From Pseudoxanthomonas winnipegensis (GTDB lineage Bacteria > Pseudomonadota > Gammaproteobacteria > Xanthomonadales > Xanthomonadaceae): a stretch of 64,000 bases of DNA. The stretch is taken from positions 1 to 64,000 of the forward strand of contig NZ_SHMH01000007.1 of assembly GCF_004283755.1 (NCBI RefSeq), in the 5' to 3' direction. The translations under genes and the position numbers were made by a program. Below are positions 1 through 64,000 of the stretch, one piece after another. How positions within the stretch are numbered: the first letter of the stretch is position 1; each line of letters begins with the position of its first letter. The notes beneath the pieces were generated by a model that saw only the letters and a program-made list of their open reading frames with translations, was not told the DNA's origin and ran no database searches.

Positions 1-64
1 GCTCGATCACCTGCTTCACCGCTTCGGCCTGGAACTCATCCGTGTACTGCTTGCTGTTGCCCAT
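1..64 (-). CDS. IS3-family transposase OrfA, N-terminal fragment (gene runs off the window)
   Basis: Twenty-one codons are visible, starting MGNSKQYTDEFQAEAVKQVI. This matches the start of IS3-family OrfA proteins, whose N-terminus is a helix-turn-helix (HTH_Tnp_1) that binds the element's ends. A GAGGTG ribosome-binding site lies three to four bases before the ATG. An upstream in-frame ATG would add MTEVF; I prefer the later start because of the ribosome-binding site. In this family OrfA is usually joined to OrfB by programmed frameshifting, but that part is outside the window. Confidence 0.75.
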   Translation of the reverse strand, partial: MGNSKQYTDEFQAEAVKQVIE

Positions 65-127
65 AAACACCTCGGTCATTGCCATCAATTATGGCAACCG
101 GATGTCTACGAAAGGCTGGCCGGTCCA
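1..127 (-). mobile_element. Left end of an IS3-family insertion sequence, continuing outside the window
   Basis: Read on the minus strand, the methyltransferase reading frame stops matching its family right after its FNSNFQW motif. From about position 127 a new sequence begins with TGGACCGGCC, contains a GTAGACATCCGG stretch like IS3-family (IS2-type) terminal repeats, and leads after about 60 bases into a transposase OrfA start at position 64. Only this end of the element is visible, so the target-site duplication and the other terminal repeat cannot be checked. The boundary at 127 is inferred from the break in methyltransferase homology and could be off by a few bases. Confidence 0.75.
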
Positions 128-751
128 CCACTGGAAGTTGCTGTTGAATTTGATGCCGTAGGGCGGATCGAAATAGATGCACTGCACCTTGCCGCGCAGC
201 CCCTCGCGCTCGGCCAGGCTGGCCATCACCTGCAGGCTGTCGCCAAGGATGAAGCGGTTCTGCCAGTGGCCTTCATGCTGGTAGAACTCGGTGCGGTCCG
301 CGCCTTCGGGCAAGCCGTTGAAGTCGCCGAACAGGTCCAGCATGTCCTGTTGCGGTGCGGCGGCTTCGCGCCGTTCTTCGGTTTGGCGGCGCAGGTCGTC
401 GATCAGCGCCTTTGGCTTGACCTTTTCCTGGATGTAGAGCGGCGGCGCGTTGACGACCAGATCGCTCCAATCCTGCTGGTCCTTGCCGCGCCAGACCAGT
501 TGCGGATCCAGGTCACGGTTCAGCCGCCGCTGCCACTCCGGAGACGCCTTGCCTGCATCGTGCAGGGCACACAGTTCCTCCAGCCATTGCTGGTTGGCGC
601 GTGGGTAGGCCACCTTCACCGGCGCCTGCTCGTGCTGCTGCATCACCGACTGGTGTTCCACGGTGGGGATGTTCTTGCGCTTGGCCTCGCCGTGAACGAG
701 GTCCTCGACGGCCAGCGGGGCTTTGGGTTTCCGGTTTTTTTTGGTTGCCAT
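89..751 (-). pseudogene. Type III-like site-specific DNA adenine methyltransferase (mod), cut off by the insertion sequence
   Basis: The gene begins with ATG at 751 (MATKKNRKPK), two bases after the stop of the helicase-nuclease gene, so the two were translationally coupled. About 208 genuine codons remain. They include NRFILGDSLQVMASL and the catalytic DPPYG motif (motif IV, near residue 197). After FNSNFQW the frame enters the insertion sequence and stops at 89 after about a dozen foreign codons. Intact relatives are, from memory, several hundred residues longer. In this beta-class layout the AdoMet-binding motif I lies downstream of DPPY, so the remaining fragment should not methylate DNA. 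The 3' half may lie on the far side of the element, outside the window. Confidence 0.85.
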
Positions 752-752
752 C

Positions 753-3700
753 TCAGTGTTCCTTGTTTCCCGGCGCAGCCGCTTCAATCATTTGGTTGAA
801 CTTCGCCTCGACCTCTTTCGCGAAGTCATCCTGCATTTCGTACACATCACCGAACTCAGCAAAGGCCCAGCGGCCGTGCGTGCCGAGGTGGTTCACACCG
901 GGAATCCAGTAAGTGTCCATGGTGGACTTTTTTTCCTTCGCATCCTCGCGCCGGTAGCCCTTGATCTCCACGATCAGGTTCAGCGGATCGCTCTCACCGC
1001 GACCGTCGTCCACTTGCACGATGAAGTCCGGGAGATAAATGCGGTTGGCCGAACCAAAGCGGTAGGGCACTTCCAGGCCGAGGTTGTGGTTCTTGGTGTA
1101 AGCCAGCACCTTGGGGTGGGACTCGGCGACTCGGCAGAATTCACCTTCCCAGCCGCTGTCCAGGATGACCCAGTTGACGTGGTTCTTCGGCTGGTTGTCC
1201 ACCCCAAATGTTTCCCAGCGTTCTTCGCGCGAGGTGTTGAAGCGCACATGCGCGGTGCTGCCAGTTGCGTTGAACGGGTCGAGGATGGCCTTGACCTGCC
1301 CGCCCTTTTCCAGTTCCTTCGCGGTGATGCCCTTGGTGATGCGTTGGCAGGCCGTGTCCGCCAGCTCGCGGTACATCAATTGCGCCGGGTAGGTGCCCCC
1401 CTTGCATTCCAGACATTCGTCCAGCCACTGGCGCACGATGCGTTTGAGCTGGCCAAACAAGGCAATCGGTGCATCCTGGCCTTGATCGCGCCAATGCCCG
1501 AACAATAAGTGCTTGGTCAGCTCCATCAAGAGGGTTGACCGGCGCACATCCTTCAGATGCTTGATGTCCAGCACCACCGCTTCGCCGATGATGCCGGCGT
1601 TGTGGGTCTGGGTCGCGCCGACCCTGTCCGGCGTCAGGGTGAAATGGTGGTCGTTGTTGAATTCGGCTTCGAGTTGTTCTTCTGGCAACTCGACACGATA
1701 GCCCTGCACACGCGGGAACCGGATTTCCAGAGGGTCGCGTTCCGGACGCAGCGCCTTGACCGTTACGGTTTCGCGGGGCTTGGGCGGCGTGACGACGACC
1801 GGCTTGGCCGTGAAGTCGAAGGGGATGCCGAATACATCGGCGTACTCCACGTCGAACAGGCCTTGCTCGTTCAATTCATAGGACTGGCGGCGCAGGGCAC
1901 GGCCAATCACCTGCTCGCACAGCAGTTGGGTACCGAACGCACGCACGCCGAGGATATGGGTCACGGTATTGGCATCCCAGCCCTCGGTGAGCATGGACAC
2001 CGACACCACGCAGCGGATTTGCTCGCCCAGGCGGCCCTGCTTGCCAACGGTGTTCATCACTTCGCGCAGCAGTTCGCTGTCACTCAGGTTCTCAGCCTGG
2101 CGGCGATCGCCGGTGCGCTCGATGATCTCGCGCTTGAAGCGTTCGATCTCGTCGGCGGCCATGCCCCGGAAGTTGTCGTCCAGCGCGTCGCCGGATTCGA
2201 GTTGCTCACTGTCGATCAGCAAGGTGTTCGGGCGTGCCAGCGGCTCGCCATGCTCATCGAAGTTGCGGAACAATTCCAACCGGCCCGGTACGCGCGTTCT
2301 GGAGCCATCGTCGTTGGTGCGCTCGAAACCGGAGATGTAGTCGAACACCAGCTTGGAAGTGGCGGTGTTGTTGCACACCACGATAAAGCATGGCGGCACA
2401 TGGATGCCGGCCTGCTTCCACGCCTCGTAGGTTTTGAGGTAGTGGCCGTACAGAGCCTCCAGCGCGGTCTGCAATTCCACCGGGATGGCCAATGGATCGA
2501 GCTGAGCGTTCTTGCCACGCCCTTTCTTCGGCATCCTATTGCCGATGTGCTTCCAGAGTTCACGGTAGATGGGCATTTGCGCGCCGGGAATGTTGTCGGC
2601 CACCGGCACGCGTGGCAATTTGACGATGCCGCATTCGATGGCGTCCATCAGCGAGAAATCGCTCATCGTCCAGGGGAACAGCGTGCCTTCCACGTAGCCC
2701 GAGCCGGCCAGGAAGAACGGCGTAGCCGACAGGTCCATCACCTGCTGCAGGCCCAGCTTGCGGTTCACTGCTTCCAGGCCGGAAATCCACAGCCGTGCGG
2801 CTTCGTTGTTCTCCTCGGCCTCGGCTTTCTGGTCTTTGTCGAGATCCTCGTCGTCCTCCGCAGCGTGCGGTTTTTCTCGATAGCAATGGTGCGCCTCGTC
2901 GTTGATGGCGAGGATGTTTTTCAGCCCCATCAGCTCCGGCATAACCCGCTGGAGCATCTGGCCTTCGGTTTCCAGCGTGTCCAGCTCGCTGCCGGTGCGG
3001 CCTTGCAGCAAACGGCGGCCACCCTTGGACAACTCCATGCGCTCGCGCAGCTTGAAGGCGTGGTAGTTGGTGATGACGATCTTGGCCTTGTCCAGATCCG
3101 CCAGCATGTCGCGGGGCACGATCTCCCGGCTGGCGTAGTAGCTATCTGCATCATTGGGCAGCAGCACTCGCAGACGATCCTTGATGGTCAGGCCAGGGGC
3201 GACCAGCAGGAAGCCTCGGGTGAATTTCTTGCTCTGCGGATGGCGCACGGCATTGACCGTCTGCCAAGCGATGAGCATGGCCATGACCGTGGTCTTACCT
3301 GCTCCGGTGGCCAGTTTCAGCGCCAAGCGCAGCAGGCCAGGATTGGCATCGTTGCTGGCCTTATCCAGATGATCGAGGAAGCGCTCGCCGTTCTTGCCAA
3401 GCTGCGGGGCGACCTCGGTCAACCAGATGGCGGTCTCGGCCGCTTCGACCTGGCAGAAGAACGGACGCACACCAGCGAACTTGTGGTTCCGCCAATGTTC
3501 CAGTAAACGGGCCGTTTCGGGGGTGACGCGCCACTGCGACGGCGGCAGGCGACGCCAGGCATCGACCTCGCGCCGCACCGAATTGATCAGCTCAGAGTGG
3601 CGGTAACGCTGCCCGTCATCAGCCAAGTTCTCGACTTCATCCAGCGCCAGCGCAGCCTGTTCGCCGCGGTGCCGGCGGGGCTTTGGAATTGGACTGATGA

Positions 3701-3827
3701 AGCTGGACGCTCGGCGTGACTCGACAATTTGCTGCGTAGGTTGTCCGCTGTCGTCCAGCTCCCAGTGCCGCGACGGGTAGTCGTAAGGCGAGTTAAGGAT
3801 TGGCTGGTTGAAAAACTGGTCACTCAC
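753..3827 (-). CDS. Type III restriction-like DEAD/DEAH-box helicase with C-terminal PD-(D/E)XK nuclease (Res-type)
   Basis: This 1024-residue protein is the restriction/translocase subunit of a type III-like restriction-modification system. Visible motifs are Walker A (LATGAGKTT, about residues 172-180), the DEAH box in INDEAHHCYRE, motif III DLSATPFF, and helicase motifs V-VI (SMLTEGWDANTV, EQVIGRALRR). A C-terminal nuclease core reads PDFIVQVDD ... LIVEIKGY (residues about 934-957). The start is GTG at 3827, with AGGGGA six bases upstream. The frame is intact, but its partner methyltransferase is broken. Type III Res subunits depend on Mod for DNA recognition, so the enzyme is probably inactive or unguided. 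The order helicase-then-methyltransferase is the reverse of classical mod-res operons. Base composition is visibly less GC-rich than the neighbouring core genes, consistent with acquisition. Confidence 0.9.
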   Translation of the reverse strand: MSDQFFNQPILNSPYDYPSRHWELDDSGQPTQQIVESRRASSFISPIPKPRRHRGEQAALALDEVENLADDGQRYRHSELINSVRREVDAWRRLPPSQWRVTPETARLLEHWRNHKFAGVRPFFCQVEAAETAIWLTEVAPQLGKNGERFLDHLDKASNDANPGLLRLALKLATGAGKTTVMAMLIAWQTVNAVRHPQSKKFTRGFLLVAPGLTIKDRLRVLLPNDADSYYASREIVPRDMLADLDKAKIVITNYHAFKLRERMELSKGGRRLLQGRTGSELDTLETEGQMLQRVMPELMGLKNILAINDEAHHCYREKPHAAEDDEDLDKDQKAEAEENNEAARLWISGLEAVNRKLGLQQVMDLSATPFFLAGSGYVEGTLFPWTMSDFSLMDAIECGIVKLPRVPVADNIPGAQMPIYRELWKHIGNRMPKKGRGKNAQLDPLAIPVELQTALEALYGHYLKTYEAWKQAGIHVPPCFIVVCNNTATSKLVFDYISGFERTNDDGSRTRVPGRLELFRNFDEHGEPLARPNTLLIDSEQLESGDALDDNFRGMAADEIERFKREIIERTGDRRQAENLSDSELLREVMNTVGKQGRLGEQIRCVVSVSMLTEGWDANTVTHILGVRAFGTQLLCEQVIGRALRRQSYELNEQGLFDVEYADVFGIPFDFTAKPVVVTPPKPRETVTVKALRPERDPLEIRFPRVQGYRVELPEEQLEAEFNNDHHFTLTPDRVGATQTHNAGIIGEAVVLDIKHLKDVRRSTLLMELTKHLLFGHWRDQGQDAPIALFGQLKRIVRQWLDECLECKGGTYPAQLMYRELADTACQRITKGITAKELEKGGQVKAILDPFNATGSTAHVRFNTSREERWETFGVDNQPKNHVNWVILDSGWEGEFCRVAESHPKVLAYTKNHNLGLEVPYRFGSANRIYLPDFIVQVDDGRGESDPLNLIVEIKGYRREDAKEKKSTMDTYWIPGVNHLGTHGRWAFAEFGDVYEMQDDFAKEVEAKFNQMIEAAAPGNKEH

Positions 3828-3902
3828 TTCTATCCCCTAATTCCTTGAGTCTTCCTGGCCACTTGCACTCTTGATCCCACGACGTTCAAGCAAACTCAGC
3901 GC

Positions 3903-4208
3903 CTAATGATAGTCGTCTTCACGATGGTGCCTGACGGCCAGGACGGTCACCGTCGTGCTGTTTTCGATCTCGAACAGCAGTACGTATCCCGCACTGCCAA
4001 AGCCGATCACAAGCTCTCGCAAGAACGGATCCGCCGTGGCCTTGCGACAGCTCATCGGTGTGCATTCGAGCAGGGCGACGCCCTCACGGATGGCCTGCAG
4101 CGCCCGTTCGGCAACCGCGTAGTCTCCTGCCGCATGCTGCAGCAGCCAGTCGTACAGGCGCCCCAGGTCCTGCTGCGCTTCTTCCGTAAAGCGAACGGTC
4201 CATGCCAT
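3903..4208 (-). CDS. Type II toxin of the ParE/RelE superfamily
   Basis: A 101-residue basic protein with the ParE/RelE toxin layout. An N-terminal strand and helix pair (WTVRFTEEAQQDLGRLYDWL) is followed by the RELVIGFGSAGYVLLFEI strands and the typical C-terminal AVRHHREDDYH. Family members either poison gyrase (ParE) or cleave mRNA on the ribosome (RelE); the sequence alone does not decide which. It lies six bases downstream of an antitoxin-like gene in the same direction, which is the usual antitoxin-toxin order. Together with the adjacent restriction locus it forms a small accessory patch beside purA. Confidence 0.85.
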   Translation of the reverse strand: MAWTVRFTEEAQQDLGRLYDWLLQHAAGDYAVAERALQAIREGVALLECTPMSCRKATADPFLRELVIGFGSAGYVLLFEIENSTTVTVLAVRHHREDDYH

Positions 4209-4214
4209 CCCGGT

Positions 4215-4478
4215 CTATTCCTTTTGTGCGCGGTCCATCCTCGCTTGCAGGCCGTCCAACACCTCCTGTGCATCGATATAGCGCCCTGTCTGGCGCGCTT
4301 GCTCCCGCGAAGCCAGGCCTCTGGCGATGAACTCGGCCTGGTGCCGGCGACGCCGCACCTCATCGCGCAGCGACTGCTCCATCAGGGCGGACAGACTTTC
4401 GCCCTTCTGCAAAACCGACTCGGCGGCTTCGCGCAGTTCGGGCTCGACCCGCAGGGACGGCAGCGACGCGGTTTTCAT
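4215..4478 (-). CDS. Antitoxin of the ribbon-helix-helix type paired with the ParE/RelE toxin
   Basis: An 87-residue protein starting MKTASLPSLRVEPELREAAE. The short beta strand followed by two helices at the N-terminus is the ribbon-helix-helix (CopG/ParD-like) arrangement used for DNA binding and autorepression. The charged C-terminal half (ARQTGRYIDAQEVLDGLQARM) would wrap the toxin. I chose the ATG at 4478 because GAGGTGT sits just upstream and because it starts at the conserved strand; an ATG at 4499 would add seven residues. A perfect 10-base inverted repeat about 75 bases upstream is a candidate operator. Confidence 0.75.
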   Translation of the reverse strand: MKTASLPSLRVEPELREAAESVLQKGESLSALMEQSLRDEVRRRRHQAEFIARGLASREQARQTGRYIDAQEVLDGLQARMDRAQKE

Positions 4479-4552
4479 CCCACACCTCATGCGTTGCAAT
4501 TGCGATGCATGGTCGCAGGGGATGCACAGGCGTTCAAGTGCCGCTGGCGAAG

Positions 4553-4574
4553 TTCGCTATTCACGAATAGCGAA
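4553..4574. promoter_or_regulatory. Perfect inverted repeat upstream of the toxin-antitoxin genes, candidate operator
   Basis: TTCGCTATTC, a two-base spacer, then GAATAGCGAA: a 10-base perfect palindrome in an otherwise GC-rich spacer, about 75 bases before the antitoxin start. Antitoxins of this class usually bind such repeats to repress their own operon. The sequence is AT-richer than its surroundings and does not have the GC stem plus U-run of a terminator. The assignment as an operator is an inference from position. Confidence 0.4.
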
Positions 4575-4591
4575 TTTCCTACCGCCCAAAA

Positions 4592-4615
4592 ACACCAAAC
4601 CCCGCTTGCGCGGGG
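4592..4615 (-). terminator. Rho-independent terminator after purA
   Basis: On the minus strand, downstream of the purA stop, a CCCCGC/GCGGGG stem with a four-base loop (4600-4615) is followed by a T-rich run (TTTGGTGTTTTT). Its position about 80 bases after purA, pointing the same way, fits termination of purA before the toxin-antitoxin genes. Confidence 0.6.
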
Positions 4616-4645
4616 CTTGGTATGGGCAAAGGCGCTGATGAAAGG

Positions 4646-4684
4646 CCCCTCACCCCAGCCCTCCCCCGCACACGGGAGAGGGGG
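4646..4684. repeat. Intergenic C-rich/G-rich inverted repeat after purA
   Basis: A run of CCCCTCACCCC-CCCTCCCCC followed by GGGAGAGGGGG forms an imperfect stem. Sequences of this kind (CCCTCACCCC ... GGGAGAGGG) are common dispersed intergenic repeats in high-GC proteobacteria. It sits between the purA stop and the purA terminator. No coding function is seen. Confidence 0.45.
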
Positions 4685-4696
4685 CACAACCTGCGA

Positions 4697-6371
<1,675 letters not shown>

Positions 6372-6396
6372 GCTCCACTTCGCATCGATCAGCCGA

Positions 6397-7260
6397 TCAG
6401 CGATCGGACTTCATGTACTGCAGGAACGGGTCGTTCTTGTCTAGCACGATCACCGCGTTGCCGTCGGCGAAGGAGTGCCGGTAGGCCTCCAGGCTGCGGT
6501 AGAAGGCGTAGAAGCCCGGGTCGGCCGCCGACGCCTTGGCGTACAGCTGCGCGGCTTGGGCATCGCCCTCGCCGCGCAGGCGCTGGGCGTCGCGCTCGGC
6601 CTCGGCCGCGATGACCGTGGCCTGGCGGTCGGCCTCGGCGCGGATGGTGCGGGCCTGCTCCTCGCCCTCGGCGCGCAGCGCGCTGGCGACCTGCTGGCGC
6701 TGGGCGCGCATGCGGTCGTAGACCTCGCCCAGCACCTTGCTGTCCTGCGGCAGGTCGATCTGCTTGAGGCGGATGTCCACCAGCTGCATGCCCAGGTTCT
6801 TGATCGCCGCGTTGATCGACACCAGCTGCCTGGCGATGATCTCGCTGCGGTCGCCGGACACCAGCTGGGTCAGCGTGCGCGAGTTGATCTCGTTGCGCAG
6901 CGAGTTGGTCACGATCGGCGCCAGGCGCGCGTTGGCGTTGCGCTGGTCGCCGCCGGTGGCGCGGTAGTAGGCGCGCACATCGGAGATGTAGCCGATGGCG
7001 AAGAAGTCCACCGACACGTCCTTCTGCTCGGAGGTGAAGTAGCGCTCCGGCGCGGTCTCCAGGATCTGGAAGCGGCGGTCGAACACGCGCGCGGTCTCCA
7101 CCAGCGGCAGCTTGAAGTGCAGGCCGGGCTTGACGTCGGCGCGCACCACGCGGCCCAGGTTGAGCACCATCGCGGTCTGGTCCTCGCGCACGACGAACAC
7201 CGAGCCCATCAGCGCCAGCAGGGCGGCCACGATCACGGCCACGGTCACGGAAGTCTTCAT
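6397..7260 (-). CDS. hflC: HflC, membrane-anchored SPFH/prohibitin-family modulator of FtsH
   Basis: A 287-residue protein with an N-terminal membrane segment (residues about 5-23), an SPFH/band-7 domain (VREDQTAMVLNLGRV, AIGYISDVRAYYRATGG), and a long charged helical region (RAEGEEQARTIRAEADRQA). HflC and HflK form large periplasm-facing assemblies around the FtsH protease and tune its proteolysis; ftsH itself is at 14.5-16.5 kb. The start codon overlaps the hflK stop by four bases (ATGA), so translation is coupled. Length is normal for the family. Confidence 0.95.
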   Translation of the reverse strand: MKTSVTVAVIVAALLALMGSVFVVREDQTAMVLNLGRVVRADVKPGLHFKLPLVETARVFDRRFQILETAPERYFTSEQKDVSVDFFAIGYISDVRAYYRATGGDQRNANARLAPIVTNSLRNEINSRTLTQLVSGDRSEIIARQLVSINAAIKNLGMQLVDIRLKQIDLPQDSKVLGEVYDRMRAQRQQVASALRAEGEEQARTIRAEADRQATVIAAEAERDAQRLRGEGDAQAAQLYAKASAADPGFYAFYRSLEAYRHSFADGNAVIVLDKNDPFLQYMKSDR

Positions 7261-8411
7261 GGGCGGCCCTCCTCGCGGCCGGTGGGTCGCGGCGGGCGCA
7301 GCGGGTCGGTCGGCGTCGACGAAGCGCTGTCGCTGCCACCCGCGCTCTGCACCGCCGGTAGCAGCGTGTCGGTCGGCAGGCGCGGCAGGGTCGAGGCCGG
7401 CGGCAGCGCCTTGGCCTGGGCGTTGGCGTCCATCGGCACGTAGATCAGCTGACGGCCGTCGCCGCCGACCACCTTGCGGTTATGGCCCAGCACCTGTTCG
7501 ACCGTCTCCAGCCACAGGCGCTTGCGGGTGGTCTCCGGCGCGGCGGCGTACTGCTGCTGCAGCAGGCTGAAGCGGTCGGCGTCGCCCTGCGCGTTGGCGA
7601 TTGCGGCCTCCTTGTAGCCTTCGGCGGCGGTGCGGGTGCGCGCGGCCTCGCCGCGGGCCTCGGGCACCACGCGCGCGGCATAGGCCTGGGCCTCGTTGAC
7701 CAGGCGCTCGCGGCTCTGCTGGGCGCTGTTGACGTCGTCGAAGGCCGGCTTGACCTCGTTGGGCGGGCGCGCGTTGGGCAGGGTCAGGTCGGTCACGACC
7801 ATGCCGGTGTGGTAGGCGTCCAGCGCCGCTTGCAGGCGCTCCTTGGCGGCGGAGGCCAGCGGGCCGCGCTTGTTGAGCACGTCCTCCAGCGAGGCGCGGC
7901 CGGCCTGCTCGCGCACCGCGCTCTGCGCGGCCTGCTGCAGCACCTGGTCGGCGTCCTGGGTACCGTAGAGGTACTGGCGCGGGTCGTTGATGCGGTACTG
8001 CACGTTGAGGGTGACGTTGACGATGTTCTCGTCGTTGGTCAGCACGGGCATTTCCTGCAGGCCCCAGGTGCCGATGGTGGTCACCTGCACGTTGCGCACG
8101 GTTTCGATGGGCCAGGGCCACTTGAAGTTGGGGCCGGGCTGCATGATCCGCGCGAACTGGCCGAAGCAAAGCACCACGCCGCGCTCCTGCTCGCCCACCA
8201 GCTGGAAGCTGCTGAAGGCCAGCAGCAGCACGAAGAACACGAGCACCCAGCGCAGCGGGCCACCGCCGCCGGCGCCGAAGAGGGCGCGCAGGCGCGCCAG
8301 GATCTGGTCCAGGCCGCCGCCCTGTCCCGGCTTCCAGGAATTGCGCCCCCCGCCCGGCCCGCTGCCGCTTCCGTTGTTTCCCGAACCGCTACCAGGGGTA
8401 TTCCAGGCCAT
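7257..8411 (-). CDS. hflK: HflK, SPFH-family partner of HflC
   Basis: A 384-residue protein. The first 50 residues are rich in Gly, Ser and Asn (cytoplasmic). A membrane segment follows at about 54-72 (LRWVLVFFVLLLAFSSF), then a band-7 domain (GEQERGVVLCFGQF, TNDENIVNVTLNVQYRI), a long helical region, and a Pro/Ser/Thr-rich C-terminus. This glycine-rich start is typical of HflK and distinguishes it from HflC. The ATG at 8411 has CGGAG upstream. First gene of the hflK-hflC pair, transcribed away from the GH15 gene across a 230-base gap that probably holds both promoters. Confidence 0.95.
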   Translation of the reverse strand: MAWNTPGSGSGNNGSGSGPGGGRNSWKPGQGGGLDQILARLRALFGAGGGGPLRWVLVFFVLLLAFSSFQLVGEQERGVVLCFGQFARIMQPGPNFKWPWPIETVRNVQVTTIGTWGLQEMPVLTNDENIVNVTLNVQYRINDPRQYLYGTQDADQVLQQAAQSAVREQAGRASLEDVLNKRGPLASAAKERLQAALDAYHTGMVVTDLTLPNARPPNEVKPAFDDVNSAQQSRERLVNEAQAYAARVVPEARGEAARTRTAAEGYKEAAIANAQGDADRFSLLQQQYAAAPETTRKRLWLETVEQVLGHNRKVVGGDGRQLIYVPMDANAQAKALPPASTLPRLPTDTLLPAVQSAGGSDSASSTPTDPLRPPRPTGREEGRP

Positions 8412-8641
8412 GCCAACTCCGAATTGATGAGACGCAGCGGGCCCGATGTGGCGGGGGCACGGCGCCGGCCGATTCTACCCGCTTGCCCCGGGGCTGCCCG
8501 CTGACAGGGGCGTCATGGCGACGAAGCGCCGCGATGACAAGGTCTGGCCAACCTGAACACTGCCCGCGCGGCCGGGTGCCAGACCACGCACCGCCCACGG
8601 CCGCGCTGGTACTTCTACGCCGCTCAGTCCGGAACCGCCCG

Positions 8642-10441
8642 ATGTCGACCCCCATCGAAGACTACGCCATGCTCGGCAACTGCCGCAGCGCCGCCCTGGT
8701 GACCCGCGCCGGCTCGATCGACTGGCTCTGTCTGCCGCGGTTCGACTCCGACGCCGTCTTCGCCGCCCTGCTCGGCACGCCCGAGCACGGCCGCTGGCTG
8801 CTCTGCCCGGCCGACGAGACCGCCCGCATCAAGCGCAGCTATCGCGACGGCAGCCTGGTGCTGGACACGATCTTCGAGACCGACAGCGGGCAGGTGCTGG
8901 TCACCGACTTCATGGTCGCCAGCCATAACGGCGAGGTGCACAACCATCTGGTGCGCCGGATCGAGGCGCTGCGCGGGAAGGTGCCGATGCGCACCGAGCT
9001 GGTGATGCGCTTCGGCTATGGCCTGATCGTGCCGTGGGTGACCCAGCAGGACGACGGCCTGCGCGCGGTCGCCGGCCCCGACCAGCTGCTGCTGCGCACG
9101 CCGCTGACCATTGACAGCCACGACATGGTCTCCACGGCCGAGTTCACGCTCGAGCCAAGCCAGAGCACGTGGTTCGTGCTCAGCCACGGCGCCTCGCATC
9201 TGGAGCAGCCGCCGGCGCTGGAGGTGGAAGAGGCGCTGCAGACCACGCTGCGCTTCTGGGAGGACTGGTCCTCGCGCTGCGCCGATGCCGGGCCCTGGAG
9301 CGCGCAGGTCAAGCGCTCGCTGGTCGTGCTCAAGGGCCTGAGCTATCTGCCCACCGGCGCCATCGTCGCCGCACCGACCGCCTCGCTGCCCGAGTCTCTG
9401 GGCGGCGAGCGCAACTGGGACTATCGCTACTGCTGGCTGCGCGACAGCAGCTTCACCCTGCTGGCGCTGACCAACGCCGGCTATCGCGAGGAGGCCGCGG
9501 CCTTCCGCGACTGGGTCAAGCGCGCGGTGGCCGGCACCCCGGGCCAGCTGCAGGCGCTGTACGGCGTGGGCGGCGAGCGGCGCCTGCCCGAGTGGGTGGC
9601 CGACTGGCTGCCCGGCTATGGCGATTCGCGCCCGGTCAACCTGGGCAACGCGGCGGCCAAGCAGTTCCAGCTGGACGTCTATGGCGAGCTGATCGGCATG
9701 CTCGAGGCCGCGCGCCTGCGCGGCATGGAATCGGGCGAGTCCGGCATCGAGCTGGAGCGCGCCTTCCTGATCGAGCTGGAACAGCGCTGGCACGACCCGG
9801 ACGAGGGCATCTGGGAGGTGCGCTCGGGCCGGCGCCACTTCACCCACTCCAAGCTGATGGCCTGGCGCGCCTTCGACCTGGCCGCGCAGAACGCGGCCAG
9901 CTACTGCGAGGAAGATCGCGCCCGCTGGCGCGAACAGGCCACGCAGGTCCATGCCGACATCCTGGCCAACGCCCTGCATCCGGATGGCTACTTCGTGCAG
10001 AGCTACGGCGGCGAGGCGCTGGACGCGGCGCTGCTGCTGATGCCGCTGACCGGCTTCCTGCCGCCGGACGATCCGCGGCTGGTGGCCACGGTCGAGGCGA
10101 TCCGCGACCGCCTCACCGTCGACGGCCTGGTCCAGCGCTACGCCACCGAGCAAGCCGGCGACGGCCTGCCCGACGGCGAAGGCACCTTCCTGGCCTGCAG
10201 CTTCTGGCTGGTCGAGGCGCTGGCGATCATCGGCCACACCGACCAGGCGCTCGAGCGTTACACCGCCTTGCTCGCGCTGTGCAACGACGTGGGCCTGCTG
10301 GCCGAGGAATACGACCCGCGCGGCCGGCGCATGCTCGGCAACTTCCCGCAGGGCTATTCGCACGTGGCCCTGGTCAACGCCGCCTACCGCCTCAACAACC
10401 TCCACGATATCCAGCGCACCAGCACGGAGATCCACGCATGA
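8642..10441 (+). CDS. Glycoside hydrolase family 15 protein (glucoamylase/trehalase-like)
   Basis: A 599-residue intracellular protein (no signal peptide). The N-terminal trehalase/GH15 module begins MSTPIEDYAMLGNCRSAALV. The (alpha/alpha)6 catalytic domain carries GGERNWDYRYCWLRDSS (residues 254-270), QFQLDVYGE (catalytic-acid region, E349) and LAEEYDPRGRRMLGNFPQ (catalytic-base region, about 553-570). Family members hydrolyse alpha-glucosides such as trehalose or maltodextrins; substrate cannot be told here. I start it at 8642 because homology begins there; the open frame extends 53 codons further without homology. Its stop overlaps the zwf start (ATGA), so released glucose would feed straight to glucose-6-phosphate oxidation. 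Confidence 0.92.
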   Translation: MSTPIEDYAMLGNCRSAALVTRAGSIDWLCLPRFDSDAVFAALLGTPEHGRWLLCPADETARIKRSYRDGSLVLDTIFETDSGQVLVTDFMVASHNGEVHNHLVRRIEALRGKVPMRTELVMRFGYGLIVPWVTQQDDGLRAVAGPDQLLLRTPLTIDSHDMVSTAEFTLEPSQSTWFVLSHGASHLEQPPALEVEEALQTTLRFWEDWSSRCADAGPWSAQVKRSLVVLKGLSYLPTGAIVAAPTASLPESLGGERNWDYRYCWLRDSSFTLLALTNAGYREEAAAFRDWVKRAVAGTPGQLQALYGVGGERRLPEWVADWLPGYGDSRPVNLGNAAAKQFQLDVYGELIGMLEAARLRGMESGESGIELERAFLIELEQRWHDPDEGIWEVRSGRRHFTHSKLMAWRAFDLAAQNAASYCEEDRARWREQATQVHADILANALHPDGYFVQSYGGEALDAALLLMPLTGFLPPDDPRLVATVEAIRDRLTVDGLVQRYATEQAGDGLPDGEGTFLACSFWLVEALAIIGHTDQALERYTALLALCNDVGLLAEEYDPRGRRMLGNFPQGYSHVALVNAAYRLNNLHDIQRTSTEIHA

Positions 10442-12177
10442 GCGACACCACCTCTCCCGGCGTCACCGCCGAAGCCCTGGCCCCGCCCTGCATCCTGGTG
10501 CTGTTCGGCGCCCGCGGCGACCTGGCCCAGCGCCTGGTGCTGCCGGCGCTGTACAACCTCAAGCGCGCCGGCCAGCTGGACGAGCGCTTCGCCATCCTCG
10601 GCTTCGACCACGGCGATGTCAGCGAGGCGGCGTGGCGCCGCAAGATCGGCGATGCGCTGCGTGCGCAGGCGGCCTCGCGCGGCGGCGAGTTCCAGGCCGA
10701 GAGCATCGATGAGGACACCTGGCGCTGGCTCTCAAAGCGCATGTTCTACCAGCGCGGCGATTTCACCTCGGCCGAGGACTACCGCCTGCTGGGCAAGCGC
10801 CTGGAGGAGATCGACCCCAAGCACAATACGCAGGGCAATGTGCTGTTCTACCTGGCCACCGCGCCGCGCTTCTTCGGAACGGCGGTGACCGAGCTGGGCC
10901 GCGCCGGGCTGGTCAAGCAGACCGAGGGCGGCCCGTGGCGCCGGGTGATCGTCGAAAAGCCCTTCGGCCATGATCTGGAAAGCGCGCGCGCGCTCAATGC
11001 GCAGATCGCCGACGTGCTCGAGGAGGACCAGGTCTTCCGCATCGATCACTTCCTGGGCAAGGAGACGGTGCAGAACATCCAGGCCTTCCGCTTCGCCAAC
11101 GGCCTGTTTGAGCCGGTCTGGAACCGCGACCGCATCGACCACGTGCAGATCACCGCGGCCGAGACCATCGGCGTGGAAGGCCGCGGCAGCTTCTACGAGC
11201 CCACCGGCGCGCTGCGCGACATGGTGCCCAACCACCTGTTCCAGCTGCTGGCGATGGTGGCGATGGAGCCGCCTTCGGATTTCACGCCCAAGGCGATGTT
11301 GCGCCGACGTTCGGAGGTCATCGAGGCCGTGCGCCCGCTGGCACCGGAGGACGTGGTGCGCGGCCAGTACGCCGCCGGCAGCGTCAACGGCAGCAACGTG
11401 CCGGGCTACCGCGAGGAGGACACCACTTCGGACACCTCCGAGACCGAGACCTATGTGGCGATGAAGCTGGCCATCGACACCTGGCGCTGGGCCGGCGTGC
11501 CGTTCTACCTGCGCACCGGCAAGCGCCTGCGCACGCGCACCACCGAGGTGGCGATCCGCTTCAAGCCCGCGCCGCTGGCGCCATTCCGGCATACGGCCGT
11601 CGGCGGCTATGGCCCTGACTGGCTGGTCCTGCATATCCAGCCGGACGAAGGCATCTCGCTGCAGTTCGACGTCAAGCGGCCGGGCTATCCGGTGGCGCTG
11701 GCGCCGGTGCGGATGGACTTCCGCTATCGCGACTGGTTCCCGCAGCAGAACACCGTGGGCTACGAGCGCCTGCTGCACGACTGCATGCGCGGCGAGGCGG
11801 CGTTGTTCCAGGACGCGACGATGGTCGATGCGGCCTGGCGCATCGTGCAGCCCGTGCTGGACGCCTGGGCCCGGCAGCCGGCGACCGAATTCCCCAACTA
11901 CGTCGCCGGCAGCGAGGGGCCGACCGCCGCCGATGCGCTGCTGGCGCTGGACGGCGGACGCACCTGGCGCGCGCTAACGCCCGGGCGCACGCGCCCGCCG
12001 CAGCGGGCCCGCACGCAGGCCCCGGACAAGCCCGCAGGCAAGGTTGGCAAGGCCGCTTCCGCGCCAGCGGCAAAAAGCGCCAAGCCGGCGGTGAAGAAGG
12101 CGCCGGCGAAACCCGCCGGACGCAAAGCCGTGAAGAAGACGGTCAAGCCGGCCGCGAAACGCGCGCCACGTCGTTGA
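10438..12177 (+). CDS. zwf: Glucose-6-phosphate 1-dehydrogenase with a long basic C-terminal tail
   Basis: A 579-residue enzyme oxidising glucose 6-phosphate to 6-phosphogluconolactone with NAD(P)+, entry to the Entner-Doudoroff and pentose phosphate pathways. The Rossmann motif is GARGDLAQR (residues 24-32), the active-site signature RIDHFLGKETVQN is near residue 200, and FYEPTGALRDMVPNHLFQLL is also clear. The conserved core ends at GGRTWRAL (about residue 513). It is followed by a 66-residue tail with about 21 Lys/Arg and repeated Ala, Pro and Lys, resembling histone H1-like tails and not usual for this family. It overlaps the GH15 gene by four bases. Gluconokinase follows. Confidence 0.96.
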   Translation: MSDTTSPGVTAEALAPPCILVLFGARGDLAQRLVLPALYNLKRAGQLDERFAILGFDHGDVSEAAWRRKIGDALRAQAASRGGEFQAESIDEDTWRWLSKRMFYQRGDFTSAEDYRLLGKRLEEIDPKHNTQGNVLFYLATAPRFFGTAVTELGRAGLVKQTEGGPWRRVIVEKPFGHDLESARALNAQIADVLEEDQVFRIDHFLGKETVQNIQAFRFANGLFEPVWNRDRIDHVQITAAETIGVEGRGSFYEPTGALRDMVPNHLFQLLAMVAMEPPSDFTPKAMLRRRSEVIEAVRPLAPEDVVRGQYAAGSVNGSNVPGYREEDTTSDTSETETYVAMKLAIDTWRWAGVPFYLRTGKRLRTRTTEVAIRFKPAPLAPFRHTAVGGYGPDWLVLHIQPDEGISLQFDVKRPGYPVALAPVRMDFRYRDWFPQQNTVGYERLLHDCMRGEAALFQDATMVDAAWRIVQPVLDAWARQPATEFPNYVAGSEGPTAADALLALDGGRTWRALTPGRTRPPQRARTQAPDKPAGKVGKAASAPAAKSAKPAVKKAPAKPAGRKAVKKTVKPAAKRAPRR

Positions 12178-12183
12178 AGCACG

Positions 12184-12296
12184 CGTGAGTGGAAAGGCGT
12201 GGGGAATGAGCGAAAGCCAGCGCATCGAGTGAATCAAGCGACACCTGCTGTTCGCAGTCGCGTCTGGTCACTCCTCTCCGCTCACTCCTCGCATGA
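12184..12296. repeat. Long imperfect palindrome between zwf and gntK (GAGTG ... CACTC type)
   Basis: The left half is purine-rich with GTGAGTGG, GAATGAGCG and GAGTGAATC. The right half mirrors it with GGTCACTCCTC and GCTCACTCCTCGC. It fills almost the whole zwf-gntK spacer and reaches the gntK start. Related elements sit at 28175-28262, 35449-35530 and 36309-36412, also exactly between genes. Confidence 0.6.
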
Positions 12297-12820
12297 ACTC
12301 CACCGCCATGCCCCTCCCCAAGACCCTCATCGTAATGGGCGTGTCCGCCTCCGGTAAGACCACCGTGTCCAGGCTGCTCGGCCTGGCGCTGGACTACCGC
12401 GTGCTCGACGCCGACGACCTGCATCCGCAGGCCAATATCGACAAGATGCGCCAGGGCATCGCGCTCACCGATGACGACCGCGCGCCCTGGCTGCGCAGCG
12501 TCGCCGCCTGGATCGCCGAACAGCGGGCGCAGGGCGTGGGCGTGGTGGTGGCCTGCTCGGCCCTCAAGCGCGCCTATCGCGACGTGCTGCGCGACGGCGA
12601 CGCGCAGGCGGTGTTCGTCTGGCTGGACGTGGCGCGTCAGCAGCTCGACCAGCGCATCGCCCAGCGGCCTGGGCACTTCATGCCCGCCAGCCTGCTCGGC
12701 AGCCAGCTCGACACGCTTGAGCCCCCTGCCGCGGACGAGCGCGCGGTGCACGTGGTGCCGGACGCCGTGGTCGAGCACACCGTGGACGACGTGCTCGCCA
12801 AGCTGAAAGCGCTGCACTAA
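12293..12820 (+). CDS. gntK: Gluconokinase
   Basis: A 175-residue P-loop kinase that phosphorylates gluconate to 6-phosphogluconate. Walker A is GVSASGKTT (residues 16-24). LDADDLHPQANIDKM, LTDDDRAPWL, CSALKRAYRDVLR and RPGHFMPASLLGSQ are the family's substrate and nucleotide motifs. An internal ATG at codon 6 is an alternative start. It lies downstream of zwf, separated by a palindromic repeat, so both feed 6-phosphogluconate. Length is normal. Confidence 0.95.
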   Translation: MNSTAMPLPKTLIVMGVSASGKTTVSRLLGLALDYRVLDADDLHPQANIDKMRQGIALTDDDRAPWLRSVAAWIAEQRAQGVGVVVACSALKRAYRDVLRDGDAQAVFVWLDVARQQLDQRIAQRPGHFMPASLLGSQLDTLEPPAADERAVHVVPDAVVEHTVDDVLAKLKALH

Positions 12821-12841
12821 CCGCCGCGAACAAAGCCTCAA

Positions 12842-13242
12842 CCGTCGTTCCCGCGAAAGCGGGAACCCATGGACGTTGCGCGACCTGGACGAAAGTCCCT
12901 GGATCCGCGCGTTCGCGGGGATGATGACTGTTAGGTTCACAGCGAACCTGCGCACGAATCTCCCTACCGTCGTTCCCGCGAAAGCGGGAACCCATGGACA
13001 TTGCGCAAACTGGACGAAAGTCCTTGGATCCCCGCGTTCGCGGGGATGACGACTGTTGGGTTCGAAACGCGAGCCCGCGCGGGAATCTCCCTATCGTCGT
13101 TCCGGCGGAAGCGGGAACCCATGGACGTTGCGCGACCTGGACGGAAGTCCCTGGATCCCCGCGTTCGCGGGGATGACGACTGCTAGGTTCCCAGCGCGAG
13201 CCCGCGCGCGAATCTCCCTACCGTCGTTCCCGCGAAAGCGGG
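12842..13242. repeat. Tandem array of about 3.2 copies of a 126-base paired-hairpin repeat
   Basis: Copies begin at about 12842, 12967, 13094 and 13221 (the last is partial), giving periods of 125-127 bases. Each copy has a first hairpin, GTTCCCGCG-AA(A)-GCGGGAAC, then CCATGGACGTTGCGCGACCTGG, then a second hairpin, CCCCGCGTTCGCGGGGATGA, then a 35-base spacer. Single or half copies occur at 6277, 21933 (degenerate) and 58832 (inverted). The array fills the roughly 500-base gap between gntK and folP (12821-13322); I see no gene in it. It is not a CRISPR: the spacers are repeated too. Confidence 0.85.
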
Positions 13243-13322
13243 AACCCAGCGACTTTCAAGCGACGCACGAGGCCGGTCACCGCTTCCCGGGAAACCAAAG
13301 TCCCCTCGCCCGCCCTGACCAC

Positions 13323-14222
13323 TCAATCCTCGGGCCAGCGAATCTCCGGCTTCTTCGGCGCGTCCTGACGCACCGCCGGCACCGCGTCCACGGCCGCCCA
13401 CACCTTGAGCGCATCCACCGTGGCGGCCACGTCGTGCACGCGCACCAGCATCGCGCCGCGCTGCACGGCGATCAGGTGCGCGGCCACCGAACCCGCCGCG
13501 CGCTGCGCCGGCGTCTCGCGCCCGGTCAGCTCGCCGATGCTGCGCTTGCGCGACATGCCGGCCAGCACCGGCACGCCCAGTTCGGTGAAGCGCTGCAGCT
13601 GCGCCAGCAGCGCGAGATTGTGCGCGGTGGTCTTGCCGAAGCCGAAGCCGGGATCGACGATCAGCTGGCGCCGGTCGATGCCGCTCATCTCGGCGGCGAA
13701 GATGCGCTCGGCCAGGAAGCGATGCACCTGCCCGACCACATCGTCGTACTCCGGCGCCTCCTGCATCGACTGCGGCTCGCCCAGCATGTGCATCAGCACG
13801 ACCGGCACGCGCAGCTGCGCGGCGGCCTCGAGCGCACCGTCGGCACGCAGCGCACGGATGTCGTTGATCATGCCCGCGCCGGCGGCCACCGCCGCGCGCA
13901 TCACCTCGGGCTTGAAGGTGTCGATGCTGATCGGCAGCGTGGTCCGCTCGACCAGCGCCTCGATCACCGGCACCACGCGACGCAGCTCCTCCTCCACCGG
14001 CACGGCCTGCGCGCCGGGGCGCGTGGATTCGCCGCCGATGTCCAGGATGTCCGCGCCCTCCTCGGCCAGCTTCAGGCCGTGGGCCACCGCCGCCTCCAGC
14101 GTGTCGTGCGCGCCGCCGTCGGAAAACGAATCCGGCGTGACGTTGACGATGCCCATCACCCGTGGCCGGTCCAGGCGCAGCACGCGGCCGTTGCAGTCCA
14201 GCTGAGGCGAGGTGTCGAACAT
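13323..14222 (-). CDS. folP: Dihydropteroate synthase
   Basis: A 299-residue TIM-barrel enzyme condensing p-aminobenzoate with hydroxymethyl-dihydropterin diphosphate in folate synthesis, the target of sulfonamides. Signatures are MGIVNVTPDSFSDGG (residues 23-37), DIGGESTRPGA, ISIDTFKPEVMRAA, GAGMINDI, VDPGFGFGKT and GMSRKRSIG. The C-terminus has about 20 extra residues. It lies downstream of ftsH on the same strand, as in many proteobacteria, with a small glycine-zipper gene between. Confidence 0.96.
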   Translation of the reverse strand: MFDTSPQLDCNGRVLRLDRPRVMGIVNVTPDSFSDGGAHDTLEAAVAHGLKLAEEGADILDIGGESTRPGAQAVPVEEELRRVVPVIEALVERTTLPISIDTFKPEVMRAAVAAGAGMINDIRALRADGALEAAAQLRVPVVLMHMLGEPQSMQEAPEYDDVVGQVHRFLAERIFAAEMSGIDRRQLIVDPGFGFGKTTAHNLALLAQLQRFTELGVPVLAGMSRKRSIGELTGRETPAQRAAGSVAAHLIAVQRGAMLVRVHDVAATVDALKVWAAVDAVPAVRQDAPKKPEIRWPED

Positions 14223-14264
14223 GGGCGCGCTCCGGCGAGTCTGGGCGAGCGCGCATGATACGCG

Positions 14265-14450
14265 TCAGCCGCCGCGACGCTTCTTCTTCTGGCTGCTCAT
14301 GAATACGCCCAGCACCGCGCCCAGGCCGATGCCGATCGCCAGGCCCACGCCGAGGTCGTGCATGGCCAGGCCGAAGCCCGCGCCCAGCGCCACGCCCAGC
14401 GCGATGCCCACGCCCAGGCTCCATCCACTGCTGTCGAAGATCGTGCGCAC
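14265..14450 (-). CDS. Small glycine-zipper membrane protein
   Basis: A 61-residue reading frame beginning with GTG at 14450, preceded by GAGGGGC. It reads RTIFDSSGWSLGVGIALGVA, then continuing small-residue repeats, and ends in SSQKKKRRGG. Two hydrophobic segments made of Gly, Ala, Leu and Val in GxxxG-like spacing suggest a membrane hairpin with a positive C-terminal end. It sits between ftsH and folP behind a terminator. Function unknown. The start and coding status rest on composition and the ribosome-binding site only. Confidence 0.55.
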   Translation of the reverse strand: MRTIFDSSGWSLGVGIALGVALGAGFGLAMHDLGVGLAIGIGLGAVLGVFMSSQKKKRRGG

Positions 14451-14484
14451 GCGCCCCTCGTGATCGGTCGGTGGTGACAAAGCA

Positions 14485-14510
14485 AAAGGCCGGGACTGAT
14501 CCCGGCCTTT
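14485..14510 (-). terminator. Terminator after ftsH
   Basis: AAAGGCCGGGA and TCCCGGCCTTT form an 11-base perfect stem with loop CTGA, followed on the minus strand by TTTGC. It lies 23 bases past the ftsH stop and before the glycine-zipper gene, so it could work in both directions. Confidence 0.75.
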
Positions 14511-14532
14511 CGATGACCTCTGCGCCAGGCCC

Positions 14533-16476
<1,944 letters not shown>

Positions 16477-16542
16477 GGCCTTGGGTGGTCCTCTGGCACT
16501 ACACGTTAAAGCGAAATTGTCTGACCGGCCCGCTCGTCCGGT

Positions 16543-17175
16543 TCACTTGGGCTGGGCGCGCTTGCCCTGCCCCAGTGCGTACACCTCCGGCGACCGCTTG
16601 CGCGAGGCGTCCGGCTTGCGGATGACGACCTTGTCATACCGCTTGCGCAGGTCGCGGATGTAATCGTCGAAGCCCACGCCCTGGAACAGCTTGATCAGGA
16701 AAGCCCCGCCGGTGCGCAGATGGTGGTCGGCGAAATCCATCGCCAGTTCCGCCAGATGCATCGCCCGCGGCTGGTCCACCGCATCCACACCGCTCTTATT
16801 GGGGGCCATGTCGGAAAGCACAAGGTCGACCTGCGCCCCGCCCAGCATGGCTTCCAGCTGGGATAACACGGCCTGCTCCCTGAAGTCCCCGTGAAGGAAC
16901 TCCACCCCCGCCAGGGAGGGCATGTCCAGGATATCCATCGCCACGACCCGGCCGTTGTCGCCCATGGCCTGGCGCACGTACTGCGACCAGCCGCCGGGCG
17001 CGGCGCCCAGGTCGACCACGGTCATGCCGGGCTTGAGCAGCCGGTCGCGTTCGATCAGCTCCTCCAGCTTGTAGGCGGCGCGGGAACGCAGCCCCTCGGC
17101 CTGCGCCTTTTTGACGTAGGGGTCGGAGAAGTGTTCCTTGAGCCAGCGCTGGCTGCTTTGACTGCGTTTGGCCAT
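16543..17175 (-). CDS. rlmE: 23S rRNA 2'-O-ribose U2552 methyltransferase
   Basis: A 210-residue AdoMet-dependent enzyme (RrmJ/FtsJ) that methylates U2552 in the A-loop late in 50S assembly. Landmarks are [21 protein letters not shown], the AdoMet-binding [34 protein letters not shown] and [11 protein letters not shown]. The start is placed at 17175 (MAKRSQSS), where homology begins. It is transcribed away from yhbY, another ribosome-assembly gene, over about 100 bases, a widely conserved divergent pair. Confidence 0.96.
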
Positions 17176-17275
17176 GGGGACGGCGGTTTGCGCGGCGCGC
17201 ACGCCCGCGTGATCGGGATGGAAAACAGGGGGCCATGATACGCTGATCGCCCTCCACCACCCCCAAGTGCCTTGC

Positions 17276-17581
17276 ATGTCCGTTGTCCTGACCGCCGCCC
17301 AGAACCGTTTCCTGCGCGGGCAGGCGCATGGGCTGAAGGCCTTGCTGCAGACCGGCGGAAAGGGGCTGACCGAGGCGTTCTACGCCGAGCTGGACGAGGT
17401 GCTCGAGCGCCACGAGCTGGTCAAGGTGAAGATCGCCGCTGCGGACCGCGAGGTGCGCGACGCGATGATCGACAGCGTCGTCCAGCGCACCGGCGCCGCC
17501 CTGGTCCAGCGCATCGGCCACGTGGCCGTGCTGTACCGCCCCAGCCGCGACAAGCGCACGATCGTCCTGCCGCGGGCCTGA
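17276..17581 (+). CDS. yhbY: CRM-domain ribosome-assembly RNA-binding protein YhbY
   Basis: A 101-residue single CRM domain protein: [20 protein letters not shown], an acidic helix [23 protein letters not shown], and the C-terminal [17 protein letters not shown]. It associates with pre-50S particles in the family. ATG at 17276 is preferred over an in-frame GTG at 17267. Divergent from rlmE. Confidence 0.93.
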
Positions 17582-17642
17582 AGTCCCCCTTTCGGCGCGC
17601 CGTTCCCCGCCGGTCCCGCGCCCAGCCCAGACGGGAGCCGCC

Positions 17643-18017
17643 ATGCAACTGAGCCACGAACGTCCCGATTACGCCTACAGCCTGCGCGCGGCCGACGGCG
17701 CCAGCGCCACGGTCAACGACCAGGTGCTGCGGGCCAGCTTCATCCTCACCCCGGACTCCCTGCAGACCGACTGGCCGGTGGCCGACGCCGCCGCGCTGGA
17801 GGTGGCCGCGCTGCAGCCGCTGCTGGCGCTGAACCCGGAGATCGTCCTGCTGGGCACCGGCGGCCGGCAGATCTTCCCCTCGGCCGAGGTCATGGCCACG
17901 TGCCTGACCCGCGGCATCGGCCTGGAAGTCATGGCCAACGCCGCCGCGGCGCGCACCTACCACATCCTGGCCGGCGAAGGCCGGCGCGTGGCGGCCGGGT
18001 TCATCCTCGGCGGTTGA
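17643..18017 (+). CDS. Mth938/AAMDC-domain protein (DUF498 family)
   Basis: A 124-residue protein with the compact Mth938 fold: FILTPDSLQTDWPV, the central PEIVLLGTGGRQIFPS, then a GIGLEVMANAAAARTYHIL segment and RRVAAGFIL. Family members are small cytosolic proteins of unsettled function; some sit near respiratory-complex assembly factors. It follows yhbY by 61 bases in the same direction and ends before a terminator-like hairpin at 18044-18064. Confidence 0.88.
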   Translation: MQLSHERPDYAYSLRAADGASATVNDQVLRASFILTPDSLQTDWPVADAAALEVAALQPLLALNPEIVLLGTGGRQIFPSAEVMATCLTRGIGLEVMANAAAARTYHILAGEGRRVAAGFILGG

Positions 18018-18043
18018 GGCGCGCTCCCGTGGCGGACACGAAG

Positions 18044-18064
18044 AAGGCCGACAATGCCGGCCTT
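18044..18064 (+). terminator. Terminator after the Mth938-like gene
   Basis: AAGGCCG ... CGGCCTT with a seven-base loop, followed by TTGCTTTTGG, 26 bases past the stop. Seven-base stem with a T-rich tail; a reasonable rho-independent terminator. Confidence 0.6.
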
Positions 18065-18145
18065 TGCTTTTGGCCGTCCGACGCAGTGTGGAGCCGGAGC
18101 GCGGACGTCGCCGACCACGCGCGGCCCGACCGCGCGCGGCCGCCT

Positions 18146-18218
18146 GTAGAGCGGAGCTTGCTCCGCTGAGGCCTTCCCACGAACCGAACGAAGAGCAGCG
18201 GAGCAAGCTCCGCTCTAC
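18146..18218. repeat. Inverted pair of GTAG-type REP hairpins
   Basis: GTAG followed by AGCGGAGC-TT-GCTCCGCT (18146-18167) and, 29 bases on, the mirror copy AGCGGAGC-AA-GCTCCGCT-CTAC (18197-18218). A GTAG tetranucleotide 5' of a hairpin is the hallmark of REP elements mobilised by RAYT (TnpA-REP) proteins. It lies between the convergent Mth938-like gene and nlpD. The remaining spacer (18065-18305) shows nothing else. Confidence 0.85.
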
Positions 18219-18305
18219 AGGCAGGTCGCGAGGTTTTGAGGAGACAGGCCGGCACAGAGCCTCACCGGCAAAGAGTCTCAACTGCCCCGGTGTGGTCCCG
18301 CGCGA

Positions 18306-19118
18306 TTACTTGGGCGGCAGATAACCCAGCGGGTCGACCGGCTTGCCGTTGTAGCGGATCTCGAAGTGCAGCATGTCGCGCGAGGCGCCGCTGCGGCCCA
18401 TTTCGGCGATCTGCTGGCCGGACTTCACCCGCTGCCCCTCGTTGACCAGGCGCTTGCGGTTGTGGCCGTAGGCCGACAGCCAGGCCTCGGAGTGCTTGAC
18501 GATGATCAGCTCGCCGTACCCGACCAGGCCAGCGCCGGAGTACACCACCACGCCATCGGCGGTGGCCCGCACCGCATCGCCCGCGTTGCCGGCGATGTCC
18601 ACGCCCTGGTTGGAGGCATCGCCGGGCACGAAGCGCCCGACGATCTGGCCGTCGGCCGGCCAGCGCCAGGCGATATCGCTCTTGACCGGCGGCGGCGCGG
18701 CGACCGGCGTCGGCGTGGCACCGGCGGGCGCGGACGTGGCGGGACGGCCGGTGGCCACCGTGGTGCCCGGACGCGCGCCGTTGGAGGGGAACAGCCGCAG
18801 CGACTGGCCCGGATAGATGGTGTAAGGCGCGGACAGGCCGTTCCACGCGGCCAGATCGGCCGGCGCGATGCCGTTGTCGGTGGCGATGCGGTACAGCGTC
18901 TGGCCGCGCTGCACGTTGACGCTCTTGCCGTACTGCGGCTTGGAGACGACCGCGCGCGGCGCGCTGGTCCCGCCGCCGACGCCAGGGCGCGAAGCAGGGC
19001 CGGAGGTGCGGGTGACGGTGCTGCTGCACGCGGCCAGCGCCAGCGCCGTGCCCATCAGCAGCGCCAGTGGCGCCACGCGTCGTGTCGGGCCAAGCCCCAG
19101 GTCCATGCCGAATCTCAT
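18306..19118 (-). CDS. nlpD: NlpD-like lipoprotein with LysM and degenerate LytM (M23) domain
   Basis: A 270-residue outer-membrane lipoprotein that in the family activates cell-wall amidases at division. The lipobox is LALAAC with Cys31. A LysM domain (VNVQRGQTLYRIATDNGIAP ... IYPGQSLRL, about 65-115) binds peptidoglycan. A Pro/Ala/Thr linker precedes the LytM domain (IVGRFVPGDASNQGVDIAG ... AYGHN ... MLHFEIRYNGKPVDPLGYLP). The zinc ligands are missing: N replaces H in the H-x(3)-D position (NQGVD) and M replaces the first H of HLH (MLHFE), as in E. coli NlpD, so it should be an activator and not a protease. Start overlaps the yqaA stop (ATGA). Confidence 0.9.
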   Translation of the reverse strand: MRFGMDLGLGPTRRVAPLALLMGTALALAACSSTVTRTSGPASRPGVGGGTSAPRAVVSKPQYGKSVNVQRGQTLYRIATDNGIAPADLAAWNGLSAPYTIYPGQSLRLFPSNGARPGTTVATGRPATSAPAGATPTPVAAPPPVKSDIAWRWPADGQIVGRFVPGDASNQGVDIAGNAGDAVRATADGVVVYSGAGLVGYGELIIVKHSEAWLSAYGHNRKRLVNEGQRVKSGQQIAEMGRSGASRDMLHFEIRYNGKPVDPLGYLPPK

Positions 19119-19729
19119 CCGTTCTTTGCCCTCCACGCCAGCCAAGCCAAGACACCGAGCAGCAGCACGCTGGCGATCCAGCCGACCGGTTCGATCCAGC
19201 GACGCAGGGCCGCTTCGGCCCGTGCCCCGCCCAGACGCAATGCCAGGGCGATGAGGAACACGCGCTTGCCGCGTCCGACCACCATGCTGGCAATGAACGG
19301 TAGCAGCGGCACTCCGACGATGCCTGAGGCCCACGTAAATATCTTCAGCGGGATCGGCGTGAACCCGGCCAGCACCAGCAGCCAGAACGCGCGCCACGGC
19401 GACTGCGCCACCAGCTCGCGCAGATGCGCGACCTGACCATCGACCGCCGCGCGCCAGCCCAGCGCATCGATCAGCGGCTGCACCGCCGCGTAGGCGAAAT
19501 GTCCCAGCGCGTAGCCCACCAGCGCGCCCAGCAGCGAGCCGCCCAGGCTGATGCCGGCGAAGGAGAACGCACGCTTGGGCTGGGCCAGCGCCATCGGCGC
19601 CAGCATCACTTCCGGCGGCACCGGGAAGAAGATCGCCTCGATGAAGCTCAGGCCGAACAGCAGCCGCGGCGCGTGCCGATTCCGCGACCAGGCGATGGCG
19701 CGGGCGTAGAGCGGACCGAACAGCTGCAT
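19115..19729 (-). CDS. YqaA/DedA-family inner-membrane protein
   Basis: A 204-residue multi-spanning protein of the DedA (SNARE-associated) superfamily, YqaA branch. LLFGLSFIEAIFFPVPPEVML and LVLAGFTPIPLKIFTWASGI carry the family's E-x-P and glycine/proline re-entrant motifs, and the C-terminus is a final membrane helix (IASVLLLGVLAWLAW). DedA relatives flip or recycle lipid carriers, but the role of this branch is not established. It shares one base with the pcm stop upstream and four with nlpD downstream, inside the surE-pcm-yqaA-nlpD operon. Confidence 0.85.
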   Translation of the reverse strand: MQLFGPLYARAIAWSRNRHAPRLLFGLSFIEAIFFPVPPEVMLAPMALAQPKRAFSFAGISLGGSLLGALVGYALGHFAYAAVQPLIDALGWRAAVDGQVAHLRELVAQSPWRAFWLLVLAGFTPIPLKIFTWASGIVGVPLLPFIASMVVGRGKRVFLIALALRLGGARAEAALRRWIEPVGWIASVLLLGVLAWLAWRAKNG

Positions 19730-20412
19730 CAGTCGAGGGTTCCAGACAGCAGGGGGACGAACATCACCGGCGCCAGGGTGGCCTGCTGCAGCTGGCCGTC
19801 CGCATCGCGGGTGACCTGCACCAGCGACTGCGAGGCGCTGCCGCCCACCGGGGCCACCAGCACGCCGCCGGGCGCGAGCTGATCGATCAGCGCGTCCACC
19901 AGCGCCGGGCCGGCGGCGGTGACGATGATGGCATCGAAGGGACCCTGCTCGGGCCAGCCGACGCGGCCGTCGTCGTGCTTGCTGCGCACGTTCATGCCGA
20001 GCTGGCGCAGGCGCTTGCGCGCCAGGCGCAGCAGGTCGCCGATGCGCTCGACGGTGTAGACCTCCAGCCCCAGCGCCGCCAGCACCGCGGCCTGGTAGCC
20101 CGAGCCGGTGCCTACTTCGAGCACGGTCCTGGGGCTGCGCCCGGTCAGCAGCAGCTCGGTCATGCGCGCCACCACCCAGGGCTGGGAGATGGTCTGGCTG
20201 TGGCCGATCGGCAGCGCGGTGTCCTCGTAGGCGCGCGTGGCCAGCGCCTCGTCGACGAACAGGTGGCGCGGCACGGTCCCGATCGCGTTGAGCACGCGCT
20301 CGTCGACGATGCCGCCCTCGCGCAGGCGCTGGACCAGGCGGTCGCGCACGCGCTGCGAGGTCATGCCGGAGCCGGCCGCCTCGGCCGCCGGCACGCGCAG
20401 GCGTGGGGTCAT
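19729..20412 (-). CDS. pcm: Protein-L-isoaspartate O-methyltransferase
   Basis: A 227-residue AdoMet-dependent repair enzyme that methylates isoaspartyl residues in aged proteins. [19 protein letters not shown] contains the substrate-binding SQP motif, [16 protein letters not shown] binds AdoMet, and [13 protein letters not shown] is a further family block. A short Ala-rich N-terminal extension precedes the core; starting at the later MTSQRV would remove 16 residues. I keep 20412 because that ATG overlaps the surE stop (ATGA), as the other junctions in this operon do. surE-pcm pairing is a classic stationary-phase arrangement. Confidence 0.95.
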
Positions 20413-21188
20413 GCCGCCGGCTCCAGGCCCGCGCTGAGCCCGCTGACCCAGCCGGACACGGTCTCCAGGGCCTGGTAGCGGGTCAGATCGACGTGGATCG
20501 GCGTGATCGAGATGGCGCCGCTGCGCACGGCGTGGAAGTCGGTGCCCACGCCGGCGTCCTGTTCCGGACCGGCCGGGCCGATCCAGTAGACCGTGCCGCC
20601 GCGCGGGTCGTTCTGCGGCAGGCAGGCCTCCGAGCGGTGGCGGTTGCCCAGGCGCGTGACCTCGTAGCCGCGGACGCGCTCCCACGGCAGGTCCGGCACG
20701 TTGACGTTGAGGATGGTGTTGGCCGGCAGCGGATCGGCCGCCAGCCGCGCCACGATGTCCACCGCGGCGCGCGCGGCGGTCTCGAAGTGGCGAGGCTGAT
20801 GGTCCTGCGTGACCAGCGAGACGGCGACCGCCGGCAGTCCGAGGAAGCGTCCTTCCATCGCCGCCGACACGGTGCCCGAATAGATCACATCGTCGCCCAG
20901 GTTGGCGGCGTTGTTGATGCCCGACACGACGATGTCCGGATCGAAGTCCAGCATGCCGGTCAGCGCCAGATGCACGCAGTCGGTGGGCGTGCCGTTGACA
21001 CGGATGGTGTGCGCGTCCAGCTGGCGCACGCGGATGGGCAGGTCCAGCGTCAGCGAGTTGCTGGCGCCGGAACGGTCGCGATCGGGCGCCACCACCCAGA
21101 CTTCATGACCGGCGTCACGCAGGCCCTCGGCGAGAATGCGGATTCCGGGGGCGTCGACACCGTCGTCGTTTGAGACCAATACGCGCAT
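20409..21188 (-). CDS. surE: 5'/3'-nucleotidase SurE
   Basis: A 259-residue metal-dependent nucleotidase/polyphosphatase. The N-terminus [16 protein letters not shown] carries the metal-binding DD pair (residues 8-9). [19 protein letters not shown] and [21 protein letters not shown] are the remaining active-site loops. First gene of a four-gene operon (surE-pcm-yqaA-nlpD) with all junctions overlapping by one to four bases. Divergent from the Smr-domain gene over a 90-base gap that must hold both promoters. In many gammaproteobacteria rpoS follows nlpD; here it does not. Confidence 0.96.
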
Positions 21189-21278
21189 GGGGTTCCTTCT
21201 TGATGCGCATCGGATGATACCGGATCGATCCGCGCGCTTCGCCCTTGCGCGACGCGCCCGGCCACGTACCCTGCCTGC

Positions 21279-21812
21279 ATGAGCGACGCGCGCGACGACG
21301 ACGACAGCGACCTGTTCCGCACGGCCATCGGCCCGGTGCGGCGCCTGGACGACGCGCCGACGCCGCCGCGCGGGCCGCGCCCGCGCCCGGCCGCGCGCAT
21401 GGCCCAGGCCGACGAGCGCGCGGCGATGAGCGAATTCCGCCAGGCGCTGGAGGCCATGCCGATCGGCGCGGGCGATGTGCTGGCGCATCGCGTCGAGGCG
21501 CTGCCGGTGACCGTGTTCAACCGGCTCAAGCGCGGCCAGTTCTCCGTCCAGGACGAGCTGGATCTGCATGGCGCCACCGCCGGCCAGGCCGAGACGGCGC
21601 TGCGCCTGTTCCTGCGCAACGCCCAGCGCAGCGGTAGCGCCTGCGTGCGCATCATCCACGGCAAGGGCCTGGGCTCGGACGCGGAGATCCCGGTACTGAA
21701 GAACGTGGTGGACCGCGTGCTGCGCCAGCGCAGCGACGTGCTGGCCTTCCATTCCGCGCCGCCCGCTCAGGGCGGCACCGGCGCGGTGCTGGTGCTGCTG
21801 GCGGCGCGCTGA
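21279..21812 (+). CDS. Smr-domain protein (SmrA-like)
   Basis: A 177-residue protein. The N-terminal half is acidic then Pro/Arg-rich ([18 protein letters not shown] ... [15 protein letters not shown]). The C-terminal Smr domain shows the key motifs [14 protein letters not shown] and [11 protein letters not shown], ending in [10 protein letters not shown]. Smr domains nick DNA or cleave RNA; stand-alone proteobacterial versions are linked to rescue of collided ribosomes (SmrB) or remain unassigned (SmrA). Divergent from surE. Confidence 0.9.
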
Positions 21813-21932
21813 AGCGCCAAACGCAAGCCTGACGTGTCGATCTGCCGCCCGCCCGCACGTCGTGTGGGATGGACCGGCAACACAGACCGACGCCGAAAGG
21901 AATCGCCCCCACCCCAAAGCGGCAAAGCGAAG

Positions 21933-22018
21933 CGCGTCGTGCCCGCGAAGGCAGACACCCAGGGGTCTCGACTTGCCACGCACGAGTCGCCGGGTCCGCG
22001 CTTTGGCGGAAACGACCG
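21933..22018. repeat. Degenerate copy of the paired-hairpin repeat
   Basis: The order of motifs matches the 12842 array (CGTCGTGCCCGCGAAGGCAG, ACCCAGG, a middle block, then GGGTCCGCGCTTTGGCGGAAACGAC), but both hairpins have lost pairing. It sits in the 242-base gap between the Smr gene and the GST gene. This is an alignment by eye. Confidence 0.45.
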
Positions 22019-22054
22019 ATGGGGGCGCCAGCCACTTCACACCGAGGATTTCCC

Positions 22055-22741
22055 ATGCTTCCGACGATCACTGCCTTCGAACGCTCGCCCGATCGCGGGC
22101 GCGGCCTGGCCCGCGACATGCGCGTGCGCTGGGCGCTGGAGGAAGTCGGCCAGCCCTACGCGGTGCGCCTGCTGTCCTTCGAGGCGATGCAACAGCCGGC
22201 CCACCGGGCGCGCCATCCCTTCGGCCAGATTCCCACCTATGAACAGGACGGGCTGGTGCTGTTCGAATCCGGCGCGATCGTGCTGCACATCGCCCAGACC
22301 CATCCCGGCCTGCTGCCCGAGGCTCCCGACGCCAGGCTGCGCGCGGTGTCGTGGATGTTCGCCGCGCTCAACACGATCGAGCCGCCGGTGTTCGAGCGCG
22401 CGTTATGCGTGGTTCTGGAGCGCGAAACGCCGTGGTTCGCCGAACGCCTGGAAACGCTCGACAAGCGCGTGCGCCAGCGCCTGGGCGAGCTGTCCCTTCA
22501 TCTGGGCCAAAGCCCGTGGCTCGACGGCGAGTTCAGCGCCGGCGATCTGCTGATGCTCAGCGTGCTGCTGCGGCTGCAGGGCTCGACGCTGCTGGAGGAA
22601 CACCCCAACCTGCTCGACTACCTGGCGCGCGGCACGGCGCGGCCGGCGTTCCAGCGCGCCTTCCAGGCGCAGGCGGAGGTCTTCCTGCAGGCGCAGCAGG
22701 CCGATGCGCAGGCCAGCCCGGGACCGCGTGGCGCCGCGTGA
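22055..22741 (+). CDS. Glutathione S-transferase family protein
   Basis: A 228-residue protein with an N-terminal thioredoxin-like domain ([19 protein letters not shown], the cis-Pro and glutathione-contact block [20 protein letters not shown]) and an all-helical C-terminal domain ([18 protein letters not shown]). The ES motif in LFESGAI contacts the glutathione gamma-glutamyl group. Substrate unknown. ATG at 22055 has GAGGA upstream; the frame is open further upstream but into repeat sequence. Convergent with truD, 21 bases apart. Confidence 0.9.
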
Positions 22742-22762
22742 TGCGCCACCCGGCCGCTTCGC

Positions 22763-23851
22763 TCAGACGATGCGGTTCGCCTCGCGCACGGCACCCAGTT
22801 CGTGCAGCAGCGCGGTGGCGTAGCTGCCGGGCGCCAGGCCGAAGCGCAGTTCGAGCGTATCCGCGTCGTGCCAATGCCACTGCAGCGCATCGGCGCGTTG
22901 GCGCAGGGCGCGGCGCTCCTGCTTCAGGCGCGCGTCCTCCAGGCCGGCGCGCAGCGCGGGGCCGTCGCCTTCGCCGAGCGCCTGCGCCTCCAGCGCGGCG
23001 CAGGCGCCTTCCACGCGTGGCGCGCCCTCGCCCCACAGCGGGCCGCTGGGATGGATGTCGAACGCCGCCAGGCGCTCGGCCAGCGCCGCGCTCCACGGCT
23101 CCGGCCCGAACACGCTGCGGCTGCCGGCCAGCATCCAGACCTCGCCGTCCAGGCCGCGCTCCCAGCTGCCATCGAGCACGCGCGCGGTCAGCACGCGGTT
23201 GAACAACTCCGAGCGCGCCGCCGACAGCAGCAGCGAGCGCTGCTCGCGCCTGACGTGCTTCCTCGGGGCGCGCGCGCCGGCGGCGGATTCCTGCGCGGGA
23301 CCGGCATGTCCGAACATTTCCAGGGCCTGGGCGACGTTGCCGCCGCCGCGGCCGAAGCGCTGCTCGCCGAACCAGTTGGGCAGCCCACGCGCGGCGATCT
23401 CGCCCAGGCGTTGCTCGATCGCCTCGCGCTCGCCGCGCACCTGGCGCAGCACGAGCGTGAAGCGATTGCCCTCCAGCGCGCCGCGCGGCAGCTTGCGGTT
23501 GTGCCAAGCCGAGGCGACGACTTCCAGGTTGGGCGTGGCCAGCGTGGCCAGATCGGGCGCCACGCGCTTGGGCAGGTGCACGCTGAAGCGCTGGGTGGTG
23601 ACCGCGTGGCGGTCCTTCAGCCCGGCGTAGCCGATGCCGACCTCGCCGATGCCGGCCCAGCGCGCCAGCGTGCGCGCCACCTCGGCCGTGTTGAGGCCAC
23701 GCTTGCGCAGCGTCAGCAGCAGGTGCTCGCCCTCGCCGTGCGGCGCGAAGGCGTCGCATTCGTCGACCTGGAAATCCTCCGGCTGGGTGCGGAACACCGC
23801 CTCCAGCACCGGCGGCCCGAAGGCAAGGGGAAGCGATGATGTCTCGGTCAT
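22763..23851 (-). CDS. truD: tRNA pseudouridine(13) synthase
   Basis: A 362-residue pseudouridine synthase of the TruD family acting on U13 of tRNA-Glu. [20 protein letters not shown], the catalytic [14 protein letters not shown] block (aspartate nucleophile in KDRHA), [14 protein letters not shown] and the C-terminal [16 protein letters not shown] are family signatures. ATG at 23851 (MTETSSLP) is chosen over an ATG 12 bases upstream. It follows ispDF on the same strand, separated by a cluster of GTAG-type hairpins. Confidence 0.95.
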
Positions 23852-23867
23852 GGGGCCTTGCATTCTC

Positions 23868-23976
23868 GTAGCGCCGAGCTTGCTCGGCTGGGGCTCGCTC
23901 GCCCGATTCCGTAGAGCCGAGCTTGCTCGGCTGAAGCTTTCCCGGGAAGGCCTCAGCCGAGCAAGCTCGGCTCTAC
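23868..23976. repeat. Cluster of three GTAG-type REP hairpins between ispDF and truD
   Basis: Two direct copies, GTAGCGCCGAGCTTGCTCGG (from 23868) and GTAGAGCCGAGCTTGCTCGG (from 23911), and one inverted copy, AGCCGAGCAAGCTCGG-CTCTAC (23955-23976). Each has an AGCCGAGC/GCTCGGCT-type stem preceded by GTAG. Same family as 18146 and 62240, but with a CCGAG stem where those have CGGAG. Confidence 0.85.
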
Positions 23977-23991
23977 AACCCGTCGGTCGAA

Positions 23992-25290
23992 TTAGGCTTT
24001 CACCAGCAGCACCACGGCCTGCGCGGCGATGCCTTCGCCGCGCCCGGTGAAGCCCAGCTTCTCGGTCGTGGTGGCCTTGACGCTGACCGCGTCGGCGGCC
24101 ACACCCAGCACCTGCGCCAGATGCGTGCACATGGCCAGCGCGTGCGGGCCGACCTTGGGCCGCTCGCACATCACGGTCACATCGGCGTTGCCCACCTGCC
24201 AGCCGCGCGCGCGCGCCAGACCGGCGCAGTGCTCGAGGAACTGCGTGCTGTCGGCGCCTTCCCAGCGCGGATCGGTCGGCGGGAAGTGGCGGCCGATGTC
24301 GCCCAGCGCCAGCGCGCCGAGGATGGCGTCGCACAGCGCATGGATCACCACATCGCCGTCGCTGTGCGCGAGCACGCCGCGACTGTGCTCCACGCGCACG
24401 CCGCCCAGCATCACGTGATCGCCGTCGGGCGCGAAGGCGTGGACGTCGAAGCCCTGGCCGATGCGGAGGGGCAAGGCGGGACCGGGGGCCGGGGACCGGA
24501 GACCGGGGGAAGCAGAAGCAGGCTCCGTTCGATGATCCTGCTGTTGCTGTTGCTGTGGCATCTGCACCCGCTCCTCCCGGGCCACCGGTCCCCGGTCTCC
24601 CGTCCCGGCTCCCACGATGTAGGCGAACCGGTCCAGATCCCCCGGCGTGGTGATCTTGAAGTTGGTGTCGTTGCCCTCGACCAGCAGCGGACGCAGGCCC
24701 TGGCGCTCCATGGCCATCGATTCGTCGGTGACCTCGATGCCGGCACCGGCGGCCTCGTCCAGGGCGCGGGTCAGCTGCAGGCGGCGGAACATCTGCGGGG
24801 TCAGCGCGCGCCACAGGCGCTCGCGCGGCTCGGTGGCGTCCACGCCACCGTCGTCGCCCGCGCGCTTGAGCGTATCGCGCACCGGCGCTGCCAGCAGCGC
24901 GCCGACCGGGTCTTCGCGACCGCGTTCGATCAGCCGCTCCAGATCGGCATCGGCCAGATTGGGCCGGGCCGCGTCGTGGACCAGGACGAAGTCGTCGGCG
25001 CGCACATGCTCGGGCAGCGCCTGCAGCGCGGCCAGCACCGAGGCCGCGCGCGTGCCGCCGCCGACGCAGGCCAGCACCGGCTTGCCGCCGAAGGCGGTCC
25101 AGCCCGGCCACCATGGGTCATCGGCCGACACGGCCACCACCGCACCCTCGACCAGCGGATGGCCCAGCAGCGCGGCCAGGGTCCAGGCCAGCACCGACTG
25201 CCCGCCGACTTCCAGATACTGCTTGGGCACTTCGCCGCCGAAGCGCGTGCCGCGGCCGGCCGCGGGAATCACCACCCAGATCCCACGCAT
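23992..25290 (-). CDS. ispDF: Fused IspD-IspF: MEP cytidylyltransferase plus MEcPP synthase in one reading frame
   Basis: One uninterrupted 432-codon frame. Residues 1 to about 222 are a full Isp[42 protein letters not shown]. Residues about 270-432 are a full Isp[10 protein letters not shown] with metal ligands D and [37 protein letters not shown]. Between them lies a low-complexity linker with six glutamines, encoded by a G-rich palindromic element. The two domains catalyse steps 3 and 5 of the MEP isoprenoid pathway. An internal ATG in the linker (before PQQQQQQD) has AGGAG nine bases upstream, so separate IspF could also be made. Start overlaps the ftsB stop by one base. Confidence 0.88.
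24478..24613. repeat. G-rich palindromic element encoding the IspD-IspF linker
   Basis: Plus strand: GGGACCGGGGGCCGGGGACC followed by GGAGACCGGGGG at 24478-24509, and the imperfect mirror CCGGTCCCCGGTCTCCCGTC to 24613, with a TGCTGTTGCTGTTGC triplet run in the centre. A related arm pair is found at 48494-48610. The element is entirely inside the fused ispDF frame. Confidence 0.7.
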
Positions 25291-25673
25291 CAATTGCCCT
25301 CTGCCTGCACGGCGTCTTCCTCGGAGATCGGCGCCGGCTCGCTGGCGGCAGGCGCCGACGGCGGCGCGGGCAACGCATCGCCCTGCGCCGGCGCGGTGTC
25401 GACCACGCGGTAGAACTTCTCGCCGGGCTTGATCATGCCCAGCTCGCTGCGCGCGCGTTCTTCCACCGCGGCCTCGCCGGACTTGAGATCCTCGACCTCG
25501 GCGGCCAGCGCCGCATTGCGCTCGCGCAGGCCCTCGTTCTCGCGGGTCTGGCTGGCCACCTGCGCCTTCATGGCGATCACCTCGCCCGAACTGCCGCGCC
25601 CGAACCACAGGTGGTACTGCAGGAAGGCCAGCAGTCCCACCAGCACCAGCAGCAGCCAGCGCCACTTGGCCAT
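25290..25673 (-). CDS. ftsB: Cell division protein FtsB
   Basis: A 127-residue bitopic membrane protein: an N-terminal membrane segment (residues 5-20, [20 protein letters not shown]), then a periplasmic coiled coil ([25 protein letters not shown]), then [20 protein letters not shown]. The last 30 residues are Pro/Ala-rich and longer than in E. coli. FtsB joins FtsL and FtsQ to activate septal peptidoglycan synthesis. The eno-ftsB-ispD order is conserved in gammaproteobacteria. Its stop overlaps the ispDF start (TGATG). Confidence 0.94.
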
Positions 25674-25724
25674 GTCAGCCCCCGCGGACGGGGTGGAAGC
25701 GGCGCCGGCCCATCACGCGCACCC

Positions 25725-27272
<1,548 letters not shown>

Positions 27273-27314
27273 TCAGGCCGGCGAACCCGCGCGACGGGGG
27301 CGCACCGGGCGGCA

Positions 27315-28154
27315 TCAGGCCTTGACGCCGTCTTCCAGGAAGCCGTTCTTCTTGGTGATCGAATCCAGCGCCAGCAGGGTCTCCAGCAGCGCTTCCATCT
27401 TGTCCAGCGGCCAGGCGTTGGGGCCGTCGGACAGCGCGTGGGCCGGGTCGGGATGGGTCTCGGCGAACAGGCCGGCCACGCCCACGGCCACCGCCGCGCG
27501 CGCCAGCACCGGCACGAACTCGCGCTGGCCGCCCGAGCTGGTGCCCTGCCCGCCCGGCAGCTGCACCGAATGGGTCGCATCGAACACCACCGGACAGCCG
27601 GTGTCGCGCATCACCGACAGCGAGCGCATGTCGCTGACCAGGTTGTTGTAGCCGAAGGACGCCCCGCGCTCGCACACCAGAATGTCCTGGTTGCCGGTCG
27701 ACTTGGCCTTCTCCACCACCGGCTTCATGTCCCAGGGCGAGAGGAACTGGCCCTTCTTGATGTTCACCGGACGGCCGGCGGCGCAGACGTTGCGGATGAA
27801 GTCGGTCTGGCGCACCAGGAAGGCCGGGGTCTGCAGCACGTCGACGACCGCGGCGACCTCGTTCATCGGCGTGTACTCGTGCACGTCGGTCAGCACCGGC
27901 ACGCCGATCTGCCGCTTCACGGCCTCGAGCACCTTGAGGCCCTCTTCCAGGCCGGGGCCGCGGAAGGACGTGCCCGAGGTGCGGTTGGCCTTGTCGAAGC
28001 TGGACTTGAAGATGAAGTTCATCCCCAGCTTGCCGGTGATCTCCTTCAGCTTGCCGGCCACGTCCAGCTGCAGCTGCATCGACTCGATCACGCAGGGGCC
28101 GGCGATCAGGAACAGCGGCTGGTCCAGGCCAACCTCGAATCCACAGAGTTTCAT
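27315..28154 (-). CDS. kdsA: 3-deoxy-8-phosphooctulonate (Kdo-8-P) synthase
   Basis: A 279-residue TIM-barrel enzyme joining arabinose 5-phosphate and phosphoenolpyruvate in Kdo synthesis for lipopolysaccharide. Signatures are [60 protein letters not shown] and [11 protein letters not shown]. No metal-site Cys at the position used by metal-dependent KdsA is evident (N in RPVNIKKGQ fits the metal-independent class). It lies between pyrG and eno, the usual order. Confidence 0.96.
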
Positions 28155-28174
28155 TGGGAATCTCGTTTGATGTG

Positions 28175-28262
28175 AGAGGAAGCGGGAACGAGTGGAGAGA
28201 AACGAGCATCGAGTCCGAGCGACGAGCTCTGGCTCGTCCCTCGTTCCTGGTCGCTCGTTCCT
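28175..28262. repeat. Imperfect palindrome between pyrG and kdsA
   Basis: GAGGAAGCGGGAACGAGTGG-type left arm and a mirror right arm (GGCTCGTCCCTCGTTCC, GGTCGCTCGTTCC). It fills most of the 112-base gap. Same style as the elements at 12184, 35449 and 36309. Confidence 0.55.
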
Positions 28263-28266
28263 GCCT

Positions 28267-30021
<1,755 letters not shown>

Positions 30022-30025
30022 TTAC

Positions 30026-30061
30026 AAAAACGCCCGCGCCCCGACGAGCGGGGCGCGGGCG
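30026..30061 (-). terminator. Strong terminator between the small exported-protein gene and pyrG
   Basis: CGCCCGCGCCCC and GGGGCGCGGGCG form a 12-base perfect stem with a seven-base loop, followed on the minus strand by TTTTTGTAAC. It lies 19 bases after the 83-residue protein gene and about 100 bases before pyrG. Confidence 0.85.
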
Positions 30062-30080
30062 GACGGCGGAAAGGGAAGGA

Positions 30081-30332
30081 TCAGCGCTTGCGGGCTTCCT
30101 CTTCCTCTTCTTCGCTCGGGGCAGGGGCGTGCTGGTCCTGGCCCTTCATGCGGGCCTCGTTGGCGGCACGGCGCGCGGCGCGCTTCTCGGCCTCGCTGCG
30201 GGTGTCCTCGGGCTTGGCCGCGGCGCTGGCCTTGCCTTCGACCTGGGGCGCGGCGGACTGGGCCAGCGCCACGGCGGCGGAGGACAGCGCGGCGACGGCG
30301 CCGGCGAGCAACAGGACGGTGCGGGTTTTCAT
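30081..30332 (-). CDS. Small exported protein of unknown function
   Basis: An 83-residue protein with a clear signal peptide (MKTRTVLLLAGAVAALSSAA, cleavage expected after ALAQ). The mature part is short, charged and probably unstructured (EDTRSEAEKRAARRAANEAR, then six Glu and ARKR at the end). No domain recognised. AGGAGGCC precedes the ATG at a good distance, and a strong terminator follows, so it is likely a real single-gene unit. Confidence 0.75.
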   Translation of the reverse strand: MKTRTVLLLAGAVAALSSAAVALAQSAAPQVEGKASAAAKPEDTRSEAEKRAARRAANEARMKGQDQHAPAPSEEEEEEARKR

Positions 30333-30446
30333 GGGGCCTCCTGTGAAGTTCCTTCAAGGTGCGTCGCCGCGCGAAGGCGCAGCTGGACGACGCGACAAGG
30401 CTACGCCGGGCTTGTTCAGCCAGGCCTGAATGCGGCGGACGGCCGG

Positions 30447-31187
30447 CTAGGCCTGGTTTGCGGCGATTTCGTCCAGGCGCGCGCGCAGCGCGCGCACCTG
30501 ATCGGCGTCGGTGCGCCAGTAGCCGCCCTCGAGCCCGGGCAGATCGCTACTGCCCTGCCCGGCCTGGAAGGCCTTGGCCGAGGCATGGACCTCGCCCACC
30601 CCGGTGCGGCGCACCAGCTCGGCCACGTTGTCCACGGTCAGGCCGGCGCCGGCCATCACCGACAGCCGCCCGGCCGCCTGCGCGCGGGCGGCGGCGATGG
30701 ACGCCGCGCCCTGCGGCGCGCCGGCGGCCTGGCCGGAGGTCAGCACGCGCTCGCAGCCCAGGGCGATGATCTGCTCCAGGGCGCGCTGCGGGTCGCGCAC
30801 GCTGTCGAAGGCGCGGTGGAAGGTCACGCCCAGCGGCCCGGCCGCGGCGACCAGGGAGGCGCAGCCCTCCGTATCGATCTCGCCCCCGGCGGTCAGCGCG
30901 CCGATCACCACGCCGTCGCAGCCCAGGCGCACGCACAGGGCGACATCGCGGCGCATCGCCTCCCACTCGGCCGGCGAATAGACGAAATCGCCGCCGCGCG
31001 GCCGGATCAGCACGTACAGCGGGATCGACAGCCGCTCGCGCGCCAGCGCCAGGGTGCCGTAGGACGGCGTGCAGCCGCCCTCGCCCAGGTTTTCGCACAG
31101 TTCGATCCGGTCCGCGCCGCCGGCCTGGGCGGCCAGGGCCGATTCCAGCGCGTTGGCCGCGATCTCCAGCTTCACCCGCTGCGCCAT
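30447..31187 (-). CDS. cutC: CutC family protein
   Basis: A 246-residue TIM-barrel protein. ALAAQAGGADRIELCENLGE, GGCTPSYG, VLIRPRGGDFVYS, GVTFHRAFDSVRDP, CERVLTSGQ and VMAGAGLTVDNV match the CutC family. Once linked to copper homeostasis, its biochemical role is unsettled. Here it follows a glycosylasparaginase by five bases in an operon that starts with glucokinase. That context points to glycan or amino-sugar catabolism more than to metals, but this is inference. Confidence 0.9.
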   Translation of the reverse strand: MAQRVKLEIAANALESALAAQAGGADRIELCENLGEGGCTPSYGTLALARERLSIPLYVLIRPRGGDFVYSPAEWEAMRRDVALCVRLGCDGVVIGALTAGGEIDTEGCASLVAAAGPLGVTFHRAFDSVRDPQRALEQIIALGCERVLTSGQAAGAPQGAASIAAARAQAAGRLSVMAGAGLTVDNVAELVRRTGVGEVHASAKAFQAGQGSSDLPGLEGGYWRTDADQVRALRARLDEIAANQA

Positions 31188-31192
31188 GCCGC

Positions 31193-32194
31193 TCAGGTCT
31201 GCTCGGTGCTGTAGATCGACGGCGACGGCAGCAGCGCGTCCTGCTTGGCCGCATCGCAGACCGCGTAGACGAAGCCCTTGTGCAGCGCGAACGCGCCGAC
31301 CTCGCCGTGCTTGTTCAGCGCCAGGAAGCACACCTGCAGCGTCTTGCTGGCCTCCGGGCGCTTGGCGACCACCCGTTCGATGGCTTCGCGGCAGGCGTCG
31401 GCCGGGCTGCGGCCCTGGCGCATCAGTTCGACCACCAGGAAGCTGGCGGCGTTGCGGATCATCTCCTCGCCCACGCCCGAGGCGGTGGCGCCGCCGACGT
31501 CGTTGTCCACGTACAGGCCGGCGCCGATGATCGGGCTGTCGCCGACCCGGCCGCGCATCTTCCAGGCCATGCCGCTGGTGGTGCAGGCACCGGCCAGCTT
31601 GCCGCTGGCGTCGATGGCCAGCATGCCGATGGTGTCGTGATTTTCCTTGTTGCCGGGCAGGCCGCGGCGTTCGACGTTGATCTCCGGCGCGTACTTGGAG
31701 GTCTTGAGCCATTCCTTCCAGGCCTTCTCGGCCTCGGGCGTGCGCAGGTCGCGCACGGTGAAGCCTTGTTCGACGGCGAACTGCTGCGCGCCGGCGCCGA
31801 CCAGCATCACGTGCGGGGTCTTTTCCATGACCAGGCGCGCCACCGAGATGGGATGGTCGATGCCCTCGATCGCCGCGACCGAGCCGCAGCTGCCGTCGCC
31901 CTTCATGATGCTGGCGTCCAGGGTCACGTGGCCGTCGCGGTCGGGATAGCCGCAGCGCCCGACCGTGGAATTGCACTGCCCGGTCTCGGCCCAGCGCGCG
32001 CCGGCCTCGACCGCGTCGATCGCGCTGCCGCCCTTGCCCAGCACCGCCCAGGCGGCCTGGTTGGCCGGCACGCCGAAGTCCCAGGTCGACACCACCTTGG
32101 CGCCGCTGGCGCCGGTCTGGGCCAGGCCGCGCGGCAGCGCCGCCGCGCCGGCAACCAGAAGCGAGGACTGCAGGAAGGTGCGGCGGGTGGACAT
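31193..32194 (-). CDS. Exported N4-(beta-N-acetylglucosaminyl)-L-asparaginase (glycosylasparaginase)
   Basis: A 333-residue Ntn-hydrolase precursor. The N-terminus MSTRRTFLQSSLLVAGAAAL is a twin-arginine signal. The autocleavage and nucleophile site is NHDTIGMLAID (Thr near residue 186), after which alpha and beta chains separate. Further signatures are CNSTVGRCGYPDRDGHVTLD, GDGSCGSV and GRVGDSPIIGAGLYVDN. The enzyme splits the GlcNAc-Asn bond left after N-glycoprotein breakdown. Middle gene of glk-asparaginase-cutC, suggesting use of host or environmental glycoproteins. Confidence 0.93.
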   Translation of the reverse strand: MSTRRTFLQSSLLVAGAAALPRGLAQTGASGAKVVSTWDFGVPANQAAWAVLGKGGSAIDAVEAGARWAETGQCNSTVGRCGYPDRDGHVTLDASIMKGDGSCGSVAAIEGIDHPISVARLVMEKTPHVMLVGAGAQQFAVEQGFTVRDLRTPEAEKAWKEWLKTSKYAPEINVERRGLPGNKENHDTIGMLAIDASGKLAGACTTSGMAWKMRGRVGDSPIIGAGLYVDNDVGGATASGVGEEMIRNAASFLVVELMRQGRSPADACREAIERVVAKRPEASKTLQVCFLALNKHGEVGAFALHKGFVYAVCDAAKQDALLPSPSIYSTEQT

Positions 32195-32224
32195 GGCAGG
32201 GCTCCGTCGTGGGGTCGGTGGGGG

Positions 32225-33256
32225 TCAGAAGAGGTCGGGCTGGGCCGCGCACCAGGCGGCGGCACCGATGATGCCCAGTTGTCCGTGCGCGATGCACGCC
32301 ACCGGCACCTGCCGCAGCGCGCTGGACAGCACGCCCTTGTCGTGGAAGCGGCGCATGAAGCCGCCTGCCTCCAGGTGCTGGCCCAGATGGCCGGCCAGGC
32401 CGCCGGCCAGGTACACCGAGCGCGCGCAGAAGGTGATCGCCAGGTCCCCGGCCAGGCTGCCCAGCCACTGGCAGAACAGGTCCAGGCACTCGACCGCCAG
32501 CGCGTCGCGCCGGTCCTCGGCCGCGGCCACCAGCTCGGCGGGCGTGGCGAACGCCGGTGTGGCGCCGCGCAGTTCGCACAGGGCGGTGTAGAGGTGCAGC
32601 AGGCCGGTACCGGACAGCGCGCGCTCGTTGTCCACGTGGCCGAACCGGCGCTGCAGCACGCGCACCACGTCCAGCTCCAGGTCCGTGGCCGCGGCCAGCG
32701 CAGCGTGCCCGGCCTCGCTGGGCCAGACGACAAAGCCCGCCGGGCCCTGCATCGCCAGCGCCGCGCCCAGCCCGGTGCCGGGCCCCAGCAGCAGCGCGGG
32801 AAACTGCACGCCGGTGGCCGGCTCGCCGGTCAGCGGCCGGATCTGGTCGAGGGCCACGTGCGGCAAGGCCCAGGCCAGGGCCTGGAAATCGTTGATCAGG
32901 TGCAGCCGCTGCAGGCCGGCCTGGCGCTGGGTGTCGGCCAGCGACACCGGCCAGGGCAGGTTGGCGTTGAGTAGCGTGTCGCCCTGTAGCAGGCCGGCGA
33001 TGGCGACCACGGCGGCTGTCGGGCAGGCTTCGCGGGCGGCACGCAGTTCGTCGGCGAAGCGCAGCAGCACGGCGGCCAGGCTGGGGAAATCGGCGCCGGC
33101 ATAGCGCCGGTGCAACCGCAGCCGCGGCGCGTGCCCGGGCGCAAGCTCGACCAGGCCCAGACGGGCGTAGGTGCCGCCGACGTCGGCGGCGATCAGCTGT
33201 TGGATTCCGGCCTGGCCGGGGGCGCCCGCTGTCTCACGGGCGGCGACTTGCACCAC
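32225..33256 (-). CDS. glk: Glucokinase (Glk family)
   Basis: A 343-residue sugar kinase. Phosphate-1 motif LIAADVGGTYARLGLV, LHLINDFQALAWAL with the catalytic Asp, LLLGPGTGLG, and the WPSEAGHAAL and VYLAGGLAGHL blocks. GTG at 33256 is proposed because GAGGAG lies seven bases upstream; a TTG two codons earlier is possible. It opens the glk-glycosylasparaginase-cutC operon and is divergent from parE. Confidence 0.92.
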   Translation of the reverse strand: MVQVAARETAGAPGQAGIQQLIAADVGGTYARLGLVELAPGHAPRLRLHRRYAGADFPSLAAVLLRFADELRAAREACPTAAVVAIAGLLQGDTLLNANLPWPVSLADTQRQAGLQRLHLINDFQALAWALPHVALDQIRPLTGEPATGVQFPALLLGPGTGLGAALAMQGPAGFVVWPSEAGHAALAAATDLELDVVRVLQRRFGHVDNERALSGTGLLHLYTALCELRGATPAFATPAELVAAAEDRRDALAVECLDLFCQWLGSLAGDLAITFCARSVYLAGGLAGHLGQHLEAGGFMRRFHDKGVLSSALRQVPVACIAHGQLGIIGAAAWCAAQPDLF

Positions 33257-33439
33257 TGACAATCTCCTCACCGATGGCGCGCGTCGCACCCGCTGGCGGG
33301 CGATTGTATCGGCAAGCGCGGCCCGCTCACGCCTCCTCAGCGCCCGTGACCGGGGCAAAGCCGTGCGAACGTGCAAATCCAGACCCCAGACCGCACACTT
33401 GCCGCCCTTCGTGGCACCCACACGACCTGATCGAGTTCA

Positions 33440-35329
33440 ATGAATACCCGCTACAACGCCGCCGATATCGAAGTCCTCTCCGGCCTGGACCCGGTCAAGC
33501 GCCGGCCCGGCATGTACACCGACACCTCGCGCCCCAATCACCTGGCGCAGGAAGTCATCGACAACTCGGTGGACGAGGCGCTGGGCGGCCATGCCAGGAC
33601 CGTGGAGGTCACCCTGTACAAGGACGGCAGCGTCGAGGTGGCCGACGACGGCCGCGGCATGCCGGTGGACATCCACCCGGAGGAGAAGATCCCCGGCGTC
33701 GAGCTGATCCTCACCCGCCTGCACGCCGGCGGCAAGTTCAGCAACAAGAACTACACCTTCTCCGGCGGCCTGCACGGCGTGGGCGTGAGCGTGGTCAACG
33801 CGCTGTCCACACTGGTGGAGATCCACATCAAGCGCGAGGGCGCCGAGCACCGCATCACCTTCCGCGACGGCGACCGCGCCAGCCCGCTGGAAGTGGTGGG
33901 CACGGTCGGCAAGAAGAACACCGGCACGCGCCTGCGCTTCTGGCCCGACCCGAAGTACTTCGACACGCCCAAGATCAACGTGCGCGCCCTACGCCACCTG
34001 CTGCGCGCCAAGGCCGTGCTGTGCCCGGGCCTGACGGTCAAGCTGTTCGACGAGGCCACCGGCGAGCAGGACAGCTGGCACTACGAGGACGGCCTGCGCG
34101 ACTACCTCAAGGGCGAACTGGCCGGGCGCGAGCTGCTGCCGGCCGAGCTGTTCGTCGGCGTCCTGAAGAAGGACACCGAGGTGGTGGACTGGGCCGTGGC
34201 CTGGGTGCCGGAAGGCGAGCTGGTGCAGGAGAGCTACGTCAACCTGATCCCCACCGCCCAGCACGGCACCCACGTCAACGGCCTGCGCTCGGGCCTGACC
34301 GATGCGCTGCGCGAGTTCTGCGACTTCCGCAACCTGCTGCCGCGCGGGATCAAGCTGGCGCCTGAGGACGTGTGGGACCGGGTCGCCTTCGTGCTCAGCC
34401 TGAAGATGACCGATCCGCAGTTCTCCGGCCAGACCAAGGAACGCCTGTCCTCGCGCCAGGCCGCCGGCTTCATCGAGGGCGCCGCGCACGACGCCTTCAG
34501 CCTGTGGCTCAACCAGCATGTCGAGACCGGCCTGCAGATCGCCCAGATCGCCATCGACCGCGCCAGCGCGCGGCTGAAGACCGAGAAGCAGATCGTCCGC
34601 AAGAAGGTCACCTCCGGCCCCGCCCTGCCCGGCAAGCTGGCCGACTGCATCAGCCAGGACCTCTCGCGCACCGAGCTGTTCCTGGTGGAAGGCGACTCGG
34701 CCGGCGGCAGCGCCAAGCAGGCGCGCGACAAGGACTTCCAGGCGATCATGCCGCTGCGCGGCAAGATCCTGAACACCTGGGAAGTGGCCTCCGGCAGCGT
34801 GCTGGCCTCCGAGGAAGTGCACAACCTGGCCATCGCTATCGGCTGCGACCCGGGCAAGGACGACATCTCCGGCCTGCGCTACGGCAAGGTGGTGATCCTG
34901 GCCGACGCCGACTCCGACGGCCTGCATATCGCCACGCTGCTGTCGGCGCTGTTCCTCAAGCATTTCCCGGCGCTGGTCGCCGCCGGCCACGTATTCGTGG
35001 CGATGCCGCCGCTGTTCCGCGTGGACGTGGGCAAGCAGGTGTTCTATGCGCTGGACGAGGAGGAGAAGCGCCTGCTGCTGGAGAAGATCGCGCGCGAGAA
35101 GCTCAAGGGCCAGGTCAACGTGACCCGCTTCAAGGGCCTGGGCGAGATGAATCCCTCGCAGCTGCGCGAATCGACCATCCATCCCGACACCCGCCGCCTG
35201 GTCCAGCTGACCGTGGACGACGCCGAGCAGACCACCGGCCTGATGGACATGCTGCTGGCCAAGAAGCGGGCTTCGGACAGGAAGGCCTGGCTCGAAACCA
35301 AGGGCGATCTGGCGTCGCTGGAAGTGTGA
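33440..35329 (+). CDS. parE: DNA topoisomerase IV subunit B
   Basis: A 629-residue type IIA topoisomerase ATPase subunit that with ParC decatenates chromosomes; a fluoroquinolone target. GHKL ATPase motifs are [25 protein letters not shown] and [17 protein letters not shown]. The TOPRIM region has LVEGDSAGG and [11 protein letters not shown], then the [14 protein letters not shown] region. It ends [19 protein letters not shown] second, slightly different copy of the last 16 codons lies 66 bases downstream (35395-35442). ATG at 33440. Length matches ParE and not GyrB. Confidence 0.96.
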
Positions 35330-35394
35330 TCCTGGCGATTCACTTTTATCAGCCGTAGCGACGGCCCGGACGCCGCTACGCCGGAAACATCCGC

Positions 35395-35442
35395 GCGGCG
35401 TGGCTGAAGACGAAGGGAGACCTGGCGTCGCTGGAAGTCTGA
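35395..35442 (+). pseudogene. Remnant second 3' end of parE
   Basis: Sixteen codons read [15 protein letters not shown] followed by TGA, against [19 protein letters not shown] in parE. Ten of 48 bases differ and six of the changes are synonymous third-position changes. It therefore diverged while it was coding and is not a recent duplication. It has no start of its own. It likely marks the edge of an allele replacement or an insertion into the parE 3' end. Confidence 0.7.
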
Positions 35443-35448
35443 GCGCAG

Positions 35449-35530
35449 GAGTGGGCGTGGTGAAGTGAGTAGTGAGCCAAAGCGGACGCTCCCGCTCACT
35501 GCTCTCCACGCACGCCTCGCTTCTCGCCCC
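35449..35530. repeat. Imperfect palindrome between parE and pyrH
   Basis: The left arm has GGAGTGGGCG and GAAGTGAGTAGTGAGCC. The right arm has CGCTCACTGCTCTCC and GCCTCGCTTCTCGCC. Same family as the elements at 12184, 28175 and 36309. Together with the parE remnant it accounts for most of the 254-base parE-pyrH gap. Confidence 0.6.
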
Positions 35531-35583
35531 GGCCGGCGTCGGCTAGACTGGCCGACGTTTGTCCAAGCCAAGGTTCCCCCCCG

Positions 35584-36309
35584 ATGACCGCGCCCCTCGC
35601 CTATCGCCGCATCCTGCTGAAACTCTCCGGGGAGGCGCTGATGGGATCTGAGGACTACGGCATCGATCCAAAGGTGATCGGCCGCATCGCCCGCGAGATC
35701 ATCGAGGCGCGCGATGCCGGCGCCGAGGTCGCGCTGGTGATCGGCGGCGGCAACATCTTCCGCGGCGCCGGCCTGGCCGCCGGCGGCATGGACCGGGTCA
35801 CCGGCGACCAGATGGGCATGCTGGCCACGGTCATCAACGCGCTGGCCATGCAGGACGCGCTGGAAAAGCTCGGCGCCAAGGTGCGCGTGATGAGCGCGCT
35901 GAAGATCAACGACGTGTGCGAGGACTACATCCGCCGCCGCGCCGTGCGCCACCTGGAAAAAGGCCGCATCGCGATCTTCGCCGCCGGCACCGGCAACCCC
36001 TTCTTCACCACCGACTCGGGCGCGGCGCTGCGCGCGATCGAGATCGAGGCCGACCTGCTGCTCAAGGCGACCAAGGTCGACGGCGTCTACGACAAGGACC
36101 CGCGCAAGTTCCCCGACGCCAAGCGTTTCGACACGCTGACCTACGACGAGGTGATCCGCCGCGGCCTGGAGGTGATGGATACCGCCGCCTTCGCCCTGTG
36201 CCGCGACAGCGCGGTGCCGCTGCGCATCTACGACCTGTCGGTGCCGGGCAACCTGATGAACATCCTGCGCGGCGAGAACATCGGCACACTGGTGGAAGGC
36301 CGGGGCTGA
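35584..36309 (+). CDS. pyrH: UMP kinase
   Basis: A 241-residue amino-acid-kinase-fold enzyme making UDP from UMP, hexameric and GTP-regulated in the family. Motifs are [58 protein letters not shown] and [15 protein letters not shown] -10-like element is visible about 40 bases before the ATG. In most gammaproteobacteria frr follows directly; here a CDF transporter gene intervenes. Confidence 0.96.
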
Positions 36310-36412
36310 GACGAGTGGAGAGGAATGAGCGCAAAAGAGTGAGCAGGAATCGAATGCCCGCCGCCTTCGCTCACTTCTCACTCTTCTGCCCTCACTCCTC
36401 GCTCTTGCCAGC
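36309..36412. repeat. Imperfect palindrome between pyrH and the CDF transporter gene
   Basis: Purine-rich left arm (GACGAGTGGAGAGGAATGAG, AAGAGTGAGCAGG) and mirror pyrimidine-rich right arm (TCGCTCACTTCTCACTCTTC, CCCTCACTCCTCGCTC). It starts at the pyrH stop codon. Fourth member of the GAGTG/CACTC family in this window. Confidence 0.65.
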
Positions 36413-36468
36413 CCCCTCCTCGCCCCTGTAATTGTGTCCGCGCCCCGCCGGCCTCACCCTGCCGCCCC

Positions 36469-37509
36469 ATGGCGCACTCCCACTCCCACGATCACGCAGA
36501 CCACGGCCACGACCACGCCGGTCATGACCATGGCCACGCGCACCGCGCCACAGGTGGCCACGCGCACGGCGGCGCCGCCGGTGGCGCGCACGCCCAGGAC
36601 AGCGGCACCCGCGGCTACGCGGTGGCGATGCTGGTCAACCTGGCCTATACCGCCCTGGAGGCCGGCTACGGCTTCCACACCAATTCGCTGGCGCTGCTGA
36701 GCGACGCGCTGCACAACCTCGGCGATGTCCTCGGCCTGGCCCTGGCCTGGGCGGCGGCGGCCATGGCGCGCCGTCAGCCCACCGCCAGCCACACCTATGG
36801 CTGGGGCAAGGCCACCCTGCTGGCGCCGCTGGCCAACGCGATCGTGCTGATGGTGTTCTCCGGCGGCCTGGCCTGGGAGGCGATCCGCCGCTTCAGCGAG
36901 CCGCCCTCGATCCCCGCCATCCCGGTGATGGTGGTGGCCGCGATCGGCATCGCCGTCAACCTGGGTGCGGGCTGGCTGCTGCACAGCGGGCATGGCCACA
37001 GCCACGGCGGCAGCGACCTCAACCGCCGCGGCGCGGTGCTGCACCTGATGGCCGATGCGGCGGTGTCGCTGGCCGCGGTCCTGGCGGGCCTGGGCATGTG
37101 GTGGCTGGGCTGGGAATGGCTGGACCCGACCACCGCCCTGGTCATCAGTGTGGTGATCGCGATCGGCACCTACGGCCTGCTGCGCGAGAGCTTCGCCGCG
37201 GCCATGGACGCGGTGCCCGGGCACATCGACCAGGCCGCGGTGGAGGCCTTCCTGGCCTCGCGCCCCGGCGTTACCGCGGTGCACCACCTGCATATCTGGC
37301 CGCTGGGCGCGGGCCAGACCGCGCTGACCGCGCACGTGGTGCGGCCCGAGGCGCAGGACGAGGACGCCTTCATCGAGGCCACCGCCAGCGCGCTGGCCGA
37401 ACGCTTCGGCATCGGCCACGCCACCTTGCAGCTCGAACGCGGCCAGGCCTGCCAGCAGCCCTGCCGCCCCACGGGCGGCGAAGCGGCATCGGCGCCGCAT
37501 CACCACTGA
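36469..37509 (+). CDS. Cation diffusion facilitator transporter (zinc-type, ZitB/CzcD-like)
   Basis: A 346-residue six-helix inner-membrane exporter. The first 45 residues are a His/Asp metal-binding tail (HSHSHDHADHGHDHAGHDHG), and the protein ends in HHH. The transport site is seen in LLSDALHNLGDVLGLAL (helix 2) and LHLMADAAVSLAAV (helix 5, H-x(3)-D). A second His-rich loop (HSGHGHSHGG) lies between helices 4 and 5. The C-terminal cytoplasmic domain includes VTAVHHLHIWPLGAG. It exchanges Zn2+ (possibly Co or Cd) for protons. Its position between pyrH and frr is unusual and it is flanked by a palindromic repeat. Confidence 0.92.
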   Translation: MAHSHSHDHADHGHDHAGHDHGHAHRATGGHAHGGAAGGAHAQDSGTRGYAVAMLVNLAYTALEAGYGFHTNSLALLSDALHNLGDVLGLALAWAAAAMARRQPTASHTYGWGKATLLAPLANAIVLMVFSGGLAWEAIRRFSEPPSIPAIPVMVVAAIGIAVNLGAGWLLHSGHGHSHGGSDLNRRGAVLHLMADAAVSLAAVLAGLGMWWLGWEWLDPTTALVISVVIAIGTYGLLRESFAAAMDAVPGHIDQAAVEAFLASRPGVTAVHHLHIWPLGAGQTALTAHVVRPEAQDEDAFIEATASALAERFGIGHATLQLERGQACQQPCRPTGGEAASAPHHH

Positions 37510-37513
37510 GCCC

Positions 37514-37545
37514 AAGTCCGGCCAGTGCCGGCTTTGACCTATAAT
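37514..37545 (+). promoter_or_regulatory. Probable frr promoter overlapping a weak terminator hairpin
   Basis: A perfect TATAAT at 37540-37545 lies 30 bases before the frr ATG, suiting a 5' leader of about 24 bases; the -35 region is not close to consensus. Just upstream, CCGGC-CAGT-GCCGG with flanking AAG/CTTT (37514-37535) could end the CDF transcript. Together they suggest frr is transcribed separately from pyrH-CDF. Confidence 0.5.
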
Positions 37546-37575
37546 CCCGGGTTTGACGAATCCCAGGACCCGACG

Positions 37576-38133
37576 ATGCTGAACGACATCAAGAACGACG
37601 CGCAGGCGCGCATGAACAAGAGCGTCGAGTCGCTGCGCCAGGCCCTGACCAAGCTGCGCACCGGTCGCGCCACCCCGGCCCTGGTCGATCATCTGAAGGT
37701 CAACTACTACGGCTCGGACATGCCGCTGTCGCAGGTGGCCACCGTGTCGGTGGCCGATGCGCGCTCGCTGACCATCACCCCGTGGGAGAAGCAGATGGTC
37801 TCGGCCGTGGAGAAGGCCATCCTGGCCTCCGACCTGGGCCTGACGCCTAACACCGCCGGCACCGTCATCCGCATCAACATCCCGGCCCTGACCGAGGAGC
37901 GCCGCCGCGACCTGTCCAAGGTCGTGCACAGCGAGGGCGAGGACACCAAGGTCGCCATCCGCAACGTGCGCCGCGACGCCAACCAGCAGGTCAAGGACCT
38001 GCTCAAGGACAAGCAGATCACCGAGGACGACGTGCGCCGCACCGAGGACGAGATCCAGAAGCTCACCGACAAGGCGATCAAGGACGTCGACGAGGTGGTC
38101 AAGGCCAAGGAGCAGGAACTGATGGCCGTCTGA
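37576..38133 (+). CDS. frr: Ribosome recycling factor
   Basis: A 185-residue tRNA-mimic that with EF-G splits post-termination ribosomes. [42 protein letters not shown]-type block [19 protein letters not shown] and the long two-helix body are characteristic. ATG at 37576 matches the family start. It is followed 18 bases on by uppS. Confidence 0.97.
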
Positions 38134-38151
38134 GCGGGTCACACCGCCCTC

Positions 38152-38910
38152 ATGACCGCCATGCCGCCCGCCCTGCCCCGCGCCCAGCCGCGCCACCTGG
38201 CCATCATCATGGATGGCAATGGCCGCTGGGCGCAGCGCCGCCATCGCCCGCGCATGATCGGCCACCGCGCCGGCGCGCGCGCGGTCAACCTGTGCATCGA
38301 CTTCTGCCTGGAGCGCGGCATCGAGGCGCTGACCCTGTTCGCCTTCTCCAGCGAGAACTGGGGCCGCCCGGCCGACGAGGTGAGCGCGCTGATGAAGCTG
38401 TTCATGGGCGCGCTGGAGCGCGAGGTCGATGAGCTGCACCGCCGCGGCGTGCGCATCCGCTTCATCGGCCAGCGCGCGCGGTTCGCCCCGGCGATCGTGG
38501 CGCGCATGGCGGCGGCCGAGGCACAGACAGCCGCCAACACCGCGCTGACCCTGGCGATCGCCGCCAGCTACGGCGGTCGCCAGGACCTGACCGACGCGGC
38601 GCGCGCCCTGGCCGTGGAGGTCGCCGCCGGCCGGCTGCGGCCGGAGGACATCGACGAGGCCAGCCTGGATTCGCGCGTGGCGCTGGCCGACCTGCCGCCG
38701 CCGGACCTGTTCATCCGCACCGGCGGCGACCACCGCATCAGCAACTTCCTGCTGTGGCAGCTGGCCTATACCGAACTGTGGTTCACCGAGACCCTGTGGC
38801 CCGACCTGGATGCCGGCGTGCTGCAAGCCGCGCTGGACGATTTCGCCCAGCGCGAGCGCCGCTTCGGCCTGACCGGTGAGCAGGTCGCCACGCAGGGAGC
38901 TCCCGCATGA
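38152..38910 (+). CDS. uppS: Undecaprenyl diphosphate synthase (di-trans,poly-cis)
   Basis: A 252-residue cis-prenyltransferase making the C55 lipid carrier for peptidoglycan and O-antigen. LAIIMDGNGRWAQRR holds the catalytic Asp (about residue 21). LTLFAFSSENWGRP, and RTGGDHRISNFLLWQLAYTE with the signature Arg residues, are also clear. It uses IPP from the MEP pathway (Dxr here, IspDF at 24-25 kb). Its stop overlaps cdsA (ATGA). Confidence 0.97.
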   Translation: MTAMPPALPRAQPRHLAIIMDGNGRWAQRRHRPRMIGHRAGARAVNLCIDFCLERGIEALTLFAFSSENWGRPADEVSALMKLFMGALEREVDELHRRGVRIRFIGQRARFAPAIVARMAAAEAQTAANTALTLAIAASYGGRQDLTDAARALAVEVAAGRLRPEDIDEASLDSRVALADLPPPDLFIRTGGDHRISNFLLWQLAYTELWFTETLWPDLDAGVLQAALDDFAQRERRFGLTGEQVATQGAPA

Positions 38911-39761
38911 CCCGCGTCCGCGTGATCGCCGCGCTGGTGATGGCGCCGCTAGCGATCGCCGCCATCGTGCTGCTGCCCACACCGTGGCTGGCCGCGCTGG
39001 CCGCCGCGCTGTTCCTGATCGGCCTGTGGGAATGGCTGAAGCTGGCCGAGGTGGACGACACCCTGGCGCGCACCGTGCTGGTCCTGCTCAACCTGGCGCT
39101 GATGGTGCTGCTGACCTGGGCCAGCCGCGCGCCGAGCGGGCTTTCGCCGGCGCTGTTCCAGCTGGTGTCGCTGATCGGCGTGGCCTGGTGGGTGCTGGCG
39201 CTGGTGTGGCTGCGCTTCTACGCCTTCGCCTCGGACCACCAGACCTGGGCTCGGCTGTTCAAGCTGGCCGCCGGCACGCTGGCGGTGGTGCCGGCCTGGT
39301 GCGCGCTGTGCCTGATCCACTCCAACAGCTTCGACCCGAAGGCCGGCATGAGCGGCCATCTGTGGCTGCTGACCGCCCTGGCGCTGGTCTGGGCCGCCGA
39401 CAGCGGGGCGTATTTCGCCGGACGCGCCTTCGGCAAGCACAAGCTGGCCCCGCGCATCAGCCCCAACAAGACCATCGAGGGCCTGGCCGGCGGGCTGATC
39501 GGCGGCGTGGTCATCGGCCTGCTCGGCGGCTGGCTGGCGGGCGTGTCGCTGGCGCAGATGCCGGCGCTGGCCCTGGTGTGCGTGGTGACCGTGCTGTTCT
39601 CGGTGGCCGGCGACCTGTTCGAAAGCCTGCTCAAGCGGCATGTCGGGGCCAAGGATTCCGGCCACCTGATCCCCGGCCACGGCGGCGTGCTGGACCGCAT
39701 CGACGGCGTGATCGCCGCGCTGCCGGTGTTCCTGATCGGCCGCGAGCTGCTGGGGTTCTAA
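38907..39761 (+). CDS. cdsA: Phosphatidate cytidylyltransferase
   Basis: A 284-residue integral membrane enzyme converting phosphatidic acid and CTP to CDP-diacylglycerol, precursor of all membrane phospholipids. About eight hydrophobic segments are visible. The family signature near the C-terminus is [19 protein letters not shown] with the two metal-binding Asp residues. Overlaps uppS by four bases and is four bases from dxr. Confidence 0.96.
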
Positions 39762-39765
39762 GCCG

Positions 39766-40974
39766 ATGGATGCGCCTGTTCCCTTCTCGCGTCGCGTCGC
39801 CGTGCTCGGCGCCACCGGCTCGATCGGCAGCTCCGCGCTGGACGTGATCGCCCGGCACCCGGACCAGCTGCGCGCGACCGTGCTGGCCGCCGGCAGCAAT
39901 GTCCCGGCGCTGGTCGCGCTGTGCCGCAGCCACCGTCCCGACCATGCCGTGATCGCCGATCCGGCCCGCTACGCCGAGCTGCGCGACGCGCTGGCCGACG
40001 CCGGCCTGTCCGCCATCCAGGCGCATGCCGGCGAGGCGGCGCTGGACGCGCTGGTGGCCGGTCAGGCCTGCGACACGGTCGTGGCCGCCATCGTCGGCGC
40101 CGCCGGGCTGTCCTCTACCCTGGCCGCCGCGCGCGCCGGCAAGCGCCTGCTGCTGGCCAACAAGGAATCGCTGGTGCTGGCCGGCGCCCTGGTGATCGCC
40201 GCGGCGCAGGCCTCCGGCGCGGACATCGTGCCGATCGACAGCGAACACAACGCCATCTTCCAGTGCCTGGGCTCGCGCCAGGCCGGGGCGCAGGTGCGCC
40301 GGATCATCCTGACCGCCTCGGGCGGGCCGTTCCGCGGGCGCAGCCGCGCCTCGCTGGAGGCGGTCACCGTGGCCCAGGCCGTGGCCCATCCCAAGTGGTC
40401 GATGGGGCCGAAGATCTCGGTCGATTCGGCCACGCTGATGAACAAGGGCCTGGAGCTGATCGAGGCCGCGCATCTGTTCGACGTCGGCCGCGAGCGGCTG
40501 GACGTGCTGGTACACCCGCAGAGCCTGGTGCATTCGCTGGTGGACTTCATCGACGGCTCGACCCTGGCCCAGCTGGGCCTGCCGGACATGCGCACCGCCC
40601 TGTCGGTCGGCCTGGGCTGGCCGCAGCGGCTGGAATCGGGCGTGGGCGGGCTGGACCTGCTGGCGCACGGCCGGCTGGACTTCGAGGCGCCGGACATGGA
40701 GGCCTTCCCCTGCCTGCGGCTGGCCTGGGGGGCCCTGGCGGCCGGCGGCGCGGCGCCGGCGGTGCTCAACGCGGCCAACGAATCGGCCGTTTCAGCCTTT
40801 CTTCAGGGCCGGATCGGTTTCCTAGCGATCCCTGCATTGGTCGAGGATGCCCTCGCCGCCCATGCGCATGCCCCGGCCGAGACGCTGGAGGCGCTGCTGG
40901 CGGCCGATGGCCTCGCGCGGCGCTTCAGCCAGGACTGGATCCACCGCACCACAGGCCACGCCGTTTCCGCATGA
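39766..40974 (+). CDS. dxr: 1-deoxy-D-xylulose 5-phosphate reductoisomerase
   Basis: A 402-residue NADPH-dependent enzyme, first committed step of the MEP isoprenoid pathway and the target of fosmidomycin. [17 protein letters not shown] binds [18 protein letters not shown] and [13 protein letters not shown] provide metal ligands, and [10 protein letters not shown] and [20 protein letters not shown] are active-site loops. Overlaps rseP by four bases (ATGA). Confidence 0.97.
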
Positions 40975-42329
40975 GTGATATCGCAGGCTCCATCTGGTGG
41001 CTGATCGTCGCACTCGGCGTGCTGGTCACCTTCCATGAATTCGGCCATTACTGGGTCGCGCGTCGCTGCGGCGTGGGCGTGCTGCGCTTCTCGGTGGGCT
41101 TCGGCAAGCCGCTGTGGTCGCGCCGCGACCGCCACGGCACCGAGTTCGCCATCGCGCCGATCCCGCTGGGCGGCTACGTCAAGATGCTGGACGAGCGCGA
41201 GGCCGACGTTCCTCCCGAGCGCCTGCACGAGGCCTTCAACCGCAAGCCGGTCGGCCAGCGCATCGCCATCGTCGCGGCCGGGCCGATCGCCAACCTGATC
41301 CTGTGCGTGGCCCTGCTGTGGGCCATGTTCGTGATCGGCAAGGAGGATTTCGCCCCGGTGGTCGGCCACGTGGCCGGCATCGCCCAGCAGTCCGGCCTGC
41401 GCCCGGGCGACCGCATCCTGAACGTGGACGGGCGCAGCACCCCGACCGCGACCGAGGCCACGATCGAGCTGACCGGCGCGGCGATGGACGGGCGCGACGC
41501 GCGCGCCCGGGTCGAGGACGCGGCGGGCAATACGCTGGAGCGCACGGTCTACACTTCGCGCGTGCCGGCCGGTTTCAACGAGCAGGACGTGGCCGGGACG
41601 CTGGGCCTGCGCTGGCAGTTCCTGGTCGATCCGGCGCAGGTGCGCGCGGTCGCGGCCGATTCGCCCGCCGCCGGCGTGCTGCAGGTCGGCGACCTGATCA
41701 CCGCCATCGACGGCGAGCCGGTGCAGCAGGCCGCCGACCTGCGTCCGCTGGTGCAGACCCTGGGCGCGCGCGGCGGCGAGGTCATGATCGAGGTCGAACG
41801 CGAGGGCAGCCGCCTGGCCCTGCCGCTGCGGCCGCGGCAGATGACCGACCCGGCCAGCGGCGCGCATTACTGGGGTCTGGGCATCTCCCTGGGCCGCGAC
41901 ACCGCCCCGGCCTACGACGCGCTGCAGCGCTACGGGCCGCTGCAGGCGATTCCCGCCGCCCTGCGCCAGACTTGGCAGCTGGCCTCCGATTCGCTGGGCA
42001 TGATCCGGCGCATGGTGACCGGCCACGCCTCGCTGCAGGGGGTTTCCGGGCCGATCACCATCGCCAAGGTGGCCAATGCCTCGGCCGAACGCGGCCTGAC
42101 CTGGTTCCTGCAGTTCCTGGCCCTGCTCTCGCTGAGCCTGGCCATCGTCAACCTGCTGCCGATCCCGGTCTTGGACGGCGGACACCTGCTGTATTACCTT
42201 ATCGAGTTGGTCAAGGGCAGCCCGCTCAGCGAGCGGGCCATGGCTGCGGGCCAGTTCGTGGGCCTGGCCTTCCTGGCTGGCCTGATGGGGCTGGCGCTGT
42301 ACAACGATATCCTGCGCCCGGTGATCTGA
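40971..42329 (+). CDS. rseP: Site-2 intramembrane zinc protease RseP
   Basis: A 452-residue inner-membrane protease that cuts anti-sigma factor RseA in the sigma-E envelope stress cascade and clears signal-peptide remnants. The zinc site HEFGH is at residues 22-26 in the first membrane segment. Two tandem periplasmic PDZ domains follow ([20 protein letters not shown] and [20 protein letters not shown]). [19 protein letters not shown] supplies the third zinc ligand. Lies directly before bamA, whose misassembly triggers this pathway. Confidence 0.96.
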
Positions 42330-42412
42330 TGCCCTCCACTACCTCTTCCATGGCCGCGTCGCGGCCCGGCCCCGCACGGGGTCACTCCAAAACCAGTTTT
42401 TCGACGGATGTG

Positions 42413-44899
42413 ATGATGACGCGACTCCCGACCCGCCGCCTGCTCGCCCTTGCCCTGGCTTCGGCCATCGCGGCACCGGCCTGGGCCCAGTCGACCGGCA
42501 CGGTGCCGCCGTTCGGCTCGCAGCAGCAGCCGTCCGCGCCGGCCTTCGGCACGCAGCCGGCCGCCCCGGCCTCGGCCTCGGACTTCGTGGCCAGCGACAT
42601 CCGCGTGGACGGGGTGCAGCGCATCTCCAGCGGCACGGTGCTGACCTACCTGCCGATCGAGCGCGGCGACACGGTGACCCAGGCCAAGATCGGCGAGGCG
42701 ATCCGCGCGCTGTACAAGACCGGCTTCTTCGAGAACGTGCAGCTCTCGCGCCAGGGCTCGATCCTGGTGGTCACGCTGAAGGAGCGTCCAGCGATCAACA
42801 AGCTGACGCTGACCGGCAACAAGGACATCAAGACCGAGGACCTGACCAAGGGCCTGAACGACATCGGCCTGTCCGAGGGCGGCACCTTCGACCGCCTGGC
42901 GCTGGACCGCGTCACCCAGGAGCTGGTGCGCCAGTACAACAACCGCGGCAAGTACAACGTCCAGATCACCCCGACGGTCAGCCCGCTGGACCGCAACCGC
43001 GTGGACGTGACCATCGCGATCAAGGAAGGCAAGGCGGCCAAGATCCGCCACATCAACCTGATCGGCACCGAGAAGTTCCCGCAGGAAGACATCCGCGAGG
43101 GCTGGGAGTCGCAGGAGCACAACTGGCTGTCCTGGTACAAGCGCGACGACCAGTACTCCAAGGAAAAGCTCTCCGGCGACATCGAGAAGCTCAACTCCTG
43201 GTACCTGGACCGCGGCTACGTGGATTTCAGCCTGGATTCGACCCAGGTCGCGATCAGCCCGGACAAGAAGGACATGTTCATCACCGGCGGGGTGACCGAG
43301 GGCGAGCAGTACACCGTCTCGGACGTCAAGGTCAGCGGCGACACGATCCTGCCGCAGGAGCGCGTGGAGAAGATGGTGCTGGTGCGCAAGGGCCAGATCT
43401 TCTCGCGCCGCCTGCTGGAGATGACCTCCGACGGCATCACCGCCACGCTGGGCAACATCGGCTACGCCTTCGCCCAGGTCAATCCGATCCCGACCATCGA
43501 CCGCGACAAGCGCACGGTCGGCATCAACTTCCAGGTCGTGCCGGGCCCGCGCGTCAACGTGCGCCGCATCGAGTTCAAGGGCAACAGCCGCACCGCCGAC
43601 GAGGTGCTGCGCCGCGAGATGCGCCAGTTCGAAGGCGCCTGGTACTCGCAGGCGGCGATCGACCGTTCCAAGATCCGCCTGCAGCGCCTGGGCTACTTCG
43701 AGACCGTGGACGTGCAGACCCAGCCGGTGCCGGGCACGCGCGATCAGGTGGACGTGATCTACAACGTCAAGGAAACCACCTCGGGCAGCTTCGTGTTCGG
43801 CCTGGGCTATTCGCAGCTGTCCGGCATCACCACCTCGGTGCAGCTGTCGCAGAACAACTTCCTGGGCGGCGGCAACCGCGTGTCGGTCGAGGCCTCGCGC
43901 AGCGACTACCTGAGCCGCTACTCGTTCTCCTTCACCAACCCGTACTTCACCGACGACGGCGTGTCGCTGGGCTACAACCTGTCCTACAGCGACCTGGACT
44001 ACTCGGACTACAACACCGCCGCGTACTCCTCGCGCAACGTCGCCGCGCAGACGATCCTGGGCATCCCGCTGAGCGAGAGCGACAGCATCTCGGTCATGTT
44101 CGGCGTCGACTCGACCCAGGTCAGCACCTACGACAACTACACCCCGCAGGCCATCGTCGACTACGTCAAGGCGCTTGGCAGCCGCACCTTCCACGCCTGG
44201 CGCACCCAGGTCGGCTGGGCGCGCGACACGCGCAACGACTACTGGATGCCCACCCGCGGCACCTACCAGCGCGTCTCGGCGGAAATCACCCTGCCCGGCT
44301 CGACCGTGGAGTACTACAAGCTCAACTACGAGTTCTCCAAGTACTGGCCGCTCAGCCCGGCCTTCGTGCTGCGCACCGGTGGTGAGATCGGCTACGGCAA
44401 CAGCTACGGCAGCGACACCTCGCGCGTGATCTGCAAGGACCCCGCCACCGACGTCGCCGTGGCATGCGGCACGGCCGGCGCGGTCGCGGAGACCTTCACC
44501 GCCACCGGCCTGCCGTTCTACGAGAACTTCTACGCCGGCGGCGTGCGCTCGGTGCGCGGCTTCGAGGACAACACCCTGGGCCCGCGTTCGGAACCGACCG
44601 CCTACTACAACCGCGGCCAGCCGCTGGGTGGTTCGCTCAAGACGATCGGCCAGATCGAGATGCTGTTCCCGAAGCTGTTCGATTCCAACGCCGCGCGCAT
44701 CTCGGCCTTCATCGACGTGGGCAACGTGTTCAACGGCTACGACAACTTCCACGCCAACGACCTGCGCGCCTCCACGGGCGTGGCGCTGCTGTGGCGCGCG
44801 CCGGTGGGCCCGATCTCGATCAGCTACGCCTTCCCGCTCAAGACCCAGCCGGGCGATGAGATCGAGCGCCTGCAGTTCACCTTCGGCGGCTCGTTCTAA
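42413..44899 (+). CDS. bamA: Outer membrane protein assembly factor BamA
   Basis: An 828-residue Omp85 protein, core of the machine that inserts beta-barrels. Signal peptide MMTRLPTRRLLALALASAIA, cleaved near APAWAQ. A Ser/Gln/Pro-rich linker precedes five POTRA domains (from about residue 55 to 450), then the 16-stranded barrel with the conserved VRGF lock motif (SVRGFEDNTLGPR) and a C-terminal beta-signal ending FGGSF. I start at 42413 for the signal peptide; the frame is open back to an ATG at 42329 that overlaps the rseP stop and would add 28 residues before the signal. Confidence 0.95.
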   Translation: MMTRLPTRRLLALALASAIAAPAWAQSTGTVPPFGSQQQPSAPAFGTQPAAPASASDFVASDIRVDGVQRISSGTVLTYLPIERGDTVTQAKIGEAIRALYKTGFFENVQLSRQGSILVVTLKERPAINKLTLTGNKDIKTEDLTKGLNDIGLSEGGTFDRLALDRVTQELVRQYNNRGKYNVQITPTVSPLDRNRVDVTIAIKEGKAAKIRHINLIGTEKFPQEDIREGWESQEHNWLSWYKRDDQYSKEKLSGDIEKLNSWYLDRGYVDFSLDSTQVAISPDKKDMFITGGVTEGEQYTVSDVKVSGDTILPQERVEKMVLVRKGQIFSRRLLEMTSDGITATLGNIGYAFAQVNPIPTIDRDKRTVGINFQVVPGPRVNVRRIEFKGNSRTADEVLRREMRQFEGAWYSQAAIDRSKIRLQRLGYFETVDVQTQPVPGTRDQVDVIYNVKETTSGSFVFGLGYSQLSGITTSVQLSQNNFLGGGNRVSVEASRSDYLSRYSFSFTNPYFTDDGVSLGYNLSYSDLDYSDYNTAAYSSRNVAAQTILGIPLSESDSISVMFGVDSTQVSTYDNYTPQAIVDYVKALGSRTFHAWRTQVGWARDTRNDYWMPTRGTYQRVSAEITLPGSTVEYYKLNYEFSKYWPLSPAFVLRTGGEIGYGNSYGSDTSRVICKDPATDVAVACGTAGAVAETFTATGLPFYENFYAGGVRSVRGFEDNTLGPRSEPTAYYNRGQPLGGSLKTIGQIEMLFPKLFDSNAARISAFIDVGNVFNGYDNFHANDLRASTGVALLWRAPVGPISISYAFPLKTQPGDEIERLQFTFGGSF

Positions 44900-44931
44900 G
44901 CGCCACGCGTCGACCCTCGCTGGCACAGGCA

Positions 44932-44954
44932 AAGGCCCGGCTCGACCGGGCCTT
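44932..44954 (+). terminator. Hairpin after bamA, probable terminator
   Basis: AAGGCCCGG-CTCGA-CCGGGCCTT, a perfect nine-base stem 32 bases after the bamA stop, followed by CGCTTG with a poor T-run. It may only partly end transcription; the lpxD promoter could be the TAAAAT at 44980. Confidence 0.5.
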
Positions 44955-44991
44955 CGCTTGTGCGGTGCGGGTCCGGGGTAAAATGCCGCCG

Positions 44992-46023
44992 ATGACCACT
45001 CCTTCTTCCCAGACGGCTGGCGCCCTGGCCGAGCGCTTCGGCCTGGAACTGCATGGCGATGGCGACACCGTCGTGACCGGCGTGGCGACGCTGGCCGGCG
45101 CGCGGCCCGGGCAGCTGGCCTTTCTGGCCAATCCGCGCTACGCCGACCTGCTGGCCTCCACGCAGGCCTCGGTGGTGATCGTCGGCCGCGACCACGTCGA
45201 GGGCGTGCGCGGCGTGGCGCTGGTGGCCAAGGATCCGCATGCGGCCTTCGCCAAGGTCTCCGAGCTGTTCGAGCCGACCTATCCGCGCGCGCCGGGCATC
45301 CATCCCAGCGCGGTGATCGAGCCTTCCGCGCGCATCGCCGCCAGCGCCAGCATCGGCGCGCATGTCTACATCGGCGCCAACAGCGTGGTCGGCGAGCGCT
45401 GCATCGTCGGCCCGGGCTGCGTGATCGGCGAGGACTGCAGCCTGGAAGAAGGCTGCGAGCTCGTCGCCCGCGTCACCCTGGTGGTGCGTGTGCGCCTGGG
45501 TCGGCGCGTGCGCGTGCATCCCGGCGCCGTGCTCGGCGCGCAGGGCTTCGGCCTGGCGATGGAGGCCGGGCGCTGGCTCAACGTGCCGCAACTGGGCGGG
45601 GTGGTGATCGGCGACGATTGCGAGATCGGCGCCAACACCTGCATCGACCGCGGCGCGCTGGAAGACACCGTGCTGGCCGAGGATGTGCGGGTGGACAACC
45701 TCATCCAGATCGCCCACAACGTGCAGGTCGGCGCGCACACCGCCATGGCCGCGCAGGTGGGTATCGCAGGGAGCGCGAAGATCGGCCAGTACTGCATGCT
45801 GGCCGGCAAGGTCGGCGTGGCCGGCCACCTGGAGATCGGCGACAAGGTCACCGTGCTGGCCATGTCCATGGTCGCAGGTCCCGTGACCGAGCCGGGCACC
45901 TACGCCTCTTCCCTTCCCATCACCGATGTCCGCACCTGGCGCAAGAACGCGGCACGTTTCCGCCAGCTCGATGCGCTCGCCCGCCGGATTCCCTCCGGCA
46001 AGGACACCCAAGAAGCACCATGA
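44992..46023 (+). CDS. lpxD: UDP-3-O-acylglucosamine N-acyltransferase
   Basis: A 343-residue left-handed beta-helix acyltransferase adding the second acyl chain in lipid A synthesis. Hexapeptide repeats run from about residue 105 (GAHVYIGANSVVGERCIVGPGC). The catalytic His is in NLIQIAHNVQVG. ATG at 44992 (MTTPSSQ) is used; an in-frame ATG at 44983 is possible. No skp/ompH gene lies between bamA and lpxD, unlike E. coli. Overlaps fabZ by four bases. Confidence 0.95.
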   Translation: MTTPSSQTAGALAERFGLELHGDGDTVVTGVATLAGARPGQLAFLANPRYADLLASTQASVVIVGRDHVEGVRGVALVAKDPHAAFAKVSELFEPTYPRAPGIHPSAVIEPSARIAASASIGAHVYIGANSVVGERCIVGPGCVIGEDCSLEEGCELVARVTLVVRVRLGRRVRVHPGAVLGAQGFGLAMEAGRWLNVPQLGGVVIGDDCEIGANTCIDRGALEDTVLAEDVRVDNLIQIAHNVQVGAHTAMAAQVGIAGSAKIGQYCMLAGKVGVAGHLEIGDKVTVLAMSMVAGPVTEPGTYASSLPITDVRTWRKNAARFRQLDALARRIPSGKDTQEAP

Positions 46024-46487
46024 CGATGAACCTGGAACTGCCGCTCACCATCGAAACCATCCAGCGCCTGCTGCCGCATCGCTATCCGTTCCTGCTGGTG
46101 GACCGGGTGACCGAACTCGAGCCGGACACGCGCATCAAGGCCTACAAGAACGTCACCTTCAACGAGCCGTTCTTCATGGGGCACTTCCCCGAGCGCTCGG
46201 TGATGCCGGGCGTGCTGATCATCGAGGCGCTGGCCCAGGCCGGCGGCCTGATCACCCAGATCGCCAACGGCGAGGCGGCCGCGTGCAAGCTGTTCTACCT
46301 GGTCAAGGTGGAGAACGTGAAGTTCAGCGCGCCGGTGGTGCCGGGCGATCGCCTTGAGATGGAGGTCACCATCAAGCGCAAGATCCGCAACATGGCCGTG
46401 TACGAGGGCATCGCGCGCGTGGACGGCAAGCAGGTCGCCTGCGCCGAGATGCTGTGCGCCGAGGTCGACAAGGGCAAGGGAGATTGA
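46020..46487 (+). CDS. fabZ: 3-hydroxyacyl-[ACP] dehydratase FabZ
   Basis: A 155-residue hot-dog-fold dehydratase of type II fatty acid synthesis. [14 protein letters not shown], the catalytic block [20 protein letters not shown] (His and the following Glu-helix) and EALAQAGG are diagnostic. It competes with LpxA for 3-hydroxyacyl-ACP, and its placement between lpxD and lpxA is conserved. Confidence 0.97.
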
Positions 46488-46491
46488 GCCG

Positions 46492-47277
46492 ATGGCGCAG
46501 ACCCTGATCCACCCTTCGGCCGTGGTCGACCCGGGCGCCAGGCTCGGCGTCGGCGTGCAGGTCGGTGCGTTCAGCCTGATCGGCGCCGATGTGGAAGTGG
46601 GCGATGGCAGCATCGTCGGCCCGCACTGCTCGATCACCGGCCCGACCCGCATCGGCCGCGAGAACCATTTCGTCGGCCATGTCGCCGCGGGCGGACCGCC
46701 GCAGGACAAGAAGTTCGCCGGCGAACGCACCGAGCTGGTGATCGGCGACCGCAACGTGTTCCGCGAGTTCGTCACGCTCAACCGCGGCACCGTCACCGGC
46801 ACCACCGTCACCCGCATCGGCGATGACAACTGGATGCTGGCCTATACCCACGTGGCGCACGACTGCCACGTCGGCAACCATTGCGTGTTCTCCAACAACA
46901 CCACCCTGGCCGGGCATGTGACGGTCGAGGACTGGGTGATCTTCAGCGGCTTCTCCGGCGCGCATCAGTTCTGTCGCGTCGGCGCGCACGCCTTCATCGG
47001 CATGGGCGCACTGGTCGGCGGCGATGTCGCCCCGTTCACCATGTTCGCCGCCGACGATCATGGCCGCCCGCGCGGCATCAACAGCGAAGGCCTCAAGCGC
47101 CGCGGCTTCGATGCCGAGCGCATCGCCGCGATCAAGCGCGCCTACCGCACGCTGTACGTGGCCGGCCTGCCGCTGGCCGAGGCCCAGGCGCAGCTGGCCG
47201 AGCAGGCCAAGGACAGCAGCGATGTGCAGGCCATGCTCGACTTCATCGCCCACGGCGAGCGCCGCCTGGTGCGTTGA
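46492..47277 (+). CDS. lpxA: UDP-N-acetylglucosamine O-acyltransferase
   Basis: A 261-residue trimeric beta-helix enzyme, first step of lipid A synthesis. Repeats include [20 protein letters not shown]. The catalytic His lies in [20 protein letters not shown]. The C-terminal helical part reads [20 protein letters not shown]. Four bases after fabZ, 14 before lpxB. Confidence 0.97.
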
Positions 47278-47291
47278 GCGGTGCACGCCTG

Positions 47292-48545
47292 ATGCCTACG
47301 ACGGCCGGCTCCTCGCGCACCCTGGCCGAGCTGATGGCAGGTCCGCAGGGCGCACGCGCGCCACGCATCGCGCTGGTGGCCGGCGAGGCCTCCGGCGATG
47401 CGCTCGGCGCCGGATTGATCGCACAGCTGCGCCAGCGCCATCCCGAGGCCCGCTTCGCCGGCATCGGCGGTCCGGGCATGCGCGCGGCCGGGCTGGATGC
47501 GTGGTTCGACGCCAGCGAACTGGCGGTGATGGGCCTGACCGAGGTCCTGCGCCACCTGCCGCGCCTGCTGCGCCTGCGCAAGTCGCTGCGCCAGCAGCTG
47601 CTGGACTGGCAGCCGGACGTGTTCATCGGCATCGATGCGCCGGACTTCAATCTGGGCATGGAGCGCTGGCTCAAGCAGCGCGGCGTGCCCACCGTGCATT
47701 ACGTCAGCCCCTCGGTCTGGGCCTGGCGCGAGAAGCGCGCCGACCGGATCGGCCGCAGCGCCGACCTGGTGCTGTGCCTGTTTCCGATGGAGCCGGACAT
47801 CTACGCGCGCCATGGCGTGGATGCGCGCTATGTCGGCCATCCCATGGCCGACGCGCTGCCGCTGCAGCCAGATCGCGAGGCCGCGCGCGCGGCGCTGGGC
47901 CTGGGCACGCGGCCGGTGCTGTCGGTGCTGCCCGGCAGCCGCATGGGCGAGGTCGGCCGGCTGGCGCAGGACTTCATCGATGCCGCCCTGCGCGTGGCCG
48001 AGCAGGTACCTGGCCTGCAGGTGCTGATTCCGGCCGCCAACCCGGCCGTGCACGCCGTGCTGGAGCCGCTGCTGGCCGCCACGCCCTTCCCCTCGCCGCG
48101 TCCGCGCCTGCTCGATGGTCAGGCGCGCGAGGCGATGGTCGCCAGCGACGTGGTGCTGCTGGCCTCGGGCACGGCCACGCTGGAGGCGATGCTGGCCAAG
48201 CGCGCGATGGTGGTGGGCTACAAGGTCGCCCCGGCCTCGGCCTGGCTGGCGCGCAGGCTGCGCCTGCTGAAGGTCAAGCGCTTCGCCCTGCCCAACATCC
48301 TGGCCGGTGAGGACCTCGCGCCCGAGCTGATGCAGGAAGACTGCACGCCCGAGCGGCTGGCCACGGCGGTGCTGGAGTGGTTCGCGCATCCCGAGGCGGT
48401 CGCCGCGCTGCAGGGACGCTATCTGGAGCTGCACGCCCTGCTGCGCCAGGACGCCTCGGCGCGCGCAGCGGATGCGGTGGATGAACTGCTGGAAAGCAGG
48501 GGCCAGGGGTCGGGGGCCAGGGACCAGGCCTCGACATCGACATGA
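47292..48545 (+). CDS. lpxB: Lipid-A-disaccharide synthase
   Basis: A 417-residue GT19 glycosyltransferase joining lipid X and UDP-diacylglucosamine. [18 protein letters not shown], the [13 protein letters not shown] block, [24 protein letters not shown] and [14 protein letters not shown] are family motifs. The protein has a 20-residue N-terminal extension and an odd C-terminal tail ([17 protein letters not shown]). That tail is encoded by the left arm of a G-rich palindromic element reaching into rnhB. Overlaps rnhB by four bases. Confidence 0.95.
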
Positions 48546-48610
48546 ACGACCCGATGCCCGGCTGCCAGCCTTCTCCCTTGCCTCCGGCCCCTGGTCTCCG
48601 GCCCCTGCTC
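48494..48610. repeat. G-rich palindromic element spanning the lpxB/rnhB junction
   Basis: The left arm, AAGCAGGGGCCAGGGGTCGG continuing to 48528, encodes the end of LpxB. The mirror arm at 48581-48610 (CCTCCGGCCCCTGGTCTCCG ...) encodes RnhB residues 14-23. About 22 of 30 positions pair. It resembles the element inside ispDF (24478-24613). Confidence 0.65.
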
Positions 48611-49204
48611 GTCGCCGGCGTCGACGAGGCCGGGCGCGGGCCGCTGGCCGGGCCGCTGACAGTGGCGGCGGTGGTGTTCGACCCGGCGCGCCCGCGCATC
48701 AACGGGCTGGACGACTCCAAGCAGCTCACCGCCGCCAAGCGCGAGCTGTTCTACGGCCGCATCACCGAGCGTGCGCTGGCCTGGCACGTGGTGGTGCTGG
48801 AGGTGCCCGACATCGACCGGCTCAACATCTACCAGGCCACGATGCTCGGCATGCGCCTGGCGGTGGAAGCGGTGGCGCACGTGGCCGGCGTTGCCCATAT
48901 CGACGGCAACCGGGTGCCCGCCGGCCTGCCCTGCCCCGGGCATGCGCTGATCGGCGGCGACGGCCGCGACCGGGCGATCATGGCCGCCTCGATCCTGGCC
49001 AAGGTCACCCGCGACCGGATGATGCGCGAGCTGCACCAGACCCATCCCGAATACGGGTTCGCCGTGCACAAGGGCTATGGCACGCCCGCGCACCTGGCCG
49101 CGCTCGACGCGCACGGCCCCTGCCCGCAGCACCGTCACAGTTTCGCGCCGGTGCGCGAGGCCGCCGCGCGCCGGGCCGGGCTGGGACAGGTCGCGCTGTT
49201 CTAG
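48542..49204 (+). CDS. rnhB: Ribonuclease HII
   Basis: A 220-residue enzyme removing ribonucleotides from DNA-RNA hybrids. The catalytic core is [20 protein letters not shown] (D and E of the DEDD site), [13 protein letters not shown], and [16 protein letters not shown] with the later Asp. The first 24 residues (Pro-rich, [20 protein letters not shown]) come from the palindromic element and are not family-like. Position between lpxB and dnaE is conserved. Confidence 0.96.
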
Positions 49205-49298
49205 GCCTTTGGGCCTGAACGCGTAGAGGCCGGCCCGCGCCGACCCGCGGGCCTGTCAAGCCTGCCCCGCGCAGGCCGGCTTGCGTACACTGGCCCCG

Positions 49299-52200
49299 AT
49301 GTCTTCCCGCTTCATCCACCTGCACCTGCACACCGAATTCTCGCTGGCGGATTCGACCATCCGCGTGCCCGAGAAACCGGACGAGGGCCTGCCGTCCAAG
49401 GCCAAGCGGCCCAACCTGGTCAGCCGCGCGGTCGAACTGCAGGCCCCGGCGCTGGCGGTGACCGACCGCAACAACCTGTTCGCGCTGGTGAAGTTCTACA
49501 ACGCCTGCGAAAAGGTCGGCATGAAGGCCATCGCCGGCGCCGACGTCAGCGTGATCGAGGAAGACGGCACGCCGTGGCCGATCACCCTGCTGTGCCGCGA
49601 CCACGGCGGCTACCTGACCCTGTCGCGCCTGCTCACGCGCGCCTGGCTGGAGGGCCATCGCACCGACGGGGTGGCGATCGATCCGGCCTGGCTGCGCGAG
49701 GACACCTCGGGCCTGTTCGGCATCATCGGCCGCAACAGCCAGGCCGGGCGACTGGCCGCCAGCGGCCGCCACGACCTGGCCGAGCAGCACATCGCCGACT
49801 GGCAGCGCGCCTTCGACGACAGCCTGCACCTGGAGCTGACCCGCACCCAGCGCGAGGGCGAGGAGGCGTTCAACGCCTTCGCCCTGCACGCGGCCGCCGC
49901 GCGCGGGCTGCCGGTGATCGCCAGCAACGATGTGCGCTTCCTCACGCCCGAGGGCTTCGATGCGCACGAGGCGCGCGTGTGCATCGCCTCGGGGCGCGTG
50001 CTGGACGATCCCAAGCGCCCGCGCGAGTACAGCCGCGAGCAGTACCTCAAGTCCGCCGAGCAGATGGCCGAGCTGTTCGCCGACGTGCCCGACGCGATCG
50101 ACAACACCTGGGCGCTGGCGCAGCGCTGCAACATCGAGCTCAAGCTCGGCACCTACTTCCTGCCGGCCTACCCGGTGCCGGACGAGGAGACGCTGGACAG
50201 CTGGATCCGCAGCGAGTCGCGCCGCGGCCTGGACGCGCGCCTGGAGAAGAATCCGCTGGCGCCGGGCAAGACGCGCCAAGACTACGTGGACCGGCTCGAG
50301 TTCGAGCTGGACACCATCATCAAGATGGGCTTCCCCGGCTACTTCCTGATCGTGGCCGACTTCATCCAGTGGGGCAAGAACCAGGGCATCCCGATCGGCC
50401 CGGGTCGCGGTTCGGGCGCCGGTTCGCTGGTGGCCTGGGCGCTGCAGATCACCGATCTGGATCCGCTGCCGTACAACCTGCTGTTCGAGCGCTTCCTCAA
50501 CCCCGAACGCGTGTCGATGCCCGACTTCGACATCGACTTCTGCATGGACCGGCGCGATGAGGTGATCGACTACGTCGCGCGCAAGTACGGCCGCGACCGC
50601 GTCAGCCAGATCATCACCTACGGCACCATGGCGGCCAAGGCGGTGGTGCGCGACTGCGGGCGCGTGCTGGGCTTCCCGTACGGCTTCGTCGACGGCGTGG
50701 CCAAGCTGATTCCCAACATCCTGGGCATCACGCTCAAGGACGCGATGGGCGAAGGCAAGGACAGCGAGATGGCCTCGGCCGAGCTGATCCAGCGCTACGG
50801 CAGCGAAGACGACGTGCGCGACCTGATCGACCTGGCGCGCCAGCTCGAAGACCTCACCCGCAACGCCGGCAAGCACGCCGGCGGCGTGGTCATCGCGCCC
50901 TCGCCGCTGAGCGATTTCAGCCCGCTGTTCGCCGAACACGACGAGGGCACGCGCGGCAAGAACCCGGTCACCCAGTTCGACAAGAACGACGTGGAAGCCG
51001 TGGGCCTGGTGAAGTTCGACTTCCTGGGCCTGCGCACGCTGACCATCATCGACTGGGCGGTCAAGGCGATCAACGCGCGCCATGCGCGCGCCGGGATCGA
51101 GCCGGTGGACATCGCCGCGCTGCCGCTGGACGACGTGCCCACCTACCGCGACATCTTCGCCGCGGCCAACACCGGCGCGGTGTTCCAGTTCGAATCCTCG
51201 GGCATGCGGCGCATGCTCAAGGACGCCCGGCCCGACCGCTTCGAGGACCTGATCGCGCTGGTGTCGCTGTACCGCCCCGGCCCGATGGACCTGATCCCGG
51301 ACTTCATCGCGCGCAAGCACGGCCAGCAGGAGTTCGAGTACCCCGATCCGCGCACGGTGGACATGCTGCAGGACACCTACGGGATCATGGTGTACCAGGA
51401 GCAGGTCATGCAGATGGCGCAGATCGTCGGCGGCTACTCGCTGGGCGGCGCCGACCTGCTGCGCCGCGCGATGGGCAAGAAGGTGCCGGCCGAGATGGCC
51501 AAGCACCGCGAGATCTTCCGCGAGGGCGCCGCCAAGGGCGGCGTGGATCAGGCCAAGGCCGACGAGATCTTCGACTTGATGGAGAAGTTCGCCGGCTACG
51601 GCTTCAACAAGTCGCACGCGGCGGCCTATGCGCTGGTCAGCTACCAGACCGCCTGGCTCAAGCGGCACTACCCGGCCGAGTTCATGGCCGCCACGCTGTC
51701 CTCGGACATGGACAACACCGACAAGGTGGTGGGCTTCCTGGCCGATGCGCGCGGCCTGTCGTTGGAGATCCTGCCGCCGGAGGTGAACCACTCGGACTTC
51801 ATGTTCGTGGCCACCGATGCGACCACCATCCGCTACGGCCTGGGCGCGATCAAGGGCGTGGGCCAGGGCGCGTGCGAGGCGATCGTGGCCGAGCGCCAGC
51901 GCGGCGGCCCGTACCGCGACCTGCTGGATTTCTGCAAGCGCACCGAGGCCGCGCGCCTGAACCGCCGCACGCTGGAGGCGATGATCAACGCCGGCGCGCT
52001 GGACGAGCTGGGCAAGAACCGCGCCTCGCTGATGCTGCAGGTACCCGAGGTGATGAAGGCCATCGATCAGCTGGCGCGCAACCGCAACGCCGGCATCGTG
52101 GACATGTTCGGCTCCAGCGCCGGGGGCGACGACATCCACATCGAGCTGCCCGAATGCGACGAGGCGCCGCTGGCGCACAAGCTGGCGGCCGAGCGGGACA

Positions 52201-52859
52201 CGCTGGGCTTCTACCTGTCCGGCCACCCGATGGATCCCTACCGCGAGGATCTGCGCGCCCTGGTCGGCAACGACCTGGGCAGCCTGGACACGATCTGGTC
52301 CAGCCAATCCGGCGGCGGTGGCGGCGGCGAGCGCAAGTGGCGCCCCGGCGTGGTCGCGGTGCTGGCCGGCAAGGTGGTCGCCGTGCGGCAGAAGGGCGAC
52401 AGCCAGAGCTTCATCACCCTGGAGGACGGGCGCGGCCGCCTGGAGTGCAGCGCCTTCTCCGATGCGATGGCCGAGTTCGGCCAGCTGCTGACCCGCGACC
52501 GCATCCTGGTGGTCAAGGGCGAGCTGCGCGAGGACGAGTTCAACGGCGGCTACAGCCTGCGCCTGCGCCAGGTCTGGGACTACGCCCAGCTGGTCCAGGC
52601 CACGCAGAAGCTGTCGGTGCGCCTGGACCTGCGCGTGCCCGGCGTGCTGCAGCGCATCGAGGCCCTGCTCGACCAGCATCGCCCCGGGCGTACCTCGCTG
52701 CGCCTGGACCTGCTGCTGCCAGGCGGCGTGGCCGGCATGGTCGAGATCAACGGCAGCCAGTCGGTGAGCGTCGATGCCGACCTGATGGGCACCCTGCGCG
52801 AGCTGCCCGGCGTGCGCACCGTGAAGATGGCCGTCGGCCACCGCCCCTGGGCGCACTAG
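49299..52859 (+). CDS. dnaE: DNA polymerase III alpha subunit
   Basis: An 1186-residue replicative polymerase. The N-terminal PHP domain begins [18 protein letters not shown]. The polymerase domain has [19 protein letters not shown] with two catalytic Asp (near residue 410) and [11 protein letters not shown] with the third. Tandem HhH, an OB-fold and the C-terminal tau-binding region follow. A TACACT -10-like element lies 10-20 bases before ATG 49299. A Gly-rich loop ([11 protein letters not shown]) before the OB-fold is a local expansion. Confidence 0.97.
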
Positions 52860-52945
52860 GCCCGCGCGCCGCACCACACCCCCCGGTACGGGGCCTTGTG
52901 CCCGCATCGGCTAAACTCCCCCGCTTTACGGCTCACCGCTTGCCG

Positions 52946-53905
52946 ATGAATCCCAATTACCTCGATTTCGAACAGCCCATCGCCGATCTGGAAGCCAAGA
53001 TCCAGGAGCTGCGCAGCGCCAGCGCCGGTCCGGCGGTCAATGTCGATGCCGAAGTGCGCGCCCTGCAGACCAAGCTGCGCACGCGCACCGCGCAGATCTT
53101 CCGCGACCTGACCCCGTGGCAGGTCAGCCAGCTCTCGCGCCATCCGGCCCGGCCCTACACGCTGGACTACATCAAGGTGTTCTGCGACGAGTTCCAGGAA
53201 CTGGCCGGCGATCGCGCCTTCGCCGACGACAAGGCCATCGTCGGCGGCCTGGCCCGCATCGACGGGCGCCCGGTGATGCTGATCGGCCACCAGAAGGGCC
53301 GCGCCACCAAGGAAAAGATCATGCGCAACTTCGGCATGCCCAAGCCGGAGGGGTATCGCAAGGCGCTGCGCCTGATGAAGATGGCCGAACGCTTCGGCCT
53401 GCCCGTCCTCACCCTGATCGACACCGCCGGCGCCTGGCCCGGCATCGACGCCGAGGAGCGCGGCCAGTCCGAGGCCATCGCCCGCAATCTGATGGAGATG
53501 GCCGAGCTGAAGGTGCCGATCGTGTGCACCGTGATCGGCGAAGGCGGCTCGGGCGGCGCGCTGGCCATCGGCGTGGGCGACCGCACGATCATGCTCGAGT
53601 ACAGCACCTATTCGGTCATCACCCCGGAAGGCTGCGCCTCGATCCTGTGGAAGGACGCGGGCAAGGCCAAGGACGCGGCCGAGCAGCTGGGCCTGACCGC
53701 CAGGCGCCTGCGCGAGCTGGGCCTGGTGGACAAGGTCGTGCGCGAACCCACCGGCGGCGCCCACCGCAACCCGCGCGCCATGGCCACGCGCCTGAAGGCC
53801 GTGCTGCTGGGCGAACTGGACGCCCTGGCCGACGTACCGGTGGACACCCTGCTGCAGCGCCGCTACGAGCGTCTGCGCGGCTACGGCGCCTACGAGGCGG
53901 CCTGA
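52946..53905 (+). CDS. accA: Acetyl-CoA carboxylase carboxyltransferase alpha subunit
   Basis: A 319-residue subunit that with AccD transfers carboxyl from biotin to acetyl-CoA, committing carbon to fatty acids. [73 protein letters not shown] and [14 protein letters not shown] are diagnostic. A TAAACT element is visible about 35 bases before the ATG. A perfect 13-base hairpin terminator follows. Confidence 0.97.
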
Positions 53906-53938
53906 GCAGCGCGGCGCGCCGCACGATCGACGCAAACG

Positions 53939-53965
53939 AAGACGCCGGGCACTGCCCGGCGTCTT
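53939..53965. terminator. Terminator between the convergent accA and bfr genes
   Basis: AAGACGCCGGGCA and TGCCCGGCGTCTT form a perfect 13-base stem around a single base. It lies 33 bases after accA and 24 bases after the bfr stop (opposite strand), so it probably serves both genes. Confidence 0.75.
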
Positions 53966-53989
53966 GCGTTGTGACCCTGGGCGCGGCCT

Positions 53990-54481
53990 TCAGTGCTGCG
54001 CGGTCGCGCTGCCGTCGCCGATCTTGGAGGTCTGGTACAGCTCCAGGCCGATGCGCTTGATCAGGCCCAGCTGCTGTTCCAGCCACCAGGCGTGGTCTTC
54101 CTCGGTATCGCGCAGCTGCGCCAGCAGCATGTCGCGGCTGACGTAGTCGCCCTTCTCCTCGCACAGCTTCATGCCGGCGGCCAGGTCGGCGCGCACCTTG
54201 TACTCGGTCTGCAGGTCGGCCTCGAGCATCTCCACCACGGTCTTGCCGGGGGTGAACGGATGCGGGCGCATGTCCGGGTCGCCCTCCAGGAACAGGATGC
54301 GGCGCAGGATCGCGTCGGCGTGCTCGGTCTCCTCCTCCATCTCGTGGCCGATGCGCTCGTACAGCCGCTGCAGGCCCTGGTCCTCGTAGCGGCGCGAATG
54401 CAGGAAGTACTGATCGCGGGCGGCAAGCTCGCCGCGCAGCAGGTCGATCAGGCAGGCGATGACCTCGGGATGGCCTTTCAT
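53990..54481 (-). CDS. bfr: Bacterioferritin-type iron storage protein lacking the usual heme ligand
   Basis: A 163-residue four-helix ferritin. Ferroxidase ligands are visible: Glu18 ([11 protein letters not shown]), Glu51 and His54 (EEETEHAD), Glu94 (ADLQTEYK) and EEDHAWW near 127-130. At the position equivalent to E. coli Bfr Met52, whose sulfur coordinates heme between subunits, this protein has Thr (EETEHAD for DEMKHAD). It is therefore probably a non-heme bacterioferritin or the heme-free partner of a two-subunit shell. No adjacent bfd gene is seen. Confidence 0.9.
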
Positions 54482-54649
54482 GGCGGAACCTCGTGACTGG
54501 AACGGCCGCCATGGTCGCGCATCGGCGCGGACGATGTCTTAAACGGAATCACTTTCACTCGCAGCCCGCGCCGATGCCGTCCCGGCTTCACACAATCCGG
54601 GCATGCTGTGCGCGGGCCAGCCTCCCCCTGCTGGCCGGAACCGCCTCGA

Positions 54650-57079
54650 ATGATCCGCTGGCTGCGTCGTGTCCTGCTGTCCCTGCTGGTGCTGTGCCTG
54701 CTGCTGGCGCTGGTCGCCTGGCTATTGCTGCGCGGCAGCCTGGCCACGCTGGACGGACAGCGCCAGATCGCCGGCCTGTCGGGCCCGGTGAGCATCAGCC
54801 GCGATGCGCTGGGCACGGTGACCATCGAGGCCGGCAACCCGGTCGATGCGGCACGCGCGCTCGGCTACGTCCACGCGCAGGAGCGCTATTTCGAGATGGA
54901 CCTGATGCGCCGGACCTCGGCCGGCGAGCTGGCCGCGCTGTTCGGCGCCCGCGCCCTGCCGCTGGACCGGCGCCATCGCCTGCACCGCATGCGCGCCCGC
55001 GCCGAGGCCGGCCTGGATGCCTTCGCCGGCGACCATCGCGCCGAACTGGACGCCTACACCGCCGGGGTCAATGCCGGCCTGGCCGCGCTGCGCGTGCGGC
55101 CCTGGCCTTACCTGCTGCTGCGCCAGCGGCCGCAGCCGTGGACCGCGGCCGATGCCGTGCTCACCGGCGATGCGATGTACTTCGACCTGCAGGACGCCGA
55201 CGACGCCCGCGCCCTGTCGCTGTGGAAGCTGCAGCAGCGCCTGCCGCCGGCCCTGTTCGCCCTGCTCGGCCACGACGGCAGCCACTGGGACGCGCCCCTG
55301 CAGGGCGCGCCGCGCGAGGATGCGGTGCTGCCCGGCGCCGACGTCGTGGACCTGCGCACCCTGCCGGCAGCCGCGTCGGCCGGCGCTGGCGGCGAAGCGC
55401 TGGCCCCGGGCAGCAACAACTTCGCCGTGGCCGCGGCCCACACCGCCGATGGCCGCGCCATCGTCGCCGACGACATGCACCTGGCCCTGCGCGCGCCCAA
55501 CCTCTGGTTCCGCGTGCGCCTGCGCTACGCCGATCCGCGCGCGCCGGGCGGCCGCGTGGACGTGACCGGCTTCAGCCTGCCGGGGCTGCCGGCGGTGATC
55601 GTGGGCAGCAACACGCACGTGGCCTGGGGCTTCACCAACGGCTTCGCCGACACCGCCGACCTGTTCCGCATCACGCCCTGCGCCGCCACGCCCGCGCCGG
55701 GCTGCGCGCCGGTGCGCGTGTACCGAGAGACGCTCGCCGTGGCCGGCGCCGCGGCGCAGACGCTCGAAGTGCGCCAGAGCGCCTACGGCCCGCTGGTCGA
55801 GGACCTGCCCGGCGGCCAAGCGCTGGCGCTGCGCTGGGTCGGGCACCTGCCCGGCGCGCTCAACCTGGGCCTGGACGACTTCGCCCGCGCGGGCGATCTG
55901 GACGACGCGCTGCGCATGGCCGGGCACGTCGCCGTGCCCGCGCAGAACCTCCTGCTCGCCGACGCCGGGGGCCGCATCGCCTGGCGCCTGCTCGGGCCGC
56001 TGCCGCAGCGCACGCCGGGCTGCGAGGCCAGCGCCCTGGTGTTGCCCAGCGCCTCGGCCGCGTTCGATGCGCAGGGCCGGCCCGCCGCGCCCTGCCCGGC
56101 TTGGCCGATCTCCACCCAGCTGGTCGAGCCGCTCGCCGATCCGGCCGATGGCCGGCTGTGGACGGCCAACAACCGCGTCGCCGACGGCCCGCTGCTGGCG
56201 GTGCTGGGCGATGGCGGCTATGTGCTCGGCGCCCGCGCGCGGCAGATCCGCAACGACCTGCAGCGGCTCGAACGCGCTGACGAACGCAGCCTGCTGGCCG
56301 TGCAGCTGGACGACCGCGCCGTGTTCCTGCAGCGCTGGTGGGCGCTGCTGCAGCGCGAAGCCCAGGGCGCGCCGCCCTCGTCGGCGCTGGCGGCGCTGGC
56401 CAAGGCGGCCGACCACTGGGACGGCCGGGCGAGCGCGGATTCGGTCAGCTTCCGCCTGGTGCGGCGCTGGCGCCTGGCCGTGCAGGACCGCATTGCCGAG
56501 GGGCTGGTGGCGCCGGCGGGCGTGGCCTTGGATCGGCCGCCGGCCGCGCTGTTCCCGCAGCTGGAAGGCGTGGTCTGGCCGCTGCTGGAGCAGCGACCCG
56601 CGCACCTGTTGCCGCGCCGGTTCGCCTGCGCGGCGGAGCAGCAAGGGGCTGCCTGCGAGGACACCGCCGGCTGGTCGCGTCTGCTGGAGGAAGCCGCCGA
56701 CGAGACCCGCCGCGAACTGACCGCCATCGGTCCGCTGGCCAAGCGCACCTGGGGCGAGCAGAACACGGCGGCGATCTGTCACCCGCTGGCGGCGGCGCTG
56801 CCCGCGCGCTTCAAGTCGTGGCTGTGCATGCCGCCGGATCGCCTGCCCGGCGCCGGGGACATGCCGCGCGTGCAGGCGCCGGCCTTCGGCGCGTCCGAGC
56901 GCATGGTGGTCTCGCCGGGCCACGAGGCCGACGGCTTCGTGCACATGCCCGGCGGGCAGAGCGGTCATCCGATGTCGCCGTTCTGGGGCGCGGGCCATGC
57001 CGACTGGGTCCAGGGGCGGGGCACGCCGTTCCTGCCCGGTCCGGCGCAGCACACGCTGCAACTGGTCCCGGCGCGCTGA
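54650..57079 (+). CDS. Penicillin acylase family (Ntn-hydrolase) protein
   Basis: An 809-residue precursor of the S45 Ntn-hydrolase family. A membrane anchor or signal covers residues 7-26 (VLLSLLVLCLLLALVAWLLL). The alpha-chain region includes ALGYVHAQERYFEMDLMRR. The expected autocleavage and nucleophile Ser is in APGSNNFAVA (about residue 255), followed by ADDMHLALRAPNLWF and GSNTHVAWGFTNGFAD. The C-terminal HMPGGQSGHPMSPFW is typical. Members hydrolyse amides such as acyl-homoserine lactones, lactams or modified peptides; the substrate is unknown. ATG at 54650. Convergent with the receiver gene, seven bases apart. Confidence 0.92.
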   Translation: MIRWLRRVLLSLLVLCLLLALVAWLLLRGSLATLDGQRQIAGLSGPVSISRDALGTVTIEAGNPVDAARALGYVHAQERYFEMDLMRRTSAGELAALFGARALPLDRRHRLHRMRARAEAGLDAFAGDHRAELDAYTAGVNAGLAALRVRPWPYLLLRQRPQPWTAADAVLTGDAMYFDLQDADDARALSLWKLQQRLPPALFALLGHDGSHWDAPLQGAPREDAVLPGADVVDLRTLPAAASAGAGGEALAPGSNNFAVAAAHTADGRAIVADDMHLALRAPNLWFRVRLRYADPRAPGGRVDVTGFSLPGLPAVIVGSNTHVAWGFTNGFADTADLFRITPCAATPAPGCAPVRVYRETLAVAGAAAQTLEVRQSAYGPLVEDLPGGQALALRWVGHLPGALNLGLDDFARAGDLDDALRMAGHVAVPAQNLLLADAGGRIAWRLLGPLPQRTPGCEASALVLPSASAAFDAQGRPAAPCPAWPISTQLVEPLADPADGRLWTANNRVADGPLLAVLGDGGYVLGARARQIRNDLQRLERADERSLLAVQLDDRAVFLQRWWALLQREAQGAPPSSALAALAKAADHWDGRASADSVSFRLVRRWRLAVQDRIAEGLVAPAGVALDRPPAALFPQLEGVVWPLLEQRPAHLLPRRFACAAEQQGAACEDTAGWSRLLEEAADETRRELTAIGPLAKRTWGEQNTAAICHPLAAALPARFKSWLCMPPDRLPGAGDMPRVQAPAFGASERMVVSPGHEADGFVHMPGGQSGHPMSPFWGAGHADWVQGRGTPFLPGPAQHTLQLVPAR

Positions 57080-57086
57080 CGCGTGC

Positions 57087-57455
57087 TCAGTGCAGGCTGA
57101 CTTCCTCGTTCAGCGCCGCCATCAGGCCGCTGAACTGATAGGGCTTGGGCAAAAAGCGCACGCCGCGCGGCATCTCCGGCAGGCTGGCCTGCGGATAGCC
57201 CGAGGTCAGCACCACCGCGATCTGCGGGTACTCGCGTGCCACCATCTCCACCAGCTGCACGCCGGACATGCCCAACGGCATCAGCACATCGCTCATCACC
57301 ACGTCGAAGCCGCCGTCGCGGATCAGCAGGTCCAGCGCCTCGCCGGCACTGCCGGCCGTCACCACGTCCACCTGGTACATCGACAGCCCGTCCTGCACCA
57401 CGCGCAGCAGTTCGGCGTTGTCGTCCACCATCAGTACTCGCAGGCGCTTGCCCAT
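57087..57455 (-). CDS. Single-domain response regulator (receiver only)
   Basis: A 122-residue CheY-like receiver. RVLMVDDNAELL supplies the acidic pair (D11, D12), VVMSDVLMPLGMSG the phosphoacceptor D56, VVLTSGY the switch Thr/Ser and FLPKPYQ the Lys. No output domain and no kinase gene next to it. The family-like start is MGKRLRV at 57455. The receiver type resembles those attached to hybrid histidine kinases. The 271 bases to the next gene (57456-57726) show no supported feature. Confidence 0.9.
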   Translation of the reverse strand: MGKRLRVLMVDDNAELLRVVQDGLSMYQVDVVTAGSAGEALDLLIRDGGFDVVMSDVLMPLGMSGVQLVEMVAREYPQIAVVLTSGYPQASLPEMPRGVRFLPKPYQFSGLMAALNEEVSLH

Positions 57456-57726
57456 CCGGTCGAGTCCTCTCGGTTGCAGACGACACGCTGTCCGGGTTGC
57501 CGCGCCGCCTCGTGACTGTCGGGGCGGATCATGGCGAGACCGATGCCAAGACCGCGTGTGCGTGCCGTGCACACCATGCATACGCAAAAGCCGTCGGAGA
57601 AGGGCCGTCGCACACACATGGCTTCGACCATGCTGACCGCCGGGACAGCCCGGTGAAGCATCGCCTGCCGGGCGTTCAGCGGCGATCCTTAGGCTCTTGA
57701 AGGTCGATTCCCTTGCCTTCTCCCCC

Positions 57727-58773
57727 ATGAAGATTCATCGCTCGACCCCATTGCGACTGACCGCAGCTGCGCTACTGGGCGCGCTCTCCCTGCGCGCGCT
57801 GGCCGATGAACCGTCCAGCTGCACGGCGCGCGCCAAGCCCGGCGACAACCTGCAGCAGGCCATCGACGCGCTGCCGGCCGGCGACGCGCCGGTGACGTTG
57901 TGCTTGGCCGCGGGCGAGTATCCGCTCAAGGGCCTGGTCTCGATCCAGCGCGACCACCTCACCCTGCGCGGTGCCGGCCCGACCACCGTCCTGCGCATGG
58001 CGCCCGACGTGCAGCAGCCCCTGCTGGTGGTGGGCGACTATCAGCAGCAGGTGCCGCGCCGCCCGATCACCGGCGTCACCATCGCCGACCTGAGCCTGAT
58101 CGGCGCCAAGGACGTCGAGCACGAGTTCATGCCCGAGCGTCCCTACTTGAGCAACAGCGCGGTGGTGGTGCGCAACGGCCACGACGTGCGCCTGACCGGC
58201 CTGCATGCCAGCCAGTGCCGCAGCGCCTGCCTGCTGACCGAACAGGGCAGTCGCGACATCACCCTGGACCACAACGATGTCTCCGGCGCGGTCTGGGACG
58301 GGGTGTCCTTCAACAGCACCTCCAAGGTCACCATGACCGACAACCGCGTGCACGACAACGTCGCCGCCGGGATCACCGCGGAGGAGCTGCGCGACAGCCA
58401 GATCCGCGACAACGTGCTGTCGAACAACGGCAGCCAGGGCGCGTATCTGTCCAATTCCTCGGGCAACCTGTTCGTCGGCAACACCTTCAGCGGCAACCAC
58501 GGCGCGGGCGTGTTCCTGACCTGCGCGATCCGCTTCCGCAACGCCGATGGCAGCACCCAGTGCTGGGACAACAGCGTCAGCCAGAACAACGTCTTCGACG
58601 CCAACCACTTCGACAAGGACCCGTTCACCTACACCATCGGCGTGGACAAGTCGGCCAACTGCACCAGCGCCACCTTCAAGCCGAACATCTGGAAGGCCAG
58701 CAACCAGGCCAGCGCCTCGGGCGTGGACATGGACCCGCAGCGCTACGGCTACTGCGTGCGGCACGAGCCGTAG
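57727..58773 (+). CDS. Exported right-handed parallel beta-helix protein
   Basis: A 348-residue protein with signal peptide MKIHRSTPLRLTAAALLGAL (cleavage after ALA). PGDNLQQAIDALPAGDAPVT starts a pectate-lyase-like beta-helix. Short Asn-rich coils repeat (GLHASQCRSACL, ITLDHNDVSGAVWDGVSFNS, MTDNRVHDNVAAGI, IRDNVLSNNGSQGAYLSNSS, FVGNTFSGNHGAGVFL), as in NosD/CASH domains. Six or more Cys suggest disulfides. Likely a periplasmic or secreted carbohydrate-acting or carbohydrate-binding protein; no catalytic residues could be assigned. Confidence 0.8.
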   Translation: MKIHRSTPLRLTAAALLGALSLRALADEPSSCTARAKPGDNLQQAIDALPAGDAPVTLCLAAGEYPLKGLVSIQRDHLTLRGAGPTTVLRMAPDVQQPLLVVGDYQQQVPRRPITGVTIADLSLIGAKDVEHEFMPERPYLSNSAVVVRNGHDVRLTGLHASQCRSACLLTEQGSRDITLDHNDVSGAVWDGVSFNSTSKVTMTDNRVHDNVAAGITAEELRDSQIRDNVLSNNGSQGAYLSNSSGNLFVGNTFSGNHGAGVFLTCAIRFRNADGSTQCWDNSVSQNNVFDANHFDKDPFTYTIGVDKSANCTSATFKPNIWKASNQASASGVDMDPQRYGYCVRHEP

Positions 58774-58831
58774 GCCGTAGGCGGGGGCTAGTTGCCGAAG
58801 CGGCGGCCGCCTTCCCCCCGCAAACCCAACA

Positions 58832-58918
58832 CCCGTCATCCCCGCGAACGCGGGGATCCAGGGACTTTCGTGCGGATCGCGCGACGTCCATGGGTTCCCG
58901 CTTTCGCGGGAACGACGG
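58832..58918. repeat. Inverted single copy of the paired-hairpin repeat
   Basis: CATCCCCGCGAACGCGGGGAT, then CCAGGGACTTTCG and GCGCGACGTCCATGG, then GTTCCCGCTTTCGCGGGAAC. It is the reverse complement of one unit of the 12842 array. It lies between the convergent beta-helix gene and asnB, where its hairpins could end both transcripts. Confidence 0.8.
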
Positions 58919-58978
58919 TTTGCCGGACTCCCTCAACGGCTGCGGAAGACGCACTGCATGCGGCCCAACCCACCGACA

Positions 58979-60667
58979 TCACAGCGCCTGCGCATGCACT
59001 CCCGCGATCGCGCGACCGGACGGGTCGGCGGCCGCGGCGAAGCTCGCGTCCCAGGCGATCGCCGCCGGCGAGGAGCAGGCGATCGACTTGCCGCCCGGCA
59101 CGGTCTCGGCCGCCGCGGTGGACGGGAAAGCCTGCTCGAACAGCGTGCGGTAGTAGTAGGCCTCCTTGGTCTGCGGCGGGTTCACCGGGAAGCGCTTGTC
59201 GGCCGCGGCCAGCTCGCGGTCGGTGACCTGGGCCTCGGCATGCGCCTTGAGCCCGTCGATCCAGCCATAGCCCACGCCATCGCTGAACTGCTCCTTCTGC
59301 CGCCACAGGATGGAATCGGGCAGATAGCCGGCGAAGGCCTCGCGCAGCACCGCCTTCTCGATGCGCTTCCTGCCGTCGGCGCCGACCGTGATCATCTTGT
59401 GCGCGGCATCCATGCGCATGGCCACGTCCATGAACTCGCGGTCCAGGAACGGCACGCGCGGCTCCACGCCCCAGGCCATCATCGACTTGTTGGCGCGCAG
59501 GCAATCGTAGTTGTAGAGCGCGTCCAGCTTGCGGATGAGTTCTTCATGGAACTCACGCGCGTTGGGCGCCTTGTGGAAGTACAGATAGCCGCCGAAGATC
59601 TCGTCGCTGCCCTCGCCCGAGAGCACCATCTTGACCCCCATCGCCTTGATCCGCCGCGCCAGCAGGAACATCGGCGTGGACGCGCGGATGGTGGTGACGT
59701 CGTAGGTCTCGATGTGGCGGATCACCTCGGGCAGCGCGTCCAGGCCTTCCTCGAAGGTGTACTCGAAGCCGTGGTGCACCGTGCCCAGCGATTCGGCGGC
59801 GACCTTGGCCGCGGCCAGGTCGGGCGAACCGCTCAGGCCGATGGCGAAGGAATGCAGGCGCGGCCACCACGCCTCGGTCCGGTCGCCGTCCTCGATGCGG
59901 TGACGCGCATAGCGCGCGGCCACCGCAGCCACCAGCGAGGAATCCAGGCCGCCGGAGAGCAGCACGCCGTAGGGCACGTCGGTCATCAGCTGGCGATGCA
60001 CGGCGCGTTCGAACGCCTCGCGCAGCTCGGTCGGCGTGACCTCGACGCCCTCCACGGCGTCGTAGTCGCGCCAGGGGCGCTTGTAGTACTGCTTGAGCTC
60101 GCCGGTGGCGCTGTCGTACCAGTGGCCCGGTGGGAACTGCGCCACATCGGCGCACTGCTCGGACAGCGACTTCATCTCCGAGGCCACGCGCAGGCGGCCC
60201 TGGCTGTCGTGGCCCCAGTACAGCGGGCACACGCCGATGGTGTCGCGGGCGATGATCACCCGGCCGGCGGCGCGGTCCCACAGCGCGAAGGCGAAGATGC
60301 CGTTGAGGCGGTTGAGGAAGGATTCGACCTCGTCCTCGCGGTAGAGGGCGTTGATGACCTCGCAGTCCGAGCCGGTCTGGAAGGCGTAGGGCTGCTGGAG
60401 CTCGGCCTTGAGTTCGCGGTGGTTGTAGATCTCGCCGTTGACCGCCAGGGCCAGCTCGCCGTCCTCGCTCAGCAGCGGCTGCGAGCCGCCGGCTGGATCG
60501 ACGATGGCCAGGCGCTCGTGCACCAGGATGGCGCCGTCGTCGACGTAGACGCCGCTCCAGTCCGGGCCGCGATGGCGCTGACGCTGCGAGCACTCCAGCG
60601 CTTGCCGGCGCAGCGCGCCCAGATCATCGCCGGGTTGCAGACCGAAGATGCCGAAGATCGAACACAT
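58979..60667 (-). CDS. asnB: Asparagine synthase B (glutamine-hydrolysing)
   Basis: A 562-residue enzyme. The N-terminal Ntn glutaminase starts MCSIFGIFGL with the nucleophile Cys2 and has QRHRGPDWSG and AVNGEIYNH. The C-terminal synthetase domain has the PP-loop LLSGGLDSSLVAA, SGEGSDEIFGGY and VEPRVPFLDREFMD. It makes asparagine from aspartate, ATP and glutamine. AGGAG lies eight bases before the ATG. The about 260-base region upstream encodes an Asn-rich leader peptide and a terminator, so it is likely attenuated by charged tRNA-Asn levels. Confidence 0.96.
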   Translation of the reverse strand: MCSIFGIFGLQPGDDLGALRRQALECSQRQRHRGPDWSGVYVDDGAILVHERLAIVDPAGGSQPLLSEDGELALAVNGEIYNHRELKAELQQPYAFQTGSDCEVINALYREDEVESFLNRLNGIFAFALWDRAAGRVIIARDTIGVCPLYWGHDSQGRLRVASEMKSLSEQCADVAQFPPGHWYDSATGELKQYYKRPWRDYDAVEGVEVTPTELREAFERAVHRQLMTDVPYGVLLSGGLDSSLVAAVAARYARHRIEDGDRTEAWWPRLHSFAIGLSGSPDLAAAKVAAESLGTVHHGFEYTFEEGLDALPEVIRHIETYDVTTIRASTPMFLLARRIKAMGVKMVLSGEGSDEIFGGYLYFHKAPNAREFHEELIRKLDALYNYDCLRANKSMMAWGVEPRVPFLDREFMDVAMRMDAAHKMITVGADGRKRIEKAVLREAFAGYLPDSILWRQKEQFSDGVGYGWIDGLKAHAEAQVTDRELAAADKRFPVNPPQTKEAYYYRTLFEQAFPSTAAAETVPGGKSIACSSPAAIAWDASFAAAADPSGRAIAGVHAQAL

Positions 60668-60769
60668 GGGAGAACTCCTGAAGGAACCTGACGTGGGGTA
60701 AGTGGCGCTTGTAGTTGGATCCCCGGCCACGGAGGGCCAGGCTTTTCGCAGAGGGACCTGCACACGCAT

Positions 60770-60924
60770 AAAAAAACCCGCATCGGCCGATGCGGGTTTT
60801 CTGGTTCCTCAGGCGTTCGTCGTTGTTGCTTTGCCTAGTCGCAGACCCGCATCGGTCGCGCACGATTATTCGCGCGCAGATTGCGGTTGTTGTTGTTCGC
60901 GACGTTGGCCAGGACGGACGGCAT
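60770..60924 (-). promoter_or_regulatory. Candidate asparagine-responsive transcription attenuator of asnB
   Basis: In minus-strand order: a leader ORF (60924-60835) with clustered Asn codons; segment 1 (60886-60879), which can pair with segment 2 (60853-60847), reinforced by the inner stem 60876-60870 with 60865-60859; segment 2 (60856-60845, ACCGATGCGGGT), which can instead pair over 11 bases with segment 3 (within 60800-60787, ACCCGCATCGG); and segment 3, which otherwise forms a perfect 14-base palindrome with segment 4 (60786-60773) followed by seven Us. Stalling at codons 10-15 would cover segment 1, free segment 2 and prevent the terminator. asnB starts 103 bases beyond. This is a textbook leader-peptide layout, read by eye without energy calculation. 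Confidence 0.75.
60835..60924 (-). CDS. Asparagine-rich leader peptide of asnB
   Basis: A 29-codon frame from ATG at 60924 to TAG at 60835, beginning MPSVLANVANNNNRNLRANN and ending in RARPMRVCD. Eight of 29 codons are Asn: one at position 7, four in a row at 10-13, then 15, 19 and 20. Upstream, TTGCGC and TTAACG are spaced 17 bases apart and would place the transcript start at or next to the ATG, so translation may be leaderless; no strong ribosome-binding site is seen. Its role would be to sense Asn-tRNA supply. Confidence 0.7.
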   Translation of the reverse strand: MPSVLANVANNNNRNLRANNRARPMRVCD

Positions 60925-61050
60925 GGGGCGACGTTAACCCGGCTTCCGCGCTCGGCGCAACCCTTTCAGCCGCAACGAAACTGGCCTCCGAGAGACGCCG
61001 ATGGCGCGCGGCCGACGCGTCGCCCACACCGCCCGGGGCGGCATGGCCGG

Positions 61051-62187
61051 CTAGTCCTGCGCCACCAGCAGCCGCTCGACCAGGGCCAGGTACAGCGCCG
61101 GCAGCCGCTCCAGATCGGCCACGCGCACGTGCTCGTCGACCTGGTGGATGGTGGCGTTGACCGGGCCGACCTCGATGCACTGCGCGCCCAGCGGCGCGAT
61201 GAAGCGCGCATCCGAGGTGCCGCCGCCCGTGCTTTCCTCCGGCGGCGCGCCGGCGAATTCGCCCAGCACCTCGCGCGCGACCCGCCGCAGGCGGCCCTCC
61301 GGCGTGTAGAACGGCTCGCCGCTGCGATGCCAGCTCAGCGTGTATTCCAGGCCGTGGCGCTCCAGCAGCGCGGTGATCTCGGCCTCCAGCCTGGGCGCGT
61401 CCCAGTGCGGGGTGTAGCGCAGGTTGAACTGCATGCGCAGCTCGCCCGGGATCACGTTGCTGGCGCCGGTGCCGGCGTGCAGGTTGGAGACCTGCAGGCT
61501 GGTCGGCGGGAAGCTCTCGTAGCCATCGTCCCAGTGCCGCGCGGTCAGCTCGGCCAGCGCCGCGGCGGCTTGGTGGATCGGGTTGCGCGCCTTGTGCGGA
61601 TAGGCCACATGGCCCTGCACGCCCTTGACCACCAGTGTGCCGGTCAGGCTGCCGCGACGGCCCACGCGCAGCAGATCGCCCAGGGTCTCGGTCGAGGACG
61701 GCTCGCCGGTGATGCACCAGTCGATGCGCTGGCCACGCTCGGCGAACAGCCTGGCGACATGGCGCACGCCGTCGATGGCATCGCCCTCCTCGTCGCTGGT
61801 CACCAGCACGGCCAGCGTGCCGACATGGTCCGGGTGCGCGGCCACGTACTGCTCGGCGGCGACCACGAACGCGGCCACGCTGCCCTTCATGTCGGCGGTG
61901 CCCCGGCCGTAAAGATTGCCCTCGCGCACCTGCGGGTCGAAGGGATCGCTGGTCCACGCCTCCAGCGGGCCCGGCGGCACCACGTCGGTATGGCCCAGCA
62001 GCACCAGCACCGGCGCGCCGCTGCCGTGGGTGGCCCACAGGTTGTCGACCTGGCCCAGGCGCAGATGTTCGCAGGTGAATCCCGCCGCCTGCAGGCGCGC
62101 GGCGATCAAGGCCTGGCAGCCGGCATCCTCGGGCGTGACCGAGGCGCGCGAGACCAGTTCGCAGGTCAGCGCTAGGACATCATTCAT
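61051..62187 (-). CDS. dapE: Succinyl-diaminopimelate desuccinylase
   Basis: A 378-residue di-zinc M20 peptidase-family enzyme that makes LL-diaminopimelate for peptidoglycan and lysine. [49 protein letters not shown] and SGGTSD-type block [10 protein letters not shown] are zinc and substrate motifs. ATG at 62187 (MNDVLALT) fits homology; an ATG ten codons upstream is less likely. It lies upstream of asnB on the same strand, but the asnB leader has its own promoter-like sequence. Confidence 0.96.
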
Positions 62188-62239
62188 GGAAAAGCGGATC
62201 GGCTGAGCGGGCGACAAGGATACGACGACCCCCGCCCCC

Positions 62240-62340
62240 GTAGAGCGGAGCTTGCTCCGCTGCTCTTGGGTCAGGATCCCAGGGAAAGTTCCAGCGACCA
62301 GATCAGCGGGAAAGCCCTAGCGGAGCAAGCTCCGCTCTAC
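62240..62340. repeat. Inverted pair of GTAG-type REP hairpins touching the arsC-family stop codon
   Basis: GTAG-AGCGGAGC-TT-GCTCCGCT at 62240-62261 and the mirror copy AGCGGAGC-AA-GCTCCGCT-CTAC at 62319-62340. Same sequence class as 18146-18218. The second copy's GTAG contains the TAG stop codon of the ArsC/Spx-family gene. The pair fills the gap to dapE. Confidence 0.85.
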
Positions 62341-62696
62341 GCGATCCCGAAGCGTGCCTTGAAGCCGTTGTCGGAGAAGCCCTGGCTCAGCGTGCCATCG
62401 TCGGTGATCACCACCGGCCGCCGGATCAGCTGCGGATGCTCGCGCAGCAGCAGCTTCCATTCGGCCTCGCTGCCGGGCGACTTGCGGTTCTCGGGCAGCT
62501 GCCGCCAGGTGGTCGAGGACTTGTTGACCAGCGCGTCGAAGCCACCGGCCTTGCCCGCCCATTCCACCAGCGTCTCGGGCGCAGGCTTGTGCTCGCGATA
62601 GTCGACGAAGGTGTAGGCCACCCCGAAGCGATCCAGCCACTTGCTGGCCTTCTTGCAGGTGTCGCAGTTCTTCAGTCCGTAGAGTGTCGTGGTCAT
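62337..62696 (-). CDS. ArsC/Spx-family thioredoxin-like protein
   Basis: A 119-residue protein, LYGLKNCDTCKKASKWLDR with a CxxC pair (positions 11-14), then FVDYREHKPAPETL, VNKSSTTWRQLPE, and RRPVVITDDGTLSQGFSD. The Arg before Pro in RRP matches ArsC-like cis-Pro sites. It could be a glutaredoxin-linked reductase or a Spx-like regulator; true arsenate reduction is doubtful because no ars genes are nearby. It sits upstream of dapE. Its TAG stop is the TAG of a REP element. Confidence 0.88.
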   Translation of the reverse strand: MTTTLYGLKNCDTCKKASKWLDRFGVAYTFVDYREHKPAPETLVEWAGKAGGFDALVNKSSTTWRQLPENRKSPGSEAEWKLLLREHPQLIRRPVVITDDGTLSQGFSDNGFKARFGIA

Positions 62697-62740
62697 GCAG
62701 GCGTGTCTCACAAGTCCTGGGGGCTTGCGAGGACGCCGCG

Positions 62741-63739
62741 TCAGCGCAACGGGTGCGGCGCGACGCCCTCGTTGGTCATCTTCACCGGCAGGATGTGGCC
62801 CTGGGCATCGAAGACCATGCGGTCGATGGCGACCTGACGATGATTGCCATCGTGGTCGCCCAGCGGGTGACGATGGTAAACGATGTACCAGGTGTCGTCT
62901 TGGCCGCGGAAAATGGAATTGTGGCCCGCGCCGGTGCCGATCTTCGGATCCTGCTGCAGGATCTTGCCGATGCGCTTGAACGGCCCCAGCGGCGAGTCGC
63001 CGATGGCATAGGCCACCGCGTAGTCCGGCCCGGTCCAGCCGCCCTCGGACCAGAGGAAGTAGTACTTGCCGTCGCGCTTGAACATCAGCGGACCCTCGAC
63101 GTACTCCGGCGCCGGGGTGATCTCCTTGAACACCGTGCCGTCGTCCATCGGCCGCACGCCGGTGAAGTCGTCCTTCAGGCGGACGATGTTGGCGTGCTTC
63201 CAGCCGCCGTAGATCATGTACCAAGTGCCGTCGTCGTCCTTGAACACGAACTGGTCGATCGGCTGGGCGCCGTTGTGGAACTGCCCGATGAGCGGCTTGC
63301 CGATCAGGTCGCGGTACGGGCCCGCGGGCGCATCGGCCACGGCCACGCCGATGCCGCCGACTTCGGCATCGCTCTTGATGTCGTTGGCGGCGAAGAAGAA
63401 GTAATAGCGCCCGCGGTTCTCCACCACGGCCGGCGCCCACATCGCCTCGCGCGCCCAGGACACCGCATCGATCTTCAGCACACCCGGATGCCGGGTCCAG
63501 GTCACCAGGTCCGGCGAGGAGAACGCATCGAAGTAAGTCTGCTGCGCGTACGGCAGCGAACTGGTCGGGTAGATCCAGTAGGTCTTGTCGAAGACCGCCG
63601 CCTCGGGGTCCGCGTACCAACCCGGGAAGATGGGATTACCGGCACGCGCCTTGGCGGCCGGCTCCGCGGCCCAGGCGCCCGACATGCCCGCGACCATCAC
63701 CAACCCCAGCGCCGCCGCCTTCCAGCCCCGATCCCGCAT
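62741..63739 (-). CDS. Exported glycoside hydrolase family 43 protein
   Basis: A 332-residue protein with a signal peptide (WKAAALGLVMVAGMSGAWA, cleavage near AEPA). A five-bladed beta-propeller of the GH43 type follows. Candidate catalytic residues are Asp44 in GWYADPEAAVF (base), the Asp in QPIDQFVFKDDDGTWYM (pKa modulator) and Glu in EYVEGPLMFKRDG (acid). GHNSIFRGQDDTWYIVYHRH contains the usual late metal-binding His. Substrate is probably an arabinan, xylan or galactan fragment. ATG at 63739 gives a proper signal peptide. Confidence 0.92.
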   Translation of the reverse strand: MRDRGWKAAALGLVMVAGMSGAWAAEPAAKARAGNPIFPGWYADPEAAVFDKTYWIYPTSSLPYAQQTYFDAFSSPDLVTWTRHPGVLKIDAVSWAREAMWAPAVVENRGRYYFFFAANDIKSDAEVGGIGVAVADAPAGPYRDLIGKPLIGQFHNGAQPIDQFVFKDDDGTWYMIYGGWKHANIVRLKDDFTGVRPMDDGTVFKEITPAPEYVEGPLMFKRDGKYYFLWSEGGWTGPDYAVAYAIGDSPLGPFKRIGKILQQDPKIGTGAGHNSIFRGQDDTWYIVYHRHPLGDHDGNHRQVAIDRMVFDAQGHILPVKMTNEGVAPHPLR

Positions 63740-63885
63740 GCTCCGCTCCCGCCGCAATAGACCAGCACCGAGTCTAGGCGGCACTGGATCGATCCAAAAC
63801 AAGACCAAAGTCAAACGCGAACCGCCGGCTAGACTGGCATGGAGTCGTTGTTCAGCAGCCTCACATCAAGGGTGCCGACCCGCGC

Positions 63886-64000
63886 TCACAGCAGGCGTTC
63901 GGACACCACCCGGAACGCCACGCGGGGCAACCGGAACGCCAGCCCCTCCTCCAGCCTGACGCCCAGGTCCTGCAGCCGCGGACAGGCCAGCGTGCCGGTC
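63886..64000 (-). CDS. C-terminal end of an unidentified gene entering from the right edge
   Basis: An open frame reads to a TGA at 63886-63888, ending LAFRLPRVAFRVVSERLL. About 37 codons are visible, with G/C-rich third positions like the neighbours. I do not recognise it. It could be the end of a regulator or enzyme gene upstream of the GH43 gene, or a chance frame. The 146 bases between it and the GH43 start contain a TAGACT element but nothing else clear. Confidence 0.35.
   Translation of the reverse strand, partial: TGTLACPRLQDLGVRLEEGLAFRLPRVAFRVVSERLL

Follow-up and report, generated by a model that had tools for sequence, protein, structure and literature searches.

The DNA analysed here, hereafter the window, is a stretch of 64,000 nucleotides from Pseudoxanthomonas winnipegensis that carries asnB on its minus strand. 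The asnB product scored 872 bits against NF006949 (cut-off 499) and 433 bits against TIGR01536 (cut-off 267.1); judged by these family matches, asnB makes the amino acid whose codons fill the leader in front of it. The gene upstream of this leader, on the same strand, encodes an M20-family peptidase and is called dapE here after the initial annotation of this DNA. Upstream of dapE, at 62240-62345 of the window, a REP-like inverted pair was seen by eye, made of facing copies of GTAGAGCGGAGCTTGCTCCGCT.

The leader ORF (60924-60835, minus strand) translates as MPSVLANVANNNNRNLRANNRARPMRVCD. The initial annotation had described it as a 29-codon frame with eight Asn codons, four of them consecutive (codons 10-13), and its coordinates proved correct, the frame being read on the minus strand. 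Among the 246 window ORFs of 15-45 aa, it is the sole one with more than four Asn or with NNN. Across the 4.49-Mb genome to which the window belongs, the pattern (AAY)x4 occurred in the asnB leader and in one other place only; it revealed no further Asn leader besides that of asnB, and none was seen before asnS in this genome. The other place (G000:C12, L264 near 1500) consists of simple repeats with AAC/GTT runs and is apparently intergenic. None of the Pfam or NCBIfam families covers the window's leader.

Downstream of the leader, the palindrome AAAACCCGCATCGGCCGATGCGGGTTTT occupies 60773-60800, and a run of seven T lies at 60770-60776 on the minus strand. Its description as a perfect 14+14 base stem holds for the DNA and not for the RNA, in which a loop is needed and the stem folds with a GGCC loop. 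The asnB ATG (60667) stands 102 bases past the T-run and is preceded by a Shine-Dalgarno-like AGGAG at 60675-60679. A simple terminator scan of the window did not list the hairpin at 60773-60800, and an Rfam isrK match at 60771-60877 (19.4 of 50 bits, E 0.72) was discarded as chance. Within segment 2, positions 60854-60845 (CGATGCGGGT) pair with the terminator 5' arm at 60797-60788, as had been claimed, and this pairing is exclusive with the terminator. The competing upstream pairing of segments 1 and 2 is part of the MFE structure of the entire leader (-61.7 kcal/mol, as good in 3 of 200 dinucleotide shuffles).

Table 1. Features of the asnB upstream region in the window
Feature	Position	Strand	Details
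Predicted promoter	60925..60960	-	TTGCGC (60960-60955), 18-nt spacer, TAACGT (60936-60931), 6 nt to ATG
Leader peptide ORF	60835..60924	-	29 codons + TAG; 8 Asn codons (7, 10-13, 15, 19, 20)
Segment 1 (CCGCAATC)	60879..60886	-	Over codons 13-16; partner is segment 2
Inner stem of 1:2 (GCGCGCG / CGTGCGC)	60857..60880	-	Loop holds Asn codons 19-20
Segment 2 (ACCGATGCGGGT)	60845..60856	-	Codons 23-27; putative antiterminator 5' strand
Segment 3 (ACCCGCATCG)	60788..60797	-	Terminator 5' arm and putative antiterminator 3' strand
Segment 4 (terminator 3' arm) and seven-T tract	60770..60785	-	
asnB, glutamine-hydrolysing asparagine synthase B, 562 aa	58979..60667	-	NF006949, TIGR01536

Distribution and composition of the leader

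DNA matching the leader and terminator was present in 37 of the 38 genomes of the genus, and all 30 genus loci that were read, the window included, have an Asn-rich ORF ahead of asnB, containing 5-9 Asn. A covariance model omitting the main Asn run (R1), searched through the family at E 0.01, matched 275 of 395 genomes and 37 of 54 genera, some of the weak matches being other elements. When 18 R1-matched genomes were re-examined, an ilvC leader and ordinary terminators were among the matches, and both matches read in genome G098 lay elsewhere than at asnB. The weak matches L099, L103, L105, L106 and L109-L111 were rejected, having no asnB start and being ordinary terminators by eye, as was L088, which is the opposite strand of an ilvC-leader match.

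At the level of the order, AsnB was detected at E 1e-100 in 90 of 151 genomes. Among the asnB loci read upstream, the Asn-rich leader was found at 23 of 24 in the window's family, at 19 of 20 in the family f12 (Rhodanobacteraceae, by reading of named relatives) and at all three in a third family, f2; the two asnB loci lacking it in the first two families are L160 and L159. In families f4, f5, f7, f9 and f10, where AsnB is 60-69% identical, no Asn-run leader was recognised by eye except possibly at L148, a reading that covered 38 of 43 places, all but G427 and four in f9. A class sample of 274 genomes held AsnB at E 1e-120 in four, one of which lies outside the order and has no such leader.

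Among the best 80 of 574 relatives, 37 have an AsnB of at least 74% identity, a set that includes Pseudoxanthomonas, Xanthomonas, Stenotrophomonas, Luteimonas, Lysobacter, Thermomonas, Rhodanobacter, Dyella, Fulvimonas, Arenimonas, a Frateuria MAG and others. An Asn-rich leader was found by reading in 34 of these 37 and by a strict automatic rule in 31; the three exceptions (L194, L199 and L215) are all labelled as outside the order. Of the same 80, those at 60-64% identity (Alteromonadales, Vibrionales and others) gave 3 of 43 by the strict rule, and these three were not taken as attenuators.

Three observations concern single loci. At L148 (genome G467, family f7), a distant asnB is preceded by a 22-codon ORF containing INTTNNR, by a TTGACA element and by a strong terminator, possibly an independent Asn attenuator whose 5' UTR is of the ordinary kind; none of the 19 other f7 loci read shows a leader of this type. 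L250, upstream of 1201 in a MAG labelled Rubrivirga, has a short ORF with NLTNANRN followed by a strong terminator and then asnB, possibly a distant case of an Asn leader. Two near-identical asnB attenuators (L082 and L100) were seen on two contigs of one draft genome (G066), a duplication that perhaps reflects a strain mixture.

In much of the window's family the leader reads NNNNRNNLRANNRARPMR. Rhodanobacter has NNNNRANNNANRWRARA, other f12 genomes have NNNNANNNTRIHGWAGV, and Lysobacter has NNNNRNNASLPRAGD. Leaders were called as the shortest ORF with the most Asn, a rule that makes the leaders of Lysobacter and Rhodanobacteraceae too short, since an in-frame ATG is often found there about 120 nt before the leader stop. 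Asn is the commonest residue across leaders (646 residues, 20%). Its codons are AAC in 340 cases and AAT in 306, compared to 10 occurrences of AAA and AAG combined, which means that the third base changes almost only synonymously. The peptide diverges between relatives except at Asn, and its sequences indicate that it is constrained mainly there.

Promoter spacing and co-evolving stems

Before the leader ATG, the genus shares the pattern TTGCxx, 17-18 nt, TANNNT, then 6-7 nt to the ATG. In its strict form the promoter pattern fits 51 of 99 distinct leaders, compared to 0.5% after base shuffling, and TTG(C/T) stands 35-38 nt 5' of an in-frame start in 98 of the 99, compared to 37 of 783 other ATG or GTG codons; the sole leader without it at this spacing, L203, was cut off by the 400-nt extract used. 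A generic promoter scan of the window listed no promoter, because the conserved -10 element (TANNNT) is far from TATAAT. The predicted promoter thus rests on fixed spacing across species, and given this spacing transcription would be expected to start at the leader ATG or no more than about two bases from it, so that the leader mRNA is probably leaderless. The spacing, as predicted, leaves little room for a Shine-Dalgarno site before the leader; in 15 of 98 leaders, GGAG, GAGG or AGGA occurs no more than 20 nt from the start, and such a site may play a role at some of them.

The end of the leader and the terminator arm form matched pairs that differ between groups: CGATGCGGGT with ACCCGCATCG in the window's group, GGCGGGCC with GGCCCGCC in Rhodanobacter, and CGCGGGC with GCCCGCG in Lysobacter. 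Over 97 distinct loci, the duplex of segment 2 with its own arm has a mean of -20.4 kcal/mol, compared to -17.1 (sd 0.33) when arms were reshuffled, and none of 5000 reshufflings reached the own-duplex energy, a test that kinship inflates. The preference for the own arm is clear in two big arm groups (44 and 31 loci); in the groups with arms CCCGCGC and CCCGCAC (10 and 9 loci), as well as at three single loci, the best mean partner was the arm of another group. At L131 and L200, CGG to CAG in the leader (Arg to Gln) accompanies CCCGC to CCTGC in the arm (C to T), probably as one event; the antiterminator pair is kept and the terminator pair becomes G-U.

Covariation was assessed in a structural alignment of 59 rows (A4), three of them from the opposite strand, which was fitted to stems 1:2 and 3:4 and not to 2:3. 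For 1:2 and 3:4 together, 15 pairs showed two-sided change, compared to a shuffled mean of 4.6 (0 of 500 shuffles), and 43 two-sided cells compared to 7.1, in an alignment that leans to both stems. Helix 1 (segments 1:2), to which the alignment was fitted, had 94.9% of cells paired and two-sided change in 4 of 5 pairs, the inner stem of 1:2 (helix 2) 90.1% and 5 of 9 pairs, and the terminator 3:4 (helix 3) 98.8% and 6 of 11 pairs. For 2:3, which was not fitted, 88.9% of cells were paired, compared to 27-45% when slid, and there were 10 two-sided cells compared to a shuffled mean of 3.8 (0 of 500). These changes are confined to 2 of 10 pairs, a number reached by 413 of 500 shuffles, and further pair types were reached by 491 of 500. 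Within the genus alone, 2:3 showed no two-sided change, there being too little variation. An anchored count of 2:3 pairing picked the best register at each locus and leans towards pairing. Covariation of stems 1:2, 2:3 and 3:4, which the initial annotation had proposed to look for, was found for all three in the family-wide alignment, the count for 1:2 covering the window's family and not the second family, Rhodanobacteraceae. By these comparisons, the putative antiterminator 2:3 is conserved and exclusive with the terminator.

Folding, proposed mechanism and alternatives

In the folding analysis a ribosome was mimicked by masking about 30 nt of leader RNA. Before segment 4 is present, 2:3 (9 pairs) forms in the window's leader at all eight Asn stalls and is absent with the ribosome at the stop codon; without a ribosome, 2:3 forms and 1:2 does not. 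Over 98 loci, at least six pairs between arm and leader were found in the mid-Asn stall before segment 4 at 92, and with the ribosome at the stop at 43, the window having 6 by that looser count. In the full-length RNA at equilibrium, the terminator is kept in 80 of 98 Asn-stall folds, and in the window in seven of the eight Asn-stall states, all but Asn7; without translation, the full leader is most stable when stem 1:2 and the terminator are both formed. Folding under competing constraints, a check put forward with the initial annotation, bears out the formation of 2:3 at Asn stalls before segment 4; once segment 4 exists, the terminator wins in most of these folds. Since equilibrium folding mostly favours the terminator, the switch would have to be kinetic and depend on co-transcriptional timing, which, according to the accessible text of PMC1183508, kinetic models of attenuation also use.

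The Asn-rich leader, the terminator and the stems 1:2, 2:3 and 3:4 support the trp/his/leu-type attenuation layout that had been suggested for this locus. We consider, with a probability of roughly nine in ten, that they form a ribosome-mediated transcription attenuator by which asnB follows the supply of Asn-tRNA(Asn). The same genome carries asnS, above its cut-off, and for this reason the signal is taken to be tRNA charged from free Asn. Transcription would start at or next to the leader ATG, and a ribosome would translate the Asn-rich peptide behind RNA polymerase. With ample Asn, the ribosome would reach the stop codon and cover segment 2, which lies about 8-17 nt upstream of it; segment 3 would then pair with segment 4 and transcription would end before asnB. 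With scarce Asn-tRNA, the ribosome would stall on the Asn codons and break or prevent 1:2, and the freed segment 2 would take segment 3 before segment 4 emerges, allowing the polymerase to read into asnB. In vivo, asnB would thus be predicted to respond to asparagine starvation.

A wider version, drawn by analogy with what has been reported for rnTrpL/peTrpL of S. meliloti, is unlikely: an Asn attenuator that is ancient, leaderless and spread through the order, and whose termination product, a small leaderless mRNA or sRNA, also acts in trans, so that Asn would set asnB together with other targets. Less probable still is that the upstream ORF tunes asnB mainly via Rho-dependent termination or translation and that the hairpin terminates partially and to a fixed degree, whatever the Asn supply. 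The dominance of the terminator at equilibrium in most states would fit such an arrangement; however, a fixed terminator has no need of a 2:3 pairing that is kept and co-evolves with the terminator arm, and the Asn specificity would be left unexplained.

We regard it as highly improbable that the leader senses another signal, such as a general ribosome slowdown or the supply of Arg, with the Asn codons being incidental. Ala (575 residues) and Arg (507) are indeed common in leaders too, but the controlled gene makes Asn, Asn runs are unusual in this GC-rich genome, and they persist while nearby codons for Arg, Pro, Met and Trp differ from clade to clade.

The hairpin could also be only the terminator of the dapE transcript, with the Asn-rich ORF as a chance frame, given that dapE lies upstream on the same strand in the window and the palindrome could end it; this is scarcely credible, as the leader is still present at 45 of the 48 loci where dapE does not adjoin asnB (it does at 46 of 94, and at three of the 48 the upstream DNA is shorter than 900 bases), the Asn codons of the ORF stay in place as its other residues vary, and the promoter element stands at fixed spacing between dapE and the leader. 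Both the Asn-rich ORF and the hairpin were found at 102 of 105 loci, which were hand-chosen, many for having shown a leader or an RNA-model match, and the other three have no Asn-rich ORF. A hairpin was counted here from six pairs upwards in a permissive search, a stricter finder having missed several, and some loci of Rhodanobacteraceae and Lysobacter have a weak T-tract. A close asnB with a kept terminator and a lost Asn leader, which the initial annotation had named as evidence to the contrary, was not seen among the 105 chosen loci.

Relation to known systems

If the proposed attenuator is real, asparagine would be added to the amino acids that ribosome-mediated attenuators are known to sense, among them tryptophan, histidine and others. 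It would also explain the control of asparagine synthesis in much of the order, including Xanthomonas, Stenotrophomonas, Lysobacter and Rhodanobacter. The leaderless design would raise the question of how ribosome and polymerase stay synchronised when initiation is leaderless, and the rewired pairs of leader and terminator would offer a natural experiment on the evolution of such switches.

The earlier suggestion that the system may be undescribed agrees with the literature searched on Asn attenuation, leader peptides and leaderless starts, in which no asparagine attenuator was found; it is tempered by a possible earlier prediction in the most relevant attenuator surveys, such as Vitreschak 2004 and Lopatovskaya 2010. 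Asparagine terms led to no attenuator in the accessible parts of PMC2965389, PMC3771888, PMC4833913, PMC8632094, PMC1262725 and PMC1183508, and AsnB2 (XCV1533) appears in the accessible part of PMC3771888 only as a gene tested by qRT-PCR, while the one occurrence of 'asn' in PMC2965389 is apparently part of an author's name. The mechanism as such is known; we could not find its specificity, target and start design described in this literature. In the window and six relatives, no Rfam family exceeded its gathering threshold, the relatives giving only sub-threshold matches to Thr_leader (25 of 55 bits, L203, opposite strand) and Leu_leader (23 of 50 bits, L204). The T-box covariance model had no match up to E = 1 in the same sequences.

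In Firmicutes, uncharged tRNA(Asn) is also the signal for the T-box leaders of asparagine genes, which bind it directly, with no leader peptide involved. At three loci of the window's family (L090, L093 and L108), the leader of an ilvC-like gene has the same architecture and a similar terminator and differs in its branched-chain codons and in the gene it precedes. These leaders, at about 1501-1620, were matched by R1 and are rich in Leu, Val and Ile (LVLVLIT...), the gene being named by eye. Outside this group, an attenuator of Sinorhizobium meliloti, a member of the Alphaproteobacteria, senses Trp where the asnB leader would sense Asn. Its trpL transcript has been reported, in the accessible part of PMC7298713, to have the ATG of its leader ORF as the 5' end and may act as a leaderless mRNA, which would provide a precedent for a leaderless attenuator mRNA. 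Like the amino-acid attenuators of E. coli and Salmonella listed in the accessible part of PMC1183508, the asnB leader combines a peptide rich in codons for the product amino acid, exclusive stems and an intrinsic terminator before the structural gene; unlike them, it uses Asn codons, stands before asnB and has a spacing that leaves little Shine-Dalgarno room.
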